64,000 nt of DNA from NCBI RefSeq assembly GCF_004345025.1, contig NZ_CP037745.1:1860001-1924000 (forward strand), in the 5' to 3' direction. Below the pieces are notes generated by a model. The model made no database searches and was not told the origin of the DNA. It worked only from the letters and a program-made list of their open reading frames with translations. The translations under genes and the position numbers were made by a program. Within the stretch, counting starts at the first letter, position 1; every line of letters begins with the position of its first letter. This DNA comes from Rheinheimera sp. D18. Its GTDB lineage: Bacteria > Pseudomonadota > Gammaproteobacteria > Enterobacterales > Alteromonadaceae. Positions 1 to 64,000 of this stretch are shown piece by piece.

Positions 1-911
1 TGTGCCGTCCATAAGTGCAACATCGCAGAGGGGGATAAACTGGCATAGGTTGCCGACCAACCAGCCTGATAAAAGTGCAAACAGCCTGCACTTTCCAAAT
101 AATAGTGAATTGCCGCAGGTTCATTATCAATTGTTAACACACTCATATAGCAACACTCTGGATGCTGTGTAATTAGCGCCATGTGAAATGCATTAAAGCT
201 GTTACAACTAAATGCACCTAGTTTGCCCTGCTTTTGCCAGCGTAACTGATGCAAGCGTTTAAGCTCTGGCCAAAAAACTGCAGCCTCGTCTTGTCTTAAC
301 CAAGAAAAAACAGCTTTCTTATTGTGTTCGTAGCGCAATATTTTTTGCCATTTACGCTTAATCTGTGATGACAATGTTAAATCTATCTGTTTGCAGTTTT
401 TATATCTAAAACCAGAACCACGAATACTTGCAAAACGAAGCAGCCTTGCTAAATGTAAAATACTGGCGTTAGCACTAATCGCGCGCCACGTAATTTTAGT
501 AACATTAGAGGCATTAATTTTATTGGCAAGTTCAGGCAATAACCTAGCTCGCCAAGCGGGTAACATCAGCAAATCAACAAACTCAGAGGCAACTTCACAT
601 TCTTCTGGTTCACCTTGCCCCAAGGGATAGAGCACGCGTCGCTTAGCATTGGCCGCTAGCGGTTGGCTATAGCAAGGTAACAGTGCCACTAATTCATCAT
701 TACTAACAAAAACCCATACCTCTAATTGCCAATCAGGTTGCCAATAACAAAATATCCAGTGTATTAACCATGTAGGAGAGCAAAACAGCACGTCACCACA
801 CTGTTTATTCAATATATACCACTGTTGCTTAATGCTCGTTAGCTGTTCAAGCGTTGATAACTTAGACCAACCATTCTGTAGCTTATTAATTTCTAACCGC
901 TCCAGCAACAT
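1..911 (-). CDS. FemAB/CelD-like GNAT acetyltransferase of the exopolysaccharide cluster (partial)
   Basis: Open frame on the minus strand that runs off the left edge, so the C-terminus is missing; 303 codons are visible. The ATG at 911 is preceded two codons upstream by an in-frame TGA, which fixes the start. It overlaps the end of the asparagine-synthetase-like gene by 26 bases. The protein is rich in Trp and Leu, and near visible residues 225-300 it has the pattern typical of the CelD/BcsL-type (FemAB-like) half of GNAT proteins: a segment beginning LHQLRWQKQGKLGAF, then a beta-rich part with AIHYYLESAG and a FYQAGW stretch. Proteins of this family in XrtA clusters are thought to transfer acyl or aminoacyl groups to polysaccharide or lipid-linked sugars in the cytoplasm. 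The family call is from sequence pattern only, and the acceptor is unknown. Confidence 0.75.
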   Translation of the reverse strand, partial: MLLERLEINKLQNGWSKLSTLEQLTSIKQQWYILNKQCGDVLFCSPTWLIHWIFCYWQPDWQLEVWVFVSNDELVALLPCYSQPLAANAKRRVLYPLGQGEPEECEVASEFVDLLMLPAWRARLLPELANKINASNVTKITWRAISANASILHLARLLRFASIRGSGFRYKNCKQIDLTLSSQIKRKWQKILRYEHNKKAVFSWLRQDEAAVFWPELKRLHQLRWQKQGKLGAFSCNSFNAFHMALITQHPECCYMSVLTIDNEPAAIHYYLESAGCLHFYQAGWSATYASLSPSAMLHLWTA

Positions 912-2619
912 GCTTCATTAAAGGCAAAGGAGAAATATGCCATTGTTTAGCTAGCAGATACAACCCAGCAAGAGTCCACGCCATTTCCGCATTATCTAAC
1001 CAACTATTTGGCACGTTAAAAAATTCAGCAGCTTGTTGAGTTAGTGGCTTTAGTGGTTCGCTAAGCCAATATTTATGCGGCACCGGAAAGCCAAACTTAG
1101 GTAGATACATTAGCTCAGCGGTATAAAACTTTTCACCTAGCGCTCTTAAAACGGGCTTAACAAATTGCTCGCCAAAATAAAGCGCATCAGGCAATTGAGC
1201 GGCATACGACATAACCGGCCAGCAGGCAAACGGGCTGACTAACTGGATTTTCGCAGCCGATGCTAGCGTATAAAGCTCATAAAAATGATTGACTACGTCG
1301 GTAGAGAATAGGCTTTGCTTTAGCATGCGGACATTAGCGTCAAAACCATCTAATAGCGCAACATCAGTATTAAACTGCTGCAATAAAGTTTTTGGCTGTA
1401 ACGTTAGCGTATTAGCTAGCGACGAATATATATCTTCAGATAACGTCAGTGCTATTTCTTCAGCAATAGCAGTATTGGTATCAAAATTGACCAGCGCTTT
1501 TACTTTAGTGCCGATGGGTAATAACGGTATTACCGTATTCACCCCAGGCAACCAATTTAGCACCTTGCGCACGGCTCTATGCTTGTTGTATCTATTGCCA
1601 AAACGTTTTACCGCACGAGAACCAAATAAGGTATCAGCACCTTCACCGTACAGAACTTTATTAAACTCACCTGACAGCTGCTTAACAAGCAACTGCAGTG
1701 ATAACGCACTGTGACTTCGAGGCGCCGACGCTAACTGTTGTACAACCTCGGAAAATAACTGCGTGATGTCAGCATTTTGTATCGGAATCACTCTATGCTC
1801 AACGCCCATCTCTCTTGCGAAGGCTTTTGCGGTTTCTAGCTCTGGATTATCATGATGTTCATGCACAGGAGTTATAGCAACAACATCTAACTGTAAATAA
1901 CAACATATCGCCAGCAGCACTGCTGAATCAACTCCGCCACTAAGCAATACTGCGATCTTATCGCCGGGTGTAATTGAGGCAACAATATTGTCAGCAATTA
2001 ACTGCTGCACGTGCTCAACATGCTCAGCCATTGATTTACTAGTTTGTTTAACCTTAGCTGGCAATAAGCCGAAACGCATTATAGTAACTGGCGAATGAGA
2101 TAGCGATAATTGCATCACCGCAGCGTGAGGCATCTTCTTCACGTTTTTAACCGCAGTATCAGTGCCGGTAAGCCAACGAAAATGCAGAGTCTCCATCACG
2201 CCGTTAGTATCAAAGTTTTTTGTTGGCAATAAATCCGCTATTACTGAAAACTCTGTGCTTAACCACAACTCAGTATTGTTTTGGTGATAGTACAGTCGTT
2301 GCCCGCCCAGCCGATCGGTAAATACGCTGCAGCGCCCATCTGCCTTATTAAACAGGACTAGATTATAAGCACCATCTAGCCGATTAAGCTCGTGTGTTAA
2401 CGTTGGTGTGGTCTGCTGCAGTAATTCAAGCCAAAAGGCGGGGCCAGTATTAAAATCGGCATTATAAATGTAGCCATAAAGGATCATTACCGCCTGTTCA
2501 TCTTCCCGGTATAAGCTGGCGCCACTAACGCGCAACCAATAACCTGCGGCGGAAAATAATTGCTGCGTTGAATCCTGCACAGGTTTGTTACGACTAAGAT
2601 AAAGATTACCGGCGTTCAA
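886..2619 (-). CDS. Asparagine-synthetase-like amide-forming enzyme lacking the N-terminal nucleophile cysteine
   Basis: 577 residues with the two-domain layout of AsnB. An N-terminal Ntn/glutaminase-like domain covers about 1-190 (GAYNLVLF near 83-90, TDRLGGQRLYY near 101-111). A C-terminal synthetase domain carries the PP-loop SGGVDS at 227-232 and YGEGADTLFG at 324-333. The start is a TTG overlapping the upstream stop (TTGA), and a TAA lies two codons upstream in frame, so no alternative N-terminus beginning Met-Cys is available. Without Cys2 the protein should not hydrolyse glutamine. It may use free ammonia or, like beta-lactam synthetase, join an internal or amino-acid amine. Its place in an EPS operon beside an ATP-grasp ligase suggests amide decoration of the polymer or its precursor. 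The fold is clear; the substrate is not. Confidence 0.8.
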   Translation of the reverse strand: MNAGNLYLSRNKPVQDSTQQLFSAAGYWLRVSGASLYREDEQAVMILYGYIYNADFNTGPAFWLELLQQTTPTLTHELNRLDGAYNLVLFNKADGRCSVFTDRLGGQRLYYHQNNTELWLSTEFSVIADLLPTKNFDTNGVMETLHFRWLTGTDTAVKNVKKMPHAAVMQLSLSHSPVTIMRFGLLPAKVKQTSKSMAEHVEHVQQLIADNIVASITPGDKIAVLLSGGVDSAVLLAICCYLQLDVVAITPVHEHHDNPELETAKAFAREMGVEHRVIPIQNADITQLFSEVVQQLASAPRSHSALSLQLLVKQLSGEFNKVLYGEGADTLFGSRAVKRFGNRYNKHRAVRKVLNWLPGVNTVIPLLPIGTKVKALVNFDTNTAIAEEIALTLSEDIYSSLANTLTLQPKTLLQQFNTDVALLDGFDANVRMLKQSLFSTDVVNHFYELYTLASAAKIQLVSPFACWPVMSYAAQLPDALYFGEQFVKPVLRALGEKFYTAELMYLPKFGFPVPHKYWLSEPLKPLTQQAAEFFNVPNSWLDNAEMAWTLAGLYLLAKQWHISPLPLMKHVAGAVRN

Positions 2620-3773
2620 TGTACTTTAACCTTATTAACCAACGCATTAAACAGCCGTTTTAGCTGAATTTTCAACATATGAATAGAGGGTTTTGCGTCC
2701 CACCAAACATGATAAATAAAAACGTGTGGCTTAAATACATTACGTAAATAATCGATAACAATGCGCACCGTGTGTTCACCGTCTTTACGGCGAGACAAAA
2801 AATCTTCATATAAGCTGAGAAAAACCACACCACTTTTCATCTGCACGTTGTAATTAAGTGATTGCTGGCTAAGTAACTGATAATAGGCGGCAGCATTATT
2901 GACACCACAACGAGTATCAAAATAATTGCACATTCCTAACCGCGGGTTAAGTTCGATGTATTTATAGGTTCCATCGCGAACATCAAATTTAAATTCAAGC
3001 ATCGCGGCACCTACATAGCCTAGCGCTTTACCTAGCTTTTTACTTAGTGCTATAACCTCAGCGTTATACTGACTTATGGCGTAGCTCGTTACGCCATAAT
3101 GTGACGGCGACAACCGTAATCGATTAAAACTAAAAGCTTGAACTAATTCGGAATCATAATCAAAAAAACAGTTACAAACCCACTGGCAACTATCATCCCC
3201 GAGTATAACTTCCTGCGCAATAAGCTGCCCAAGTACCGTGCTGAACTGTTGAAAAAACTGCTGAACGTCTAGCGGATTATTAAGTATGCGGTTTTTACTG
3301 TTAAGCACCATATGTTGGTGTGAGCGAGGCTTAATAATTATCGGTAATTTTAATACTTCGAGTAAATCAGCTGAATTGGTTAATTTTTGCACCGTTGGGG
3401 GTAGTGGTAATATCGCTGCTATTTTTTTTGTTTCCAGAGCTTTATCAATCAACATCGTAGTTATGTCAGGTGACGGCAACAAAAAGCGAATATGCGCTAT
3501 TAACATATCGTCATTTTCAGCTAAAAAACTGACAAACCAGTCTGATGTTGGAATAACAATAGTGCCCTGTGGCAACTTAAGTAGCTGTTGTTGTAAAAAC
3601 TCTGTGCTGTTTTCTCGAGGTAAAACTATTTTTTCGCTGGGTAAACGAGAAAAGTTAATAACGTCATCTGGCGCACGGCTTATAACTATCGGGCGCACGC
3701 CAATAAGATATAGGCTTCGTGTTACACCAAGACCGTTTGGTCCTGCGCTAAGCACAACAACCATCGCTGTCAT
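2616..3773 (-). CDS. ATP-grasp domain carboxylate-amine ligase-like protein
   Basis: About 385 residues. It opens with a Rossmann-like preATP-grasp segment (MVVVLSAGPNGLGVTRSL), followed by the ATP-grasp core: a lysine strand (PIIIKPRS), an acidic metal-binding strand (AAMLEFKFD) and the terminal YIELNPRLG motif, where Glu and Asn bind magnesium. Members ligate a carboxylate to an amine or imino group through an acyl phosphate. The ATG at 3773 overlaps the upstream stop (TAATG), which favours it over a GTG at 3788. The gene ends inside the start of the asparagine-synthetase-like gene, so the two are probably translated together. Substrates are unknown; an amino acid joined to a sugar carboxylate (uronic acid) would fit an EPS cluster. 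Confidence 0.8.
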   Translation of the reverse strand: MTAMVVVLSAGPNGLGVTRSLYLIGVRPIVISRAPDDVINFSRLPSEKIVLPRENSTEFLQQQLLKLPQGTIVIPTSDWFVSFLAENDDMLIAHIRFLLPSPDITTMLIDKALETKKIAAILPLPPTVQKLTNSADLLEVLKLPIIIKPRSHQHMVLNSKNRILNNPLDVQQFFQQFSTVLGQLIAQEVILGDDSCQWVCNCFFDYDSELVQAFSFNRLRLSPSHYGVTSYAISQYNAEVIALSKKLGKALGYVGAAMLEFKFDVRDGTYKYIELNPRLGMCNYFDTRCGVNNAAAYYQLLSQQSLNYNVQMKSGVVFLSLYEDFLSRRKDGEHTVRIVIDYLRNVFKPHVFIYHVWWDAKPSIHMLKIQLKRLFNALVNKVKVH

Positions 3774-4789
3774 TAATTTACCGCCCACAGATCAAAACGT
3801 CGATTAACCATTTGCTTAAGGCGCCACACTGAGGATTCCTCTTCAATAGGAAAACGGCGCAATTGAAAACAATTACTCACGTTAAGCTCCCTATTAATGC
3901 CAGATACAAATGAAAACGCTAACTGGTAACCAGCTTGTTGTACCAAACGTTGTGTTTCTGGAGTAAAAGAATTGTGGCCACCAACTGGATACGCCAATGA
4001 GATTGCTGGTCGCTCCAACATAGTATCCAAACGCTGCTTTGATTGCGTCAGCTCAACTAGTTGTTGCTGGGCGGTTAAGTGCGAAAGAATATTATGCGAC
4101 AGCGTATGTGATCCAATATGCATGCCATGATCGGCCATCTCTTTTAACTGGGCCCAGTTCATGAATAACTCAGTGGATTTGGGCATACTGACATTTTCAA
4201 GCTGAAGTAATCGTTTAAGCTGCGCCAGTTTCTCGGACATCACTAAGCTATTATCTTGCTTTACTGCTTTTAACAAACGCCGAACTCGCGCTGAAATAGA
4301 GCCATGCGCTACGTTAATAGGCTGCGGCCAATGTGGTAATTGAATGCTTCGCGCACCAGCATGGCGCACGATCCAGCCAACCTCGTCCCACCAGGGGATT
4401 TCTGGCTTATCGATATAATCGGTTGAAACAAAAAAGCTAGCGAAAACTCCCGCTGCTTTTAGTATCGGATAAGCAATCAGATAATTATCAATATAACCAT
4501 CATCAAAGGTAATAAGTGCCAGCCGCTCTTTGATTTTACGGTTTTCTGACTGCAACCTAATAAGATCTTCAATACTAACAACATCAAATTCTTGTTTATA
4601 AAAGGCTAAATGCTGTGCAAAGCGCTCTTCAGAGCAGCTAAATACATTAGGGTCAAACTCGGAGTCTGCTGCCCTGCCAATTCGGTGATAATTAAAACAG
4701 TACAGACCACTTGGCCGACGCTGCCATTTTAAAGCCATATGTCCAGATATAACTTCAAGCATAGCTCGGCTATAACCCTTAATGCTCAT
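3773..4789 (-). CDS. Polysaccharide deacetylase (NodB/CE4 family)
   Basis: 338 residues from the ATG at 4789, which follows the preceding stop after one base. A longer open frame to 4930 exists but overlaps the upstream gene by about 140 bases and adds an implausible N-terminus. The NodB homology domain has TFDDGY at about 94-99 (catalytic and metal-binding Asp pair) and the metal-binding HxxxH (HTLSH) at about 228-232. CE4 enzymes remove N- or O-acetyl groups from polysaccharides. This form, with a YHRIG N-terminus and no clear signal peptide, is the type commonly found in XrtA/PEP-CTERM EPS clusters. It probably trims acetyl groups on the EPS repeat. It is coupled to the ATP-grasp gene downstream through TAATG. 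Confidence 0.9.
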   Translation of the reverse strand: MSIKGYSRAMLEVISGHMALKWQRRPSGLYCFNYHRIGRAADSEFDPNVFSCSEERFAQHLAFYKQEFDVVSIEDLIRLQSENRKIKERLALITFDDGYIDNYLIAYPILKAAGVFASFFVSTDYIDKPEIPWWDEVGWIVRHAGARSIQLPHWPQPINVAHGSISARVRRLLKAVKQDNSLVMSEKLAQLKRLLQLENVSMPKSTELFMNWAQLKEMADHGMHIGSHTLSHNILSHLTAQQQLVELTQSKQRLDTMLERPAISLAYPVGGHNSFTPETQRLVQQAGYQLAFSFVSGINRELNVSNCFQLRRFPIEEESSVWRLKQMVNRRFDLWAVN

Positions 4790-4790
4790 A

Positions 4791-5984
4791 CTACATTCCT
4801 TTGCCAGCCATTTCCTTGTCCTGCAATGGCTTATAACTTGGTTTAGCAATAACGTAATCTCTATAATTATTAGGATTTCCGCTTTCACCAGCTTCAGCAG
4901 CCTTTGCGATATTGTACATTTCTCTTGCACTTACATAGTGCAAAACAAAGTTCTCACCATCGTTATATTTAGTTTGTAAATGCTGACACATTTTTGCAAA
5001 TGGCGCGCCAAGCAAGGTGTCCATATCTTCTTCTTGCGTGCCATGGGTATGCACCTTGATAAAAATCCATTCAGGCCGGCCTTTGACATGAATATTTGAT
5101 TTTACCCAAAGATCAACACGCTCTGGTGTTGGTGGCATACTTGTGCGTACATCCGCATTTTCAATCTGTGGAAAAATGCCCTTTTTCCGAACTTTCCAAT
5201 TAAGCCCTATTGGCCCAGTGATTAACATTAAATCACCCCAAGGCTTACCATTTACGCTAACTGGCCGGCCGGTATTATGCGAATTAGGCTGACCTGGGTT
5301 GTCTTTAGCATAATACAATGTATTGACCATAGCAGGTTGCGTATCACTTGGCGCTGATGGGAAGGTAAAATCAGCATAACAACCAGTTTCCTTTAATATA
5401 ATTAACTCGTCGTTAACACCACACCATCGACCATCGTGCCGGCAATTATTTAAGCTCCAATTACCGTGAATAAAGCTGTAACTTAGTTTTCCGGTTACGT
5501 CATCTCGAACAAAGGCACCATGCTCACGATGCAGCATTTCCGTAAAATTAGTTAAGGTTTGCCGCAAATTGTCGCTAGTGTCATTGTCATGATGTAAATG
5601 TACTTCTATTTCACCAAAGCCTCGGTAGCATAAATCAGAGATTTTCGCTAAATGTTCGTAGCGATACTCTTCTTCTGGATAATAAAAACAGTGTTGAGGG
5701 AAACAGCCATCTGCATCAACAAACTGACCAGCAACGGCAGGATAATCATTAAACCAGCGATCTACTCGGGCCCGTTCTTGCTCAAGTGGAATATTGCGTC
5801 CCCACTGCGGCTCATAGTGATCAACAAAACAAAATAAAATATGTTTCGGACCAGTTACTGCTTGAGGCTGTGTCAATGTATGGCGAATATAATTACCTAA
5901 CCAATTTTGCATGTTTTTTTTGCGTACTATAGCTACAAATACTAGCCAAGCTGCCACTGCGCCAATTATTAATAACACCCACAT
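4791..5984 (-). CDS. Membrane-anchored conserved EPS-cluster protein, possible deacetylase-like hydrolase
   Basis: 397 residues from the ATG at 5984, which overlaps the stop of the glycosyltransferase upstream (TGATG). An N-terminal hydrophobic helix (MWVLLIIGAVAAWLVFVAIV) anchors it, and the remainder is soluble. Conserved-looking motifs are FCFVDHYEP near 50, EVHLHHDND near 130, FIHGNW near 175 and IKVHTHG near 310. The Asp/His-rich motifs suggest a metal-dependent hydrolase with a deacetylase-like beta/alpha barrel, but no canonical TFDDG is present. I do not recognise a named family. Its position between a glycosyltransferase and a CE4 deacetylase argues for EPS modification. Confidence 0.6.
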   Translation of the reverse strand: MWVLLIIGAVAAWLVFVAIVRKKNMQNWLGNYIRHTLTQPQAVTGPKHILFCFVDHYEPQWGRNIPLEQERARVDRWFNDYPAVAGQFVDADGCFPQHCFYYPEEEYRYEHLAKISDLCYRGFGEIEVHLHHDNDTSDNLRQTLTNFTEMLHREHGAFVRDDVTGKLSYSFIHGNWSLNNCRHDGRWCGVNDELIILKETGCYADFTFPSAPSDTQPAMVNTLYYAKDNPGQPNSHNTGRPVSVNGKPWGDLMLITGPIGLNWKVRKKGIFPQIENADVRTSMPPTPERVDLWVKSNIHVKGRPEWIFIKVHTHGTQEEDMDTLLGAPFAKMCQHLQTKYNDGENFVLHYVSAREMYNIAKAAEAGESGNPNNYRDYVIAKPSYKPLQDKEMAGKGM

Positions 5985-7165
5985 CACCGTTCGGTCCTCT
6001 GCCAATTACCTTGAATATTTGTCGAAAAATAACGTATAAAGCCTACGCCGAGGGCGTAATTCATTGATACAAAAAATACAATTAAAGACAGCAACATAGA
6101 CAGCTGCTTACCTTGTTTATGCTGACGATAGCCATACATTGCCAGTGCGTAGAATGCCAATTGCATAACAAATAATATGGCATAGCTTGTGTGCTTAAGC
6201 AGAAACATATTGCTAAACAGTGCTATTAGCATTAAATGCGGCACGAACCAGCGCAATACTTTATGGCTGACATAGCTAAACAAGCGTATGCCATTTTTAG
6301 GATGAAACATCCAACTCATTTGAAATAGTGCTTGGTAGTTGCCTAAGCCGATACGAATGCGCCGCCCCATTTCACCCGTAATTGTCGGAGCGCTTTCTTC
6401 TAACGCAATCGCCTCGGGATCGTATTTTAAGCGATAGCCGCTGCGGGCTATTTCCATGGCAATTTTATAATCATCAACTACTGTATTCGTTGGTAATGGC
6501 TGATATAGCGCATGTCGAATAGCATAATTGGCACCATTGGCACCTAATAACGCATTAAGACGAGACTCGTGAAACTTTAACACCCGCTCATAGCGCCAAT
6601 AAATGCCGTCACGGTTATTGCCGCTTTGTGCATCAACAAGTTGTAACTCACCACATACGGCGCCAACATTTGGATCAGAAAAATGTCGAACTAAACGGCG
6701 AATTGTATCGGGCTTAAATTCAGTGTTAGCGTCAGTTAACACTGTAATGTCAGTACTAACTTTACTCATTAAATCATTAAGAACACTAACTTTTCCTCTA
6801 TTTTCGGTAAATAAGTAGGCAGTTAACCTTGGGTCTGTTATCGCAGCTAAAATTTCTGCAGTATTATCTTTACTGCCATCAGACCCAACTAACAACGTAA
6901 GTTTGTCGGCAGGGTAATCCTGACTAAGAATATTTTTTACTCTATCAGCAATACAACTCTCTTCGTTATAGGCTGCTATAACCACGGTTACAGCAGGTAG
7001 CGTTTCATCCGAGATTAAAGGCGCGGTGCGGCTGTTATTATTTCGCCAAATATAACGATTATCTCGCCATAGTTGTACAACACCGCTGATGCACATTAAA
7101 ACGATAGGATACAAAAAGTAGCTATAAAGTATTATTAAAATACTGCTCCAAAACACCCATTCCAT
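5984..7165 (-). CDS. Family 2 glycosyltransferase, membrane-bound
   Basis: 393 residues. An N-terminal membrane helix (about 5-30) is followed by a GT-A catalytic domain: VVIAAYNEE near 61-69, GSDGSKDNT near 94-102, the DxD-like TDANTEF near 143-149, VVDDYKIAMEI near 229-239, and a GRRIRIGLGNYQ motif equivalent to the Q/RxxRW region of processive enzymes. Three or four C-terminal membrane helices follow (about 300-385). This layout matches GT2 enzymes of the hyaluronan/PgaC-like type that act on the inner face of the cytoplasmic membrane. A GAAGG ribosome site precedes the ATG at 7165. It probably adds sugars to the EPS repeat. Confidence 0.85.
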   Translation of the reverse strand: MEWVFWSSILIILYSYFLYPIVLMCISGVVQLWRDNRYIWRNNNSRTAPLISDETLPAVTVVIAAYNEESCIADRVKNILSQDYPADKLTLLVGSDGSKDNTAEILAAITDPRLTAYLFTENRGKVSVLNDLMSKVSTDITVLTDANTEFKPDTIRRLVRHFSDPNVGAVCGELQLVDAQSGNNRDGIYWRYERVLKFHESRLNALLGANGANYAIRHALYQPLPTNTVVDDYKIAMEIARSGYRLKYDPEAIALEESAPTITGEMGRRIRIGLGNYQALFQMSWMFHPKNGIRLFSYVSHKVLRWFVPHLMLIALFSNMFLLKHTSYAILFVMQLAFYALAMYGYRQHKQGKQLSMLLSLIVFFVSMNYALGVGFIRYFSTNIQGNWQRTER

Positions 7166-7191
7166 GGTAATACTGCCTTCCTTATATTAAT

Positions 7192-7695
7192 TCAGCGTAA
7201 ATACGGTTTTGCTGGAATACCAAGCATAGTCGCACCATCTGGAGCAGACTTAGTCACTACGGCATTCGCACCTACTTTAACGTTATTACCAATATGTACC
7301 TGGCCGATTATTTTTGCACCGGTACCAATAAAAATATCATTTTCTAGTTGGGGTGAGCGGCCTTTGTCGTCGCCGATGACAACCGCGCTCTCAATCGTAA
7401 TATTCGTACCACCACGTACCTTAGAGTTTATTACTACGCCAATAGGATGCATTAGCACTAACCCTGGGCCGAAATCTGTACCGACACCAATAACGCAGCC
7501 ATTTAACAGTTTATTCAGCTGATAACAAACATAGGCCAACGGCGACAGGCGAATGTACATAAACCAACGCATTAAACGATACAGTATGTTGGCACAGGTG
7601 CCGTCTGCCATAATAATTCTTAGCATACTGACGTCAGCACCGTCTTGTTTAAATATTTGCTGCTTACGCTTTAAATCTGCTTTTAGGTTGTTCAT
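7192..7695 (-). CDS. Serine O-acetyltransferase-like hexapeptide-repeat transferase
   Basis: 167 residues from the ATG at 7695, which overlaps the stop of the upstream glycosyltransferase (TGATG). A helical N-terminus (about 1-65) leads into a left-handed beta-helix built from hexapeptide repeats, with the SAT-type stretch GPGLVLMHPIGVVIN (catalytic His) at about 81-95 and the closing GIPAKPYLR. Members with this short N-terminus in EPS clusters usually acetylate sugars using acetyl-CoA instead of serving cysteine synthesis. An O-acetylation role in the EPS pathway is inferred from the neighbours. Confidence 0.8.
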   Translation of the reverse strand: MNNLKADLKRKQQIFKQDGADVSMLRIIMADGTCANILYRLMRWFMYIRLSPLAYVCYQLNKLLNGCVIGVGTDFGPGLVLMHPIGVVINSKVRGGTNITIESAVVIGDDKGRSPQLENDIFIGTGAKIIGQVHIGNNVKVGANAVVTKSAPDGATMLGIPAKPYLR

Positions 7696-8894
7696 CAAGG
7701 CAACAACCCTAACAGTTGTTCTGCGTTGTGCGTCCACTGACGATGCTGCTCAATGAAGGTACGAGCGTTTTTGCCAACCTGATGTTGCTGTTGTTTATCA
7801 CTCACCAACGCAAGGGTACGCGCTATACACGCCTGCCTATCATTGGCGGGGAACAACCAACCGGTTTTATTATCTTCAACTACTTCGGCAACGGGAGAAA
7901 AATCAGGAACAACCATCCCCTTAGCCATTGCCATAAACTCAAACAGTTTCATCGGCGAACCGTAGTCGTTCGAATCCGGCAAAATGCCGTAATCCATAGC
8001 ACCAATATAGGTGGCAATTTCTTTATGATCGACACGCCCAGTAAGAATAATTTGCGACGTAACACCCGCCTGTTCAATACGCTGTTTAATTGGTTCGAAA
8101 CTAACACCATCGCCCACTAATAACAAAACTAACTGTGGATAGTCTTTAATTCGTTCGACCATTAAATCAACAAACCAGTCAATACCATGCCAGTGTACAA
8201 AGGCGCCAACATAACCTAGCACCACCTTGTCATCGATATTTAGTTGTTGTCTTAACTTTTTAGCGCCGCAATCATCTAACACAAACTGTGTTAAATCAGC
8301 GGCATTAGGCGAGATAACCGAAGGTGCAATCTGTTGGTGTCCGGTTAACGCGACCTGTTGAAAATGGCCAGAAATAAATACTAAACCAGTCGCATTTTTA
8401 AAAATCCACGCTTCTATTTTGCGCGCAATGCCGGTGAAAAAAAGCGGACGCACTCGATGCACTAAGCAGGAATCATTGACCTCAAGTATTATGGGTTTAC
8501 TATTGCGCTTTGCCCACCACACCGTAGCAAACATAAACAAAGAATAGCGCTCATAAATCAGTTCAATATCTTTACTTTTAACCTCTTTACGCAAGCGCCA
8601 CAGTGCAGGTAAGTTGTAGGCCAACTCAAATAGCTCGAACACCGCTTCTGGCACATAACGGGTTAAATCGAATAACCAGCGAAGTACTGGGCTGCCTTGT
8701 TTAGCCTTGGTATTGGCGACAACAGAATCAACAGTTGCAGTCGGCGCTGGTGCTGGTGCAGCTTCAGGGTCTGCACCAGGCAGTGATAATAAGTGTACAG
8801 TGTGCCCTAGCTGGCGTAAGCCATTGGTAACACCCATAATGTGCACACCTTCAGCACCCTTACCTCGTGTTCTATGATGAAACAGAATATTCAT
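7695..8894 (-). CDS. Family 4 glycosyltransferase
   Basis: 399 residues with the GT-B fold. The N-terminal Rossmann half starts MNILFHHRTRGKGAEGVHIMG, and an Ala/Pro-rich linker (PEAAPAPAPTAT) lies near residue 43-54. The C-terminal nucleotide-sugar half has LGYVGAFVHWHGID near 230, a GRVDHKEI stretch, and the GT4 signature YGSPMKLFEFMAMAKGMVVP with the E-x7-E-like pattern. It is separated from the upstream NodB deacetylase by a single base (TAATATG). It is a retaining transferase of the EPS repeat unit; donor and acceptor are unknown. Confidence 0.85.
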   Translation of the reverse strand: MNILFHHRTRGKGAEGVHIMGVTNGLRQLGHTVHLLSLPGADPEAAPAPAPTATVDSVVANTKAKQGSPVLRWLFDLTRYVPEAVFELFELAYNLPALWRLRKEVKSKDIELIYERYSLFMFATVWWAKRNSKPIILEVNDSCLVHRVRPLFFTGIARKIEAWIFKNATGLVFISGHFQQVALTGHQQIAPSVISPNAADLTQFVLDDCGAKKLRQQLNIDDKVVLGYVGAFVHWHGIDWFVDLMVERIKDYPQLVLLLVGDGVSFEPIKQRIEQAGVTSQIILTGRVDHKEIATYIGAMDYGILPDSNDYGSPMKLFEFMAMAKGMVVPDFSPVAEVVEDNKTGWLFPANDRQACIARTLALVSDKQQQHQVGKNARTFIEQHRQWTHNAEQLLGLLP

Positions 8895-8895
8895 A

Positions 8896-9528
8896 TTAGA
8901 ACTCCAATGACTTAAGTTGAAATCCCTGGCGCTGCCACGTAGGAATTAACTCTGCTAACGCATCAATACAACAATCAGCATCGTCGTGAAACAACACAAT
9001 ATCGCCGGCTATTACGGGTTTATCTAGCAAATTTTTAACTATTTCTCTCGGTGCCAGTTTTTTATAATCAAACGAATCGCGGCTCCAATGTACGGCTTTG
9101 ATGCCCATTTTCCGTAACGACATTAGTACTCGTACCGTCCACATTCCCCTTGGCGCACGAAAAAACACGCAAGGCTGTTGCAAGATTGATTCGATAATAT
9201 GCTTACTTTGATTTATTTCATCTAATTGCTGCTGGAGGTTTAATTTCGGTAACAACAGATGTTGATAACTATGATTCGCTACCGTATGACCACGCTGTGC
9301 TATTTCGCGCACCAGTTCTGGATACTGATTTGCATTTACACCAATCAGGAAAAAACTAGCTTTAGCATTAAAGGTGTCAAGCAAAGCAAGTAATTTTGGC
9401 GTAACATCAGGATGTGGGCCGTCATCAAAGGTTAAATATAACGCTTTTTGCGCAGGCGAGTATTTTCGCCGCAAAATAGTTTGAGGGATCAGCTTTCTGA
9501 GTCGCTGCGAAATGTCACTAACCCGCAT
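8896..9528 (-). CDS. Short polysaccharide deacetylase (NodB domain)
   Basis: 210 residues, close to a bare NodB domain. TFDDGP lies at 33-38, the metal-binding HxxxH (HSYQH) at 86-90, the catalytic-arginine motif FRAPRG near 118, and the late His in DIVLFHDDAD near 177. There is no clear signal peptide. This is the second CE4 enzyme in the operon, of the PgdA/chitooligosaccharide deacetylase type. The ATG at 9528 has a GGAG ribosome site nine bases upstream. About 100 bases separate it from the glycosyltransferase upstream, so a secondary promoter is possible there. Probable N-deacetylation of an amino sugar. Confidence 0.9.
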   Translation of the reverse strand: MRVSDISQRLRKLIPQTILRRKYSPAQKALYLTFDDGPHPDVTPKLLALLDTFNAKASFFLIGVNANQYPELVREIAQRGHTVANHSYQHLLLPKLNLQQQLDEINQSKHIIESILQQPCVFFRAPRGMWTVRVLMSLRKMGIKAVHWSRDSFDYKKLAPREIVKNLLDKPVIAGDIVLFHDDADCCIDALAELIPTWQRQGFQLKSLEF

Positions 9529-9628
9529 TAATTGTTGTCTCCGTCTTCATTTATCGCCACCTTGGCTTATTAGCAACCACTCACCAACGGGCATACGCCG
9601 TGGTTATACACTATATTACACTGGCGTT

Positions 9629-10741
9629 TTAACCTAATATCTGCTTCATTTGGCTTTTGTTTTTTTGCCAATTAAATTGTAACGCGTGCTCTCGTATCGC
9701 CTGATGATCCCAAGATTTACCTAATGCCGTTTCCAAAGCAGCCGTTAAATCAAGCACATTAGCGGGCGTTACTAAAAAGCCGGTAACATCAGGTTTTACT
9801 ATCTCGGGTATACCGCCAACCGCAGTGGCAACCACTGGCGTGCCGGCAGCCATAGACTCGAGCAGCACGTTAGGCACACCCTCATGATAACTAGGCAGCA
9901 CAACTAACGTTGCATGCTGCATTAATGACGGCAATTTTGCATGCGCAACATTGCCAAGCATCATAACGCGCCCGGTTATACCTTGTTCACCAATATAGCG
10001 CAGCATTTGTTCTTGCATTACACCCGCACCCGCTATCACTAAGACATATGGCGAAAATGCCGGTGCTAATGCCGTAAACGCCTGCAGCAACTCCATCACG
10101 CCTTTATCTTGCTTTAGATTACCAACAAAAAGTAAGTATGGTGCACTAATTTCACGCTGGCACTCTTGATTAAACAACACATGATCAACGCCATTATACA
10201 CAACCTGAATTTTCTTGGCGGCAATACCCATTGTCATCATATGGTTACGTAGCTCTTCTGATACAGAAATAATAGCTTGAGCTTTGTTTGCCGCGCTAAC
10301 TATCTGCTTCGCTCTTGCTTTAACATTGCCATGTAAATGAATATCGGAACCATGTACTTTGAAAAAAAATCGACAGCCAAATAACGTAGCTAACCAACTG
10401 GTTGCAACAGCATCGGGAAACGCCCAACTAGCCAACATAACATCGGGCTTTCGCTGCTTAAGCCAGAATCCTGAGTGCAATAATAGTGATAAAAACATTG
10501 AAACCGAATAAAAACGCCTGCCAACTTTGGGCGTAAAAAAGAACGGCACATAGCGTAAGTGTTTAGTTTGCTTAACCTGTTTAATATGCTTAAACCAATC
10601 AATAAAGCTTACCGGCACCAAAATTGATAACTCGTATTCTGACTCCAACAAAGCAAATTGCTGACGATTAAAGCTCGCCCGCCCCATCTCCCACGGCAGC
10701 GGATATAAATTAGAGATAATAACTAATCGTTGCGGCGACAT
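9629..10741 (-). CDS. Family 4 glycosyltransferase
   Basis: 370 residues with the GT-B fold. The acceptor half begins LVIISNLYPLPWEMGRASF and contains FKVHGSDIH near 125. The donor half has YLLFVGNLKQDKGVMELL near 203-220 and the classic GT4 signature SYHEGVPNVLLESMAAGTPVV near 285-305, with Glu residues seven apart. It lies four bases downstream of the CapK-like gene, so the two are almost certainly cotranscribed. It resembles glycosyltransferases of XrtA-linked EPS clusters. Sugar specificity cannot be read from sequence. Confidence 0.87.
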   Translation of the reverse strand: MSPQRLVIISNLYPLPWEMGRASFNRQQFALLESEYELSILVPVSFIDWFKHIKQVKQTKHLRYVPFFFTPKVGRRFYSVSMFLSLLLHSGFWLKQRKPDVMLASWAFPDAVATSWLATLFGCRFFFKVHGSDIHLHGNVKARAKQIVSAANKAQAIISVSEELRNHMMTMGIAAKKIQVVYNGVDHVLFNQECQREISAPYLLFVGNLKQDKGVMELLQAFTALAPAFSPYVLVIAGAGVMQEQMLRYIGEQGITGRVMMLGNVAHAKLPSLMQHATLVVLPSYHEGVPNVLLESMAAGTPVVATAVGGIPEIVKPDVTGFLVTPANVLDLTAALETALGKSWDHQAIREHALQFNWQKNKSQMKQILG

Positions 10742-10745
10742 TAGT

Positions 10746-12092
10746 TTAAACCTCGCATACCGTTACCCGGTACTTACCACTTATTGTCAGAGGTATCTCA
10801 TCAACAATCTCAAAAGTAATAGCAAGCTCACCGTTGCTGTAGCGATTAATTTCGTTACTTATCGCATTCTTATCAGCATCACTAACCCCGACTTTAGTAA
10901 CAAGGCTAATAGTAATGGCATCAAGTTGGTTTTGCCGCACTTGAAACTTATAAATACTAACAAACTCTTTGAATAAATGCGGGAATAACTCACCTGGTAT
11001 TAATTTACCAGAGCGCGTTTTAATAACATCGAGTTTACGGCCATCGACGCTGGACATAATAGGTAAAGGGTTACCGCATTCACAGGCACCGCTATGTAGC
11101 GTTGCTTTATCGCCATTTTGATAGCGTATTAGTGGCATACCGTAGTTATATAAATCGGTTAACAGCACGTCGCCACTTTCACCGACAACATTTGCACCAA
11201 ACTCATTAACCGTTTCTACCACTAAGTGATCGCTATTAATGTGTAACTGCTTACGTTGTTGGCACTCGGCCGCTATTAGCATCACTTCTCTGCAGCCATA
11301 GGTATTATAAACACTGCAATTAAATGCTTGCTCAATTACCGCTCTTTGATACGGATAAAGTGGTTCGGCGCCGGTAAGAATGCTACTAGGTTTATGCACC
11401 GGGATCTTGTGCTCTAGTATATATTGCGCCAGTTCATACAACGGATTAACGTAGGCCACCATAGCGTCAGCGCGATAGGAATTCATTTGCGCAATATATT
11501 GCGGCATATTTTCTGGTGACATTGAAAACGAATTCAGCATCTTACGGTTATACAACCAATGGTAAACTTGCTCTTTTATTCTGCGGGGTAATGACGCCTG
11601 ACCAATACTTGCGCCCCACAAATATAATGTGCGCTCCCCTAACCCAGCACCAAGCCAACTGTAGCCGCGCCACATAACGGCTTCTCGCCTCACATTGCTG
11701 TCTAGGTTTAATTCAATAGTAAGAGGTTGCCCGGTAGAGCCACCGGTTGACTTAACGATATTATTTTGAAAGTTTTTAGCTTTAATTGCGTCGTAGTTAA
11801 GGCGAATGTCGTCTTTGGTGAGCACCGGTAATTGGCGAAACTGAGCAAGTGTATCCACAGTACGAATATCATCTATTCCGGCTTGTTGCCAGCGCGTTCG
11901 ATAATAGGCACAGTTATCAAAACTATGTTTTAACAAATTGCTTAATGCTTGCCATTGCAAACGTTCTAGCGACTCTGGGCTGAGTTTTAGATTGTCGGTA
12001 TATTGGTTAAGATAACCTAATAATGGTTTTTCCTTTACCATTGCCATAGCAGGCAACACGACACCACGAAGCAATTGTGGGTATAGTTTCAT
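10746..12092 (-). CDS. CapK/PaaK-like adenylate-forming enzyme
   Basis: 448 residues of the phenylacetate-CoA ligase-like branch of the AMP-binding superfamily. The nucleotide-binding P-loop STGGSTGQPLTI is near residue 115-126. Later motifs are YNTYGCREV near 272, LLTDLYNYGMPLIRYQNGD near 315, and a C-terminal subdomain ending SGKYRVTVCEV. CapK-like members occur in capsule and EPS clusters and are thought to activate a carboxylate, either for transfer to CoA or directly to a sugar. It is the first gene of the long minus-strand operon, and its promoter must lie in 12093-12291, shared with the divergent exosortase. Confidence 0.85.
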   Translation of the reverse strand: MKLYPQLLRGVVLPAMAMVKEKPLLGYLNQYTDNLKLSPESLERLQWQALSNLLKHSFDNCAYYRTRWQQAGIDDIRTVDTLAQFRQLPVLTKDDIRLNYDAIKAKNFQNNIVKSTGGSTGQPLTIELNLDSNVRREAVMWRGYSWLGAGLGERTLYLWGASIGQASLPRRIKEQVYHWLYNRKMLNSFSMSPENMPQYIAQMNSYRADAMVAYVNPLYELAQYILEHKIPVHKPSSILTGAEPLYPYQRAVIEQAFNCSVYNTYGCREVMLIAAECQQRKQLHINSDHLVVETVNEFGANVVGESGDVLLTDLYNYGMPLIRYQNGDKATLHSGACECGNPLPIMSSVDGRKLDVIKTRSGKLIPGELFPHLFKEFVSIYKFQVRQNQLDAITISLVTKVGVSDADKNAISNEINRYSNGELAITFEIVDEIPLTISGKYRVTVCEV

Positions 12093-12291
12093 GTATTACG
12101 CATCCATTCGCAATTTTACAGAGTTTTAACGCTTGTTCTGCTCAGTTTAACCTTAAGCGAGCACAGAGTATAAACGAAAGCACGCGTTACAACCAACAGT
12201 TGATTATTAATGGTTTACACGTCAAACTCGGATAAAACGCGAGACGACGTTTTATTGCGCCCCAGAGAATAGCCGTTACGGAGTGTCATGG

Positions 12292-13683
12292 ATGACCATT
12301 AAGCATGCTAATACCTTGTTTCTTTTACTTATATTATTTTTAAGCTACAGTATTTTTCTTTATCCGCAAATTATTTCTGATTGGCGCACCTACAGCTTTG
12401 ATGATGGCACTTACTCACATGCTTACTTAATGCCGTTTGTTATTGCCACCTTGCTTTGGCAGCAACGCAATAATTTAAAAATAAAATTTAATGTAGTTTA
12501 TCTTATCGCGGCTATCACCTTGGCTTTGGTATTAGCCATTAGCATTACTGCACAGCAAATTAGCTTAACTCGGCTTATTTTTCCGCTATACGTTATTCTG
12601 TTATTTTGTAGCCTACTTAAACCTTCGACTGCCTTCATAGTGCCTCTGGCATTATTATGGTTTATTTCGCCATTTTGGGGCAGCTTAGTTGCGCCATTGC
12701 AATATATTGCTGTACTTATTACCACCTTTTGTATGCAATTAACCCATATCCCTATATTTGTTGACGGCAATTTTATTCAAATTCCTCAGGGCGTTTTTGA
12801 GATTGCTGAAGGTTGCAGCGGCCTACGCTATTTTATTGTGTCTCTAGCTCTTAGCACCCTGCTGTGTCATCTGCACTTACGCAAATTGCGCAATATGTTG
12901 CTGGTTACCTTGTTTGCCATCGTTGGGGCTATAGTGGTAAATGGCATTCGTATCGTGCTTATTATTCTTATTGGCTATTACACCGATATGCAAAGCTCAA
13001 TTGTAAAAGATCACAATATGTTCGGGTGGTTTTTATATATACCCTTTATTATTATTTTATTTTATATCGTTGGTAAGCTCGAGCCATTACCAGAAACCAA
13101 AGAACAAGCTTACGTGCCATTAAAACTTCCGGGCCGTGGCGTTTTTGTTGTCATTGTCAGTAGCCTAATTGTATCTGGTATTTCATTAAAGCTAGTCATG
13201 CAGCAATATCCTCTATTCGATTATAGCGTCGCAGAAATTACTGAAGTAGACACCAATACTACCCCTGCGGCAGCTATTGCGTCATACAGCGAAAAGCAGC
13301 GCGAAAACATACAAATTAATGGTATTGACGTGATAATAGAGCACTATAAATTTGCGGGACGACATGATGCTGACCGCGCCGATTATTATCTAAACAAACT
13401 TATTCCCAACAGCTGGCATAAAACAAACAATCAGCTAACAGCCAATAGTCAGCTACTTTGGTTAAGTGATGGCAGTGGCAACACAGCATTATTACAATAC
13501 TGGTATGAGGCTAACGGTCAACCTACCGGATCAATTAAAGAATATAAACGTAATCGCATAAAACAGGCGCTCAAGCTTGATGCAACCTCTGCGTTACATT
13601 GGCAGTTTGTTTACTGTAAAAGTGTTCAATGTCGTGACGAGGTGGCAATATTAAAACGTTATAGTAATAACGTTAAGAATTAA
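12292..13683 (+). CDS. xrtA: Exosortase A fused to an EpsI domain
   Basis: 463 residues from the ATG at 12292, chosen because GGAG lies eight bases upstream; a GTG at 12283 is the alternative. The exosortase domain has about eight membrane helices and the three catalytic residues in their family motifs: Cys in EGCSGLR (about 175), Arg in NGIRI (about 220) and His in DHNMFGW (about 241). After about residue 270 a further helix leads to a periplasmic EpsI-like (DUF3485) domain with the IIEHYKF and RIKQALKL stretches. XrtA cleaves PEP-CTERM proteins at the cytoplasmic membrane and routes them to the surface. Likely substrates in this window are the proteins at 16627-17424 and 18827-19660. Confidence 0.95.
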   Translation: MTIKHANTLFLLLILFLSYSIFLYPQIISDWRTYSFDDGTYSHAYLMPFVIATLLWQQRNNLKIKFNVVYLIAAITLALVLAISITAQQISLTRLIFPLYVILLFCSLLKPSTAFIVPLALLWFISPFWGSLVAPLQYIAVLITTFCMQLTHIPIFVDGNFIQIPQGVFEIAEGCSGLRYFIVSLALSTLLCHLHLRKLRNMLLVTLFAIVGAIVVNGIRIVLIILIGYYTDMQSSIVKDHNMFGWFLYIPFIIILFYIVGKLEPLPETKEQAYVPLKLPGRGVFVVIVSSLIVSGISLKLVMQQYPLFDYSVAEITEVDTNTTPAAAIASYSEKQRENIQINGIDVIIEHYKFAGRHDADRADYYLNKLIPNSWHKTNNQLTANSQLLWLSDGSGNTALLQYWYEANGQPTGSIKEYKRNRIKQALKLDATSALHWQFVYCKSVQCRDEVAILKRYSNNVKN

Positions 13684-13757
13684 AAATTAGCCTCTCAGTA
13701 AATATTGAAGCTAACATTAATACGTTATCATTAGCATAATGAGATGTTGTAATTCAA

Positions 13758-13775
13758 TTTGGCATTACTGCCAAA
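13758..13775. promoter_or_regulatory. Inverted repeat upstream of prsT
   Basis: A perfect 7-base inverted repeat with a 4-base spacer, TTTGGCA-ttac-TGCCAAA, lies 40 bases before the prsT start codon. It could be a regulator site. It is not a sigma-54 promoter, because GG and GC are too close together. Confidence 0.3.
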
Positions 13776-13814
13776 GAAATATCTGGATAACTATATCAAC
13801 ACAAGGAACGGGAT

Positions 13815-16574
13815 ATGAAACGCTTCACCAGACTTAGCACTGCAGTTATTATCGGCCTATCTCTAACTGCATGTGGCCAAAAAAGTAGCGAAGAACACTT
13901 TCAAGCCGCGCAAAAATTCTTAGCTAACGATCAACTTAATAGTGCTCTAGTCGAGCTAAAGTCGGCATTACAGCAAGATCCTAAACGTGCAGACTACCGC
14001 TTAGCATTAGCTGAGCTCTATGTTAAAGCCGGCGCAATAGACGATGCGATTAAAGAATATCAGCGCGCTAGTGAATACAGCGACAATAATCAAAAATTTA
14101 TTCAAGACTATATCAACATTTTATATCTGAATACTAATTACAGCAGTATTTTAGAGCTAACTGACAACATTCAAGCTTACCCAAAACCACTACAAGATTA
14201 CTTACTGATATATAAAGCGTTAGCCGAAGCTGAACTAGGTAGTACAGAAAATGCAACGATCTTGTTTAAACAGTTAGCACTATCTGAGCAAGAGGACGTG
14301 GCTAATTTTGCTAACGGTTTTGAAGCTTTAGCCAAAAACGAGCTCGATGATGTAAAGCGGCATTTAACCGCAATCCCCGCAGCGTCACCTTTATATTTGC
14401 AGTCTATTTATATAAGAAGTAAATTAGCGCTAACCGAGAACGACACCATAGGTGCTATTGCACTACTTGAAGAATACTCAAGTGCACAGCCTTATCACTT
14501 ATTGCCCCAATTACTATTAGCCCAGTCCTATGTGAAAAGCGGTCAACTTAAGCAAGCAGATGAAATGCTACAACCCTTGCTTAAAAAAGTGCCTCAGCAA
14601 CCCTTAGTAAATTATTTTAGTGCTATTGTTGCCTATGACAAGAAAGACTACCCCAAAGCCAGAGACTATATTGATAAAGCAATTAGTAACGGCTTTAGTA
14701 CGCCACCTGCGCGAATACTCGCGGCATTAATTGCAGTTAACTTGCAGCTAGAAAACGTTGCGTTAAATCATTTAGAGACTATTAAAAACACATTAAGCAG
14801 CTATCCAAGCATTGAAAATTTGTATGCTAAATTAATGCTTAACGCGGGCAACACCGATGTTGCACAACAGCTTCTGTCAGAAAAAGAGTTGCAACAGTCT
14901 GACATTCAGCTGCTTGCTGCTACCGCTTTTGAACTGACCAAACAAGGCAGTGTTGAAGCGGCACAAAATTTATTAGCCCAATACCGCACTAACGAACCAC
15001 TATCAGCTAACGAACTGACCACACTTGGTGCCATTCAACTTAGAATGTCAGGTCAACGTGACACTGCGGTACGCTCACTTGAACAAGCGCTGCAACTAGA
15101 CCCAGAGAGCGATCAAGCAAGGGTATTATTGTTAAGTGCTTATGTAAAACAACAAGAATACACCAAAGCAATGGCATTAGCTGACGAGTGGATAGCTGAT
15201 GAGGAGCATCGCACCGCAGGCCGCAACATGAAGGCCTATATCGCAATAATCAGTGGCCAACTAAAAGTCGCTGCTGAGCAAATAGATCAAGTGTTAGCGA
15301 CTTCACCAAAGAACAGTCTTGCACGTTTGCTGCAGGCCTCACTGGCAGCTGAAGAAGGTAATACGAAACTATCACAACAAAGATTTCAAGCGTTATTGGA
15401 TGACGAACCGCAAAATATCCAAGCGTTAGAGCAATACCTGGCACTTAGCAAACGTCAAAGTGATGTAGCCGACGCAACCCTGCGCATAAATAAAGCTCAC
15501 AGCGCCGAGCCACAGAATTACAATTTAACACTAACCTTAGCCACACTTAAACACGGTACTGCTGATTATAAAGCCACGTTAGATTTGCTAAACAGCATTA
15601 AAGTCGGGCAAAAAGACTGGTTGCCCGCACATTGGGCTTATCTAATTGATACGCTGCTTCGTCTTAACAACCCAGCTCAAGCATTACAAAGTGCACAAGC
15701 TTGGTACACTAGGCAGCCAAATTCAAATATGGCCGCGCAAGCCTACATGCAAACGCTATATGCAAATAAGGACTACGAGGCGGCACTTAAAATTGCTGAT
15801 AAACTATTACTAACGCAACCTGAGCATTTAAAGTTTATTGGTATAAAATTACAGATGTTAGATGAGGGTAATTTTAATCAACAACTGATTAATTACAACA
15901 ACACACTGCCTGATCCAATACAGCAACGACCCGAAGTTCTGTATTTTCTTGGCAAAGCGTTAGCAAAATTACAAAATTATGACGACGCAGAACGTATATT
16001 ATTGCAAAGTTATACCAAACAACCGCATATCAAAACGGCTTTATTTCTTGCCGAGTTATACGGCCGCCAAAACAACGCCAATAAAGGTATAAGCTTTATT
16101 GAGCAGCATATTAAGCTGCAAGGTGATGCACCGCCATTACAAGCAATGCTGGCACAGCTATCTTTAACAACAAACGCTGAACTCGCTATAACAACCTATG
16201 AAACCATGCTTAAAGAGCAACCCGACAATGTACTAGCACTGAATAACCTCGCGTGGTTAATGCTTGAAAAAGGCGAAACCCAAAGCGCGTTAAAATATGC
16301 AAAGAAAGCCTACGAACTTAGACCCAGCCATCCTGACGTATTAGACACCTACGGAAAAATTTTGCTAGATACTGATGATGCTCAACAAGCAAAAACCATG
16401 TTTGAAGCATCACTTAAAGCTCGACCAAATAGCCCAGAAGTGCAAATGCATTATGCTGAAGCGCTAGTAAAGACAGGCAATAAAGAAAAGGCAAAAAATC
16501 TGCTAGAACAACTGGCAGATAGCACTGAACAGGCTGCGAAAGTATCGGCGCTAATTAAGAAGTTGGGCTTATAA
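13815..16574 (+). CDS. prsT: PEP-CTERM system TPR-repeat lipoprotein PrsT
   Basis: 919 residues. A lipoprotein signal ends in the lipobox LTAC (Cys20 lipidated), followed by tandem TPR-like repeats through the whole length, for example LNSALVELKSALQQDP near 41-56 and the C-terminal VLALNNLAWLMLEKGETQSA. This size and architecture match the PEP-CTERM-associated TPR lipoprotein family normally found beside xrtA. It probably acts at the outer membrane or in the periplasm as a scaffold for EPS export, by analogy with the alginate and cellulose TPR proteins. The gene is 131 bases behind xrtA on the same strand and ends in a strong terminator. Confidence 0.93.
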   Translation: MKRFTRLSTAVIIGLSLTACGQKSSEEHFQAAQKFLANDQLNSALVELKSALQQDPKRADYRLALAELYVKAGAIDDAIKEYQRASEYSDNNQKFIQDYINILYLNTNYSSILELTDNIQAYPKPLQDYLLIYKALAEAELGSTENATILFKQLALSEQEDVANFANGFEALAKNELDDVKRHLTAIPAASPLYLQSIYIRSKLALTENDTIGAIALLEEYSSAQPYHLLPQLLLAQSYVKSGQLKQADEMLQPLLKKVPQQPLVNYFSAIVAYDKKDYPKARDYIDKAISNGFSTPPARILAALIAVNLQLENVALNHLETIKNTLSSYPSIENLYAKLMLNAGNTDVAQQLLSEKELQQSDIQLLAATAFELTKQGSVEAAQNLLAQYRTNEPLSANELTTLGAIQLRMSGQRDTAVRSLEQALQLDPESDQARVLLLSAYVKQQEYTKAMALADEWIADEEHRTAGRNMKAYIAIISGQLKVAAEQIDQVLATSPKNSLARLLQASLAAEEGNTKLSQQRFQALLDDEPQNIQALEQYLALSKRQSDVADATLRINKAHSAEPQNYNLTLTLATLKHGTADYKATLDLLNSIKVGQKDWLPAHWAYLIDTLLRLNNPAQALQSAQAWYTRQPNSNMAAQAYMQTLYANKDYEAALKIADKLLLTQPEHLKFIGIKLQMLDEGNFNQQLINYNNTLPDPIQQRPEVLYFLGKALAKLQNYDDAERILLQSYTKQPHIKTALFLAELYGRQNNANKGISFIEQHIKLQGDAPPLQAMLAQLSLTTNAELAITTYETMLKEQPDNVLALNNLAWLMLEKGETQSALKYAKKAYELRPSHPDVLDTYGKILLDTDDAQQAKTMFEASLKARPNSPEVQMHYAEALVKTGNKEKAKNLLEQLADSTEQAAKVSALIKKLGL

Positions 16575-16584
16575 TAACGGTAAA

Positions 16585-16609
16585 AAAGCCACCGCAATGC
16601 GGTGGCTTT
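16585..16609. terminator. Bidirectional rho-independent terminator
   Basis: The arms GCCACCGC and GCGGTGGC around an AAT loop are flanked by an A-run on the left and TTT on the right. It sits between the convergent prsT and the PEP-CTERM gene and can serve both. Confidence 0.9.
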
Positions 16610-16626
16610 CAATTAGTAAATACTAA

Positions 16627-17424
16627 CTATTTAATAAGTTTACGACGATTTAACAGTAATAAACCTAAACCTAAAATACCAAGTGTTGCTGGTTCTGGTA
16701 CCTGTGTAGCGGTTACTCTAGCTTGCACAAACAAATTATTCGTTGCCGACTCACGAGTATAAAGCGTGTTATCAGCAACAATAAAACCTACACCACCAAA
16801 TAAACGAAATTCTATATTGTAAGTGTAACCATCAATAGTAAAGCTAAGTGGTGCTGGTAAACCAGAGATCTCAAAAAAATCATCACAAACAGAACCTAAT
16901 GGATTGGGTGCTGGGCAAGGGTTAGTATTCGTGGTTTCAGTAAATTGAATACCAAAATTACCAAACGCAGGTGCCGAGACAAACGGTGATACAATTTGAA
17001 AAGATGACAGTAGGTTCAAATCTCTAAGCGTGGTTGCCGGAGACGGTAAGACATAATTTCTATGCGTAATCTCACCGGTATTTACCCAGCCTCCATTCGT
17101 CATTAATGTATCTGAAATGGACGCAATATCTAAGCCACTTGGGCCTGCGCCACCATTACTAAACCAATCAACCGTAGTATAACCATCAGGACCTAATTCT
17201 TGCGCGCCAGAAAAAGTTAAGCCACAGGCGTTAACGCCAGGTAATGCGCCAGAATTACAATTTGCTGAAGTATTGGTTTGTGAATTGTACGTTGTCGCAG
17301 TGCCATCGGCTAACCAGCCACTTGATGTAGCAAAGTCGAATGAGCCAATTAATGCTGCCTGCACGCTACCGCTGAGTAATGCTAAACCTCCAACGGTTGC
17401 GAGCAAAGATTTTTTGCTGTTCAT
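16627..17424 (-). CDS. THxN-family PEP-CTERM surface protein (copy 1)
   Basis: 265 residues from the ATG at 17424, which has a perfect GGAGG upstream; the longer reading frame to 17460 is less likely. A signal peptide (MNSKKSLLATVGGLALLSG...VQA) leads into a beta-rich ectodomain carrying the EITHRN motif (THxN) in its middle. The C-terminal sorting signal is VPEPAT, a hydrophobic helix and the basic tail NRRKLIK. XrtA is expected to cut near the PEP motif. It shares SSGWLADG, GPSGLDI, ITHRN and NLFVQAR with the protein at 18827-19660, so the two are paralogues. The function of the ectodomain is unknown. Confidence 0.93.
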   Translation of the reverse strand: MNSKKSLLATVGGLALLSGSVQAALIGSFDFATSSGWLADGTATTYNSQTNTSANCNSGALPGVNACGLTFSGAQELGPDGYTTVDWFSNGGAGPSGLDIASISDTLMTNGGWVNTGEITHRNYVLPSPATTLRDLNLLSSFQIVSPFVSAPAFGNFGIQFTETTNTNPCPAPNPLGSVCDDFFEISGLPAPLSFTIDGYTYNIEFRLFGGVGFIVADNTLYTRESATNNLFVQARVTATQVPEPATLGILGLGLLLLNRRKLIK

Positions 17425-17497
17425 AACGCCTCCATTTGTTATTGGGTTTATGCCAGCCACCTAATACTGCACTTCACGACTGGTACAGCATTAAAGG

Positions 17498-17514
17498 TGC
17501 ATATACTAGACCAG
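17498..17514 (-). promoter_or_regulatory. Sigma-54-like promoter of PEP-CTERM copy 1
   Basis: Read on the minus strand, CTGGTCTAGTATATGCA has GG and GC separated by exactly ten bases, as in the -24/-12 consensus TGGCAC-N5-TTGC. It ends about 73 bases before the ATG. It is a weaker match than the copy 2 promoter, but position and spacing agree. Confidence 0.5.
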
Positions 17515-17600
17515 TTTTAATTTATCAATGTTATTATATACTTGTTAAATCACACCTGAGAAAAATTTGCACATTTGTAAAATAAATGGACATTTGTTGG

Positions 17601-18716
17601 CTATTTCGAGTTTAGTAAGCGTAATTTGAAATCCGTTATTATTACTGCAATCTGCTTTTTGATTTGCTTCAGTAGCTGTTTCCTGTCGTAAGCTTTACAA
17701 AGCTTAGCAACTTCTTTTGCTAACTCGGCCTTATTGTTTTGCACGGCACTGTCATAAATATCTTGCCACATATGGTATATGCCCGGCGTCCATATTTGCA
17801 CTGCACGTAATTTTTTTGGCGCTAACACGGGCAACGCCGCAGATTGTTTATCAAGAGTTGCAAGTGCAGCCATGGTACGTAAACATTTTTCGCACTCTCC
17901 GCAGTTAAATTGGCTAGATGCATTACACACCCTTAAATAATTTAATGCTTGATCAGAGTTAGCAATAGCTGCAGTTTTTTTCATCCTACTGATCATGCCA
18001 TGATGAATGACATTGGTCAGGGCATTTGACAATAAGGGATCAGTCAAAGGATGAGTAATAAAGGGTTCTAGTTCGCGCGCATCATGGCTAGCGGGTACAT
18101 ATAAGTTACAAAGGCCTAGCGCCAAGCTATAGCTGATAAGCAAAACTATTTGGCAGCGTTTTGCTGATAACTCAGGAAAAGCGTCTCTAAAATTTGTCTC
18201 CATTACAATAAGGTTTTTATCATAATGCAGCGCAAACTGTTGTGCTGCACTTAGTGCTTTTTCACAACGTTCATGCTCACCTAATTGGATATCTAAACCA
18301 AGACAAAAAATAAGATGATTAATATTATTTTTTAGTTCAAAAAATGAATAACTTGCATCGACACCGCCAGAATAAAATACGGCGTTATCGCTTGGCGCAA
18401 CAGCATTGTCGTGCAGCTGTTGTTCGGGAATGAGTATGTTGACCCATTGTAGATCATCAAACCAAGACACAAAATACTGCTGAAACTGCGCTAAGTTGCT
18501 TAGTAGCGCTTTACTAACCTTAAAGCTCTCATCAACGGTTAATTCTTCACCAAGCAACATAGCTGGCATTAAACAACTAGTAAATGCCGCATCGGCTGCA
18601 GCAGGCAAGCTGTGCTCAGTGCCAGTGAAAGTGATTTTAAGTACACGGTTATCTGCTTTCCAACTCATAACAACGCGGTTGCCACTGGTCTCTAACGTTA
18701 AAGCAGATAATTTCAT
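17601..18716 (-). CDS. QueC-like PP-loop ATPase domain protein of the PEP-CTERM region
   Basis: 371 residues. The PP-loop SGGVDA lies at 116-121, in the context FYSGGVDASYSFF. A four-cysteine zinc-type site, C264 with C272-x2-C275-x2-C278 (NCGECEKC), is arranged as in QueC (7-cyano-7-deazaguanine synthase). Other QueC marks are less clear: the N-terminal 100 residues are extra and the protein is about 140 residues longer than QueC. PP-loop enzymes activate a carboxylate or amide with ATP for attack by a nitrogen or sulfur nucleophile. The gene lies alone between two paralogous PEP-CTERM genes on the same strand, so a role in modifying those proteins or the EPS is plausible. The reaction is unknown. 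Confidence 0.75.
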   Translation of the reverse strand: MKLSALTLETSGNRVVMSWKADNRVLKITFTGTEHSLPAAADAAFTSCLMPAMLLGEELTVDESFKVSKALLSNLAQFQQYFVSWFDDLQWVNILIPEQQLHDNAVAPSDNAVFYSGGVDASYSFFELKNNINHLIFCLGLDIQLGEHERCEKALSAAQQFALHYDKNLIVMETNFRDAFPELSAKRCQIVLLISYSLALGLCNLYVPASHDARELEPFITHPLTDPLLSNALTNVIHHGMISRMKKTAAIANSDQALNYLRVCNASSQFNCGECEKCLRTMAALATLDKQSAALPVLAPKKLRAVQIWTPGIYHMWQDIYDSAVQNNKAELAKEVAKLCKAYDRKQLLKQIKKQIAVIITDFKLRLLNSK

Positions 18717-18784
18717 CTTATTAATCCCTTAATATGTTATGGCATAGGTTTATTATCTTGCGGTATTACTGTGCCTTATAATAC

Positions 18785-18813
18785 AAAAAAGCCAGCAAAT
18801 TGCTGGCTTTTTT
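18785..18813. terminator. Bidirectional rho-independent terminator
   Basis: The arms GCCAGCA and TGCTGGC around an AAT loop have six A on the left and six T on the right. It lies just beyond the stop of PEP-CTERM copy 2 (minus strand) and ends that unit, keeping it separate from the PP-loop gene. Confidence 0.9.
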
Positions 18814-18826
18814 AGTTGTCATTTTA

Positions 18827-19660
18827 TTACGCTTTTTTACGACGGCCGCTTAGCATTAATAAGCCTAAACCTAACACAGCAATAGTAGCTGGTTCTGGTA
18901 CAGTTACTAAACGAGCTTGTACGAATAAATTGTTATCAGAATTTTCTGCCGTACGTAGCATGTTTTCATCAATTATAAAACCTGTATTCACATCACCCCA
19001 TAAGCGGAATTCAATAACGTATTTCTGGCCACCAAAGGTAAAGGTAATTGGTACCGGAATACCAGAAATGTTGAAGTAATCATCACACGGTGTAGTTGAA
19101 AACTGTATATCTGTATCACAATAGCCGTACTGATTATTAAACGTTTCGGTAAAATTAAGACCAAACACTGAACCAGTTTGAGCCATAAACGGGCTAACAA
19201 TATCAAACATTGTGAATAAGTTTAATTCAGCTAATGTTTTAGTGCCCGATACTACTTGACGGTTACGGTGCGTGATCATACCGGTGTCAACCCAACCAGC
19301 ATCAGCGTCTAACACACCATTATACGATACGATATCTAAACCGCTAGGCTGACCCGCGACACGCGGAGTACCCCAGTTGACAGAGGTGTAAGCATCATTA
19401 ATTCCGGCAGAGGCGTCGTAAAACTCTAAGCCACAACCATTTAACGCATTAGTTGCACCAGCTGCACAATTATGTATTGTTTCTACACCGTTTTTATGAC
19501 GGGTTTTCGGTGCATAGCCATCGTAAGTTAAACCGTCAGCTAACCAACCGCTAGACGTTTCAAATGAAATACTAAATGCTGCTGCCGATACTGACGCACT
19601 ACACGCTAATAAAGCTGCACTTCCAAGTGCTGTTACCAAAAAACCTACTCTTGATTTCAT
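18827..19660 (-). CDS. THxN-family PEP-CTERM surface protein (copy 2)
   Basis: 277 residues. It has a signal peptide (MKSRVGFLVTALGSAALLA...VSA) and an ectodomain with MITHRN (THxN), four to six cysteines that may form disulfides, and FNISGIPVPITFTFGG. The C-terminal sorting signal is VPEPAT, a hydrophobic helix and SGRRKKA. It is a diverged paralogue of the protein at 16627-17424 along its full length. It is probably processed by XrtA and displayed at the surface or in the biofilm matrix. A good sigma-54 promoter lies upstream. Confidence 0.93.
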   Translation of the reverse strand: MKSRVGFLVTALGSAALLACSASVSAAAFSISFETSSGWLADGLTYDGYAPKTRHKNGVETIHNCAAGATNALNGCGLEFYDASAGINDAYTSVNWGTPRVAGQPSGLDIVSYNGVLDADAGWVDTGMITHRNRQVVSGTKTLAELNLFTMFDIVSPFMAQTGSVFGLNFTETFNNQYGYCDTDIQFSTTPCDDYFNISGIPVPITFTFGGQKYVIEFRLWGDVNTGFIIDENMLRTAENSDNNLFVQARLVTVPEPATIAVLGLGLLMLSGRRKKA

Positions 19661-19728
19661 GACATCTCCGTTTTACTTAACTTATTATAATTATGCGTGT
19701 AACACTAACACACACTACTCCTAGCATT

Positions 19729-19746
19729 ATGCAGCTACCGTGCCAA
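19729..19746 (-). promoter_or_regulatory. Sigma-54 promoter of PEP-CTERM copy 2
   Basis: Minus-strand TTGGCACGGTAGCTGCAT matches the -24/-12 consensus (TGGCAC-N5-TTGC) at all but one core position, with GG-N10-GC spacing. It ends 69 bases before the ATG. PEP-CTERM genes in this kind of system are thought to be switched on by the PrsK/PrsR pair, in which PrsR is a sigma-54 activator. Confidence 0.75.
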
Positions 19747-19825
19747 AACAAAAAATCATTTATTAACAATAGCTTACAGCCTTACTCTGTATTGGGTAAA
19801 ATGTAAGTGTAAAAAATACCTACAG

Positions 19826-21445
19826 TTATTGAGTGGCTATATAACGCCCAGGCGATAATATGTTGTCGGTATCGAAGGTGTTTTTTAATAGCTGTAGCAC
19901 ATTTTCATACTCTAACGAGCTGTATTCAGACATAAATTGCGTCATATTTATATCTAGTCGATAGGGGAAAAAACCCTCTTTTAATAACTGCTCGTACAAT
20001 TGGCGACGGCATGCCAGCGCTTTGCTATCCCAATCGATGCCATCATTTGATTGGCGGTTAAAACCGATACTAATTACGGCGTCTAAGCAACGTTCATTTA
20101 GTAAAGTGAAGGTTATTCCAGCTTCAAAACCAAACGAGGTTAAAACCCTGCTTACTATGGTTTCGATATTACGTGCGCATTGGCCATCAGCGGGAGCGAC
20201 CACGGCACACCAAATTAGCCCGACGCCATCTTGGTCAAGCTTAAAATCGTTATCTGGTAATGTCGGCATCCGCCAGTAAGCACTAGCCAGAAAGTTATCG
20301 CTAGGCTTGCCTTGCATCATCATATGTACAGGTTTAAGCACGGCTAGCACTCTGGCCATATCTCGGCGTAATAACTTTGACAGCAGCCATTGATATTTTT
20401 CAATTAAACTCAACAAAGTATCGCTAATAAAATTAAGTTGTGTTTTTTTAAAGCGCCGACAATGTGTTTTCAACGCAGCTTTGGCCAACTTTATCTGCCC
20501 CTTTGTGCCATACAGAGCACCAGAGACGTTCCAGCGTCCGACTTGCCATTGATTTTTTAAGCGGCTTAATTCTTGCTCAGGTAATGGATATATCTGCTTT
20601 GCGGCTACGTCAGCAGGAAACTGCTGCAACCCTGGCAATACTCTAAACGCATTGGCGATATGCGGTAAGCTGGTTAGATAGCCTTGACGTTTTAATTGGC
20701 ATAGGCTTTCAACTAGCTGTTCAAGGATGTCTTGCTCAGTTGAAATATAAAATGCCAAAAAACACTCTGGCTTGGGCATTAACCATAGTGTAATGCTTAG
20801 CACTATGCCCAAATTCGATTGAAAAAATAACCCGTCTAACGCTGGGCCTATACCGGCCTGATAAACACCCGCAGCTTTAGCGTCATTAAAGCGATGCAAG
20901 CCCGTTTTAATAACCTGCCCACTAGCCAACATTACTTCAATACCACACACGTACTTAACATGTTCACCGTAAGCAGTATGTCCAAACCCTCGCTCCACTG
21001 TGTTACCCACTACACTGCAACTTGCACTAGAACCGGTGCAATCCATCCAATGTTTGTCACCTTGCTCAAGTAAAAACTGCGCCAGCTCAGCCTGAGTAAC
21101 GCCCGCCTCTACAGTTACAACACCCTGCTTTTTATCATAATTAGTTATTCGCTTTAGGCGACTAAGATTAACAATAACGCTATCTGAACTTACTGGCACC
21201 TGTGAGCCATAACCCCAGTTTTTTCCTGAGCTAATGGTATACAGCTGTTGCTTATATTGCTTGGCTATATTTAAACACGCGGCGAGCTGATCGCGCTCTG
21301 GATAAAGTACTGCCAGTACGCTAGATGTCGTAGCAAAGGTAGCGGTTTCAGCTTTACGTATACTCGGTGTATCAATCACTACTTGCTCAGCAGCAAGCAG
21401 TTGCTGCCATGCAGCTAGCGCAGCATTAAACTGGGAACAGGTCAT
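19826..21445 (-). CDS. VAO/PCMH-type FAD-dependent oxidoreductase
   Basis: 539 residues. The PCMH-type FAD-binding domain covers about 40-230, with YTISSGKNWGYGSQVP near 69-84, GVVTVEAGVTQAELAQFL near 107-124 and the pyrophosphate-binding stretch GSSASCSVVGNTVERGFGHT near 138-157. The C-terminal half matches the substrate-binding cap of vanillyl-alcohol-oxidase-type flavoenzymes and ends NILSPGRY. It is probably cytoplasmic because no signal peptide is seen. The gene starts 19 bases after the exosortase-associated acyltransferase, so the pair is an operon and the flavoenzyme may oxidise the acylated product. The substrate is unknown. Confidence 0.8.
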   Translation of the reverse strand: MTCSQFNAALAAWQQLLAAEQVVIDTPSIRKAETATFATTSSVLAVLYPERDQLAACLNIAKQYKQQLYTISSGKNWGYGSQVPVSSDSVIVNLSRLKRITNYDKKQGVVTVEAGVTQAELAQFLLEQGDKHWMDCTGSSASCSVVGNTVERGFGHTAYGEHVKYVCGIEVMLASGQVIKTGLHRFNDAKAAGVYQAGIGPALDGLFFQSNLGIVLSITLWLMPKPECFLAFYISTEQDILEQLVESLCQLKRQGYLTSLPHIANAFRVLPGLQQFPADVAAKQIYPLPEQELSRLKNQWQVGRWNVSGALYGTKGQIKLAKAALKTHCRRFKKTQLNFISDTLLSLIEKYQWLLSKLLRRDMARVLAVLKPVHMMMQGKPSDNFLASAYWRMPTLPDNDFKLDQDGVGLIWCAVVAPADGQCARNIETIVSRVLTSFGFEAGITFTLLNERCLDAVISIGFNRQSNDGIDWDSKALACRRQLYEQLLKEGFFPYRLDINMTQFMSEYSSLEYENVLQLLKNTFDTDNILSPGRYIATQ

Positions 21446-21464
21446 AGGAAGCTCTCGATATTGA

Positions 21465-22328
21465 TTAGGAAAACCGCAAACCCCAAGTAAATTTAAAGAA
21501 TTTTCGTTTTAACCGGCGAGCCTGCTCGTTTGGGTACAATTCACGTTCTATAGATTCGAGTAACTTAATATAACCCTCAGATAAATTTTCTCTGAACATC
21601 TCAGGATTTATATAGTACGCCGCTCTCTTGCCATGGTACTCAACAGGTGGCCCAAGTTGTTTAAATACAATACCAACAAAGGTAAGGCTTCTTGCTAGCC
21701 GTGGCTCCATCATTACAAAACAATGTTTTTTATTATTATGTAATGCCATTAATGCCGCCGACAAATACAAGCAAATAGCGATATAAGGAAAACAACGCAA
21801 CTCGCGTTCAGAAAAAAGCACTTCATTAATAGCGCCAGTTGCCGCGCCCTGAAATTGGTCAAGTTTTCTGCGTCGGAAAGTTTCGGGCACCGCTAAACGC
21901 GAGATTTCACAAATTTCATTTCGAGGAAACGATGCAGGAGTAATATCAGGATCAGTTATTGCGTGCATACAGTGCACTTCTATTGGTAACTGATCGGTAT
22001 CTTGCTCAGCAGTAATTAACCTTACTGTACCAGCAACCCTATTTGTTGTGACATGGCGAATTAAGCTATGAAAAGAGTGGCTATCAAATTCATCTTGTTC
22101 AAGTCGATTGGTATTTTCGTCTTCAAAATGTAACTCTTCACAATAAACTTGGTGGCGAATATTAAATACTTCGGCTTTAAGTTCATTATTACTCGCCAAT
22201 TCTGTGCGCAAAAATTGTGAAAAGTGATTCGCTATTGAGCTCGCATCACTACTAGCAAGATGAGATATTGTCTTGTTTACAAGGTGTTTTAGCACAGGTA
22301 CTTTTTGCATGAACTTAAGATATTTCAT
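21465..22328 (-). CDS. PEP-CTERM/exosortase-associated acyltransferase (N-acyl amino acid synthase-like)
   Basis: 287 residues with a GNAT/autoinducer-synthase-like fold. Family motifs are VFNIRHQVYCEELHFED near 55-71, HSLIRH, AGTVRLI near 99-105 and ICEISRLAVPETFRRRK near 139-155. It matches the exosortase-system-associated acyltransferase family, members of which have been shown to make long-chain N-acyl amino acids from acyl-ACP. Two in-frame methionines exist near the start; 22328 is chosen because AGGTGA lies just upstream. It is cotranscribed with the flavoenzyme that follows. Confidence 0.88.
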   Translation of the reverse strand: MKYLKFMQKVPVLKHLVNKTISHLASSDASSIANHFSQFLRTELASNNELKAEVFNIRHQVYCEELHFEDENTNRLEQDEFDSHSFHSLIRHVTTNRVAGTVRLITAEQDTDQLPIEVHCMHAITDPDITPASFPRNEICEISRLAVPETFRRRKLDQFQGAATGAINEVLFSERELRCFPYIAICLYLSAALMALHNNKKHCFVMMEPRLARSLTFVGIVFKQLGPPVEYHGKRAAYYINPEMFRENLSEGYIKLLESIERELYPNEQARRLKRKFFKFTWGLRFS

Positions 22329-22491
22329 CTTTCACCTGCGATGCTGTGCCGAATAGATGCGTCTATATTCTGAAAAATAACCAACTGAGTTAACGTTAGC
22401 ACAAGATTTCCTTTTCTGTGGCTGCCATTACAACTTTATATAACGCGATTGCAACGTTTAGTGTTTTAATCTCAATGTTAAATGTATAACG

Positions 22492-23640
22492 CTATCGCCT
22501 TAAAATTGCTAGCTCTAACCAAGGTAAGTCGCTAGTGGTTGAATATTCCCAGCCAAATTTACGAGCCGGACGCACTTGCCAGTAGAGTTTATTATCATTT
22601 AGTTTGTTTGACTTGCTTTTACACGGTTCCAGTAGCGACAAAAACACTGTTTTTTCGTGCTTTGATATCGTGTCAGAAACATACAAGGCTTTACCTAGGA
22701 GCGCGGCGACGTCACAACTGTGCTGAACATCATTCCATGGATTAATATCCTCCATTTGCTTATTGTCAAACACCACGAGATATTTTGGTAGATACTGACC
22801 AGAAAACTTATTTTTGCCAACGTAAGTGCCATGCTCGACGATAAAGCGGCCAAATTGTTGTAACAGTTGTATCGCAGTTTTTGAATCCGTTATTTGGCTG
22901 TATCGCCAGATTGGGTCGGCAAGCAATGCCAACATCCACGGTGAACATACTGCAGATTGATCAGCCCCACCTTCGTGAGATTTAAAACTGTGTTGCGGAC
23001 AGCCGCGTTGCGGCCAATTAGCCTCAGGTTGCATGGTCATTTTTAGTGTCGCTGCTAAAATAGTTTCAACACGTTGTTGCGCAGCTTTATCTTCTGTTAA
23101 CTCATAATAGGTGAGTGCGGCTTCAAGCGCAGCAGCTTGGTTACGCTCGGTCCAAAAGCCTTGGCCTGAATAACTTGGTTTCCAATTTAATGACGCAGTG
23201 TAAATGCGACCAATTGCGTCTTTAGCCTCGGTATTACCCGTTAATTGATAATAGTAAAATAGCCCTCTGGGCATTGAGTATTTAATATCTTTATTTTCGA
23301 TAAGAGAAAAATAGCCGTCATCGTTAAGGTGCGCAATATAGTATTGACTAGCATTAATTGCTTGCGCTCGCCATTTTTTGTTACCGGTTAATAAGTACAG
23401 CTGGAACAGTGCCCTTGGCCTGTCATACAAATATTGGCTGGCTTTATCCGGTGCAATATTATCTGCGGCAAGTAGCTCTGCATTGGTAATATAATTCGCG
23501 TAGCGCACCATAGGCTCTACATACCAAGCAGTGTCAACTTTGCCAGCAACATGCTCAGGCCCCCATAATCTCGGCTCAGCCTGAACTTTAGGCACCATCA
23601 AATAACTACAACAAACTAGGATACATATTATATAACGCAT
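22492..23640 (-). CDS. Secreted protein of unknown function, probable alpha-helical toroid
   Basis: 382 residues from the ATG at 23640, which has a GGAG site and follows the previous stop after one base. It has a signal peptide (MRYIICILVCCSYLMVPKVQA). The mature part consists of repeated helical pairs such as ALFQLYLLTGNKKWRAQAI and GLFYYYQLTGNTEAKDAI. These resemble the helical hairpins of six-hairpin glycosidases and polysaccharide lyases. No catalytic residues can be named. Acting on the EPS in the periplasm is a reasonable guess from its place in the cluster. Confidence 0.65.
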   Translation of the reverse strand: MRYIICILVCCSYLMVPKVQAEPRLWGPEHVAGKVDTAWYVEPMVRYANYITNAELLAADNIAPDKASQYLYDRPRALFQLYLLTGNKKWRAQAINASQYYIAHLNDDGYFSLIENKDIKYSMPRGLFYYYQLTGNTEAKDAIGRIYTASLNWKPSYSGQGFWTERNQAAALEAALTYYELTEDKAAQQRVETILAATLKMTMQPEANWPQRGCPQHSFKSHEGGADQSAVCSPWMLALLADPIWRYSQITDSKTAIQLLQQFGRFIVEHGTYVGKNKFSGQYLPKYLVVFDNKQMEDINPWNDVQHSCDVAALLGKALYVSDTISKHEKTVFLSLLEPCKSKSNKLNDNKLYWQVRPARKFGWEYSTTSDLPWLELAILRR

Positions 23641-23641
23641 G

Positions 23642-24610
23642 TTAGTTGCTCCATCTAACCAACACCGGCCGATGATCGGCACCTGGTAAGTTAAGCACTT
23701 CAGCACTTAAAGGGGAAAGTGCGCCCCGATACAACTGGTGGTCAATACGAATACCATGCCAACGGGTGAATTTTGTATATTTCACCACATGCTGTGATTT
23801 TTCTGATAATGCATTACCTAGCATAGAAAAATACTGCTGATAAATTGGCGACAACACCGGCATGTTAAAGTCACCGGCAATAATAAATGGCAAGGTTTCA
23901 GCTTGCGCCCACTCACTAATTATCGTTGCCTGTAATGCTCGGTCTTGCTGTAAAATGCGCATTGCTGCGCTATTTGGCCCTAATTTTAATACTGATTCTA
24001 ACGCTGAGCGCGGCGTTTCAAAATGCACATTAGCGATTAAAAAGCTGTTATCGGCCAAGCTAATGCGATAAAACTGAGCAAAGTTACCATAACCTTGAAA
24101 AATATTGCGTGATACGGCCATCTCAATCTCAAAAGGTAGTTTGCTTGCAATGCATAGTCCAGCTTCGCAATGCTTTTGCCAGCTTTTTATTGGCAATGCT
24201 TTAAGCTTTTCTGGTTTCGCCTCTTGAAATAATGCTATAGAAACATTGTGTTGCTCTAATAGCCGAGCCAAACTTTCAGCGTCACTCATATTTCCTAAGT
24301 TCGCTGATAATGTAATTAGATTTGCGGGGTGTTTGGTGTTTTGCGACGGCCAACTGAAATCAAGCAGCTTTAGGCAGATTATTAACACCGGCGCTAACAT
24401 CAAAAACTGCCATAACCCAACCGAGCGCCAACCTATAACCCACGGTATAAGTAGCCCGAAACACCACCACGCAGGTCCATAGAGTAATAACAATTTAAGC
24501 CATTCAAGCCAGAGCCATTGCGGCCAATAAGCAATACCGGCAATAGATAAAGCAATAGCAAGCGATAATAACCTAAGCCAGTGCCAGTAATATGGTGTGC
24601 TAGCGCGCAC
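23642..24610 (-). CDS. Membrane-anchored endonuclease/exonuclease/phosphatase family protein
   Basis: 322 residues. Three N-terminal membrane helices (about 10-90) precede an EEP catalytic domain with LSANLGN near 104, LFQEAKPEK near 127-135 (metal-binding Glu), IIAGDFNMP near 242-250, RIDHQLY near 290, and the closing GADHRPVLVRW (catalytic His). This YafD-like layout puts the catalytic domain in the periplasm or at the membrane. EEP proteins cleave phosphodiesters in nucleic acids, lipids or sugar phosphates. The gene overlaps the upstream glycosyltransferase by 11 bases. A role in EPS lipid-carrier or phosphodiester turnover is speculative. Confidence 0.8.
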   Translation of the reverse strand: MRASTPYYWHWLRLLSLAIALSIAGIAYWPQWLWLEWLKLLLLYGPAWWCFGLLIPWVIGWRSVGLWQFLMLAPVLIICLKLLDFSWPSQNTKHPANLITLSANLGNMSDAESLARLLEQHNVSIALFQEAKPEKLKALPIKSWQKHCEAGLCIASKLPFEIEMAVSRNIFQGYGNFAQFYRISLADNSFLIANVHFETPRSALESVLKLGPNSAAMRILQQDRALQATIISEWAQAETLPFIIAGDFNMPVLSPIYQQYFSMLGNALSEKSQHVVKYTKFTRWHGIRIDHQLYRGALSPLSAEVLNLPGADHRPVLVRWSN

Positions 24611-25670
24611 GATATAGCTCTTGATAACAAGTGGCCGTGCGCTCTAAAGAATAATACTCAGCTACCCATTCTCTAGCTTGCAAACCAAACTTAGCCAAGA
24701 GTTGCGGTTCATCAATGGCGTTAGTAATTAAATCAGCTAACGCCGAAATATCGTTATATTCATACAGCCAGCCGGTTTGTTCGGGTTTTACTAACACGGG
24801 GTTGCCACCAACGTTAGTGGCAATAACTGGCTTGCCATAGGCCATAGCCTCTAAAATCACCATAGATAAACCCTCAGTACTAGAGGTAACCACTAGAGCA
24901 TCGATATGTGGATAAATATTTTCTCTATTTATCTCTACACCGTGAAAGACCGTTTTTGCTTTGACATGTTGCTCGGCGTAAGTTTCAAGCTCGACCCGCA
25001 GTTCTCCATCGCCAAAAAAATGTAGCTCAACTTGCTGTTGCCGGGTTTTACTTAACTGCGCCACTGCTTTTAGTAAACTAATTTGGCCTTTTAAGCCAAC
25101 CATGCGACCAACCGAACCAAGCTTTAATATACTATTGTTGTTACTAAAAACCTCGTTTGCTAATGGCAGCACTACCCCGTTATCAATAACTAAATGCGGT
25201 ACATTGTGCCAAGCATGGTAGCCAAAATTTTGTTTCGCTTCTGCTGAAACAAAGGTGACATAATTAATAAAGTGACGAGCAATGCGATGCACGATTACCC
25301 AGTGTAGTTTATCTAGTAGCAACGCACCATGCCGGGTATAAATAAGCCGCTTGTGGCGTAAAAAAAACAAATGAAAAACTAAGCTTTTTAGTACTGCGGG
25401 CGAGTGAATATGAATGACGTCAAAACCGGATAACAACGCCAGCCGGCGCTTTTGCTCCTGCCAACTTTTGCCTTTTATAACGGTGAGTGGGATCTGTTTA
25501 GTATCACAAACATCCACTAACGTATCCTGCACGCTGCCAAAGGATAAAATAGCCGGAGTAATATGTTGCGCTAATTGCTCTTGACACAAATCAATAACAA
25601 ATCGTTCGGCACCACCAACATTTAAACTACTAACTATGTGAACTACCGACAACTTAGCGGTACTCGACAT
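24600..25670 (-). CDS. Family 4 glycosyltransferase
   Basis: 356 residues from the ATG at 25670, which has AAGGAA seven bases upstream; the frame is open to 25712. GT-B fold: the N-terminal half starts VVHIVSSLNVGGAERFVIDL, a nucleotide-independent acceptor motif common in EPS transferases, and contains HIHSPAVLKS. The C-terminal half carries SVGRMVGLKGQISLL near 190-205 and the GT4 signature STEGLSMVILEAMAYGKPVIA. It is the first gene of a minus-strand unit running to 22492, back to back with the plus-strand glycosyltransferase at 25794. Confidence 0.87.
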   Translation of the reverse strand: MSSTAKLSVVHIVSSLNVGGAERFVIDLCQEQLAQHITPAILSFGSVQDTLVDVCDTKQIPLTVIKGKSWQEQKRRLALLSGFDVIHIHSPAVLKSLVFHLFFLRHKRLIYTRHGALLLDKLHWVIVHRIARHFINYVTFVSAEAKQNFGYHAWHNVPHLVIDNGVVLPLANEVFSNNNSILKLGSVGRMVGLKGQISLLKAVAQLSKTRQQQVELHFFGDGELRVELETYAEQHVKAKTVFHGVEINRENIYPHIDALVVTSSTEGLSMVILEAMAYGKPVIATNVGGNPVLVKPEQTGWLYEYNDISALADLITNAIDEPQLLAKFGLQAREWVAEYYSLERTATCYQELYRAR

Positions 25671-25793
25671 ATCAATTCCTTCTGATATCGACGTTTTTTC
25701 AGAATTATACAATTTACTAGCCTGTATGCTAGACTTTGTGAAATATAGTTTTAAATTTATTTACATTCATCACTATACTAGGGAGAGTATAAG

Positions 25794-26900
25794 GTGAGAA
25801 GTCGCGGCGATTTGCGCATTATGGAAGTTGTACAGAGTTTGGGGAAAGGTGGTCGTACGGTAAGGTTTTACGATACCGTGAATGCGCTTAGTCAATCAGG
25901 CTACCAGGTTATTGCTGTTTGTTTTAGCCCATTTGAAACACACCCGTCTGCCACAGAAAATGTGTATATTAAAAGAGGCAAAGGTAAAAGCGTTGCATTA
26001 ATTTGGCAACTGGTTAAATTAATTCGTAAATATAACATCGACATAGTCCATGCACACTGCGAATCTAGCCAATTATATGCGGGATTAGCGGCAAAACTGT
26101 GCCGAATACCTGCAGTAGGTACATTTCATCGCTCTAGGCTTGAATGTTACAACCCGTCCCTTTGTAATAGCTTTATCAACTTTGCACTATCACACTCAAT
26201 TGCCGTCTCTGAAGACCGCTTAAAGCGCCTGACTAACACTATGGGGTTACCAGAGAATCGGTGTAGTGTCGTTTATGGTGGTACTGCTTTTCTATCTATT
26301 CCACCTCGCAACAAAGCGCAAGCCAGAGCTGAGCTCAATATAGCTGACGAAGGTAAAATATTACTTAGCATTGGTCATTTAGGCGAAATTAAAGGGCATC
26401 AAGATACGTTACGTGCGCTTGCATTACTAAATCGGTCGAATGTTTTTCTTTATATAGCAGGCACAGGTAGTGAGCAAGAACGTGTTAAATTAATAGAGCT
26501 TAGCGCTCGGCTGAACCTAGAAAAGCAGGTGACGTTTCTTGGCCAAATAACCGATAGCGCGCAGTGGCTTGACGCCTGTGATATTTTTGTTCAACCCTCT
26601 CACGAAGAAGCTTTTGGTTTAGTATTTATTGAAGCTGGTGCTAGGCGAAAACCTGTCGTTGCTACCCATGTTGGTGGAATTAAAGAAATTATACAGCACG
26701 GCGAAACGGGGTTGTTAGTGCAACCAGCATCGCCACAGCAACTGGCTGATAATTTAACTAGGCTACTCGATAATGAACAGTTATGTCAGAATATGGCTGA
26801 CGCCGGCTACATTCGTGTACAGCAAATATTCTCTATTCGGGCAATGACTGACAGCTATCAGGCTATTTTTAATCAACTTTTGCAAAAAGAAGGATCTTAA
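25794..26900 (+). CDS. Family 4 glycosyltransferase
   Basis: 368 residues starting at a GTG with a GGGAGAG ribosome site about eight bases upstream. GT-B fold: MEVVQSLGKGGRTVRF at the N-terminus, DIVHAHCESSQLYAGLAAKL near 83-102, LLSIGHLGEIKGHQDTL near 185-201, and the GT4 signature SHEEAFGLVFIEAGARRKPVV near 263-283. It begins the plus-strand unit that ends with prsK and lies two bases before the next glycosyltransferase. Confidence 0.87.
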   Translation: MRSRGDLRIMEVVQSLGKGGRTVRFYDTVNALSQSGYQVIAVCFSPFETHPSATENVYIKRGKGKSVALIWQLVKLIRKYNIDIVHAHCESSQLYAGLAAKLCRIPAVGTFHRSRLECYNPSLCNSFINFALSHSIAVSEDRLKRLTNTMGLPENRCSVVYGGTAFLSIPPRNKAQARAELNIADEGKILLSIGHLGEIKGHQDTLRALALLNRSNVFLYIAGTGSEQERVKLIELSARLNLEKQVTFLGQITDSAQWLDACDIFVQPSHEEAFGLVFIEAGARRKPVVATHVGGIKEIIQHGETGLLVQPASPQQLADNLTRLLDNEQLCQNMADAGYIRVQQIFSIRAMTDSYQAIFNQLLQKEGS

Positions 26901-26902
26901 TC

Positions 26903-27910
26903 ATGTTGCAAGCCCGTGTTACTGTAGTAATAAGCCCTCGTGACCGCTACTCGGGTATTATCGAATGTATTGAAAATCTTTATCTGTGCACACCTGAACC
27001 CTTTGTTTTAAAGGTATTAGATCTTGGTTACCCTGCACACCTTAAAAGCCAGCTCTATTCACTTCTTCGCAATAAATCTAACGCAGAAGTAATAGAACTA
27101 GGTTTGATTATTCCTATGGACGCGCTTAATCAGGTACGCGACAGTATAACCACACCTTATACCATGCTGTTAGATAATGACTCTAATGTTACACCCAATT
27201 GGTTAGAGCCTCTTATCGACACAGCAGAATCAACAGGTGCAGCGGTTGTTAACCCATTAACGTTAGAGAAAGAAGGCGTTGATGAAGGTGCATTACTGCG
27301 CAATCATTTATACACTAACGCAGTGCAACTAGTTGATGTAAATGGTAAAGACTATATCATTGAGCATAAGTCTTATCGACGTGCCTTGCCTAATGATATT
27401 CCCCAGCAAGTTGCACCAAGCGATATGTTTGAATTACACGGCGTGTTATTTCTAACTAAAGCCCTGCAACAAATAGAACTCCCCTCAATGGTTATTCGTG
27501 AGCATATCGATATTGGTATTCAACTACGTCAGCTAGGTTATAAAATATTAAGCCAACCCAAATCGGTTATTATTTTTGATAACTTAGGCACCCGCATGAG
27601 TTGGTTCGATATTCGTTTTTTCTTTTTCCGTTGGAACTCATCATTAACTTATAACTCATCACGGCTTTTCGAGCAGCGTTGGCACTACAACTTTTATGCG
27701 GAACAAGCGATGTATCATTGGGTGTTTCGTCGTAAAGTATTTTTACTTTGCCGTTGGTTACACATACCCATTTCGTTAAGTAACAAAGTGGTAAGATTAG
27801 TCGCTAAAGTTAAAACACTATTCAAGCCGGTTTGGAACCCACTATCAAACCCCGATGCAACGGCGCGCCCTGCTGCAATTGAGCAATTTAACCGTCAAGT
27901 ACAGAGTTAA
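26903..27910 (+). CDS. Family 2-like glycosyltransferase
   Basis: 335 residues. A GT-A domain starts ARVTVVISPRDRYSG, with the metal-binding segment LLDNDSNVTPNWLEPLI near 88-104 (DxD equivalent DND) and a later LHGVLFLTKALQQIELP stretch. No membrane helix is evident. The first helix after the DND resembles glycosyltransferases found in XrtA clusters beside GT4 enzymes. It sits two bases behind the GT4 gene, so the pair is cotranscribed. Confidence 0.75.
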   Translation: MLQARVTVVISPRDRYSGIIECIENLYLCTPEPFVLKVLDLGYPAHLKSQLYSLLRNKSNAEVIELGLIIPMDALNQVRDSITTPYTMLLDNDSNVTPNWLEPLIDTAESTGAAVVNPLTLEKEGVDEGALLRNHLYTNAVQLVDVNGKDYIIEHKSYRRALPNDIPQQVAPSDMFELHGVLFLTKALQQIELPSMVIREHIDIGIQLRQLGYKILSQPKSVIIFDNLGTRMSWFDIRFFFFRWNSSLTYNSSRLFEQRWHYNFYAEQAMYHWVFRRKVFLLCRWLHIPISLSNKVVRLVAKVKTLFKPVWNPLSNPDATARPAAIEQFNRQVQS

Positions 27911-27917
27911 TAAACCT

Positions 27918-28679
27918 ATGCGATTATTTAGTTATGCTTTAACGCTGTACGCGCTAGTAGTAGGCCATTCGGTTATGGCCGTTAATTTACCCGAGCATAT
28001 AAAAAACATTAAACCCTCTATTGTTGCGATAGGTTTGATGAACCCTACGGCATCACCGCGTATTCAACTACTCGGTACGGGTTTTGTGGTGGGTAACGGC
28101 AAGCAGGTCGCTACTAATTTCCATGTTGTTGCCAAGCGCGCCGACACCACTAAGCTAGAACAATATGTTGTGTTATCAGGCCAAGGTGAAAAAATTGAAG
28201 TACATCCGGTATTACAAACTAGCGAAGACATAGCCCACGATATCGCCCTACTTTCTATTGAAAAAGCTTTACCAGCGTTACGTTTAGCACAAGGCGCAAT
28301 GCTAGCTGAAGGCAGCACTATTAGCTTCACCGGTTATCCTATAACGTCAATACTTGGGCTTTATCCAGCAACGCATCAAGGTATTATTGCTGCCCATACA
28401 CCGGTTGTTATTCCAGCTCAAAATTCCAAAGAATTACAAACACGAACCATACGAGCATTAAAAGAGCCCTATTTAGTATACCAACTTGATGCTACGGCTT
28501 ATCCGGGTAATAGCGGTAGCCCTTTGTTTTCGCTAGACGATGGCAAAGTGATAGCTATTATCAATCGAGTGCATGTTAAATCGACTAAGGAAGCGGTGCT
28601 GTCTAACCCTAGCGGTATTACCTATGCAATTCCGGTTAATTATTTACAAATATTATTAGAGAGCAGTAATAAATCTTGA
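27918..28679 (+). CDS. Secreted trypsin-like serine protease
   Basis: 253 residues from the ATG at 27918, seven bases behind the previous stop. Signal peptide MRLFSYALTLYALVVGHSVMA. The chymotrypsin-fold catalytic triad is visible as His69 (TNFHVV), Asp108 (AHDIALL) and Ser199 (PGNSGSPLF). No PDZ domain follows, so it differs from DegP/DegS. It would act in the periplasm. The gene stop overlaps the prsK start (TTGA). A role in processing PEP-CTERM proteins, or in envelope quality control of EPS export, is inferred only from position. Confidence 0.88.
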   Translation: MRLFSYALTLYALVVGHSVMAVNLPEHIKNIKPSIVAIGLMNPTASPRIQLLGTGFVVGNGKQVATNFHVVAKRADTTKLEQYVVLSGQGEKIEVHPVLQTSEDIAHDIALLSIEKALPALRLAQGAMLAEGSTISFTGYPITSILGLYPATHQGIIAAHTPVVIPAQNSKELQTRTIRALKEPYLVYQLDATAYPGNSGSPLFSLDDGKVIAIINRVHVKSTKEAVLSNPSGITYAIPVNYLQILLESSNKS

Positions 28680-30730
28680 ACGAAAATAGCGTTGATTTGG
28701 TATTAAATATAAGCGCTATCGGCTTTGGTTTAGCCATATGCTGTTACTTGTTTTTATTTTTGTTGTTATTAACTGACAAGGCAGCAAACAGAACTAAGAG
28801 CTTATTACTTACTTTTGCCACGGCTCAAGTTGTTTGGGCGGCATTTTACTTATTTTTTAGCAATCAACCCTTTATTAGTGCTAACTCGGTTGTTATTGAA
28901 TCGGTACGTCATGCTGTGTTGCTGTTATTGCTGTTTTCTTGTCTAAGCAACAGCAATAAGCATTGGCGGCCATTTTTAAGCCAAACTCCGGTGAAATTAA
29001 TGCTACTTGGCATATTCATTTGGGTTGGCGTAAACATTTTTATTTCGCTCGATAGCAGCGTTACGTTTAGTATTAATTTATTGCTTTGTATCGGCCAACT
29101 AGCATTGCTTGAGGCACTGTATCGCCAAGCTGGTCGCTTTGTCTGGCAGTTTAAACCGCTCGTACTTGGGCTGGGTTCACTAATACTGTACGACTTTATT
29201 CTGCTGGCTGAAGCGGCCCTATTTAGTCGGATTGATCCAGAACTTTGGGCCGCTCGCGGCTATATCGCCGTATTAGTATTACCGTTATTAGTTATCGCTA
29301 TTCGCCGTATTCGTTCCTGGGAAATTAACGTTTATGTGTCCAGAGAGATTGTTGTAAACAGCACCATCGTTTTACTGGCCGGTATTTATCTTAGTGCGCT
29401 TGCTTTAGCTGGTTTTTCGATCAAGTTATTTGATCTTAGTTGGAGTGGTTTAATACAGGCGGTATTTGTTGCGGCTGGTTTTTTGCTGCTTGGTGTAGTT
29501 GCGCTATCAGGTAAAATACGCCGTAAATTTAAGGTGTATATTGAAAAAAACTTTTACGCTAATAAGTTTGATTACCGCAGCAAATGGTTAAACCTTAGTC
29601 AATATTTAAAATCAATAAAATTACAACAAGATATTGATTATAAATCGTATTTAACAGCATGGCTTAGTGCTACCGGCTATCAACGTGGTGCATTAGTTAG
29701 GGTGTTTACGCCAGAGCAATTACAACCTCTTGCCTATATTCACCGAGAAGCGGTTAACCCAGACGAACTGAGTTTACTAACCCAATACTGCCTAAGCTAT
29801 ATTCGACCAGGTTGGATCACTGACTTGTCGGATACCAATGATAGCTTCGTGCAATTTAAAGCTAATAAGCTAATCGATGGCCATCTTATTATCCCCATTT
29901 ATGACGAGCAGCAGTTATGGGGCTTGTGTATTATTAATACTCCTAACTCTGAGCGCTTAAAGCTTAACTGGGAACTAAGAGATTACCTCACCATTATCAC
30001 TGAGCAAATAGGTAGCCATTTGCTACTAACTCAGGCGAGTAAAGCGTTAAGTGAAAATGCGCAATTTGCGGCTTTTAGTAGAATGTCAGCGTTTGTGGTA
30101 CACGATTTAAAAAATGTAAAAGCGCAATTAGATTTACTGCTAAATAATAGTAAAAAGCATATGCAAAACCCTGAGTTTATTGCCGATAGTTTTGACACGC
30201 TGGCAGCGATGCAACAACGGCTTGGTAATATGCTATTACAATTAACGGATAAACGTACAGACACCAACACTAGCAGTCGGTTTTCTGCAGCTGATGAGCT
30301 AGAGCAGGTTATTACGCTAAAATGTGCAGTAAAGGCGCCAGTACCCACATTACAAATTAAACAAAACGGCATCTTGTCGCTAGATAAAGAACGCTTTAGT
30401 AGTGTGCTTTATCATCTAATTGACAACGCGCAACATGCAACGCCCGACAGCGGCTCAGTATCTATCACGGTAGATGTAACCGACGATACGTTATGCCCAA
30501 TGCTATGTATTAGTATCGCTGACACCGGTTGCGGTATGAGTGAAGGGTTTATTCGCCAACGGCTATTTAAACCCTTTGACACCACTAAGGGTAACTCTGG
30601 AATGGGTATAGGTGCTTATGATGCACTGCAGTTTGCCCAACAGCATCAGGGGCAGCTTATTGTTACTAGTATTGAAGGAGCAGGTAGTTGTTTTATATTA
30701 AAACTACCTATAGCTACGTCAAGCAATTAG
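28676..30730 (+). CDS. prsK: PEP-CTERM system sensor histidine kinase PrsK
   Basis: 684 residues starting at a TTG overlapping the preceding stop. About eight membrane helices fill residues 1-275, a GAF-like domain covers roughly 310-455, and the kinase core has the phosphoacceptor His476 in FVVHDLKNVKAQLDLL. The ATPase domain has an N box (LIDNAQHATPD), a G1 box (DTGCGMSEGF) and GMGIGAYDALQFAQQHQG. This matches the PrsK family tied to exosortase A. Its normal partner PrsR, a sigma-54-dependent response regulator, usually follows directly but is absent here, since the next gene is a GNAT on the other strand. Confidence 0.93.
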   Translation: MNENSVDLVLNISAIGFGLAICCYLFLFLLLLTDKAANRTKSLLLTFATAQVVWAAFYLFFSNQPFISANSVVIESVRHAVLLLLLFSCLSNSNKHWRPFLSQTPVKLMLLGIFIWVGVNIFISLDSSVTFSINLLLCIGQLALLEALYRQAGRFVWQFKPLVLGLGSLILYDFILLAEAALFSRIDPELWAARGYIAVLVLPLLVIAIRRIRSWEINVYVSREIVVNSTIVLLAGIYLSALALAGFSIKLFDLSWSGLIQAVFVAAGFLLLGVVALSGKIRRKFKVYIEKNFYANKFDYRSKWLNLSQYLKSIKLQQDIDYKSYLTAWLSATGYQRGALVRVFTPEQLQPLAYIHREAVNPDELSLLTQYCLSYIRPGWITDLSDTNDSFVQFKANKLIDGHLIIPIYDEQQLWGLCIINTPNSERLKLNWELRDYLTIITEQIGSHLLLTQASKALSENAQFAAFSRMSAFVVHDLKNVKAQLDLLLNNSKKHMQNPEFIADSFDTLAAMQQRLGNMLLQLTDKRTDTNTSSRFSAADELEQVITLKCAVKAPVPTLQIKQNGILSLDKERFSSVLYHLIDNAQHATPDSGSVSITVDVTDDTLCPMLCISIADTGCGMSEGFIRQRLFKPFDTTKGNSGMGIGAYDALQFAQQHQGQLIVTSIEGAGSCFILKLPIATSSN

Positions 30731-30768
30731 CGCTGCCAGTGTTATAAAACAGGCGGCGTTAATTCATT

Positions 30769-31269
30769 TTAGCTACCCGATATACTTTGTTTAGCTAGGC
30801 TTTTTAATTGTTCGCCTGTAAGCCGATTAATGCGCCAATCATCTAGCATTACCGCGCCTTGTGCCTGATAAAAATCAATGGCGCTTTGGTTCCAATCAAG
30901 TACTGACCACTCTAACCTACCGCAGCCCCGCTCTACTGCTAACTTTGCAAGATAACTGAGTAACGCTTTACCTAAACCTTTACCACGGTATTCTGGGGCA
31001 ACAAATAAATCCTCTAGGTAAATACCCGGTTTTGCTAAAAACGTTGAGTAGTTATGAAAAAACAAGGCAAAACCTGCCGCTTGCTGCTGATATTCTGCAA
31101 TCAGTACTTCTGCATAAGGTTTTTCACTAAACAGCGTATTGGTTAGCGTTTCTTCGGTTGCGATTACTTGATCTGTTAGTTTTTCATACTCAGCTAAACC
31201 CTGAATAAAAGCCAATATTTTTGGTATATCCTTAAGCTCAGCTAAGCGTATTTTAATATTATGTGACAT
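30769..31269 (-). CDS. GNAT N-acetyltransferase, diamine/thialysine type
   Basis: 166 residues. The GNAT domain has the acetyl-CoA-binding motif APEYRGKGLGKALLSYL near 91-107 and the SAT1-like features YLEDLFV near 84-90, LEWSVLDWNQSAIDFY near 121-136 and a closing RINRLTGEQL. This is the spermidine/thialysine acetyltransferase branch, which acetylates small amines with acetyl-CoA. It is convergent with prsK, and an inverted repeat upstream separates it from fadE. Confidence 0.87.
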   Translation of the reverse strand: MSHNIKIRLAELKDIPKILAFIQGLAEYEKLTDQVIATEETLTNTLFSEKPYAEVLIAEYQQQAAGFALFFHNYSTFLAKPGIYLEDLFVAPEYRGKGLGKALLSYLAKLAVERGCGRLEWSVLDWNQSAIDFYQAQGAVMLDDWRINRLTGEQLKSLAKQSISGS

Positions 31270-31289
31270 AAGGTTTCCTTAAAATAAAC

Positions 31290-31320
31290 ACGCCGGCGGT
31301 GTATTTAACCCAGCCGGCGT
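31290..31320. terminator. GC-rich hairpin terminator
   Basis: The arms ACGCCGGC and GCCGGCGT surround a 15-base loop, with AAA on one side and TTT on the other. It lies immediately downstream of fadE (minus strand). Confidence 0.65.
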
Positions 31321-31338
31321 TTAACAAAAGCAGTTTAT

Positions 31339-33654
31339 TTAAACTACTTCAGCTGATGTTATACCCATAGCTTCTAATGTACCGGCTTTAAAGCTATCAA
31401 CACTAATCGCGTTAAAACGTAGTTTATTCATTTTGGTTAATTGCTCTGCTTCTGCGACGTTAATAACCTCAGCAGCTAAAGCTTGCTCGATGGTTTGCAA
31501 CAAAGGCTGCTTGCGTGGCAAGGTGCCAGCGCGCTGCGCTTGGTAAATTTTCTTCATTAATGGCTGAGCAGCATACATAGCAATAAACGCATTTTCCATT
31601 AAACCGGTTGGGTCTTGCTCGTCTTCGCCGATATAACATAAATGAGTAATACGGTCGCGCACTACGCCAGGTTTAGATAATGCTTCACAAATTTGTACGG
31701 CAATAGCGTCATTTGGCATTTTATAACCAATACCAAATGGGAATACCAAGCTGCGTAATAACCTTGCTACTACACGATTAGGGAAGTTGACAAAGAAGCC
31801 ATCAAACGCGCGGCCTATTTCAAATAACGCACGCTGTAAGTTGTAATGAACAAACGGTAAATCACCTTGCTGACGGCCATTGTCTTCGTAAAACTTCAAT
31901 ACCGCTGAAGCAATATACAGCTGGCTTAATACATCGGCCAAGCGTGCTGACAACATCTCTCGACGTTTTAATTCTCCGCCCAAAATCAGCATTGAAAAGT
32001 CTGCACTTAATGCCAACGCTCGGCTCATTCGGCTTAACTGTTTATAGTATTTTGCTGTTTCACCTGATACTGGTGCAGAGTTAAACGCCCCTGCGGTTAA
32101 CCCCTGCCATAACGCGCCAAAAGTATTACCTAGTGCAAAACCTATATGTTTTAACAATAAACTGTCGAACTGCTTTAAACCTTGTTCAGCATCTGGATTA
32201 GCCGCCGCTTCAAGCTCTGCCAATACATAAGGATGACACCGGGTTGCACCCTGACCAAAAATCATCAGGTTACGGGTTAGAATATTGGCACCTTCTACCG
32301 TAATCGAAATAGGAATACCCATATAACCATGCGCTAGGTAATTTTTCGGCCCACATTGAATGGCTTTACCGGCGTGAATATCAAAGGCGTCATTCATTAA
32401 CGTACGCGACATTTCTGTCATATGGTATTTGGCAATGGCGGTTACGACACTTGGGCTAAGTTTCATATCAATAGCACCTGCGGTCATTACCCGCATCGCT
32501 TCTAAGCCGTAGGTTAAACCACCAATACGAGCTAAAGCCTCTTGCACACCTTCAAACTTGCCAATTGACATACCAAATTGCTGTCGCACATAACCGTAAG
32601 CACCTGTCATACGCGTGGCGATATGGCCGGTTGCAGTGGCCAATGCCGGCAAACTAATGCCGCGCCCAGCAGATAAACACTCTACCAGCATACGCCAACC
32701 ACGACCGGCATACTCTGGCCCACCAATAATCCAATCTAGCGGAATAAATACGCCTTTACCGTAGGTCGTGCCGTTCATAAATGCCATATTCATTGGGAAA
32801 TGCCGATCACCAATTTCAACACCCTCATGGCTCGTTGGGATCAGCGCACAGGTAATGCCTAATTCGTCTTTGTCACCTAACAAATGCTCAGGATCGTATA
32901 GTTTAAAGGCTAAACCAAGTACCGTAGCCACAGGGGCTAAGGTGATATAACGCTTATCCCAGTTAAGCCGAATACCCAGCACTTCTTTGCCGTCATGTAT
33001 ACCATTGCATACCACACCCGTGTCGGGAATACTGCCAGCATCAGAACCAGCTTCAGGGCCCGTTAGCGCAAAACACGGTACGTCAGTACCATTAGCTAAA
33101 GTGGGTAACCACTGATCTTTTTGTGCTTGCGTACCATAGTGCATTAATAGCTCACCAGGGCCTAACGAATTCGGCACCATTATAGTAACCGCGGCAGTTA
33201 AGCTACGCGTGGCAATACGTGACACTATGGTTGAGTTGGCAATAGCCGAAAACTCTCTACCGCCATAAGCTTTAGGAATAATCATCGCAAAGAAGCCTTC
33301 GCGTTTGATAAAATCCCATACCTCTTTGGGTAAATCGCGCTGCTCTTGCACAATTTTATAGTCATCTAACATTTTTAGCAGCGTTTCTACTTGGTTATCC
33401 ATAAACGCTTGCTCGGTAGAGTTTAACTCTGCCTTAGGAAAGCTATGCAACTTATGCCAGTCTGGCTTGCCCTGAAACAAATCACCATCCCACCAAACAT
33501 CCCCCGCCTCCATTGCTTCGCGTTCAGTATCTGATAGCGGCGGCAGTATCTTTTTAAATACCGCAAAAATAGGTTTAGTAATTAAACTGCGGCGAATATC
33601 CGCCACACCAAAAATTATCGCAAGGGCAACGACTAAGATTAATAGCACTAACAT
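31339..33654 (-). CDS. fadE: Acyl-CoA dehydrogenase FadE
   Basis: 771 residues from the ATG at 33654 with a strong GGAAGG site; the long size matches E. coli FadE, not the 380-residue dehydrogenases. An N-terminal hydrophobic helix (MLVLLILVVALAIIFGV) is followed by the acyl-CoA dehydrogenase domains: IIPKAYGG near 122, FALTGPEAGSDAGSIPDTG near 195-213 (FAD/substrate loop) and TVEGANILTRNLMIFGQGA near 435. A FadE-specific C-terminal domain covers about 500-770. The enzyme performs the first oxidation of fatty-acyl-CoA beta-oxidation at the membrane. It follows the TetR regulator after one base, so the two form one operon. Confidence 0.95.
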   Translation of the reverse strand: MLVLLILVVALAIIFGVADIRRSLITKPIFAVFKKILPPLSDTEREAMEAGDVWWDGDLFQGKPDWHKLHSFPKAELNSTEQAFMDNQVETLLKMLDDYKIVQEQRDLPKEVWDFIKREGFFAMIIPKAYGGREFSAIANSTIVSRIATRSLTAAVTIMVPNSLGPGELLMHYGTQAQKDQWLPTLANGTDVPCFALTGPEAGSDAGSIPDTGVVCNGIHDGKEVLGIRLNWDKRYITLAPVATVLGLAFKLYDPEHLLGDKDELGITCALIPTSHEGVEIGDRHFPMNMAFMNGTTYGKGVFIPLDWIIGGPEYAGRGWRMLVECLSAGRGISLPALATATGHIATRMTGAYGYVRQQFGMSIGKFEGVQEALARIGGLTYGLEAMRVMTAGAIDMKLSPSVVTAIAKYHMTEMSRTLMNDAFDIHAGKAIQCGPKNYLAHGYMGIPISITVEGANILTRNLMIFGQGATRCHPYVLAELEAAANPDAEQGLKQFDSLLLKHIGFALGNTFGALWQGLTAGAFNSAPVSGETAKYYKQLSRMSRALALSADFSMLILGGELKRREMLSARLADVLSQLYIASAVLKFYEDNGRQQGDLPFVHYNLQRALFEIGRAFDGFFVNFPNRVVARLLRSLVFPFGIGYKMPNDAIAVQICEALSKPGVVRDRITHLCYIGEDEQDPTGLMENAFIAMYAAQPLMKKIYQAQRAGTLPRKQPLLQTIEQALAAEVINVAEAEQLTKMNKLRFNAISVDSFKAGTLEAMGITSAEVV

Positions 33655-33655
33655 A

Positions 33656-34342
33656 TTACCTTCCTTCACTCGCCAACATAGGCGCGGTTTGACTGATATG
33701 AGCAACTTGGGGTATAGGTGCAGCTATCGCTGCAGACAAATACGGTAACAAGCGTAAAATTACGCCTTCAATATCTACTTTTTCATTAAAATCAGCTTTA
33801 GCAATTTCGGCTAATGCTTCGTTAGATGCCATGGTAAACACCACAGTACCGAGTGAAAAATGTAAGCGCCAGAACAGTTCACTGGCCGGTAAATCTGGGC
33901 AAGCTTGTTGTACTAGCTGTACTAGCTTATCTAACACTCGGCCATAGTTTTGGTTGAAAAACCAACGCAAATGTCCTTGTACATCGGTATACCCTCTGCC
34001 TAATAGCTGCAAAAATATACGAGTACCATTTTGATGCACCTTATTTAACTCGAGTAACGGTTTAACAAATACTGATAACACCTGAGCTAAACTATTGGGC
34101 TGACGTGTAGCCAGCAAACGGGTAAATTCTTGATCTAACCTTGGCATTAACACTAATAAATAGCGTTGCAACACCGCTTGGATCAGCTCTTTTTTTGAAC
34201 CGAAATGGTAATTAACCGATGCTAAATTCACTTCGGCCAAGCTAGTAATTTGCCGCAGCGATGTGTCATTAAAGCCGGTTTCGGCAAATAAATTTTGCGC
34301 CGCATCAAGAATTTTATGTTGGGTACTGTGTTTACTTGCCAT
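33656..34342 (-). CDS. TetR-family regulator, PsrA-like
   Basis: 228 residues from the ATG at 34342; a TTG two codons earlier is possible. The N-terminal helix-turn-helix is typical of TetR: ILDAAQNLFAETGFNDTSLR, then LASVNYHFGSKKELIQAVL. A ligand-binding domain of about 170 residues follows. It is cotranscribed with fadE. PsrA proteins of this type repress fatty-acid oxidation genes, release DNA on binding long-chain acyl-CoA or fatty acid, and recognise CAAAC/GTTTG repeats such as those just upstream. The name PsrA is inferred from context and the operator. Confidence 0.82.
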   Translation of the reverse strand: MASKHSTQHKILDAAQNLFAETGFNDTSLRQITSLAEVNLASVNYHFGSKKELIQAVLQRYLLVLMPRLDQEFTRLLATRQPNSLAQVLSVFVKPLLELNKVHQNGTRIFLQLLGRGYTDVQGHLRWFFNQNYGRVLDKLVQLVQQACPDLPASELFWRLHFSLGTVVFTMASNEALAEIAKADFNEKVDIEGVILRLLPYLSAAIAAPIPQVAHISQTAPMLASEGR

Positions 34343-34343
34343 A

Positions 34344-34387
34344 TTCAAACCATCAATTTAAACACCTGTTTGAAATGTACGTTTGAA
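34344..34387. promoter_or_regulatory. PsrA-like operator cluster upstream of the tetR-fadE operon
   Basis: TTCAAAC at 34344-34350, the dyad AAAC-acct-GTTT at 34360-34371 and GTTTGAA at 34381-34387 form nested inverted repeats just before the regulator start. They match the CAAAC-N2-4-GTTTG type of site bound by PsrA, pointing to autorepression together with control of fadE. Confidence 0.6.
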
Positions 34388-34571
34388 TTAAAACACTGTC
34401 AAGTAGCAAACCGCAATCTGGTCGTACCTGAGGCGCTTTTATGACGATAATTGTATTTAGCCAGATCAACACAGCGATATATGCCGCTTTTCTATAGTTA
34501 CGTTACCTTGTATTGCACCGCTATATGCTTAAACTAATGCTTAACACCTTACCGTTTTTAAGGAGCCATTA

Positions 34572-35828
34572 TTGTCTGCAATAAAAACTAAACCTGCCGA
34601 TTTAAAACTTGGTTATGCTATTAAGTTACCCAGCGGTTGGTTAAAACATCCTTTTTTATCCGCTAATATGGTCATTGAAAACATGCAACAGCTGCAGATA
34701 ATTCGTTCATTAAACTTAGAATATGTACTGTTTTATCCTGATAAAAGTAAAAAAGTTGATATGCCTAATGAGCTTAGTGATGATGAAGCTGCCAGTTTCA
34801 ATATGGCCGCCAGTGAAGCTCAGGTTAAAATGCAGCAAGAAAAAATGCAGCGTATCGAGCAAGCTAAAGCTAATCGCCGTGACATTCAGCGTACAGAAAA
34901 GGCATATGCCCAATCATTATTGCAGGTAAGAAGCGTGATGAGTAAGGTGCAAAGTCGGCCACTGAATGCAATTAACGATGCTACTAGCTTAATTAGTGCT
35001 ATGACGGATATTTTACTTGGTTCTAATTCAGTAGTTCTGCATTTAATTGCTGCACCAAATAAAGAACAAGAAGGCCTATATTACCATTCTCTTAACGTCG
35101 CCACGTTATCAATGATGTTAGCAAAAAATCTTAATATGTCAGCCGAACAAATTAAAACTGTAGGCTTAGGTGCGTTATTTCATGATATTGGCAAACTAAA
35201 AATACCTTCGCAAATACTTAGAAAGGTATCAGCACTAACACCGCCTGAGCAAAACCTGCTAAAAATGCATACTAAATATGGTTTAGATTTAGTGGGTTTA
35301 ACTGACAACTTCCCACTAGATGCATGGCCCATTATTGAACAACACCATGAATATATAGACGGCAGCGGTTACCCTAAGGCATTAAAAGAACACAGTATTG
35401 ATCCACTAGCTAAACTTGTTGCGATAGTAAATGAATTTGATAACCTATGTCATCCTTGCGATACCAGTAAAGCTCGTTCGCCGCACAATGCCTTAGCTTA
35501 TATGTACCGCAGCTTGAACGGCAAACTAGCAGAACGCGAAATGCGGGTAATGATTAAAATGATGGGCATTTATCCGCCCGGCACCATCGTTTATCTATCT
35601 GATAAAAGATTGGCTATTGTTATGTCTGTAAATAGCAGCAACCTACTCTGCCCTAACGTATTAATATATGACGCCGATGTACCTAGGCTTGAAGCACCTA
35701 TTATCGCCTTAGAGCTAGACAAACTTCGCATCAGTAAGGTGGTTAGTCTGCAGGCTTTACCACCGCATGTCGCGGCCTATCTTAACCCAAGAGCTCAGAT
35801 TAACTATCATATTCAGGGTAAGCCTTAA
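34572..35828 (+). CDS. HD-GYP domain cyclic di-GMP phosphodiesterase
   Basis: 418 residues starting at a TTG with GGAG upstream. A DUF3391-type N-terminal domain covers about 1-120, ending in a charged helix (MQQEKMQRIEQAKANRR). The HD-GYP domain has YHSLNVATLS near 171-180, HDIGK at 204-208 (metal ligands His204 and Asp205), QHHE near 257-260 and GSGYP at 264-268. All catalytic motifs are intact, so it should hydrolyse c-di-GMP. Lower c-di-GMP usually reduces EPS output and attachment, which makes it a possible counterweight to the locus to its left, although it is not in that operon. Confidence 0.92.
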   Translation: MSAIKTKPADLKLGYAIKLPSGWLKHPFLSANMVIENMQQLQIIRSLNLEYVLFYPDKSKKVDMPNELSDDEAASFNMAASEAQVKMQQEKMQRIEQAKANRRDIQRTEKAYAQSLLQVRSVMSKVQSRPLNAINDATSLISAMTDILLGSNSVVLHLIAAPNKEQEGLYYHSLNVATLSMMLAKNLNMSAEQIKTVGLGALFHDIGKLKIPSQILRKVSALTPPEQNLLKMHTKYGLDLVGLTDNFPLDAWPIIEQHHEYIDGSGYPKALKEHSIDPLAKLVAIVNEFDNLCHPCDTSKARSPHNALAYMYRSLNGKLAEREMRVMIKMMGIYPPGTIVYLSDKRLAIVMSVNSSNLLCPNVLIYDADVPRLEAPIIALELDKLRISKVVSLQALPPHVAAYLNPRAQINYHIQGKP

Positions 35829-35837
35829 CTAACAAAA

Positions 35838-35871
35838 ACAGGGTTGCAGCCTAGTAGACTGTAACCCTGTA
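35838..35871. terminator. Hairpin between the convergent HD-GYP and DPP-IV genes
   Basis: A 12-pair stem (ACAGGGTTGCAG with CTGTAACCCTGT, one G-U pair) with a 9-base loop. A second short hairpin (CGGCTTA/TAAGCCG, 35876-35891) follows. There is no long T-run, so termination strength is uncertain. Confidence 0.55.
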
Positions 35872-35909
35872 TCACCGGCTTATGTAAGCCGTATTAATAA
35901 TGGCTTAAC

Positions 35910-38129
35910 CTATTTTAGGTGCGTATCAAAAAACCGCGTAATACTTTTATGTAAATGCGTTTGCACCGGTTGACCAAACATCGAGTGTTTGCTGCCAGGG
36001 TAATCAATCATATCAAACAATAAGCCTTTATCTTGCAGCTGCTTATACAACTTCGTGCTGTGGGTGAATAACACGTTGTCATCTGCCATGCCGTGATAAA
36101 TCAATAAATTACCTTTTAAACCATCAGCATAAGGAAATACTGCGCTATCAATATAACCTTGAGCATTGTCTGCTGGGTGTCCAAGATAACGTTCAGTATA
36201 GTGCGTGTCATACAGTGCCCAATCCGTTACTGGCGCACCAGATACACCAGCAGTAAAGTAATCGCCGGCTTTAAACATGGCCATTATGGTCATATAGCCG
36301 CCGTAGCTGTGGCCATAAATACCAATATGTTTAGCATCGACATAAGGCAAGCTACGCAAATATTCTACGCCTTTTATTTGGTCGGCTATTTCAACAATGC
36401 CCAATTTCTTATAAATAGGATCTTCAAAGGCTTTACCGCGATTATAAGACCCACGGTTGTCTAGCTGAAATACCATATAACCTTGCTGCACTAAGTAGTG
36501 CAAATACAAATCGCGTGGACTCCAACTGTTGGTAACGCGCTGGGCGTGTGGGCCACCATAAACACTAACAATAACCGGATAGTGTTTACCGGCTTCAATG
36601 TTTGTCGGTTCAAACATCCGGTAATGCATTAGTTGGCCATCTTCAGCTTGCAAGGTACCAAACCGTGGTGCGTTTAATTCGCTATGATACGGCGTTAGTG
36701 CGTGGTTTTTATCTAAGGTGTTTTGCTCAAGCCAAGTTAATACTTTGCCATTAAGTGCACGCAGCGCCACTTTATTAGGTGTAGTAACATTAGAAAAGCT
36801 ATCTATAAAACTGCTACCATCTTTTGCCATCACCAAAGCGTGATCAAAGCCGGTTTCACTTAAGCGCGTAATATCCCCACCGTTTAAGCTAACTTTATAC
36901 AAATGGCGCTCTAGCGGCGTATCTTTACGGCCAGTAAAATACAGCATACCTTGCTGTTCATTTACCGCATCAAGCTCATCAACTACCCAGTTACCTGAGG
37001 TTAATTGGCGCTGCAACTTTCCGTTAAAATCGAAATAATACAGATGCTTATAGCCATCACGTTCAGACGCCCAAATAAAGCCTGCTTCATTTTTTAAAAA
37101 ATGCAGATCATCATGCAAATTCAACCAGGTATTACTGGTTTCGGTGAGCAGTACTTTTTGTTGGTTATTACTTAAATCAACTAAACGTAATTCTAACTGC
37201 TGTTGGTTGCGGCTTTGCCACTGATAGCTTAAATAGCGCGAGTTTTTAGTCCAATCTACGCGCGGTATGTAAATGTCGTTATTATCACCGTGCGGCAACC
37301 ACGTAACATTGCCATCAGCTAAACTTACTACACCCAATTCTACTTTGGCATTGGCGCTACCGGTATACGGATAACGCTGGTTAAATAGCTTTATTTCATC
37401 GGCGTAAATTTCATTACGCACTACTTCAGCTACTTGGCTTTCATCAGAACGAATAAAGGCAATTTTACTATCATCTGGGGCCCACCAATAGCCGGTCATA
37501 CGGCCCATTTCTTCTTGAGCAACGAACTCTGCCATGCCGTTTTTAATTACGCCGGCACCGTCCGTGGTTAACTGGGTTTCTTTACCGCTGGCAATATCTA
37601 AAACAAATAGGTTTTGCTTACGAATAAAGGCGACTGAACGTCCACTGGGTGAGATAGTAGCATCAGTTTCAAACTCGGCAGTATTGGTCAGTTTTTTCGC
37701 TTTTTTACCTTTTAGTTGGTAATAATATAAATCGCCGTTTAACGGAAATAACAATGCATCACTATTTTTTGCCCAGCTATAACTAATAATACCCGAAGCA
37801 AATAAACGCATGCGTTCACGGCGAGCTTTTTCTTCGTCAGATAATACTTCGTCCCCCGTTACTAAGCTGTCAGCATCAACTAATAAACGATGCTTAGCCT
37901 CTTTAATATGGTATTCCCATAAATCTAGCCGATTCGCATCGGTGGCTTTACCCTTTAAGTACGTTACTCTGCTGCCGTCAGGTGCCATAGTTAATGAACG
38001 CGGTGTTGCGCCGCTTAACGCAGGATCAGCAAATAGACGTTCTAATTCAAGTTGTTTGGCCTCTGCCACTACGCTTGCTCCCATTAATAAGCACACTACC
38101 AGTAAATACCGTGGTATTTTAATTCGCAT
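35910..38129 (-). CDS. Dipeptidyl peptidase IV (S9 family)
   Basis: 739 residues. Signal peptide (YLLVVCLLMGASVVAEA). The N-terminal eight-bladed beta-propeller covers about 40-480, with the DPP-IV Glu motif VAQEEMGRMTGYWW near 208-221 that binds the substrate amino terminus. The alpha/beta-hydrolase domain has VYGGPHAQ near 517, the nucleophile in GHSYGGYM near 602-609, then MADDNVLF (Asp) and PGSKHSMF (His) near the C-terminus. The enzyme removes X-Pro dipeptides from peptides in the periplasm. It is transcribed alone, divergent from upp. Confidence 0.95.
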   Translation of the reverse strand: MRIKIPRYLLVVCLLMGASVVAEAKQLELERLFADPALSGATPRSLTMAPDGSRVTYLKGKATDANRLDLWEYHIKEAKHRLLVDADSLVTGDEVLSDEEKARRERMRLFASGIISYSWAKNSDALLFPLNGDLYYYQLKGKKAKKLTNTAEFETDATISPSGRSVAFIRKQNLFVLDIASGKETQLTTDGAGVIKNGMAEFVAQEEMGRMTGYWWAPDDSKIAFIRSDESQVAEVVRNEIYADEIKLFNQRYPYTGSANAKVELGVVSLADGNVTWLPHGDNNDIYIPRVDWTKNSRYLSYQWQSRNQQQLELRLVDLSNNQQKVLLTETSNTWLNLHDDLHFLKNEAGFIWASERDGYKHLYYFDFNGKLQRQLTSGNWVVDELDAVNEQQGMLYFTGRKDTPLERHLYKVSLNGGDITRLSETGFDHALVMAKDGSSFIDSFSNVTTPNKVALRALNGKVLTWLEQNTLDKNHALTPYHSELNAPRFGTLQAEDGQLMHYRMFEPTNIEAGKHYPVIVSVYGGPHAQRVTNSWSPRDLYLHYLVQQGYMVFQLDNRGSYNRGKAFEDPIYKKLGIVEIADQIKGVEYLRSLPYVDAKHIGIYGHSYGGYMTIMAMFKAGDYFTAGVSGAPVTDWALYDTHYTERYLGHPADNAQGYIDSAVFPYADGLKGNLLIYHGMADDNVLFTHSTKLYKQLQDKGLLFDMIDYPGSKHSMFGQPVQTHLHKSITRFFDTHLK

Positions 38130-38248
38130 ATTGTATCCCTGTTATTACTTGCTAGTTAAACGTCAACGTTTTTATAACGCTTCACAACAAACTGCAAGTA
38201 AAAGCCGATTGCGGTATGCTTAGTTGCGTTAAACAGAGGATTTTAACT

Positions 38249-38875
38249 ATGGCAATACATCAGCTTACCCACCCACTGGTAAAACACAAAATTGGCTTAC
38301 TGCGCGCTGCCGATATTAGTACTAAACAATTTCGTCAATTAGCCTCAGAACTAGGTAGCCTACTCACTTACGAAGCCACCCAAGATTTAGCTACCGAAAC
38401 GGTAACCATTAACAGCTGGAATGGTTCTATAGCTATTGAGCAAATACAAGGTAAAAAAGTAACCATAGTGCCTATACTGCGCGCCGGTTTAGGTATGCTT
38501 GATGGTGTATTAGAGTTACTGCCTAGCGCGCGTATTAGCGTAGTAGGCATATATCGCGATGAAACCACATTACAACCCGTACCTTATTTTCAAAAACTCG
38601 CGGCTAATTTAGACCAGCGCTTAGCTATCGTAATCGACCCAATGTTGGCTACCGGCGGTTCAATGATTGCTACCTTAGACTTATTGAAAAAACAGGGCGC
38701 CAAACATATTAAAGCCTTAGTACTAGTAGCCGCACCTGAAGGCATTGCCGCATTACAACTCGCCCACCCAGACGTCGACCTATATGCTGGAGCAATAGAT
38801 CTTGGCTTAAATGAACACGGCTATATTTTACCTGGGCTGGGTGATGCTGGTGATAAACTATTTGGCACAAAATAA
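38249..38875 (+). CDS. upp: Uracil phosphoribosyltransferase
   Basis: 208 residues from the ATG at 38249 with GAGGA upstream, the same length as E. coli Upp; the frame is open further upstream to 38216. PRPP-binding loop [10 protein letters not shown] near 130-139, an uracil-binding C-terminal segment ([22 protein letters not shown]) and the ILRAGLGM stretch near 75-82. It salvages uracil to UMP in the cytoplasm. Fifteen bases separate it from the next hydrolase gene, suggesting cotranscription. Confidence 0.97.
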
Positions 38876-38890
38876 TATAAGGAGTACAAC

Positions 38891-39775
38891 GTGCAGTTAG
38901 TTCCATGGTCTTACGACACGTCATATGGCTTTACCTTACGTGGCTATCGCACTGAAGATAGCGGGAAACCCCTGCTACATATGCTGCACGGTAATGGCTT
39001 TTGTAGCCGCATGTATCAGCCTATGTTGCAAATACTTGCCGAGGATTTTGAGCTGTTTTTATCTGACGCACAAGGCCACGGCGATAGCGATCACGGCGGC
39101 GTTTTTGTTGGTTGGAACACCAGTGCTGATCTTGCGGCTCAAGCCTTTATAGCTCATCGCTCCTGGTATAAAACAGATCAAGTATATGCCGTTGGCCATA
39201 GCTTTGGCGGCGTACTAACAGCACTAATTCACACCGCAGCACCTAGCCCATTTCAAGGCGCTATTTTACTCGATCCGGTAATATTCACACCAACCATGCT
39301 CACCGTTATGCAAACCTTAAATGGCGTTAAATTATACGACAAAAACCCACTGGCCAAGGCTGCACTTCGCCGGCGTCAACACTGGCCAGATCGCGATAGT
39401 GCGCTGCAATACTTTACCAATCGTGGTATGTTTGCCAATTGGCACCCCGACGCCCTAGCCGCTTATATTGATCATGCCTTAAAACCCAGTGAGCAAGGCT
39501 TAAGTTTAAAATGCCGCCCCGAGCGCGAAGCCGATATCTTTTCTTCTTATCCAAACAAACTTTGGCAACAATTAGCCAAGCCTTGCCCGCCGGTTAAGGT
39601 TATTTATGGTAGTAATAGCTATGACTTTGTTGCTAAATCTCTTAGTAAATGGCAAAAGCTTAATAGCGCAGTTAATGTAGATGTTGTCAGTGGTGGCCAC
39701 TGCTTTATGCAAGAACAGCCGGAACGTGCGGCACAGCAGATAAAACATGCGATAAAGACGTATATTCATCGCTGA
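38891..39775 (+). CDS. Alpha/beta hydrolase
   Basis: 294 residues starting at a GTG with a perfect AAGGAG upstream. Oxyanion motif MLHGNGF near 32-38, nucleophile elbow GHSFGG near 103-108 (Ser105), Asp in the KVIYGSNSYDF segment near 240, and catalytic His in SGGHCFMQEQPERA near 270. No signal peptide. It resembles the YbfF/MhpC-like soluble esterases. Substrate unknown. It follows upp closely. Confidence 0.87.
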   Translation: MQLVPWSYDTSYGFTLRGYRTEDSGKPLLHMLHGNGFCSRMYQPMLQILAEDFELFLSDAQGHGDSDHGGVFVGWNTSADLAAQAFIAHRSWYKTDQVYAVGHSFGGVLTALIHTAAPSPFQGAILLDPVIFTPTMLTVMQTLNGVKLYDKNPLAKAALRRRQHWPDRDSALQYFTNRGMFANWHPDALAAYIDHALKPSEQGLSLKCRPEREADIFSSYPNKLWQQLAKPCPPVKVIYGSNSYDFVAKSLSKWQKLNSAVNVDVVSGGHCFMQEQPERAAQQIKHAIKTYIHR

Positions 39776-39839
39776 AATAGCTGTTAAAGCTACAGCAAAA
39801 TTCCGCTATAATAGCGAAAATTTTAACCTGGGACTTCAG

Positions 39840-40955
39840 ATGAAAAAGCGTTTCCTTGTTACCGTCATGCTGCTATCCGCGTGCAGCCAGTTGCCAACTG
39901 AACGCAAAGTAGAAGTTGACACCTTACATGTTCCAGTAAAGAGCACTGTCCCTGCAGCCACATCAAATGTGCCTGAGGAAATTATCATTGAAAATGATGC
40001 GACTGCAGAATCATTAGCAACTGATTTTGAACATGTTTTTGTAGATACCGATATGACCTTTAGCGGCACCTTGCCTTGCGCCGACTGTCCTGGTATTACC
40101 TACCACCTCAACCTGTTTCGCGATGGCCGCTTTGCGGTGCGTCAAGAATACATTGATCGTAACCAAGTCAGTATTGTTAGAGGTATTTGGCTGTTAGAAA
40201 AGCGCAGCCTGCATTTAGTTAATCAACAACAAACCTTACCGGCGTTTCATTTTTTATCTAACCGTCAGTTAGCTATGCTGGATCTAAGCGGTAAAGCTAT
40301 AACAAACGAAAATTACCAGCTACAACGTGAAACCGAGTTTAGAAAGCTCGACACACGCCAAGCCATGCTTGGACTTTATTCATTAAGTAATAATGAAGCC
40401 AGCTTTACTAGCTGTAGTAGTGGTGAAACCTTAGCGGTTGCGAACACCCAGCATCACTTGCCGGTAATGCGCCAATATCAACAAGACGAGCGTCTTAATG
40501 GTAATAGCGTTATTGCGACCTTAGTAGGTCGTCGCGGCCAAGATGAGCAAACTAACACCTTGTTTATCGATAAATTCGAGCAGTTTTGGCCAAGTGCAGT
40601 ATGCCCGGATCAAGTGCAACCGGGTAAATTACAAGGCGTGGTTTGGCGGGCAGAAAAGCTAGCAAATCGTTATATTCCACAACAACTAAATATACGGGTT
40701 ATTTTTGAAAAAAATGACCGCTTATATGGTTTTGCCGGCTGTAATAATTTTAATGCTAATTACAAACAGCGTTCTAGCCAGCTTAATGTTGAACAACTGA
40801 TCAGCACACGTAAGTTTTGCGCTGATAGCAGTGAGTTAGAAAATAAGTTTACCCAATCGTTGCAATCAGCAGACCGGGTTGAAGTAAACGGTGACACCTT
40901 GCAATTATTTCAAAATAATAAATTAATCCTGCAATTTAAGCCGGCAATTAATTAA
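39840..40955 (+). CDS. NlpE-like lipoprotein with META/HslJ domain
   Basis: 371 residues. A lipoprotein signal ends LLSACS (Cys15). An NlpE N-terminal-like domain holds the CADC motif (LPCADCPGITYHLNLF near 78-93), and a C-terminal META/HslJ-like domain has LYGFAGCNNFNANY near 297-310 and TRKFC. NlpE-type proteins sit in the outer membrane and signal surface or copper stress to the Cpx pathway. It is transcribed alone and ends before a strong terminator. Confidence 0.82.
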   Translation: MKKRFLVTVMLLSACSQLPTERKVEVDTLHVPVKSTVPAATSNVPEEIIIENDATAESLATDFEHVFVDTDMTFSGTLPCADCPGITYHLNLFRDGRFAVRQEYIDRNQVSIVRGIWLLEKRSLHLVNQQQTLPAFHFLSNRQLAMLDLSGKAITNENYQLQRETEFRKLDTRQAMLGLYSLSNNEASFTSCSSGETLAVANTQHHLPVMRQYQQDERLNGNSVIATLVGRRGQDEQTNTLFIDKFEQFWPSAVCPDQVQPGKLQGVVWRAEKLANRYIPQQLNIRVIFEKNDRLYGFAGCNNFNANYKQRSSQLNVEQLISTRKFCADSSELENKFTQSLQSADRVEVNGDTLQLFQNNKLILQFKPAIN

Positions 40956-41004
40956 CCTGTCGTTTAATTAGCACCTGCTTTCAGTTGGTGCTAATTGCAC
41001 GCAT

Positions 41005-41032
41005 AAAAAAAGCCACCCGAAGGTGGCTTTTT
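41005..41032. terminator. Bidirectional rho-independent terminator
   Basis: The arms AGCCACC and GGTGGCT around a CGAA tetraloop are flanked by A-run and T-run. It lies between the convergent lipoprotein gene and rplT. Confidence 0.92.
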
Positions 41033-41045
41033 AGCATTGCGTAAA

Positions 41046-41414
<369 letters not shown>

Positions 41415-41422
41415 CTAATTTA

Positions 41423-41620
41423 TTATGCGTATGGCATGCAACGGGCGATACCCGCGATGTCAACTTTTGCCACTAAGGTTTTTGGACCTAACTGACGCTT
41501 ACGCTTAGAAGACTTCTTCGTCAAAATGTGGCGAAGGTGTGATTGCTTACGTTTAAAGCCACCTGAACCCGTTTTTTTGAAACGTTTCGCGGCACCTTTA
41601 TTGGTTTTCATCTTTGGCAT
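41423..41620 (-). CDS. rpmI: 50S ribosomal protein L35
   Basis: 65 residues, as in E. coli. It starts [20 protein letters not shown] and is strongly basic with no insertion. It lies 88 bases after infC and 17 before rplT in the conserved translation operon. Confidence 0.98.
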
Positions 41621-41708
41621 AGTTAAAAACTCGCATTGTTAAGTTACAACATGTAGTAATGCGTTAACCCCAACCTTTACAGTATGAGGTTACACTTTAA
41701 AGCGCTTA

Positions 41709-42251
41709 CTACTTCTTATTTGGGGCCAGCATCATGATCATCTGGCGACCTTCCACCCGTGAAGGGAAAGATTCGCACACAGCAATGTCAGATAAGTCTT
41801 CTTTAATTCGACTTAGCATTTCAATGCCTATCTCAGTATGCGCCATTTCACGACCACGATAGCGTAGCGTTACTTTAGCTTTGTCACCCTCTTCAATGAA
41901 GCGACGCAGGTTGCGTAGTTTTACCTGGTAATCGCCCTCATCAGTTCCAGGCCGGAATTTTATTTCCTTAATCTGGATCTGTTTTTGCTTCTTCTTTTGC
42001 TCTTTTAAAGCTTTACCTTTTTCGAACAGAAACTTACCGTAGTCCATCAACTTACAAACTGGTGGTTCGGCCGTTGGGCTAATTTCTACTAAATCGCCGC
42101 CACATTCTTCAGCCAAACGAATGGCTTCGGCAATGCTTACTACACCTAGCTGCTCACCTTCCATACCAAGTAATCGCACTTCAGGCAGATTAATCTCTTC
42201 ATTTATCCGATTAGGACGGTTGGCCGGTAATGTTTTCTTTCCTACTTTAAT
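41709..42251 (-). CDS. infC: Translation initiation factor IF-3, AUU start
   Basis: 180 residues, identical in length to E. coli IF-3, starting at an ATT codon (42249-42251) with GGAGG eight bases upstream. The translation begins [20 protein letters not shown], matching known IF-3 N-termini. Starting at the first ATG (42179) would drop the first 24 residues, including part of the N domain. Both domains are intact, with [12 protein letters not shown] near 69-80, the linker [20 protein letters not shown] and [12 protein letters not shown]-3 binds the 30S subunit and rejects non-canonical start codons, so its own AUU start gives autogenous repression. Confidence 0.97.
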
Positions 42252-42288
42252 AGTATGTTCCTCCGAAATTATTATTTGCTTAACCGGT

Positions 42289-44199
42289 TTAAACTCTAGC
42301 TTTTGTTTCTGCTGTTACCTTAGCAATAAAGGCATCAACTGACATCTTACCTAAGTCTTCACCTTTGCGCGTTCTCAGTGCTATATCACCGGCTTCCATT
42401 TCTTTGTCACCTACAACAACAAGGTAAGGAATGCGCTTAAGCGTGTGCTCGCGAATTTTAAAGCCTATCTTCTCATTTCTCAAGTCACTTATTACTCTAA
42501 TACCGTGAGATTTGAAAGTTTTTGCTAAATTTTGTACATATTCGGCCTGATTATCGGTAATGTTCATTACCACCACCTGATTTGGTGCTAACCACGTTGG
42601 AAATTGACCGGCATATTGTTCAATTAAAATACCGATAAAACGTTCTAGCGAACCTAAAATAGCACGGTGGATCATTACCGGAATTTGCCGCTCACCACTT
42701 TCGGCTATATAAGAAGCACCTAGTCGAGCAGGCATCGAGAAATCAAGTTGTACTGTACCACATTGCCAAGCACGCTCTAAGCAATCGTACAAAGTAAATT
42801 CAATTTTCGGGCCGTAAAACGCGCCTTCGCCGTGTAAGTATTCAAACTCAATACCTTTTGCTTGCAATACTTCGGCTAAAGCTTTTTCTGATTTATCCCA
42901 AATCTCGTCCGAACCAACACGTTTCTCTGGGCGAGTAGATAGTTTCACCACGATATTTTCAAAACCGAAGGTTTTATAGGTTTCATAAACCATATCAATA
43001 CAGCCGCCAACTTCTGCCGCTATTTGCTCTTCGGTACAAAAAATATGCGCATCATCTTGGGTAAAGCCGCGTACGCGCATTAAACCGTGCAATGAGCCCG
43101 AAGGTTCGTTACGGTGGCAACAGCCAAACTCCGCCATACGCAGCGGTAAATCACGGTATGATTTTAAGCCCTGATTAAAAATTTGTACGTGCCCTGGGCA
43201 GTTCATCGGCTTAATAGCGTATTCACGCTTTTCCGACTCAGTGGTAAACATGCTATCGGCAAATTTATCCCAGTGACCTGACTTTTCCCATAACGTGCGG
43301 TCCATCATTAATGGGCCTTTTACTTCGTCGTAATCAAAGCTACGCAGTTTTTCACGTACAAAACGTTCTAACTCAGTAAAAATAGTCCAGCCGTCGTTAT
43401 GCCAAAATACCATGCCTGGCGCTTCTTCTTGCCAGTGAAATAGGTTTAACGCTTTACCAATTTTACGGTGGTCACGTTTTTCGGCTTCTTCTAACTGCAG
43501 CAAATAACCGGCTAATTGTTTTTTATCAGCCCATGCTGTGCCATATACGCGCTGTAACATTTTGTTTTTTGAATCGCCACGCCAGTATGCGCCAGCTACC
43601 TTCATTATTTTAAAATGCTGGCAAAACCGCATGTTAGGCACGTGTGGGCCGCGGCACATATCAATGTATTCTTCGTGATGGTACAAACCAGGTTGATCAT
43701 CTTTGGCGACGTTTTGCTCTAAGATTTCCATCTTGTAGCTTTCGCCGCGGGCTTTAAAGGTATCAAAGGCTTCTTGCCAACTGACTTTTTTCTTTATAAC
43801 GTCATATTCGGTTTTCGCCAGCAATTGCATGCGCTCTTCTAACGCGGCTAAATCATCATTCGTAATTGGGCGGTCTAAATCAACGTCGTAGTAAAAGCCT
43901 TTATCAATAACCGGGCCTATCGCCATTTTTACATGTGGCCAAAGCTGTTTAATGGCATGACCTAATAAGTGCGCGCAAGAGTGGCGAATAATCTCTAACC
44001 CTTCTTGGTCTTTCGCCGTAACGATACTTAAGCTTGCATCGCCGGTGATCATTTCGCAGGCATCAACTAACTGGCCGTTTATCTTACCGGCAATGGTCGC
44101 TTTAGCTAAACCGGGGCCGATATCTTTGGCAACATCTAATACGGAAACGGCATGTTCGAATGAACGCTGACTGCCATCAGGCAAAGTAATAACTGGCAT
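42289..44199 (-). CDS. thrS: Threonyl-tRNA synthetase
   Basis: 636 residues from the ATG at 44199 with TAAGGAT upstream (E. coli ThrRS is 642). The order is TGS domain (1-60, [14 protein letters not shown]), editing domain with [10 protein letters not shown] near 74-83 and the C182-like CRGPH near 180, class II catalytic core with [10 protein letters not shown] near 330 and [14 protein letters not shown] near 362-375, and anticodon-binding domain from about 535. It charges tRNA-Thr and edits Ser-tRNA-Thr. Its leader contains two tRNA-Thr anticodon-arm mimics. It is the first gene of the translation operon, 37 bases before infC. Confidence 0.97.
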
Positions 44200-44217
44200 G
44201 AAAATCCTTATACAGTG

Positions 44218-44238
44218 GTGGCCCAAACCAAGGGACAC
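44218..44238 (-). promoter_or_regulatory. thrS operator arm 1, tRNA-Thr(GGU) anticodon-arm mimic
   Basis: On the thrS strand, GTGTCCC and GGGCCAC pair (seven positions, one U-C mismatch) around the 7-base loop TTGGTTT. Read as a tRNA anticodon loop, position 33 is U and positions 34-36 are GGU, the anticodon for threonine ACC. It ends eight bases upstream of the ribosome site, where the E. coli ThrRS operator has its domain 2. Confidence 0.65.
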
Positions 44239-44281
44239 TTGTTAAATAAAATGGCAAAGTTACAGTGCAGTAATACAGTTA

Positions 44282-44302
44282 ATGGCTTATACAAGAAGCC
44301 AT
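44282..44302 (-). promoter_or_regulatory. thrS operator arm 2, tRNA-Thr(UGU) anticodon-arm mimic
   Basis: On the thrS strand, ATGGCTT and AAGCCAT pair perfectly (seven pairs) around the 7-base loop CTTGTAT. As a tRNA anticodon loop it has C32, U33, anticodon UGU and A37, which is exactly tRNA-Thr(UGU). A 43-base linker separates it from arm 1, like domain 3 between domains 2 and 4 in E. coli. Confidence 0.7.
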
Positions 44303-44351
44303 CTGTAGAACCGAGCACAGTAACTAGAAAAATTTCGATGCTATAGTAGCA

Positions 44352-44879
44352 TTAGGTAAGCTTTTTGACTACGCAGCGACACGCTTTTGCTTCAGCATTA
44401 AACCAAGTAGCAGGCAAAGTAATTTGTTGACGCAATATTGGTGCAATTAAACTATCTGATACCGAGCATAACGGCCCTGCAGCATAAGGGCCAGCATACA
44501 ATAATGTACCGCCGTTGAAAATAAGCACCGCTGGCGTAGCAGGTAAACGCAGCCCGGCAGCAGCAATGTGTTGCACATTACGCTCAAACTGTTGCTGTTT
44601 TGGTAGATCGTATAAACTAGAAAATTGTTGTTGATGCAATGCCGCTCGGCTATTACAAATACAATTATCTTCACGCACATGCACTACTTGAATGCTCTGC
44701 CCTACTGCAATACCTAATGCCGATAAACTAAATGTGCTTTGGGCAGGGCTTTGCCAATTAGTATCAGCAGCAAATTCGCCATAATATTCACCGGCAAAAT
44801 TAAACAAAGCTAGGCTGGTTAATACCAGCCAGCTAATAAACACGCCACTAAGCAGTATAACTTTATGCTGATGTAACAT
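44352..44879 (-). CDS. DUF6436-like thioredoxin-fold membrane-anchored protein
   Basis: 175 residues. One N-terminal membrane helix (VILLSGVFISWLVLTSLALF), then a periplasmic domain with VVHVREDNCICNSRAALHQQ near 66-85 and AVLIFNGGTLLYAGPY near 117-132. The CxC pair (CIC) and a C-terminal CRC suggest metal or thiol chemistry. The pattern resembles a small thioredoxin-like family of Alteromonadales, but the exact family is from memory. It lies eight bases after the chemoreceptor gene. Confidence 0.6.
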   Translation of the reverse strand: MLHQHKVILLSGVFISWLVLTSLALFNFAGEYYGEFAADTNWQSPAQSTFSLSALGIAVGQSIQVVHVREDNCICNSRAALHQQQFSSLYDLPKQQQFERNVQHIAAAGLRLPATPAVLIFNGGTLLYAGPYAAGPLCSVSDSLIAPILRQQITLPATWFNAEAKACRCVVKKLT

Positions 44880-44887
44880 TAATGCAA

Positions 44888-46381
44888 CTACACCAAAAAC
44901 TTAGCAGACTCGGCTGTCAAAATGCGAGTTACGTTTTCTAAGCTATTGGCGCTTTTTAATACTTTTTTACCCTGTTCATTTTGCAGCATGGTCATTTGGC
45001 TTAACTGCTGCGCGCTTTGGGCAATTTCACTGCTTGACGCACTTTGTTGCTGTAACGAGCCAGACATCACATCTGAAGATGTTGCAACTTGCTGCGCTTG
45101 CAGTAAAATATTTTGCAATAAACCGCCACTTTGCTCTGCGTGATGCCGAGTAACCTCTAATTGCTCTACGCTGCGTTTTACTACGTCTACCGACTGCGAG
45201 CTATTAACGACTAAGCGTTCAATCATCACCTTTATTTCATCGGTTGAGCGTCGTGTGCGTGAGGCTAAGGTACGTACTTCATCTGCTACTACGGCAAAAC
45301 CACGGCCTTGCTCTCCAGCTCGCGCCGCTTCAATAGCCGCATTTAAAGCCAGCAAGTTGGTTTGCTCAGCAATAGATTCTATAACGTCTATCACTTTACG
45401 AATTTCCACCGTAGCGCCGGCGACATCGTTTACCTTGCGCCCAGTATCGTTAAGGCCATCAGCTAATTGTTGTACTGAACTAATAGTGCTGCTAACCGAG
45501 GTTTTACCTTCAACTGCGGCTTGCTCAGCCAAACGGGCGAATTGCAGCACTTCGTGAGATAAGTTAAACACCTCTTGTACGCTGTGAGACATTTGCTCGG
45601 TAGCGGCAGCGATACGATCAACCTCAGTCATTTTCTGCATCATATTAGCGGATAATTCAGCGCCCTCACTTAGTAAAATGTCAGACTCATGCTTTAGTGA
45701 TACCGAACTTTTTTCAATAATAGTTATAGTAGCCTGCAGCGAATTTAACACCGCGTTAAAACCTTTAATTACTCTTGAATTCACGTCTTTACAACGTTCG
45801 GTTAGCTTTATTTTGCCATCATCCGTTAATAAAGCGTCAGTTGCGTTAAATAGGGTTTGCGCGACTATAGCTTCACGGTAACTTTGTCGTGCTAACACGA
45901 CTAACAACACTGACTCTGCGACAACAAAGGCTGCGTGGATCATAATAATACTAAACGACAAACTGTCTTCCGGTACCAAGAATACGCCAGTATTTTGCAT
46001 CTGTAGGTACATAAACAGTAAATGGTGTACAGCGATAGTAAGCGCGGCTGCCACTATTACCACATAATCGCGAAATGCAATTAGCATCGCTAATAATACA
46101 AAAATACCAAAGTGCAGCTCCAGCATACCCGCCGTTTGATGAATATGTAGCGCGGCAAAAAACATAAAGCTAACGCCGTAACTTACTCGCGCTAACCAAT
46201 GATCGCCCAGCATGCGATAAAACAGGTAGGGTAAACCCGCTGCTGGCAAGCCAATTAATAAGGCAATAAACCAAGTACTGTGCCAGCTGGCTAGCAGTAA
46301 CGTCATTAATAACAAGGCCATACTAATGCCGGTCATTACGGTATAAGCGTGTAATCTAAAACGTGGGATAGAATCAAACAT
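44888..46381 (-). CDS. Methyl-accepting chemotaxis protein
   Basis: 497 residues from the ATG at 46381 with AGGAG upstream; a TTG start at 46408 is less likely. About six or seven membrane helices (1-180) replace the usual periplasmic sensor. The cytoplasmic signalling domain has the hairpin core [28 protein letters not shown] and [21 protein letters not shown]. There is no CheR/CheB-binding pentapeptide at the C-terminus. It transmits to CheA/CheW. The ligand is unknown and no che genes are nearby. Confidence 0.92.
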
Positions 46382-46508
46382 GGCAACTCCTGTGATTCTG
46401 TAAAGCAATTTTTGGCAAGGCTGGGTTTACGTAACTGTAGCTAATCTAGATCAATGTATTTTCTATTTTATACGCCATACTTGGGCATCAAGACAGCGGA
46501 GGTAAATT

Positions 46509-47366
46509 ATGTGGCAGGCAGTTACAGATCATATCAACAGCGAGCTAGAAAGCAATTTTATTATTGAACATAAAGTACAATTATCCGGCGGAAATGTTAA
46601 TGCGGCCTATCACGTAACAGGCAATGGCCAACAGTTTTTTGTGAAAATAAATTTACGCCAACAACTAGAACAATTTGAAACTGAAGTGCTTAGTTTGCGC
46701 ACGCTGCAGCGTACTAAGTGCATACGCGTACCCAACCCTATCTGCTCTGGTTTAACCGTTGATAAGTCTTTTATTGTGCTTGAATACCTGCCGTTTGGCG
46801 GCGATACCACAAATGGCTGGCATAATTTAGCCCAAGATCTGGCAGCACTGCATCAACAACAGCAAGCCGTTTACGGCTTTGACTGGGATAACAGTTTAGC
46901 CACCAATACACAGCCCAATAAATGGCAACCGAATTGGAGCGTGTTCTTTTCTGAACAACGCATAGGTTGGCAATTACAACTATTGCATGAGCAAGGTTTT
47001 GGCTTTGGCAAGCTAGATGAAATTGTCGAAAAAACTCGGCAACGTCTACAAGGCTATCAACCTAAAGCCAGTTTATTGCACGGCGATTTTTGGCGCGGTA
47101 ACATTGGTTTTGTTGGCGACACGCCAGCCATATTTGACCCTGCTTGTTATTACGGCGACCGCGAAACCGATATTGCTTTTAGTACGTTATTTGGCCGCTT
47201 ACCTGAGCAATTTTATCAAAGCTATCAACAATATTACCCATTAGATAAAAATTACGAGCAGCGTAAAGATTTGTATAACCTGTACCATGTGCTGAACCAT
47301 GCCAATTTATTTCGTGGCGCCTATTTAATTCAAGCGCAAGAGCTAATAAAAAAGCTGTTTTATTAA
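46509..47366 (+). CDS. Fructosamine-3-kinase family protein
   Basis: 285 residues with a perfect GGAGG start site. APH-like kinase fold: nucleotide-binding LSGGNVNAAYHV near 24-35, EYLPFGG near 93-99, catalytic loop LLHGDFWRGNIGF near 190-202 (Asp in HGDFW) and DPACYYGDRETDIAFS near 211-226. It matches the YniA/ketosamine-3-kinase family, which phosphorylates protein-bound fructosamines and so starts deglycation. Single gene. Confidence 0.92.
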   Translation: MWQAVTDHINSELESNFIIEHKVQLSGGNVNAAYHVTGNGQQFFVKINLRQQLEQFETEVLSLRTLQRTKCIRVPNPICSGLTVDKSFIVLEYLPFGGDTTNGWHNLAQDLAALHQQQQAVYGFDWDNSLATNTQPNKWQPNWSVFFSEQRIGWQLQLLHEQGFGFGKLDEIVEKTRQRLQGYQPKASLLHGDFWRGNIGFVGDTPAIFDPACYYGDRETDIAFSTLFGRLPEQFYQSYQQYYPLDKNYEQRKDLYNLYHVLNHANLFRGAYLIQAQELIKKLFY

Positions 47367-47460
47367 AGTATTAGCGCAAAGCATAGCTACCAGCAGTAAT
47401 ATTTAATAAAGTACACGCCTTCACTTTATTAACCGTAGTTAACTTAACGGAACGCTATTT

Positions 47461-48222
47461 ATGCTAACAACTCAGCAACCGGTTGCATTAATAACCGGCA
47501 GCGCTAAACGGCTAGGCCGCCAAATGATTAAAACCCTGCACAGCAATGGTTATAGGGTAATTATTCATTGCAACCAGTCTCGCGCTGGTGCTGACGCACT
47601 TGCTATAGAACTTAATCAGCTGCGCGAGCACAGCGCTGCGGTTATTCAGGCTAATTTACTCGACGAAACACACTGGCCGCAGCTAGCACAGCACGCAGTG
47701 GCCTGCTTTAATCGACTAGACGTATTAGTGAACAATGCGTCTAGCTTTTACCCAACGCCAGTTAACAGCGCCAGCACTTTGCAGTGGCAAGATTTATTTG
47801 GTACTAACGTAAAAGCACCCTACTTTTTAAGCCAAGCTTTAGCGCCAGAGCTGGCCAAGCGACAAGGCGTTATTGTTAACATGGTAGACATTCATGCCGA
47901 AAGGCCTTTAGCCGAACACAGCATTTATTGCATGGCTAAGGCCGCATTATTAATGATGACCAAGTCACTAGCGCGCGAATTCGCGCCTACCATTAGAGTA
48001 AACGGTATCGCACCTGGCGCTATTTTGTGGCCACCTGAACAATCAGTTGTACTTCAAGAGCATGATAAGGCCGCAATCTTAGCGCAAATTCCGTTACAGC
48101 AACTGGGCTCACCGCACGACATTGCAAAAACACTGCTATTCTTATTGCAATCGCCTTATGTCACTGGGCAAATTATTACTGTAGATGGCGGCCGCAGTTT
48201 AGGTGCGTCAACTAAGGCTTAA
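47461..48222 (+). CDS. Pteridine reductase (short-chain dehydrogenase)
   Basis: 253 residues of the SDR fold. The cofactor loop is TGSAKRLGR near 13-21; the Arg in this loop, in place of the usual GxxxGxG spacing, is typical of the pteridine-reductase/FolM branch and favours NADPH. LVNNASSFYP near 88-97, catalytic YCMAK near 156-160, and a C-terminal GQIITVDGGRSLG. It probably reduces dihydromonapterin or dihydrofolate. It is the first of two plus-strand genes, 32 bases before the CPxCG protein. Confidence 0.87.
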   Translation: MLTTQQPVALITGSAKRLGRQMIKTLHSNGYRVIIHCNQSRAGADALAIELNQLREHSAAVIQANLLDETHWPQLAQHAVACFNRLDVLVNNASSFYPTPVNSASTLQWQDLFGTNVKAPYFLSQALAPELAKRQGVIVNMVDIHAERPLAEHSIYCMAKAALLMMTKSLAREFAPTIRVNGIAPGAILWPPEQSVVLQEHDKAAILAQIPLQQLGSPHDIAKTLLFLLQSPYVTGQIITVDGGRSLGASTKA

Positions 48223-48254
48223 CAATAACCAAGTATGCAGTAAACGGAGGTGTT

Positions 48255-48455
48255 ATGGCTTTACTTAATAGAACCATCGACTGCCCTTTTTGTGGTCACG
48301 CTACCCACTTAACTGTTGAAGTTACCGACGACGACCAAGATTATACTGAAGATTGCAGCAACTGCTGCAATCCAATGCATATTAGGGTGCACAAAGACCA
48401 ACAGCATCATAAGGTGCAGCTGTTTATTGACGCCGATGATGAACAATACTATTAA
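48255..48455 (+). CDS. CPxCG motif cysteine-rich protein
   Basis: 66 residues with a GGAGG start site. Two Cys pairs, CPFCG near 10-14 and CSNCC near 35-39, suggest a small zinc ribbon. Members of the CPxCG family are short, conserved and of unknown function. The stop codon overlaps the stop of the opposite-strand ribE by three bases. Confidence 0.87.
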   Translation: MALLNRTIDCPFCGHATHLTVEVTDDDQDYTEDCSNCCNPMHIRVHKDQQHHKVQLFIDADDEQYY

Positions 48456-49069
48456 GCAAAACGCGCAGCCATAATGCGTTCAACAGTTTGTACTATAGTT
48501 TGAGTTTGTTGGTCCCACTCGATGTTTAAGCTATCGCCTACCTGCTTTTGGCCTAAAGTGGTAATGCTTAATGTTTCTGGAATTAAATATAAACTAAAAC
48601 CATCGCTATCGGTTTCACCTACAGTTAGGCTGCAACCTTCTACTGCTACAAAGCCTTTGCTTAAAATATAACGCATATCGTCAGGGCTTAACTTAAGCCG
48701 CATAGCACAGTTGTTACTGCTTTTATCAATTTGTGTTATTAACGCCGTAGTTTGAATATGTCCAGATACAATATGGCCGCCCAACTCACTGCCAAAGGTT
48801 AACGAACGTTCAAAGTTAACCTGTTGGCCAGTTTTAAGTTGGCCTAAATTGGTTTTACGCAATGTTTCTTCAATTACATCAAAACAAACCCAACCTAATA
48901 ACGCATCAAAATCGGTTACCGTTAAGCACACACCATTTATAGCAATACTCGCGCCGCGATTAAGCTTTTGCAAAAACGCCGATCCAGGCTGCAGTCGTAA
49001 TTGGCGAAAACCAACTTCGTCGCGTATTTCGGTTATCACCGCTGTTGTCTGAACGATTCCGGTAAACAT
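48452..49069 (-). CDS. ribE: Riboflavin synthase alpha chain
   Basis: 205 residues beginning MFTGIVQTTAVI, the family hallmark. Two lumazine-synthase-like barrels with GASIAINGVCLTVT near 39-52 and FVAVEGCSLTVG near 140-151, the expected internal repeat. It converts two 6,7-dimethyl-8-ribityllumazine to riboflavin. It is transcribed alone, and no FMN riboswitch is apparent upstream. The last bases overlap the convergent CPxCG gene. Confidence 0.96.
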   Translation of the reverse strand: MFTGIVQTTAVITEIRDEVGFRQLRLQPGSAFLQKLNRGASIAINGVCLTVTDFDALLGWVCFDVIEETLRKTNLGQLKTGQQVNFERSLTFGSELGGHIVSGHIQTTALITQIDKSSNNCAMRLKLSPDDMRYILSKGFVAVEGCSLTVGETDSDGFSLYLIPETLSITTLGQKQVGDSLNIEWDQQTQTIVQTVERIMAARFA

Positions 49070-49128
49070 AAACCCCTACTTGTGCTACATTGCGCGCCAT
49101 TATTGACTGCTAAAACGATAGACTCGCT

Positions 49129-50505
49129 ATGTTACCTTTTTCTCGCTTCGAAGCCAGAACCATCCTAAAACTTTCTGGGCCCATTGTTTTGGCACAGCTT
49201 ACCCAAACGTTAATGTATTTTGTTGATACGGTTATGGCTGGCCGGTATAGCGCACTTGATATGGCCGCCATTGCTGTGGCTTCGGGTTTATGGTTTCCGG
49301 TAGTGATGACAATTCAGGGCCTGTTATTAGCTCTCACACCTATAGTGGCGCAGTATTACGGCAGCAAACAAAACAAGCCCGTTGCGCATTTCACTATGCA
49401 AGCCATGTATTTGGCCATGGTATTAGCATTACTCGCTTTTATTGCGATGAGCTATGTATACGTACCGATTGACCATCTTAATATGGACCCAGCACTGCGG
49501 CAAAAAGCGCTCGATTATTTATATTATGTTAGCTTTGGCCTATTTCCTGCTGCGGGCTACATGGTTATTCGCAGTATGTTCGAAGGCATAGGTAACACCA
49601 AAGCCAGCATGTGGATCAGCTTCGTCGGTATATTAGTTAATATCCCTGCTAACTATATCTTTATTTACGGCAAGTTCGGTATGCCGGCACTTGGCGGCGC
49701 GGGTTGCGGTATCGCCACCGCGCTGGTGTTTTTAGCCATGTTTATTGCAATATTATTTTACGGCTGGTTTAGCCGTACTACCCAGCAATATAAAATACTC
49801 CCTGACAGCCTGCGCGTTAATTTAAAAGACTGTTGGCAAATTGTCGCTATAGGCACACCTATAGCGTTCTCTATCTTTTTTGAAGTTACGCTATTTGCCT
49901 GCATTCCATTAGCTATAGTGCATTTAGGGCCAGTTATGGTGGCCGGCCATCAAATTGCACAAAACTACAGTGGTATTGTCTTTATGATGCCGTTAAGTTT
50001 AGGCATGGCCACCACCATTCGCGTAGGCCACTTGGTTGGACAGCAAAACTCGCAAGAACTGAAAAAAGCGATCTCTACTGCTATTATCCTGGCCGTATGT
50101 ATGTCGTTTATTATCGCCACCTTCACCTTTACTATGCGTACTGGTATTGCCGCATTGTATTCGCCTGATCCAGCCGTTATTACACTGGCAGCATCGTTAT
50201 TAGTGCTGGCCTGCTTTTATCAGGTATCAGACGCCATTCAGGTTATATCCGCCTGTGCGCTACGAGGCATGAAAATAACCAAACCGGCATTTTTTGTTAC
50301 CCTTATTTCGTACTGGCCAATCGGTTTTGGTTTAGGTGCCGTACTAGGTTTAACCCACTGGATAGTTGAACCTATGGGCGCACATGGTTTCTGGATAGGT
50401 ATTATTGTTGGTTTAACGGTGTCAGCAATACTCTTAGCCATTATCTTAAAACGGGCATTAAACAGGTTAGCTAATGAAAATATGGCTAGTACCACTACTG
50501 CTTAG
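49129..50505 (+). CDS. norM: MATE-family multidrug efflux protein
   Basis: 458 residues with twelve membrane helices. MATE marks: an N-terminal LAQLTQTLMYFVDTVMAGRY stretch, GLLLALTPIVAQYYG near 65, and AGCGIATALV. In helix 7 onward, VAGHQIAQNYSGIVFMMPLS matches the NorM repeat. It exports cationic drugs in exchange for sodium ions or protons at the cytoplasmic membrane. Its end overlaps the following lipoprotein gene by 32 bases, so the two are translationally linked. Confidence 0.93.
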   Translation: MLPFSRFEARTILKLSGPIVLAQLTQTLMYFVDTVMAGRYSALDMAAIAVASGLWFPVVMTIQGLLLALTPIVAQYYGSKQNKPVAHFTMQAMYLAMVLALLAFIAMSYVYVPIDHLNMDPALRQKALDYLYYVSFGLFPAAGYMVIRSMFEGIGNTKASMWISFVGILVNIPANYIFIYGKFGMPALGGAGCGIATALVFLAMFIAILFYGWFSRTTQQYKILPDSLRVNLKDCWQIVAIGTPIAFSIFFEVTLFACIPLAIVHLGPVMVAGHQIAQNYSGIVFMMPLSLGMATTIRVGHLVGQQNSQELKKAISTAIILAVCMSFIIATFTFTMRTGIAALYSPDPAVITLAASLLVLACFYQVSDAIQVISACALRGMKITKPAFFVTLISYWPIGFGLGAVLGLTHWIVEPMGAHGFWIGIIVGLTVSAILLAIILKRALNRLANENMASTTTA

Positions 50506-51481
50506 CCTTAGCGCTTGCAGCGATTACAATGGTGATAAAGCACTAGACAAATACCAAAGCCGCTTGGCTAATGTGCTAGAGCTGCAACGCGCCAACGGTA
50601 GCTTAACCGCACCGGAGGCGCTGATACCTGAACGCGATTTAAAGCAGGCCCTGCCCGATGTTCGCTTTAATTTAACCGATGCCTACGCTAGCCGACGCTG
50701 CGGCCTAGATACCTTAATTGGCGAGCGCAACAGCAGCCTAGGCATAGTCTATACCGCCAGCAAACAGCTAAGTTATGAATTGCGTTTACTGCAAAAATTA
50801 GAACACTGCTTAACGCTAAGCTGGGACGACAGCTCACTATTAAATCAGCTACTACAGGTATACGAGCAAAAACAAGCGAGTGTAAGTATTGCCTTCAACA
50901 ATATGCTGTTTACCGACAATACCCTGCGCAAAGAACTTTTAGGCATTCGTAAAGCGCTACCGTTAAAAGCCGCACCAGGTTTTACTGAAACTTGGCAAGC
51001 ATTAACTGAACTTACCCTATTACAACAGTTTATTAATGAAAAAAACTGGCAAGCTGCCAGTAAAGTAGATATCGAGCAGCAGTTACAGCTGCTATATCAA
51101 TACAATTTTTTAGCGCGTTTACAATATAGCTTACGCTTAACGGCACATCAGCTAGTGCAATTAAATAGCCTAACCCAAAACCAAAACAGTAATACACTCT
51201 GTCCAAACGGGCGTGACAGCGAACAACTGCGCATATTGGCGAATGTGTTTCAAAAATATTTTATTGGTGAAATACAGCTTTATAGCACGGAGCTAAGTCG
51301 CTATCAGCAACAACTATGGCCGTTATTGCAACAGCTTTACCAGCAAACGCCTCTAGAGCAGCCACTGCAACAGCGCTTTGAGTACAGCTATAACAGTATG
51401 CGCAACGAGCTTAGCCAGCACGTTAAGTGGTGGCAAACCCTTAACGGCCAATGCCCATTACAGCTAAACGGCCAGAAATAA
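50474..51481 (+). CDS. DUF3080 lipoprotein
   Basis: 335 residues. A lipoprotein signal ends LSLSACS (Cys15), so it is outer-membrane or periplasmic. The rest is alpha-helical with many Gln-rich stretches (LLQVYEQKQ, QQLWPLLQQLYQQTP). The pattern fits the DUF3080 family known mainly from Alteromonadales and Vibrionales. No function is known. The start lies inside norM, and the signal peptide supports this start despite the 32-base overlap. Confidence 0.8.
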   Translation: MKIWLVPLLLSLSACSDYNGDKALDKYQSRLANVLELQRANGSLTAPEALIPERDLKQALPDVRFNLTDAYASRRCGLDTLIGERNSSLGIVYTASKQLSYELRLLQKLEHCLTLSWDDSSLLNQLLQVYEQKQASVSIAFNNMLFTDNTLRKELLGIRKALPLKAAPGFTETWQALTELTLLQQFINEKNWQAASKVDIEQQLQLLYQYNFLARLQYSLRLTAHQLVQLNSLTQNQNSNTLCPNGRDSEQLRILANVFQKYFIGEIQLYSTELSRYQQQLWPLLQQLYQQTPLEQPLQQRFEYSYNSMRNELSQHVKWWQTLNGQCPLQLNGQK

Positions 51482-51611
51482 GCCATTGATACGGCGAAAA
51501 ATGCACCAAACAAGCCCGTTTAGCAGAAAAACACTTGCCAATGCAGCAGCAGCACAATAACATAGCCGCCGTTGTTAGCTGCGTTACTTGCGCACCAAAC
51601 AATAACAGAGT

Positions 51612-51688
51612 GCGTCCTTAGCTCAGCTGGTTAGAGCACCACCTTGACATGGTGGGGGTCGGTGGTTCGAGTCCACTAGGACGCACCA
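51612..51688 (+). tRNA. tRNA-Val(GAC)
   Basis: A 77-base cloverleaf including an encoded CCA: acceptor GCGTCCT with AGGACGC, D-arm with AGCTCAGCTGG, anticodon stem CCACC/GGTGG, loop TTGACAT giving anticodon GAC (51646-51648), and T-arm with GGTTCGAGTCC. It decodes GUC/GUU. A strong terminator follows directly. Confidence 0.97.
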
Positions 51689-51697
51689 AAAAATTCA

Positions 51698-51732
51698 AAC
51701 CACAAAGCCGCTTTTAGAGCGGCTTTGTGGTT
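51698..51732 (+). terminator. Rho-independent terminator of the tRNA gene
   Basis: A perfect 14-pair stem, AACCACAAAGCCGC with GCGGCTTTGTGGTT, around a TTTTAGA loop and followed by T. It lies ten bases after the tRNA. Confidence 0.92.
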
Positions 51733-52088
51733 TCTGCTAACCTATAAAACTTCCCAGTAACGCAGTTTTATTTGACCACTGCACATCGCAAGCTAATGGT
51801 TTATATTCAGATGCGAAGAAGTTTGTGCCACTTACATCAACATATAGCAACAAGTAAGCGTTTAAACTTGAGGATATAAAACACTTATAGTTTTAAGTAC
51901 ACTAAGCTTATAAGAAATCTAAATGCTTTTTTGCTTTATTTTGCACCAATTGAGTATCCCTGATGCTGCGTAATACTTTCCAGAACAGCTATGTGTATTA
52001 TCTTCTGTATACTCCGTAGACGCCTTTAAAGAAGCACTAGCGCACAAATTAGTTATTACCATAGTTACCCTGTTTAAAAGGAAGAAAA
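51733..52088. other. 356-base gap without a supported gene
   Basis: AT-rich sequence between the tRNA terminator and the copper ATPase. No open frame has a plausible start and composition. The promoter of the ATPase must be here, but I found no convincing CueR-type dyad. An AAGGAAG ribosome site ends the region (52078-52086). Confidence 0.6.
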
Positions 52089-54590
52089 ATGAAACACACC
52101 TACTACCTACACGGAATGACCTGCAACGGTTGTCGTAACCACGTAACTCAAACACTTTCTAAAGTGGAAGGTGTAACCAATGTGTCAGTTGATTTAGAAA
52201 ATGCACAGGTAACTATCGAGATGGCATCTCACATTCCTATTGAAACCTTGCAAAAAGCAATGGAACAGGACGGCGACCGGTATAGCATTTATAAACTTGG
52301 AGAACAGCATAAAGCCCTTGCAGCTAAAAAGGAAAAGCCCAAAGGAAAAGGAACGGGAACCTTTTATTGTCCTATGCACTGTGAAGGCGATAAAACCTAT
52401 GACAAAGCTGGCGATTGTCCTGTCTGCGGAATGGATTTGGTGGAAGAGCAAAATTTATCAGCATCTTCAAGTGAACAGTGGACTTGCCCAATGCATGCCG
52501 AAATCGTCAAGGACGGATCGGGAGCTTGCCCTATTTGCGGTATGGATTTAGTGCCTTTGCAAGCAGATACTTCTTCCGAAGAGAAAACGTATAAAAAGCT
52601 CTTAAACAAATTCTGGATAGCATTAGGATTTACCTTACCGATTTTTTTGATCGCAATGAGCGAAATGATCCCTAATAATCCACTGTACGAGGTGATGGAA
52701 CAAAAAGGGTGGAATTGGATTCAGTTTGCGTTGTCAGTTCCCGTTGTATTTTATGCTACGTGGATGTTCTTTGAGCGCGCCTATAAAAGTATAAAAACCT
52801 GGAACCTCAACATGTTCACGCTCATTGGCATTGGCGCCAGCGTGGCGTGGTTATTTAGTGTTTTTGGCATATTATTTCCAGACTTCTTCCCAGCTCAATT
52901 TAAAACTGCAGCTGGCGCCGTACACGTTTACTTTGAAGCGGCTACGGTAATTCTTACGTTAGTGTTAATGGGCCAGGTTTTAGAAGCAAAAGCTCACAGC
53001 AAAACGAATTCTGCAGTAAAAGAGTTGCTAAAAATTGCACCTAACAAAGCCGTGCGTGTTGTCGATGGCACTGAAGAAGAAGTCTCCATTGATAAAATTG
53101 TAAAAGGAGATATTTTACGAGTTAAACCAGGTGACAAAATTCCTGTAGACGGCGTAATTACTGAAGGGCAAAGCACTGTTGATGAATCTATGATTTCTGG
53201 TGAACCTATACCCGTCGATAAGACACAAGGCGATAAGGTAAGCAGTGGCACTATAAATGGTAATCAATCTTTTTTAATGAAAGCCGAAAAAGTAGGAAGC
53301 GATACCTTACTTTCCCAAATCATCCATATGGTAAACGATGCCAGTCGTAGTCGTGCTCCTATTCAAAAATTAGCAGATACCGTTTCAGGATATTTCGTTC
53401 CAGTTGTTGTGATAATTTCTTTAATCACGTTTGCCGTATGGGCAATGTGGGGCCCAGAGCCCGCGTACGTATTTGCTCTAGTAAATGCTATAGCGGTATT
53501 AATTATTGCTTGCCCTTGCGCATTAGGCTTAGCAACGCCTATGTCGGTTATGGTGGGTGTTGGTAAAGGTGCTCAAAATGGCGTGCTGATTAAAAATGCC
53601 GAAGCGCTTGAAAAGTTAGACAAAGTAGACACGCTTATTGTCGATAAAACAGGCACGATTACGGAAGGAAAACCAACCGTTGAGAAAATAGGTGTTTTTG
53701 GTTCAAATTTTGGCGAAAGCGAGGTTCTACATTTTATTGCATCGCTAAATAGTGCCAGCGAGCATCCACTTGCTGCTGCAACAGTAAAGTATGGTAAGCA
53801 GCAGAAAGTCGATATTTCAAAAACTGAAAACTTTAGTGCAGTAACCGGAAAAGGAGTGGAAGGAACCATTGATGGCAAAAAACTTGGTTTAGGTAATGCC
53901 AAAATGATGGAGCATGCAAATGCGACTATTTCTTTAGCAATGACAGCCGAAGCTCAGTCTTTTCAAAAACAAGGCAAAACGGTTTCTTATTTAGCGATAG
54001 ATGGTGAGGTAGCTGGGTATGTCGTTATTGGCGATAAAGTTAAAGCGACCAGTGCCAAGGCTATTAAAGCGCTACAAGATAAAGGCATTGCGGTAATAAT
54101 GCTCACTGGAGATAATCACGACACCGCCCAAGCAGTAGCTAGTGAGCTTAATCTTGCCGATTTTAAAGCTGGAATGTTACCAGAAGACAAACTCAAAGAA
54201 GTCACAAAATTACAACAGCAAGGAAAAGTTGTTGCAATGGCAGGTGATGGTATAAACGACGCGCCGGCACTCGCTAAAAGTGATGTAGGTATCGCCATGG
54301 GAACGGGAACTGATGTTGCGATTGAGAGCGCAATGATAACACTCGTAAAAGGAGATCTACACGGCATTGTAAAAGCGAAGAATTTAAGTCATGCCGTGAT
54401 GAGCAACATTAAACAGAATCTGTTTTTTGCTTTGGTTTACAATGCACTAGGTATTCCTATAGCAGCAGGTTTATTATACCCGTTTTTCGGCATATTATTA
54501 TCGCCTATGATTGCAGCACTAGCTATGAGCTTTAGCTCAGTTTCCGTAATTGCGAATGCACTACGCTTAAAAACAAAATCAATTAATTAA
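52089..54590 (+). CDS. copA: Copper-exporting P1B-type ATPase with N-terminal HMA and two YHS/HMBD-like modules
   Basis: 833 residues. HMA domain with GMTCNGC at 9-15 (Cys12, Cys15). Two heavy-metal-binding modules CPMH...CPxCGMDL lie at about 92-117 and 131-155. Membrane helices start near 175. The core has the translocation motif CPC (Cys475-Pro-Cys477), phosphorylated Asp519 in DKTGTITEG, the ATP-binding HP in SEHPLA, and [14 protein letters not shown]. It pumps Cu(I) out of the cytoplasm. The N-terminal part and the two-module layout resemble Bacteroidota enzymes more than the usual gammaproteobacterial CopA, an impression from memory. It stands alone, 400 bases after tRNA-Val. Confidence 0.95.
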
Positions 54591-54685
54591 TATCTATCAG
54601 AACTAGAAAAAAGATGGGTTCAGAAAACTTAGCGCAAAAAATAAATAGCATAGTGTAATCGGTGCTATGAAGCCATTCGAATATT

Positions 54686-54712
54686 GCTGTGCCGCTTAAT
54701 TAACGGCACAGC
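54686..54712. terminator. Hairpin, probable copA terminator
   Basis: A nine-pair perfect stem GCTGTGCCG/CGGCACAGC with a nine-base loop, 96 bases after the ATPase stop. It is weak in T afterwards. The surrounding 54591-54876 holds no supported gene. Confidence 0.5.
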
Positions 54713-54876
54713 TTGTTCTGGATACAAAACATATAGATCCTTGTGGATATGCTCATACCACTTGACCATGCACCATAAACACTCAGATTAGACACGTAAT
54801 TATATTGTAAGCAATTAAAAAATAACAACTTAAACGCTTTTTGATTTTCAGGGTGTGTCTTAATTATAACTGCGTA

Positions 54877-55404
54877 TTATAACTGCATATTGTAACTATC
54901 AACTTTTGCGTAGGTTTTGCTAGTACCATCTTTAAGTAACACCAGTATCTCGTATGGCATAAAACGGTCTCCCATCTCCATACCAGGTGAGCCTAGCGGC
55001 ATGGCTGGTACCGTAAGGCCAATAGCATTGGCCACTGGTTCGCCTAAAAACATAAGGATATATTTTGCTGGAATATGGCCCTCAAATACATAGCCATTCT
55101 CAGATACTGCAGTATGGCATGAGATATGATTGGGCTGAATGCCATAACGATTTTTAATAAAGCTTAAATCATCATAGTCTTTTGCGATAGCTGTTATGCC
55201 ATTTTGCTCTATATGCGATATCCATTTTTTACAACAGCCACAGCTACTTGTTTTATAAACAGTTAATAAAGGCTCGCTCTGTTGTTGGCTCACCACAGGC
55301 TCTGCCGTAACTTTCGGATCATTATTAGTTACAGCGGGTTCAGAGCATGCTGTTAGCAAAAATACTGCTGCAAATAAGGCAGTTAAAGTTGTAATTTTTG
55401 GCAC
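54877..55404 (-). CDS. DUF411 copper-associated lipoprotein
   Basis: 175 residues starting at a GTG with AGGAG upstream. A lipoprotein signal ends FLLTACS (Cys20). The DUF411 domain has YKTSSCGCCKKWISH near 50-64 (CxCC metal site), SCHTAV near 94-99 and GHIPAKYIL near 108-116. Families with this domain are found with cop genes and probably bind copper in the periplasm. It is the last gene of the minus-strand copper operon. Confidence 0.9.
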   Translation of the reverse strand: MPKITTLTALFAAVFLLTACSEPAVTNNDPKVTAEPVVSQQQSEPLLTVYKTSSCGCCKKWISHIEQNGITAIAKDYDDLSFIKNRYGIQPNHISCHTAVSENGYVFEGHIPAKYILMFLGEPVANAIGLTVPAMPLGSPGMEMGDRFMPYEILVLLKDGTSKTYAKVDSYNMQL

Positions 55405-55449
55405 AGGGTTCTCCTAAAAAATAAGTCTTAATAACAAATAAAGCTAAGA

Positions 55450-56352
55450 TTAACTTTGTGGTCCAACAAGTGTTGTAAACACGCTAGTCGTCACTAATAC
55501 TGAAACCACCAATAGCGTTTCAATGAAAATTGACAGCCGCAGCGGTTGGGCATTTTTATGCTGCGCCAGCTCAGCAACAAGCTTTAGTTTATGCCAAGCT
55601 GCTAACAGCAACATGCCACTGACAAATATCAGTTTTAACATCACTAACTGACCATAATTGGTAGTGAATAAATTGGTAATGGGCTCTACTAGTTGCAGTA
55701 GCAATAGCACACCACAAGCGATTAATATGGTTACAAAAAATACCGCTACTTTGCCAAAGTTTTCCATTAACGTCACTAGGTAGTCAGTGGGTAACGCCTT
55801 GCAGCTTTGATGTAAGGGCCACAAAGAGCCAGCCCAGGCTGCCATGGCAAGTATATGCAATACTAACAAGCCTTTAAACACCGTATTAAGCGCTACCGTA
55901 TGGCCTGTAAAAGTAAAGCTAGTCGCTAGCAGAATAATCCCAACCACTGAGACTAACCTTAGTAAGGCTGTAAACCTTACCGGCTTGTTTATCCCCCACG
56001 CACTCAATAACAACAGTGTAAAACCGCTTACAATGAAACTGACTTGGCTTCCCACTGCTGATTGCCACATGATACTAAGCATTAAGGAGTCAAACATACC
56101 CGCTAAGCCATTTTCAGCCATAGCACCGGCTTGAAGTGGCAATTGCAATAATGATACTACTAGGCCAAAACTCGCCCACTTTAAAAACCAACTGCTAAGC
56201 CAAACATCAAAAAACTCAAGCTTAGTATCAGTTGTCCTTAGTTGCTTTAAGCGTAAAGTTTGCATTAATACACTGCCAACACAACTACTGACCGCAGCAT
56301 AAGTAGCAAACTTTGTTAGTAATAGTTTTAGTTCCCAATTGCCGAACATCAT
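55450..56352 (-). CDS. copD: Copper resistance protein CopD
   Basis: 300 residues, mostly eight membrane helices, with the copD stretch FTGHTVALNTVFKGLLVLHILAMAAWAGSLW (His-rich helix near 148-178) and a late LLAAWHKLKLVAEL helix. The conserved His residues bind Cu at the membrane. CopD works with periplasmic CopC in copper uptake or handling. It lies 17 bases after copC and 45 before the DUF411 gene. Confidence 0.9.
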   Translation of the reverse strand: MMFGNWELKLLLTKFATYAAVSSCVGSVLMQTLRLKQLRTTDTKLEFFDVWLSSWFLKWASFGLVVSLLQLPLQAGAMAENGLAGMFDSLMLSIMWQSAVGSQVSFIVSGFTLLLLSAWGINKPVRFTALLRLVSVVGIILLATSFTFTGHTVALNTVFKGLLVLHILAMAAWAGSLWPLHQSCKALPTDYLVTLMENFGKVAVFFVTILIACGVLLLLQLVEPITNLFTTNYGQLVMLKLIFVSGMLLLAAWHKLKLVAELAQHKNAQPLRLSIFIETLLVVSVLVTTSVFTTLVGPQS

Positions 56353-56369
56353 TATGCAATCATCTACTA

Positions 56370-56780
56370 TTAATGCTGATGTGAATTGTGACTAGCAGGC
56401 TGTTTTACATCCATCTTCATATCGCCATGGAACATAAAACCATAATCACCGCTCATTTTATGACCATCTTCGCCCATAACAATCCAACTAACTTGATAGT
56501 TACCACTTTTAAAGGATGGTAGCGGCCACTCAAATTCTGAAGCAGTTGTTGCTGAAGGCGTAAAACCAAATTTAACCGCGTTTTTCTCTGCATCAGTTAG
56601 GCTTAATTTCATCATCCGTACAGGGCCACTGAATGTCAGCTTTAACATTGTAGGGCTTTGCATTAACATCGCCTCATCTGCTGGTACTGTCTCAGTTAAA
56701 TCAACATGTGCAGACACCGTAGTCGCCATTAATAAAACAGCTATAGCACTCACTATTTTTAATGTTTTTAATATTTTCAT
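56370..56780 (-). CDS. copC: Copper resistance protein CopC
   Basis: 136 residues from the ATG at 56780 with AAGGTGA upstream. Signal peptide ends TTVSA-HVDL, so mature CopC begins with His1, the known Cu(II) ligand. It has the cupredoxin-like beta barrel with EDGHKMSGDYGFMF near its C-terminus (Asp and His of the Cu(II) site) and a His-rich tail. It binds copper in the periplasm and pairs with CopD. Confidence 0.92.
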   Translation of the reverse strand: MKILKTLKIVSAIAVLLMATTVSAHVDLTETVPADEAMLMQSPTMLKLTFSGPVRMMKLSLTDAEKNAVKFGFTPSATTASEFEWPLPSFKSGNYQVSWIVMGEDGHKMSGDYGFMFHGDMKMDVKQPASHNSHQH

Positions 56781-56797
56781 TTTTATCACCTTAATTA

Positions 56798-57910
56798 TTA
56801 AAACCAGAACCGCACACCCGCGAGCGCACTCGTCGTATCAGTCGCTTCATTATTCGCTCGGGCAAAGTCAGCGCTATTGCCATACTTAGCCATCCACTCA
56901 ACACCGATATAAGGCGCAAACTGGCGTGAGAACTCATAACGTAAACGCATTCCAGCATTTAAAGACGCTAAGCCTTTTCCGATACCATTAATGGCATCGT
57001 CTTTACCATAAGCAGTTAATCCCACTGTGCTTTGTAAGATTAAACGTTGCGTGAATAGCAATTCATATTCAGCTTCTGCTGCTATGGCTGTCCGCCCAGA
57101 GTTGCCTAAATAGGCCGTTACATCGACCTCAAACCAATACGGCGCTAAGCCTTGGACACCCAATGCCAACCACTGCCTACTTTCCCCTTCCGTGTAGGTA
57201 TCAAACCGGGCTCCGAGCTGGGCATCCCAAAACGTATAAACCGCACGGCTCCATAGCAAATCGGTTTGGCTTTCCTCTAACTTACCATCGCTTACCTCAC
57301 CTTCCAGCTTTATTGCTAGTCGATTAAAAGTAGTGCCATACCAGCCTTGTAATTCAAATGCTAAGCTATCCGTAGCAAACTGGTGCTCCAACTTATCTGC
57401 TTTAATTGCGTAAAAACGGTGTTCATCTGCCAGTTTTAACTGGCGACCGCCGCCTATAGCATAAGGCCCGTCGGCTAAGGTATAACCGCCAGAATAAGCA
57501 TGAGGATCTCGGGCATCTGCAGGCGCTTTTCCGCCCTGCATTTTCATATCGCCATGATCCATTTGGCTGTGGTCCATCGCCTTATTGCCATGGTTCATCT
57601 TGCTATGACCCATTGCGCTGTGGTCCATTGCCGTATCACCATGCTTCATCTTGCTATGTTCCATTGCGCTGTGGTCCATCGCCTTATCGCCATGGTTCAT
57701 CTTGCTATGATCCATCTGGCTGTGGTCCATTACCTTATCGCCATGCTTCATCTTGCTATGATCCATCTGGCTGTGGTCCATTACCTTATCGCCATGCTTC
57801 ATCTTGCTATGGTCCATTTCGCTGTCTGCCATCACCCCAGCACTTACCAGCAATAAACTAGCTGTTAACGCAATCACCGGCGTGGTACTTACTAATTTTA
57901 TGATTCTCAT
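56798..57910 (-). CDS. copB: Copper resistance protein B (CopB) with Met/His repeats
   Basis: 370 residues. A signal peptide (about 1-28), then five copies of a 17-residue Met/His/Asp repeat at 32-116, and a CopB outer-membrane beta-barrel domain from about 145 (YAIGGGRQLKLADEHRFYAI, then WLALGVQGLAPYWFEVD, ending in aromatic Phe). The repeats bind copper at the cell surface. The start ATG overlaps the copA-oxidase stop (ATGA), so translation is coupled. Start choice is secure. Confidence 0.93.
   Translation of the reverse strand: MRIIKLVSTTPVIALTASLLLVSAGVMADSEMDHSKMKHGDKVMDHSQMDHSKMKHGDKVMDHSQMDHSKMNHGDKAMDHSAMEHSKMKHGDTAMDHSAMGHSKMNHGNKAMDHSQMDHGDMKMQGGKAPADARDPHAYSGGYTLADGPYAIGGGRQLKLADEHRFYAIKADKLEHQFATDSLAFELQGWYGTTFNRLAIKLEGEVSDGKLEESQTDLLWSRAVYTFWDAQLGARFDTYTEGESRQWLALGVQGLAPYWFEVDVTAYLGNSGRTAIAAEAEYELLFTQRLILQSTVGLTAYGKDDAINGIGKGLASLNAGMRLRYEFSRQFAPYIGVEWMAKYGNSADFARANNEATDTTSALAGVRFWF
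57563..57817 (-). repeat. Five-copy 51-base tandem repeat inside copB
   Basis: Codes for five 17-residue units of the type MDHSKMKHGDKVMDHSQ, with small changes in each copy (K/N, V/A, D/E/G). Each unit has three or four Met and three His residues. A partial sixth unit (MDHGDMKM) follows. Confidence 0.9.
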
Positions 57911-59691
57911 GACACCACCACTTCTCTAAACATACCTGCATCCATATGAAATAACAGATGACAATGCCAGGCCCACCGTCCTACATCATGCGGCGTTGTT
58001 AAAAAACTAATTCGCTGAGCAGGTTGCACCGGAATAGTATGGCGTCTGACTTGGACTTCACCACTTTCACTTTCTAAATCACTCCACATTCCATGCAAAT
58101 GCATAGGATGAGGCATCATAGTGTCGTTTTGTAAAATCACCCTAACGCACTGATTTAACTTCATATGCACAGGTGTACTTTGGCCAAACTCTAAACCATC
58201 AATTGACCAGCTATAGCGTTCCATATTGCCAGTTAGGTGCAATTCAATTTCAGCTTCAGGACGCCGTGGTTCAATAACGTTTTCTAGTGAATGCAGATCG
58301 GATAACGTCAGCACTTTTCGGCCATTATTGCGTAAACCAATGCCCGGATCGTCCAAGTTAGTTCTTGGCGTATCTACCCGCATATCAACCGAAGGGCCAT
58401 ATTCAGTACTGGCATGGCGCACTTGCGTGCTGGCTTTAGCATAAGCAGCGGCCGGCCCTGCATGCTGACTTAAATCCATCGGCATAGCTGCGCCATGTTG
58501 GCTATGATCCATAGCGCCCTCTGTCATTGAACCGCCATGGGACATATTGCCCATCATGTCGGCCATCGCTAACCACTCTACTGGATCGACTGCCGGTACC
58601 GGTGCATTTATATTGTTAGCTACCGCTAGGGTACCTCGAGCATAACCGGTGCGTTCTATGGTCTGGGCGAAAATGGTATAAGCATCAGATTGCGGTGTGA
58701 CCAGTACATCATAGGTTTCACCCGGGCCAAATCGGAATTCATCAACGGTTACTGGATGGACATTTTGGCCATCTGACTGTACTACGGTCATTTGCAGTTC
58801 CGGGATACGGACATCGAAGAAGGTATTGCTGGCGCCATTAATAAAGCGCAAGCGAACTTTTTCGCCTTTTTTAAACAGGCCTCGCCAATTGGCCAGCGGT
58901 GTGCTGCCGTTAAATAAGTAGGTTAGTGCAGCGCTTGACACATCTCCCAAGTCTGTCGGGCTCATGCGCATTTCTTGCCACATTTTACGTTTTGATAATG
59001 CTGAACTAAGCCCTTTTTCTGACAGGTCTCGGAAAAAATCTCGTACTGTTGGTTGATTATAATTGTAGATATCACCTTGCACTTTTAGTTTACTAAATAC
59101 TTTCATCGGGTCATCATCGGTCCAGTCTGAAAGCTGTACCACATACTCCCTATCAGCAACGATGATATCTTGCTCTCTAGGCTCGATGATTAGTGCACCG
59201 TACATGCCAGTCATTTCTTGGAAGCCACTATGAGAGTGATACCAGTAAGTACCGCTTTGCTGCAGGTTAAACTTATAGACAAAGGTTTCACCGGGCATAA
59301 TGCCCTTAAAGCTTAAGCCTGGTACCCCATCCATTTGATAAGGTAAAATAATGCCATGCCAGTGAATAGAGCTAGGCACCGATAAGGTATTGGTCACTTT
59401 AATCGTCACCTCATCGCCTTCGCGTAAGCGCAGCGTTGGTGCCGGAATAGAGCCATTAATGGTGGTTGCTGTACGTACTACACCGGTAAAATTGACTAAG
59501 GACTCAGCAATGGTTAGCTCGATAACTTTGCCGCTTAATTCTGGTGCAGAACCTGTCGCGGCATTGTCTTTAAAAGAGCTACCGGCGCGAACAACATGCG
59601 GGAAACTCGCTATAACGCCTCCGACGGCAAGACCTTGTACAAAGCGGCGCCGCGAAATAGAAGCCGGTAATTTGAACTTGTTATCATCCAT
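57907..59691 (-). CDS. copA: Copper resistance multicopper oxidase (CopA/PcoA type)
   Basis: 594 residues. Twin-arginine signal (ISRRRFVQGLAVGG near 13-26) for export of the folded protein. Multicopper-oxidase motifs: HWHGIILP, WYHSHSGFQEM, HPMHLHGMW and RWAWHCHLLFHMDAGM, supplying all type 1, 2 and 3 copper ligands. A Met-rich insert near 395-420 (MADMMGNMSHGGSM, MDHSQHGAAMPMD) resembles the CopA/PcoA copper-binding insert. It oxidises Cu(I) in the periplasm. It begins the copABCD-DUF411 operon. The same symbol is used for the unrelated ATPase at 52089-54590. Confidence 0.95.
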   Translation of the reverse strand: MDDNKFKLPASISRRRFVQGLAVGGVIASFPHVVRAGSSFKDNAATGSAPELSGKVIELTIAESLVNFTGVVRTATTINGSIPAPTLRLREGDEVTIKVTNTLSVPSSIHWHGIILPYQMDGVPGLSFKGIMPGETFVYKFNLQQSGTYWYHSHSGFQEMTGMYGALIIEPREQDIIVADREYVVQLSDWTDDDPMKVFSKLKVQGDIYNYNQPTVRDFFRDLSEKGLSSALSKRKMWQEMRMSPTDLGDVSSAALTYLFNGSTPLANWRGLFKKGEKVRLRFINGASNTFFDVRIPELQMTVVQSDGQNVHPVTVDEFRFGPGETYDVLVTPQSDAYTIFAQTIERTGYARGTLAVANNINAPVPAVDPVEWLAMADMMGNMSHGGSMTEGAMDHSQHGAAMPMDLSQHAGPAAAYAKASTQVRHASTEYGPSVDMRVDTPRTNLDDPGIGLRNNGRKVLTLSDLHSLENVIEPRRPEAEIELHLTGNMERYSWSIDGLEFGQSTPVHMKLNQCVRVILQNDTMMPHPMHLHGMWSDLESESGEVQVRRHTIPVQPAQRISFLTTPHDVGRWAWHCHLLFHMDAGMFREVVVS

Positions 59692-59740
59692 TTATATAAC
59701 CCTTGAGCTTATTTATTTCATCTAGCTTAGCTATTTATAA

Positions 59741-59800
59741 CTGTCAGCAACATGACTCTGACATGACAAAGTTGTAACCTTGTTGTCATCTAGCTGACAG
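59741..59800. promoter_or_regulatory. Nested inverted repeats, probable CopR/CusR-type box
   Basis: The inner dyad ATGACAA-N13-TTGTCAT (59763-59789) lies inside the outer dyad CTGTCAG (59741-59747) / CTGACAG (59794-59800). TGACAA/TTGTCA is the core of CusR boxes. It lies between the divergent copper oxidase operon and the two-component genes. Confidence 0.65.
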
Positions 59801-59847
59801 CCTGTTTATTGCAAGCTATCAGTTACCCCTATTTAACAGGAAAGGCT

Positions 59848-60537
59848 ATGCGATTACTGATTGTTGAAGACGAAATCAAAACGGGTGATTATTTAAAACA
59901 AGGCCTCACTGAAGCGGGTTTTCAAGTTTCCTTAGTCAGAAATGGCTTAGACGGTCATCACCTGGCAATGACTGAAGTATTTGATCTGATAGTGCTGGAT
60001 GTGATGCTGCCTGATGTTAATGGCTGGCGGATAGTGCAATCCATTCGCGAGCGCAATAACCTGACGCCGGTATTATTTTTATCCGCCCGTGATAGCGTTG
60101 ATGACAGAGTGAAAGGCTTAGAGTTAGGCGCGGATGATTACTTAATTAAACCTTTTGCTTTCTCTGAAGTATTGGCGCGAGTACGCAGCCTAATACGCCG
60201 CGGCCAAACCATAACTACGCCAGATCTACTTCAGGTGGCCGATTTACAATTAGATGTCGCCAAAAGACGAGTCATGCGCAGCGGAGTCAAAATTGCCTTA
60301 AGTCATAAAGAGTTCTCTTTATTAGAGTTATTAATGCGACGCAGCGGTGAAGTTTTACCCAGATCGTTAATCGCCTCACAGGTATGGGATATGAATTTTG
60401 ATAGTGACACCAATGTTATTGATGTCGCGATAAGAAGATTACGGGCTAAAGTAGATGATGATTTTATGCCAAAATTAATCCACACCGTGCGCGGCATGGG
60501 CTATAAACTTGAAAACGAGCAAGCGGATGAAGCATAA
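59848..60537 (+). CDS. Copper-responsive OmpR-family response regulator
   Basis: 229 residues from the ATG at 59848; the frame is open further upstream. REC domain with the acidic pair ED at 7-8, phosphorylated Asp51 in VLDVMLPDV, and [26 protein letters not shown]. The winged-helix DNA-binding domain ends [10 protein letters not shown]. The pattern ([20 protein letters not shown]) is that of CusR/CopR. It overlaps the kinase start by 11 bases. Confidence 0.93.
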
Positions 60538-61921
60538 CACTAAACGACCACTGTCCTTGACCCTAAGAGTGGTACTGTCTGTCGTGGTCACTATTGCGGT
60601 TTGTTTGCTGGTTGTTAGGCAGCTGCTTATCAGCTCTATAGAGCATCATTTTATCGAACAAGATGCCGATGAACTTGGCGTTATTGTTCACTCTGTGCAG
60701 CAAGTGTTCCTTAACGAGCCTAAAGAACCGCAGATTTTAGCTCAATCGTTATCGCAAGCTGTTGCCGGACATCATGGCGTCTATTACCAGATAACCAATT
60801 CCCAGCAGCAAATTATGTATAACAATGCTAATTTTGATTTACGCCAACTAACAAATACCGATGTCACCACAAATAAATTTAAAATAGAAAATATTCAACA
60901 CTGGCAATATCAAGATAAAGCCTATCGCGGTATTGCTCTGAACATAGCCACTGCAAACGATAACTACCGGTTAATTGCAGCCATTGATATGGACTTTCAC
61001 ATCCACTTTTTGCAGCAACTCGGTCAAAGTCTTTGGATAATTTTACTCGGTTCCTGCCTCCTTACGTTATTAGCAGCTTGGATTGCGGTGCATCAAGGTT
61101 TAGCGCCACTTAGAGGATTAAGTGACAATATGCGCGATATTCAAACCAGCAAACTCGACATTAGATTAAACGCCAACGAAGTGCCCTCAGAATTAACGCA
61201 TATGGTGCAGTCATTCAACCACATGCTAAACCGCTTAGAAGATGGTTTTACTAAGTTATCGCACTTTAGTGCTGACATTGCTCACGAAATTCGCACCCCT
61301 TTAACCAATATAATCACCCAAACCCAAGTCAGTTTATCTCGGCCTCGAACAGCTGCAGAATACCAAAACGTGTTATTTTCTAATTTAGAAGAGCAAGAGC
61401 GACTGAGTAAAATGGTGAGCGATATGCTGTGGCTGGCCAAAAGTAAAAATGGTTTAATTACCCCGAATAAACAGCCTTTAAATATTGCCGATGAAGTCGC
61501 GGCCATATTCGAGTTTTTTGAAGCGTTAGCAGACGAGGCCGGAGTCAAACTCGTGTTTAGCGGTCAGCCCAGCGTCATTAATGCCGATCGCACTTTGCTA
61601 AGGCATGCTTTAACTAATTTGCTATCAAATGCGATACGACACACAGCTTCAGGCCATAGCATTGTGGTCAACAGCTTCCAGCAAGCTACTAACACGCTTT
61701 GTATCAGTGTCGAAAACCCTGGCCCAGCAATATCCGCCGAGCATTTACCTTATTTATTTGAACGTTTTTATCGCGCCGATCTATCAAGACAACGCCACAG
61801 TGATGGTGCAGGTTTGGGGCTGGCTATTACTAAAGCGATTATCGAAGCACATGACGGTGATATCAGCGTCACCTCAGATAAAAATCTTACACGTTTTGTT
61901 ATTACACTACGCATGACTTAA
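60527..61921 (+). CDS. Copper-responsive sensor histidine kinase
   Basis: 464 residues from the ATG at 60527. Two membrane helices (about 14-34 and 160-185) flank a periplasmic sensor domain; HAMP follows. Kinase core: phosphoacceptor His in [15 protein letters not shown] box LLSNAIRHT, and [20 protein letters not shown]. It matches the CusS/CopS heavy-metal sensor family and should phosphorylate the regulator before it. A perfect terminator follows. Confidence 0.92.
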
Positions 61922-61949
61922 CGATATAAAACCCCGACAAACCCTGATA

Positions 61950-61981
61950 AAGCCCTGCGTAATGTTAATTACGCAGGGCTT
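61950..61981. terminator. Strong terminator after the copper two-component genes
   Basis: A perfect 14-pair stem, AAGCCCTGCGTAAT with ATTACGCAGGGCTT, around a GTTA loop. It can act in both directions. Confidence 0.9.
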
Positions 61982-61987
61982 ATTTAA

Positions 61988-62161
61988 TTAGCTAAAGACA
62001 TCAAAAGCGATATCAGATTCAGGCACCCCTTTATCTCTCAGTAACCTTATGGTGTCATCCATCAATCCTTTGGGACCGCATAAATAAAATTCAGGATCGC
62101 CTTGCGCAACGATATTTTGCCAATTTAAAGCCAATACATGTTGGGCATAACCGGTCGCAAA
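61988..62161 (-). pseudogene. C-terminal remnant of a flavodoxin/ferredoxin reductase-type gene
   Basis: About 57 in-frame codons ending at a TAA (61988-61990). They include ATGYAQHVLALNW near the start and DPEFYLCGPKGLMDDTIRLL near the end, closing DIAFDVFS. The Cys-Gly-Pro motif is the NAD(P)-binding terminus of FNR-family reductases. A TAA at 62162-62164 closes the frame upstream and there is no start codon, so only the tail is present. Confidence 0.75.
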
Positions 62162-62275
62162 TTACCGATAGAAAAAGACAGTTTTGTTACACCTTTGGCC
62201 GATATTGATGCCTTTATCAACAATGCAAAATCGCGGCTCTGGCAGCGTGAGCCTAAGGTGCGTGACTTAGCTTAA
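62138..62275 (+). pseudogene. Short C-terminal gene remnant of unknown family
   Basis: A 46-codon frame, ATG to TAA, that overlaps the reductase remnant on the other strand. Its tail (LADIDAFINNAKSRLWQREP) has a coding look, and a good terminator follows at 62293. It is probably the 3' end of a gene cut by the same deletion. I cannot assign it to a family. Confidence 0.4.
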
Positions 62276-62292
62276 TCGGGTTTAGTTAAATT

Positions 62293-62333
62293 AAAACTTA
62301 GAACTCAGCTTGCTTGCTGGGTTTTAAGTTTTT
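62293..62333 (+). terminator. Rho-independent terminator after the remnant
   Basis: A 17-pair stem with two G-U pairs (AAAACTTAGAACTCAGC with GCTGGGTTTTAAGTTTT) and a TTGCTT loop, ending in a T-run. Confidence 0.8.
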
Positions 62334-62407
62334 AGATCGCGGAGCTCTTCAGTTACAATGCACCTACATCGCATCTCATAATCGCTATTAGGCGTGTATA
62401 ACTTATT

Positions 62408-62914
62408 ATGCAACTGATCAAAATTGATAAAGCCCGTTATCGGCGGCATTTAAACCGCGTTATTGTCGGCAGTATCGCGGCGTTGGCCATCGGTAGTTTA
62501 GCCATAGCGCAAATACTTATTGCGCTATTTCCTGACGCAAGCGGCAGCCATTTCCATTGGAATTTATTAGGTGTAGTTGTTACCACGCTAACTATAGGTT
62601 GGCTATTGAACAAATATCGCACGCATGCTTATATGACCGAAGTGGTATATGTGTGGGACTTAAAGCAGGCGCTAAATAAAATAACCCGCAAAATGCCTAA
62701 GCTGAAAGCAGCCGCGCAAGCCGGTAATGCCGACGCCCTTTTGGCGCTGCAATACAGTTATGCTGGGTCGCGCTTATTGTGGCACTTAGACGACAATAGC
62801 ATAGTGATGGAAGAGTTATCCGTTGCCCAATTAGAGCTTGATAGCTTAATCACCAAGTATAATCTGACGTTAAATACCGATGATTATAACGATTTAATTT
62901 TAAACCAGTTTTAA
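62408..62914 (+). CDS. DUF3087 membrane protein
   Basis: 168 residues. Two membrane helices (about 18-40 and 50-66) and a soluble alpha-helical C-terminus with LLALQYSYAGSRLLWHLDDNS. It matches the DUF3087 family of Alteromonadales and Pseudomonadales. Function unknown. It is convergent with the MFS gene and overlaps its stop by four bases. Confidence 0.82.
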   Translation: MQLIKIDKARYRRHLNRVIVGSIAALAIGSLAIAQILIALFPDASGSHFHWNLLGVVVTTLTIGWLLNKYRTHAYMTEVVYVWDLKQALNKITRKMPKLKAAAQAGNADALLALQYSYAGSRLLWHLDDNSIVMEELSVAQLELDSLITKYNLTLNTDDYNDLILNQF

Positions 62915-64000
62915 CGTTTCTTTGCTGGTTTTAGTTCAGGCAACCAAAAACCTACTATGCCTAATAGCGGTAATACCGCACACACCTTGTACACCATGCC
63001 AATGCTATAAAAGTCAGCTAATGCACCTATAGCAGCTGCACCTATGCCAGCAATGCCAAAGGCGATACCAAAAAACAGCCCAGATACAGTACCAATTTTA
63101 CCTGGCATTAATTCTTGGCCGTACACAATCATCGCTGGGAATGCTGAAGCTAAAATCATGCCGACTAAAAACACTAATACCAGCGTGGTAGAAAAGCTAA
63201 CAAAAGGCAGCATTAAAGCAAACGGCGCTGAACCTAAAATAGAGCCTAAAATAATACGTTTGCGTCCTATGTAGTCGCCCACCGGTCCGCCGGCAATAGT
63301 GCCTATGGCAACACCAACTAAAAATAAAAACAAGCAGTATTGCGAGGTTTGAATACTCACGTCAAAGCGGTCAATTAGATAAAACGTAAAGTAACTGTGT
63401 AAGCCCGCCAAATAAACAAACTTAGAAAACAGTAACATCAGTAACAAGGTTAATGCGGTTCGTACTTGCGTCTTGCTAAGGCCGTTATCATACTTAGCTA
63501 AGCTGGCTCGGCCTTTAACTGTTTTTAAATTTGCCGAATACCAGTAACTCACCCTTAATAATAAGGTCATACCAAGTAGCGCTAATAATGCCACCCAAGC
63601 GACACTTTTTTGGCCATTAGGTAAAATTAATACGGCTGCAAAAATAGGGCCTATTGCGGTGCCAACATTGCCCCCTACCTGGAAGATAGATTGCGCTAAA
63701 CCGTGTTTTCCAGCCGATGCCATTCTAGCAATACGCGACGATTCAGGATGAAACACCGAAGAACCTATACCTATTAACGCTGCAGCCAACAACACCATGC
63801 CATAGCTTGCTGCATAGGCCAGAATAATTAAGCCAAACAACGTAAAACTCATGCCTATAGGTAAAGAAAATGGCATCGGTTTTTTATCGGTAAAACGACC
63901 AATAAATGGCTGTAACAAGGACGCCATCGTTTGGTACACCAGAGTAATTAAGCCTATTTGCATAAAACTAAGATTAAAATTACCCGATAACACCGGATAA
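62911..64000 (-). CDS. MFS transporter, fosmidomycin-resistance (Fsr) type (partial)
   Basis: About 360 visible residues; the N-terminus is cut by the window edge, because the frame continues upstream of the first start-like codon (Tyr-Pro-Val-Leu-Ser) to 64000. Eleven membrane helices are visible. FHPESSRIARMASAGKHGLAQSIFQVGGNVG near 82-112 is the Fsr hallmark, as is GGPVGDYIGRKRIILGS near 230. Fsr exports fosmidomycin and similar small molecules. The three missing helix-1 residues' worth of sequence plus leader would complete a normal 400-residue protein. Confidence 0.88.
   Translation of the reverse strand, partial: YPVLSGNFNLSFMQIGLITLVYQTMASLLQPFIGRFTDKKPMPFSLPIGMSFTLFGLIILAYAASYGMVLLAAALIGIGSSVFHPESSRIARMASAGKHGLAQSIFQVGGNVGTAIGPIFAAVLILPNGQKSVAWVALLALLGMTLLLRVSYWYSANLKTVKGRASLAKYDNGLSKTQVRTALTLLLMLLFSKFVYLAGLHSYFTFYLIDRFDVSIQTSQYCLFLFLVGVAIGTIAGGPVGDYIGRKRIILGSILGSAPFALMLPFVSFSTTLVLVFLVGMILASAFPAMIVYGQELMPGKIGTVSGLFFGIAFGIAGIGAAAIGALADFYSIGMVYKVCAVLPLLGIVGFWLPELKPAKKR

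Follow-up and report, generated by a model that had tools for sequence, protein, structure and literature searches.

The leader of thrS in Rheinheimera sp. D18, contained in the 64,000-nucleotide stretch of DNA analysed here (the window), is very probably an autogenous translational operator of threonyl-tRNA synthetase (ThrRS) of the E. coli type. The leader extends on the minus strand from the end of the upstream open reading frame (44352-44879) to the thrS ATG at 44199. It holds two hairpins resembling the anticodon arm of tRNA-Thr, one adjoining the ribosome site and a second one upstream, across a linker (Table 1). The initial annotation of this DNA had proposed a two-arm operator of the E. 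coli kind whose arms mimic two different threonine isoacceptors. The first part of this interpretation is borne out by conservation and covariation; the second did not stand, as letter 34 of the arms proved to be free. The synthetase itself belongs to the same type as the repressor of E. coli, with 75% identity to the K-12 enzyme over 635 residues, and its best PDB match is 1qf6. PDB entry 1kog is a complex of ThrRS with its operator.

Table 1. Features of the thrS locus, in window positions.
Feature	Position	Strand	Basis
thrS, threonyl-tRNA synthetase, 636 aa	42289..44199	(-)	ATG at 44199
Shine-Dalgarno AAGGA	44205..44209	(-)	sequence; AGGA-like in most A1 leaders, by eye
Proximal domain: ACA/UGU outer helix, unpaired A44239, bulge CAC (44217-44215), arm 1	44212..44242	(-)	alignment A1 covariation
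Proximal anticodon-arm mimic (arm 1), loop UUGGUUU, GGU at 44229-44227	44218..44238	(-)	sequence; model R1 match
43-nt linker between the arms, U-rich stretch 44257-44244	44239..44281	(-)	sequence
Distal domain: long imperfect hairpin, arm 2 at tip	44258..44325	(-)	fold -26.2 kcal/mol
UAACUG 3' of arm 2, counterpart of CACUG behind arm 1	44276..44281	(-)	ACTG flank scan
Distal anticodon-arm mimic (arm 2), loop CUUGUAU, UGU at 44293-44291	44282..44302	(-)	sequence, 7 pairs
Promoter-like: TAGTCA (44371-44366), 17-nt spacer, extended -10 TGCTACTAT (44351-44343)	44343..44371	(-)	inferred

Arm 1 reads GUGUCCC-UUGGUUU-GGGCCAC (44238-44218) and forms six of its seven pairs, the mismatch being U44235 opposite C44221. 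Its loop is numbered U32 U33 G34 G35 U36 U37 U38, and 8 nt separate its end from the AAGGA (44209-44205). In arm 2, AUGGCUU-CUUGUAU-AAGCCAU (44302-44282), all seven pairs form around the loop C32 U33 U34 G35 U36 A37 U38. The two arms first noticed are real: the sequence agrees with the description of arm 1 as a hairpin with an exact seven-base loop, reading U33-GGU and ending eight bases before the ribosome site, and of arm 2 as having seven perfect pairs and C32-U33-UGU-A37. It was also correct that neither loop, with GGU and UGU, carries the CGU of E. coli. Two features had been overlooked, namely that arm 2 forms the tip of a long hairpin and that the same ACTG flank is common to both arms on their 3' side.

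One arm alone means little, because 124 21-mers on the two strands of the 64 kb satisfy the arm definition of at least six pairs and an NGU loop. When the 152-nt leader was subjected to dinucleotide shuffling (n = 5000) under the same definition, at least one arm was present in 681 shuffles and two separate arms in 21. The folding energy of the whole leader is mildly unusual (z -1.77, 11 of 200 shuffles being as stable). That of arm 1 is not unusual relative to shuffles (z -0.73, or -0.33 with the outer helix), and the 68-nt distal hairpin (44325-44258) reaches z -5.51, with none of 200 shuffles equally stable. The decisive evidence for the reality of the arms is their conservation.

Both arms with an NGU triplet, the distal one across the linker, are present in all 30 leaders read in the genus (31 genomes searched, G127 left out). 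The scan sought only hairpins with GU at positions 35-36, and its 30/30 is to be read against a background in which about 31% of shuffled leaders hold a weak NGU hairpin (at least six pairs, 7- or 8-nt loop); the weight of the count rests on the arms being alike in position and sequence. The proximal triplet is GGU throughout the 30 leaders, and the distal one is CGU in 11, UGU in 10, GGU in 6 and AGU in 3. Two kinds of distal domain occur in the genus, 23 leaders having one like that of the window and 7 having another. The closest relative by ThrRS (G120, 93%; leader L245) belongs to the other kind, with the distal loop UUAGUGA. Its proximal domain is the same as in the window and its distal domain is quite different, so that, within the genus, one distal half has been exchanged for another. 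The check that the initial annotation had named as able to refute an operator, namely for close relatives devoid of the arms or of an NGU triplet, came out in favour of the operator in the genus and, as regards the proximal arm, in the family.

The search for compensatory changes that had been suggested in the initial annotation came out in favour of the proximal stem. In alignment A1 (82 leaders, 79 of them distinct, unfiltered), 96.1% of cells are paired, 8 of 10 pairs have changed on both sides and the covariation score is reached by none of 500 shuffles; the count of pair types stands out less, since 46 of 500 shuffles attain it. The homologue of this covarying stem is domain 2 of the E. 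coli operator, which is aligned with the proximal arm in A1 and A3. For the distal domain, alignment A2 comprised 23 distinct leaders picked by eye as being of the window kind (type A), and the structure was the window's own fold. There, 14 of 18 basal and middle pairs have changed on both sides and 77.3% of cells are paired, two of these pairs being broken in 12 and 13 of the 23 leaders. The covariation score of the whole A2 structure is reached by none of 500 shuffles, and its count of pairs changed on both sides is not in excess (15 versus 14.0 in shuffles, with 182 of 500 reaching it).

The wider leader set was composed of 80 thrS loci from genome contigs, E. coli K-12, the window and 115 leaders from a family sample of 118 genomes (in which G029 and G106 gave no thrS start), that is 197 leaders, or 181 distinct ones when those with the same last 150 nt were taken as duplicates. 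Scanning without regard to loop letters gave a proximal 7-7-7 hairpin with at least six pairs in 176 of the 181, and G35-U36, which both window loops contain, in 173. Such a hairpin stands at the proximal place in 43% of shuffles, and in about 3% with G35-U36 as well. Reading of the leaders whose proximal arm departs from the strict form revealed an 8-nt loop in L054, L055, L140, L173 and L174, and five pairs with CGU in L180. The proximal arm is absent altogether from two of the 181, L025 (Alteromonas sp. 5E99-2) and L189 (G069); either the device is dispensable there or the start is misplaced. The covariance model R1, built from 71 of the 173 strict proximal arms after removal of near-duplicates, has a single match in the genome of the window, which is at thrS (E 1.7e-10, at E <= 1, with 150 of 1194 first-look candidates scored), so that further genomic copies of the proximal motif were rejected. 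Across the class, 83 of 369 genomes gave one match each (E <= 0.01, strict filters), and all 20 matches that were fetched, spread down the list, lie in front of a ThrRS N-terminus. For one of them, L315, the frame as printed begins early, and a stop precedes the ThrRS start MPIVTLPD.

Hairpins near ribosome sites are common in leaders, and on this general ground the arms could have a function connected with the ribosome, with an RNase or with a small RNA and be unrelated to ThrRS. We consider such a role highly improbable in view of the retention of G35-U36 in a 7-nt loop, the matching location of the E. coli operator, and the occurrence of the motif in front of thrS wherever this was checked. 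With regard to known RNA families, neither a T-box nor any other regulatory family of Rfam matches the window leader at the gathering score, and the only match at that score in the window is a tRNA. A known family for the leader was rejected, a chance lncRNA match far below the cut-off being all that was returned. The E. coli thrS leader gave no Rfam match at E <= 5 either, and it seems that no Rfam family describes the thrS operator.

Outside the genus, the distal arm varies far more than the proximal one. In the wider set, distal NGU hairpins score at least 14 in 55 of 181 leaders versus 1.2% of shuffles, and at least 12 in 81 versus 4.9%. In the sister genus (22 genomes and 21 leaders read, G155 giving no thrS), the strict distal scan with a 7-nt loop and at least six pairs succeeds in one of 21 leaders (L278), and in the members L007, L011, L086 and L090 the distal hairpin carries CGU in a loop of 8 nt. 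Inspection by eye suggests that certain leaders of Alteromonas and Idiomarina contain the proximal arm alone. It could be argued from the single sister-genus success, from the far greater conservation of the proximal arm and from the promoters seen by eye just upstream of that arm in several relatives that it is the sole ThrRS site, the distal domain acting chiefly as a structured 5' end for mRNA protection or for spacing of the ribosome site. This proposition is in our view unlikely, given a distal NGU in every genus leader read, NGU in 18 of the 20 best hairpins found by a loop-blind scan upstream of the terminators of relatives, and an ACTG flank at the distal arm identical to that of the proximal one.

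The flank is in fact an argument for the preferred reading, an operator in which ThrRS would use both arms. CACTG follows the proximal arm in 36 of 36 leaders (the 30 of the genus and 6 others picked by eye), and in 34 of them the distal arm has ACTG no more than 7 nt away, the exceptions, L246 and L247, reading AATTG. In most leaders the CA before the arm can pair with the TG of the flank, and the bulge that remains has AC at its end; in L248 and similar leaders CTT replaces this CA. Because flank and bulge are common to both, the arms resemble variants of a single composite site, and a pair of like sites would suit a dimer. It is in this bulge that we place a mutation from a ceftazidime-borrelidin study, G to A at 1,802,589 in three E. 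coli strains (CEFBOR128-R3), which its authors propose to be a borrelidin-resistance operator mutation and leave to future validation (PMC13148393). In the mRNA this position is C-19, the C of the bulge, and 81 of 82 leaders have C there. Only L025 departs from this, having lost the arm and reading T, the same change as in the E. coli mutation. It can be surmised from this variation that ThrRS reads the bulge, and the E. coli mutation adds some weight.

The comparison of the loops with the tRNA-Thr genes of the genome, also recommended in the initial annotation, yielded an agreement: the genome has one GGU gene, two UGU genes and no CGU gene (67 tRNAs read, 68 Rfam matches), and the arms match these isoacceptors. 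One may accordingly suppose a specific mimicry in which tRNA-Thr(GGU) is the model for the proximal arm and tRNA-Thr(UGU) for the distal one, the operator sensing each separately. Position 32 agrees with it, being U in the GGU arm and in the tRNA loop uugguaa, and C in the UGU arm and in cuuguaa, as does the constancy of the proximal GGU in the 30 genus leaders. A review table, moreover, lists G34 together with G35 and U36 among bacterial threonine identity elements, which speaks against a free position 34, and its text places threonine identity in acceptor pairs and in nucleotides of the threonine anticodons (PMC9976931). What makes isoacceptor matching very unlikely is the free variation of letter 34 and the existence of A34 arms in genomes where GGU and UGU were the only tRNA-Thr found. 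In the 173 strict proximal arms of the family, position 34 is G in 97, C in 32, A in 27 and U in 17, and within the genus the distal arm takes all four letters. In 8 of 8 relatives chosen for an AGU arm (proximal in seven, distal in G120), only GGU and UGU tRNA-Thr were found, among 30 loci fetched by a similarity search from one tRNA-Thr, a search that could miss an odd gene. The arm triplets follow the tRNA-Thr set in the genome of the window but, within the reach of that search, not in these eight, so that two-isoacceptor mimicry is not supported as a feature of the device. In all likelihood the GGU/UGU pair of the window is just one of the outcomes that a free letter allows; G35-U36 is what is kept in the arms, and the variation suggests that ThrRS does not read letter 34.

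We propose the following mechanism for the two-arm operator. Each leader would contain two half-sites, composed of an arm of 7 bp, a loop that resembles the anticodon and has G35-U36, and a bulge whose final AC precedes UG. In the ThrRS dimer, each subunit would hold one half-site through its anticodon-binding region. With ThrRS in excess over tRNA-Thr, both arms would be occupied, and neither the Shine-Dalgarno sequence nor the U-rich linker would be accessible to the 30S subunit; a rise in free tRNA-Thr would displace ThrRS by competition and allow thrS to be translated. As letter 34 would not be read by ThrRS, the arms need not copy a particular isoacceptor. Binding, the use of the dimer and the competition with ribosome and tRNA are transposed to this organism by analogy with E. 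coli and may be expected to operate similarly. The U-rich stretch of the linker is likely to be the upstream half of a split ribosome site, an analogy drawn from the bipartite site of E. coli thrS (PMC3858243).

The E. coli thrS operator is a classic case of tRNA mimicry, and the likeness extends to the gene, to the start of the arm (-42 in E. coli, -39 in the window), to a proximal arm (GUGAUCU-UUCGUGU-GGGUCAC in E. coli) that can be aligned column by column, to the bulge CAC-UG and to an upstream hairpin across a linker. It differs in its CGU loop, as opposed to the GGU and UGU of the window. The distal domain of the window is a long hairpin bearing a 7-bp arm with a 7-nt NGU loop and the ACTG flank. 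Upstream in E. coli, a scan for 7-nt loops gave only a 6-pair match at -153, and a wider one a 7-pair hairpin at -106 whose 8-nt loop contains UGU. E. coli may thus have a distal NGU of its own, and the distal domain of the window is a counterpart, not necessarily a homologue, of domain 4 of the E. coli operator. T-box leaders also place synthetase genes under the control of tRNA supply. They differ in binding the tRNA directly (PMC7583486), and no T-box match exists in the window leader. Yeast AspRS and HisRS bind an anticodon-like element in their own mRNA (PMC6542539, PMC7373986); these are other enzymes, eukaryotic and with elements at other positions, and the likeness is one of analogy only.

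The mechanism is already known from E. coli and the finding is mostly known in kind; the switch turns out here to be ancient, to occur widely and to vary in a single letter that is informative. The finding is of value for its comparative rules and for the relatives that bear a terminator. The comparative set indicates the letters that matter, with G35-U36 and the bulge before UG fixed and the wobble letter free, puts the mutation of the borrelidin study at a nearly invariant base and offers candidate half-sites for a dimer. In marine relatives, the same mimic may control transcription.

A terminator-like hairpin upstream of the proximal arm is present in 67 of 181 leaders versus 102 of 905 shuffles, and 32 leaders have a strong terminator at -135 to -65. 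Upstream of these strong terminators, the 7-nt-loop hairpins of the loop-blind scan read NGU in 19 of 32 leaders overall and in 18 of the 20 scoring at least 11, a line set after viewing a list that holds the near-duplicates L020/L112 and L027/L028; the exceptions in this group are L015 and L036. The NGU hairpins usually lie behind a TATAAT-like hexamer. Alignment A4 of twenty 5' arms has 92.1% of cells paired and a covariation score reached by none of 500 shuffles, figures that hand-picking leans towards structure; L112 was dropped as a duplicate of L020, and L015 reads GAU, not NGU. In Alteromonas relatives the order is attenuator-like, with promoter-like sequence, anticodon-arm mimic, terminator, proximal arm and thrS in succession (L012, L016, L020, L027, L028, L038, L060, L093, L099, L100, L101, L108, L113, L131, L139, L150 and L187), and the terminators are mostly of the ACACCC-n-GGGTGT-T-run kind. 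In one genus, three of four genomes (L349/G094, L351/G011 and L350/G530, not L107/G060) have a terminator near the expected transcript start whose loop is itself NGU, reading CGU in AUCGUAA, in CUCGUAU and in the 8-nt loop of L350; G094, G011 and G530 show no separate distal arm by eye.

It can be hypothesised, tentatively and as a possibility that we regard with some doubt, that a switch of translation has, in the evolution of the thrS operator family, become one of transcription, the order promoter, mimic, intrinsic terminator and second mimic at the ribosome site being that of the Alteromonas-Paraglaciecola-Bowmanella group. If this is true, ThrRS on an anticodon mimic would decide whether RNA polymerase stops, and the window would represent the form with two like half-sites and no terminator. 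A search of the open-licence literature found no paper comparing thrS operators and none describing a thrS terminator among relatives of Alteromonas, a weak negative, and did not find a synthetase controlling transcription through an anticodon mimic. As to the window itself, the terminators standing between the arms in some relatives might suggest that attenuation acts there too; the probability of this is negligible, since no terminator-like site exists in 44150-44480, and a terminator in the window was rejected for the same reason.

Transcription of the window leader would be expected to start near 44336, downstream of the promoter-like sequence of Table 1; a consensus promoter scan at its own threshold returned no promoter at this leader. 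The sequence TGNTANNAT occurs at -175 to -130 in 23 of 30 genus leaders, which are all those with the window kind of distal arm, and in none of the 7 of the other kind. A T-run about 10 nt past the -10 element (44332-44328 in the window) recurs, by eye, in leaders of the genus and of the sister genus. The window also contains a tRNA-Val(GAC) gene at 51612-51688 (+), about 7.4 kb from thrS and on the opposite strand. In nine distant Gammaproteobacteria (L302, L303, L306, L307, L310, L312, L313, L316 and L317), a tRNA-like sequence, judged by eye to be tRNA-Val with GAC, ends just upstream of the thrS leader, and the window gene is perhaps a relic of this tRNA-Val/thrS neighbourhood.
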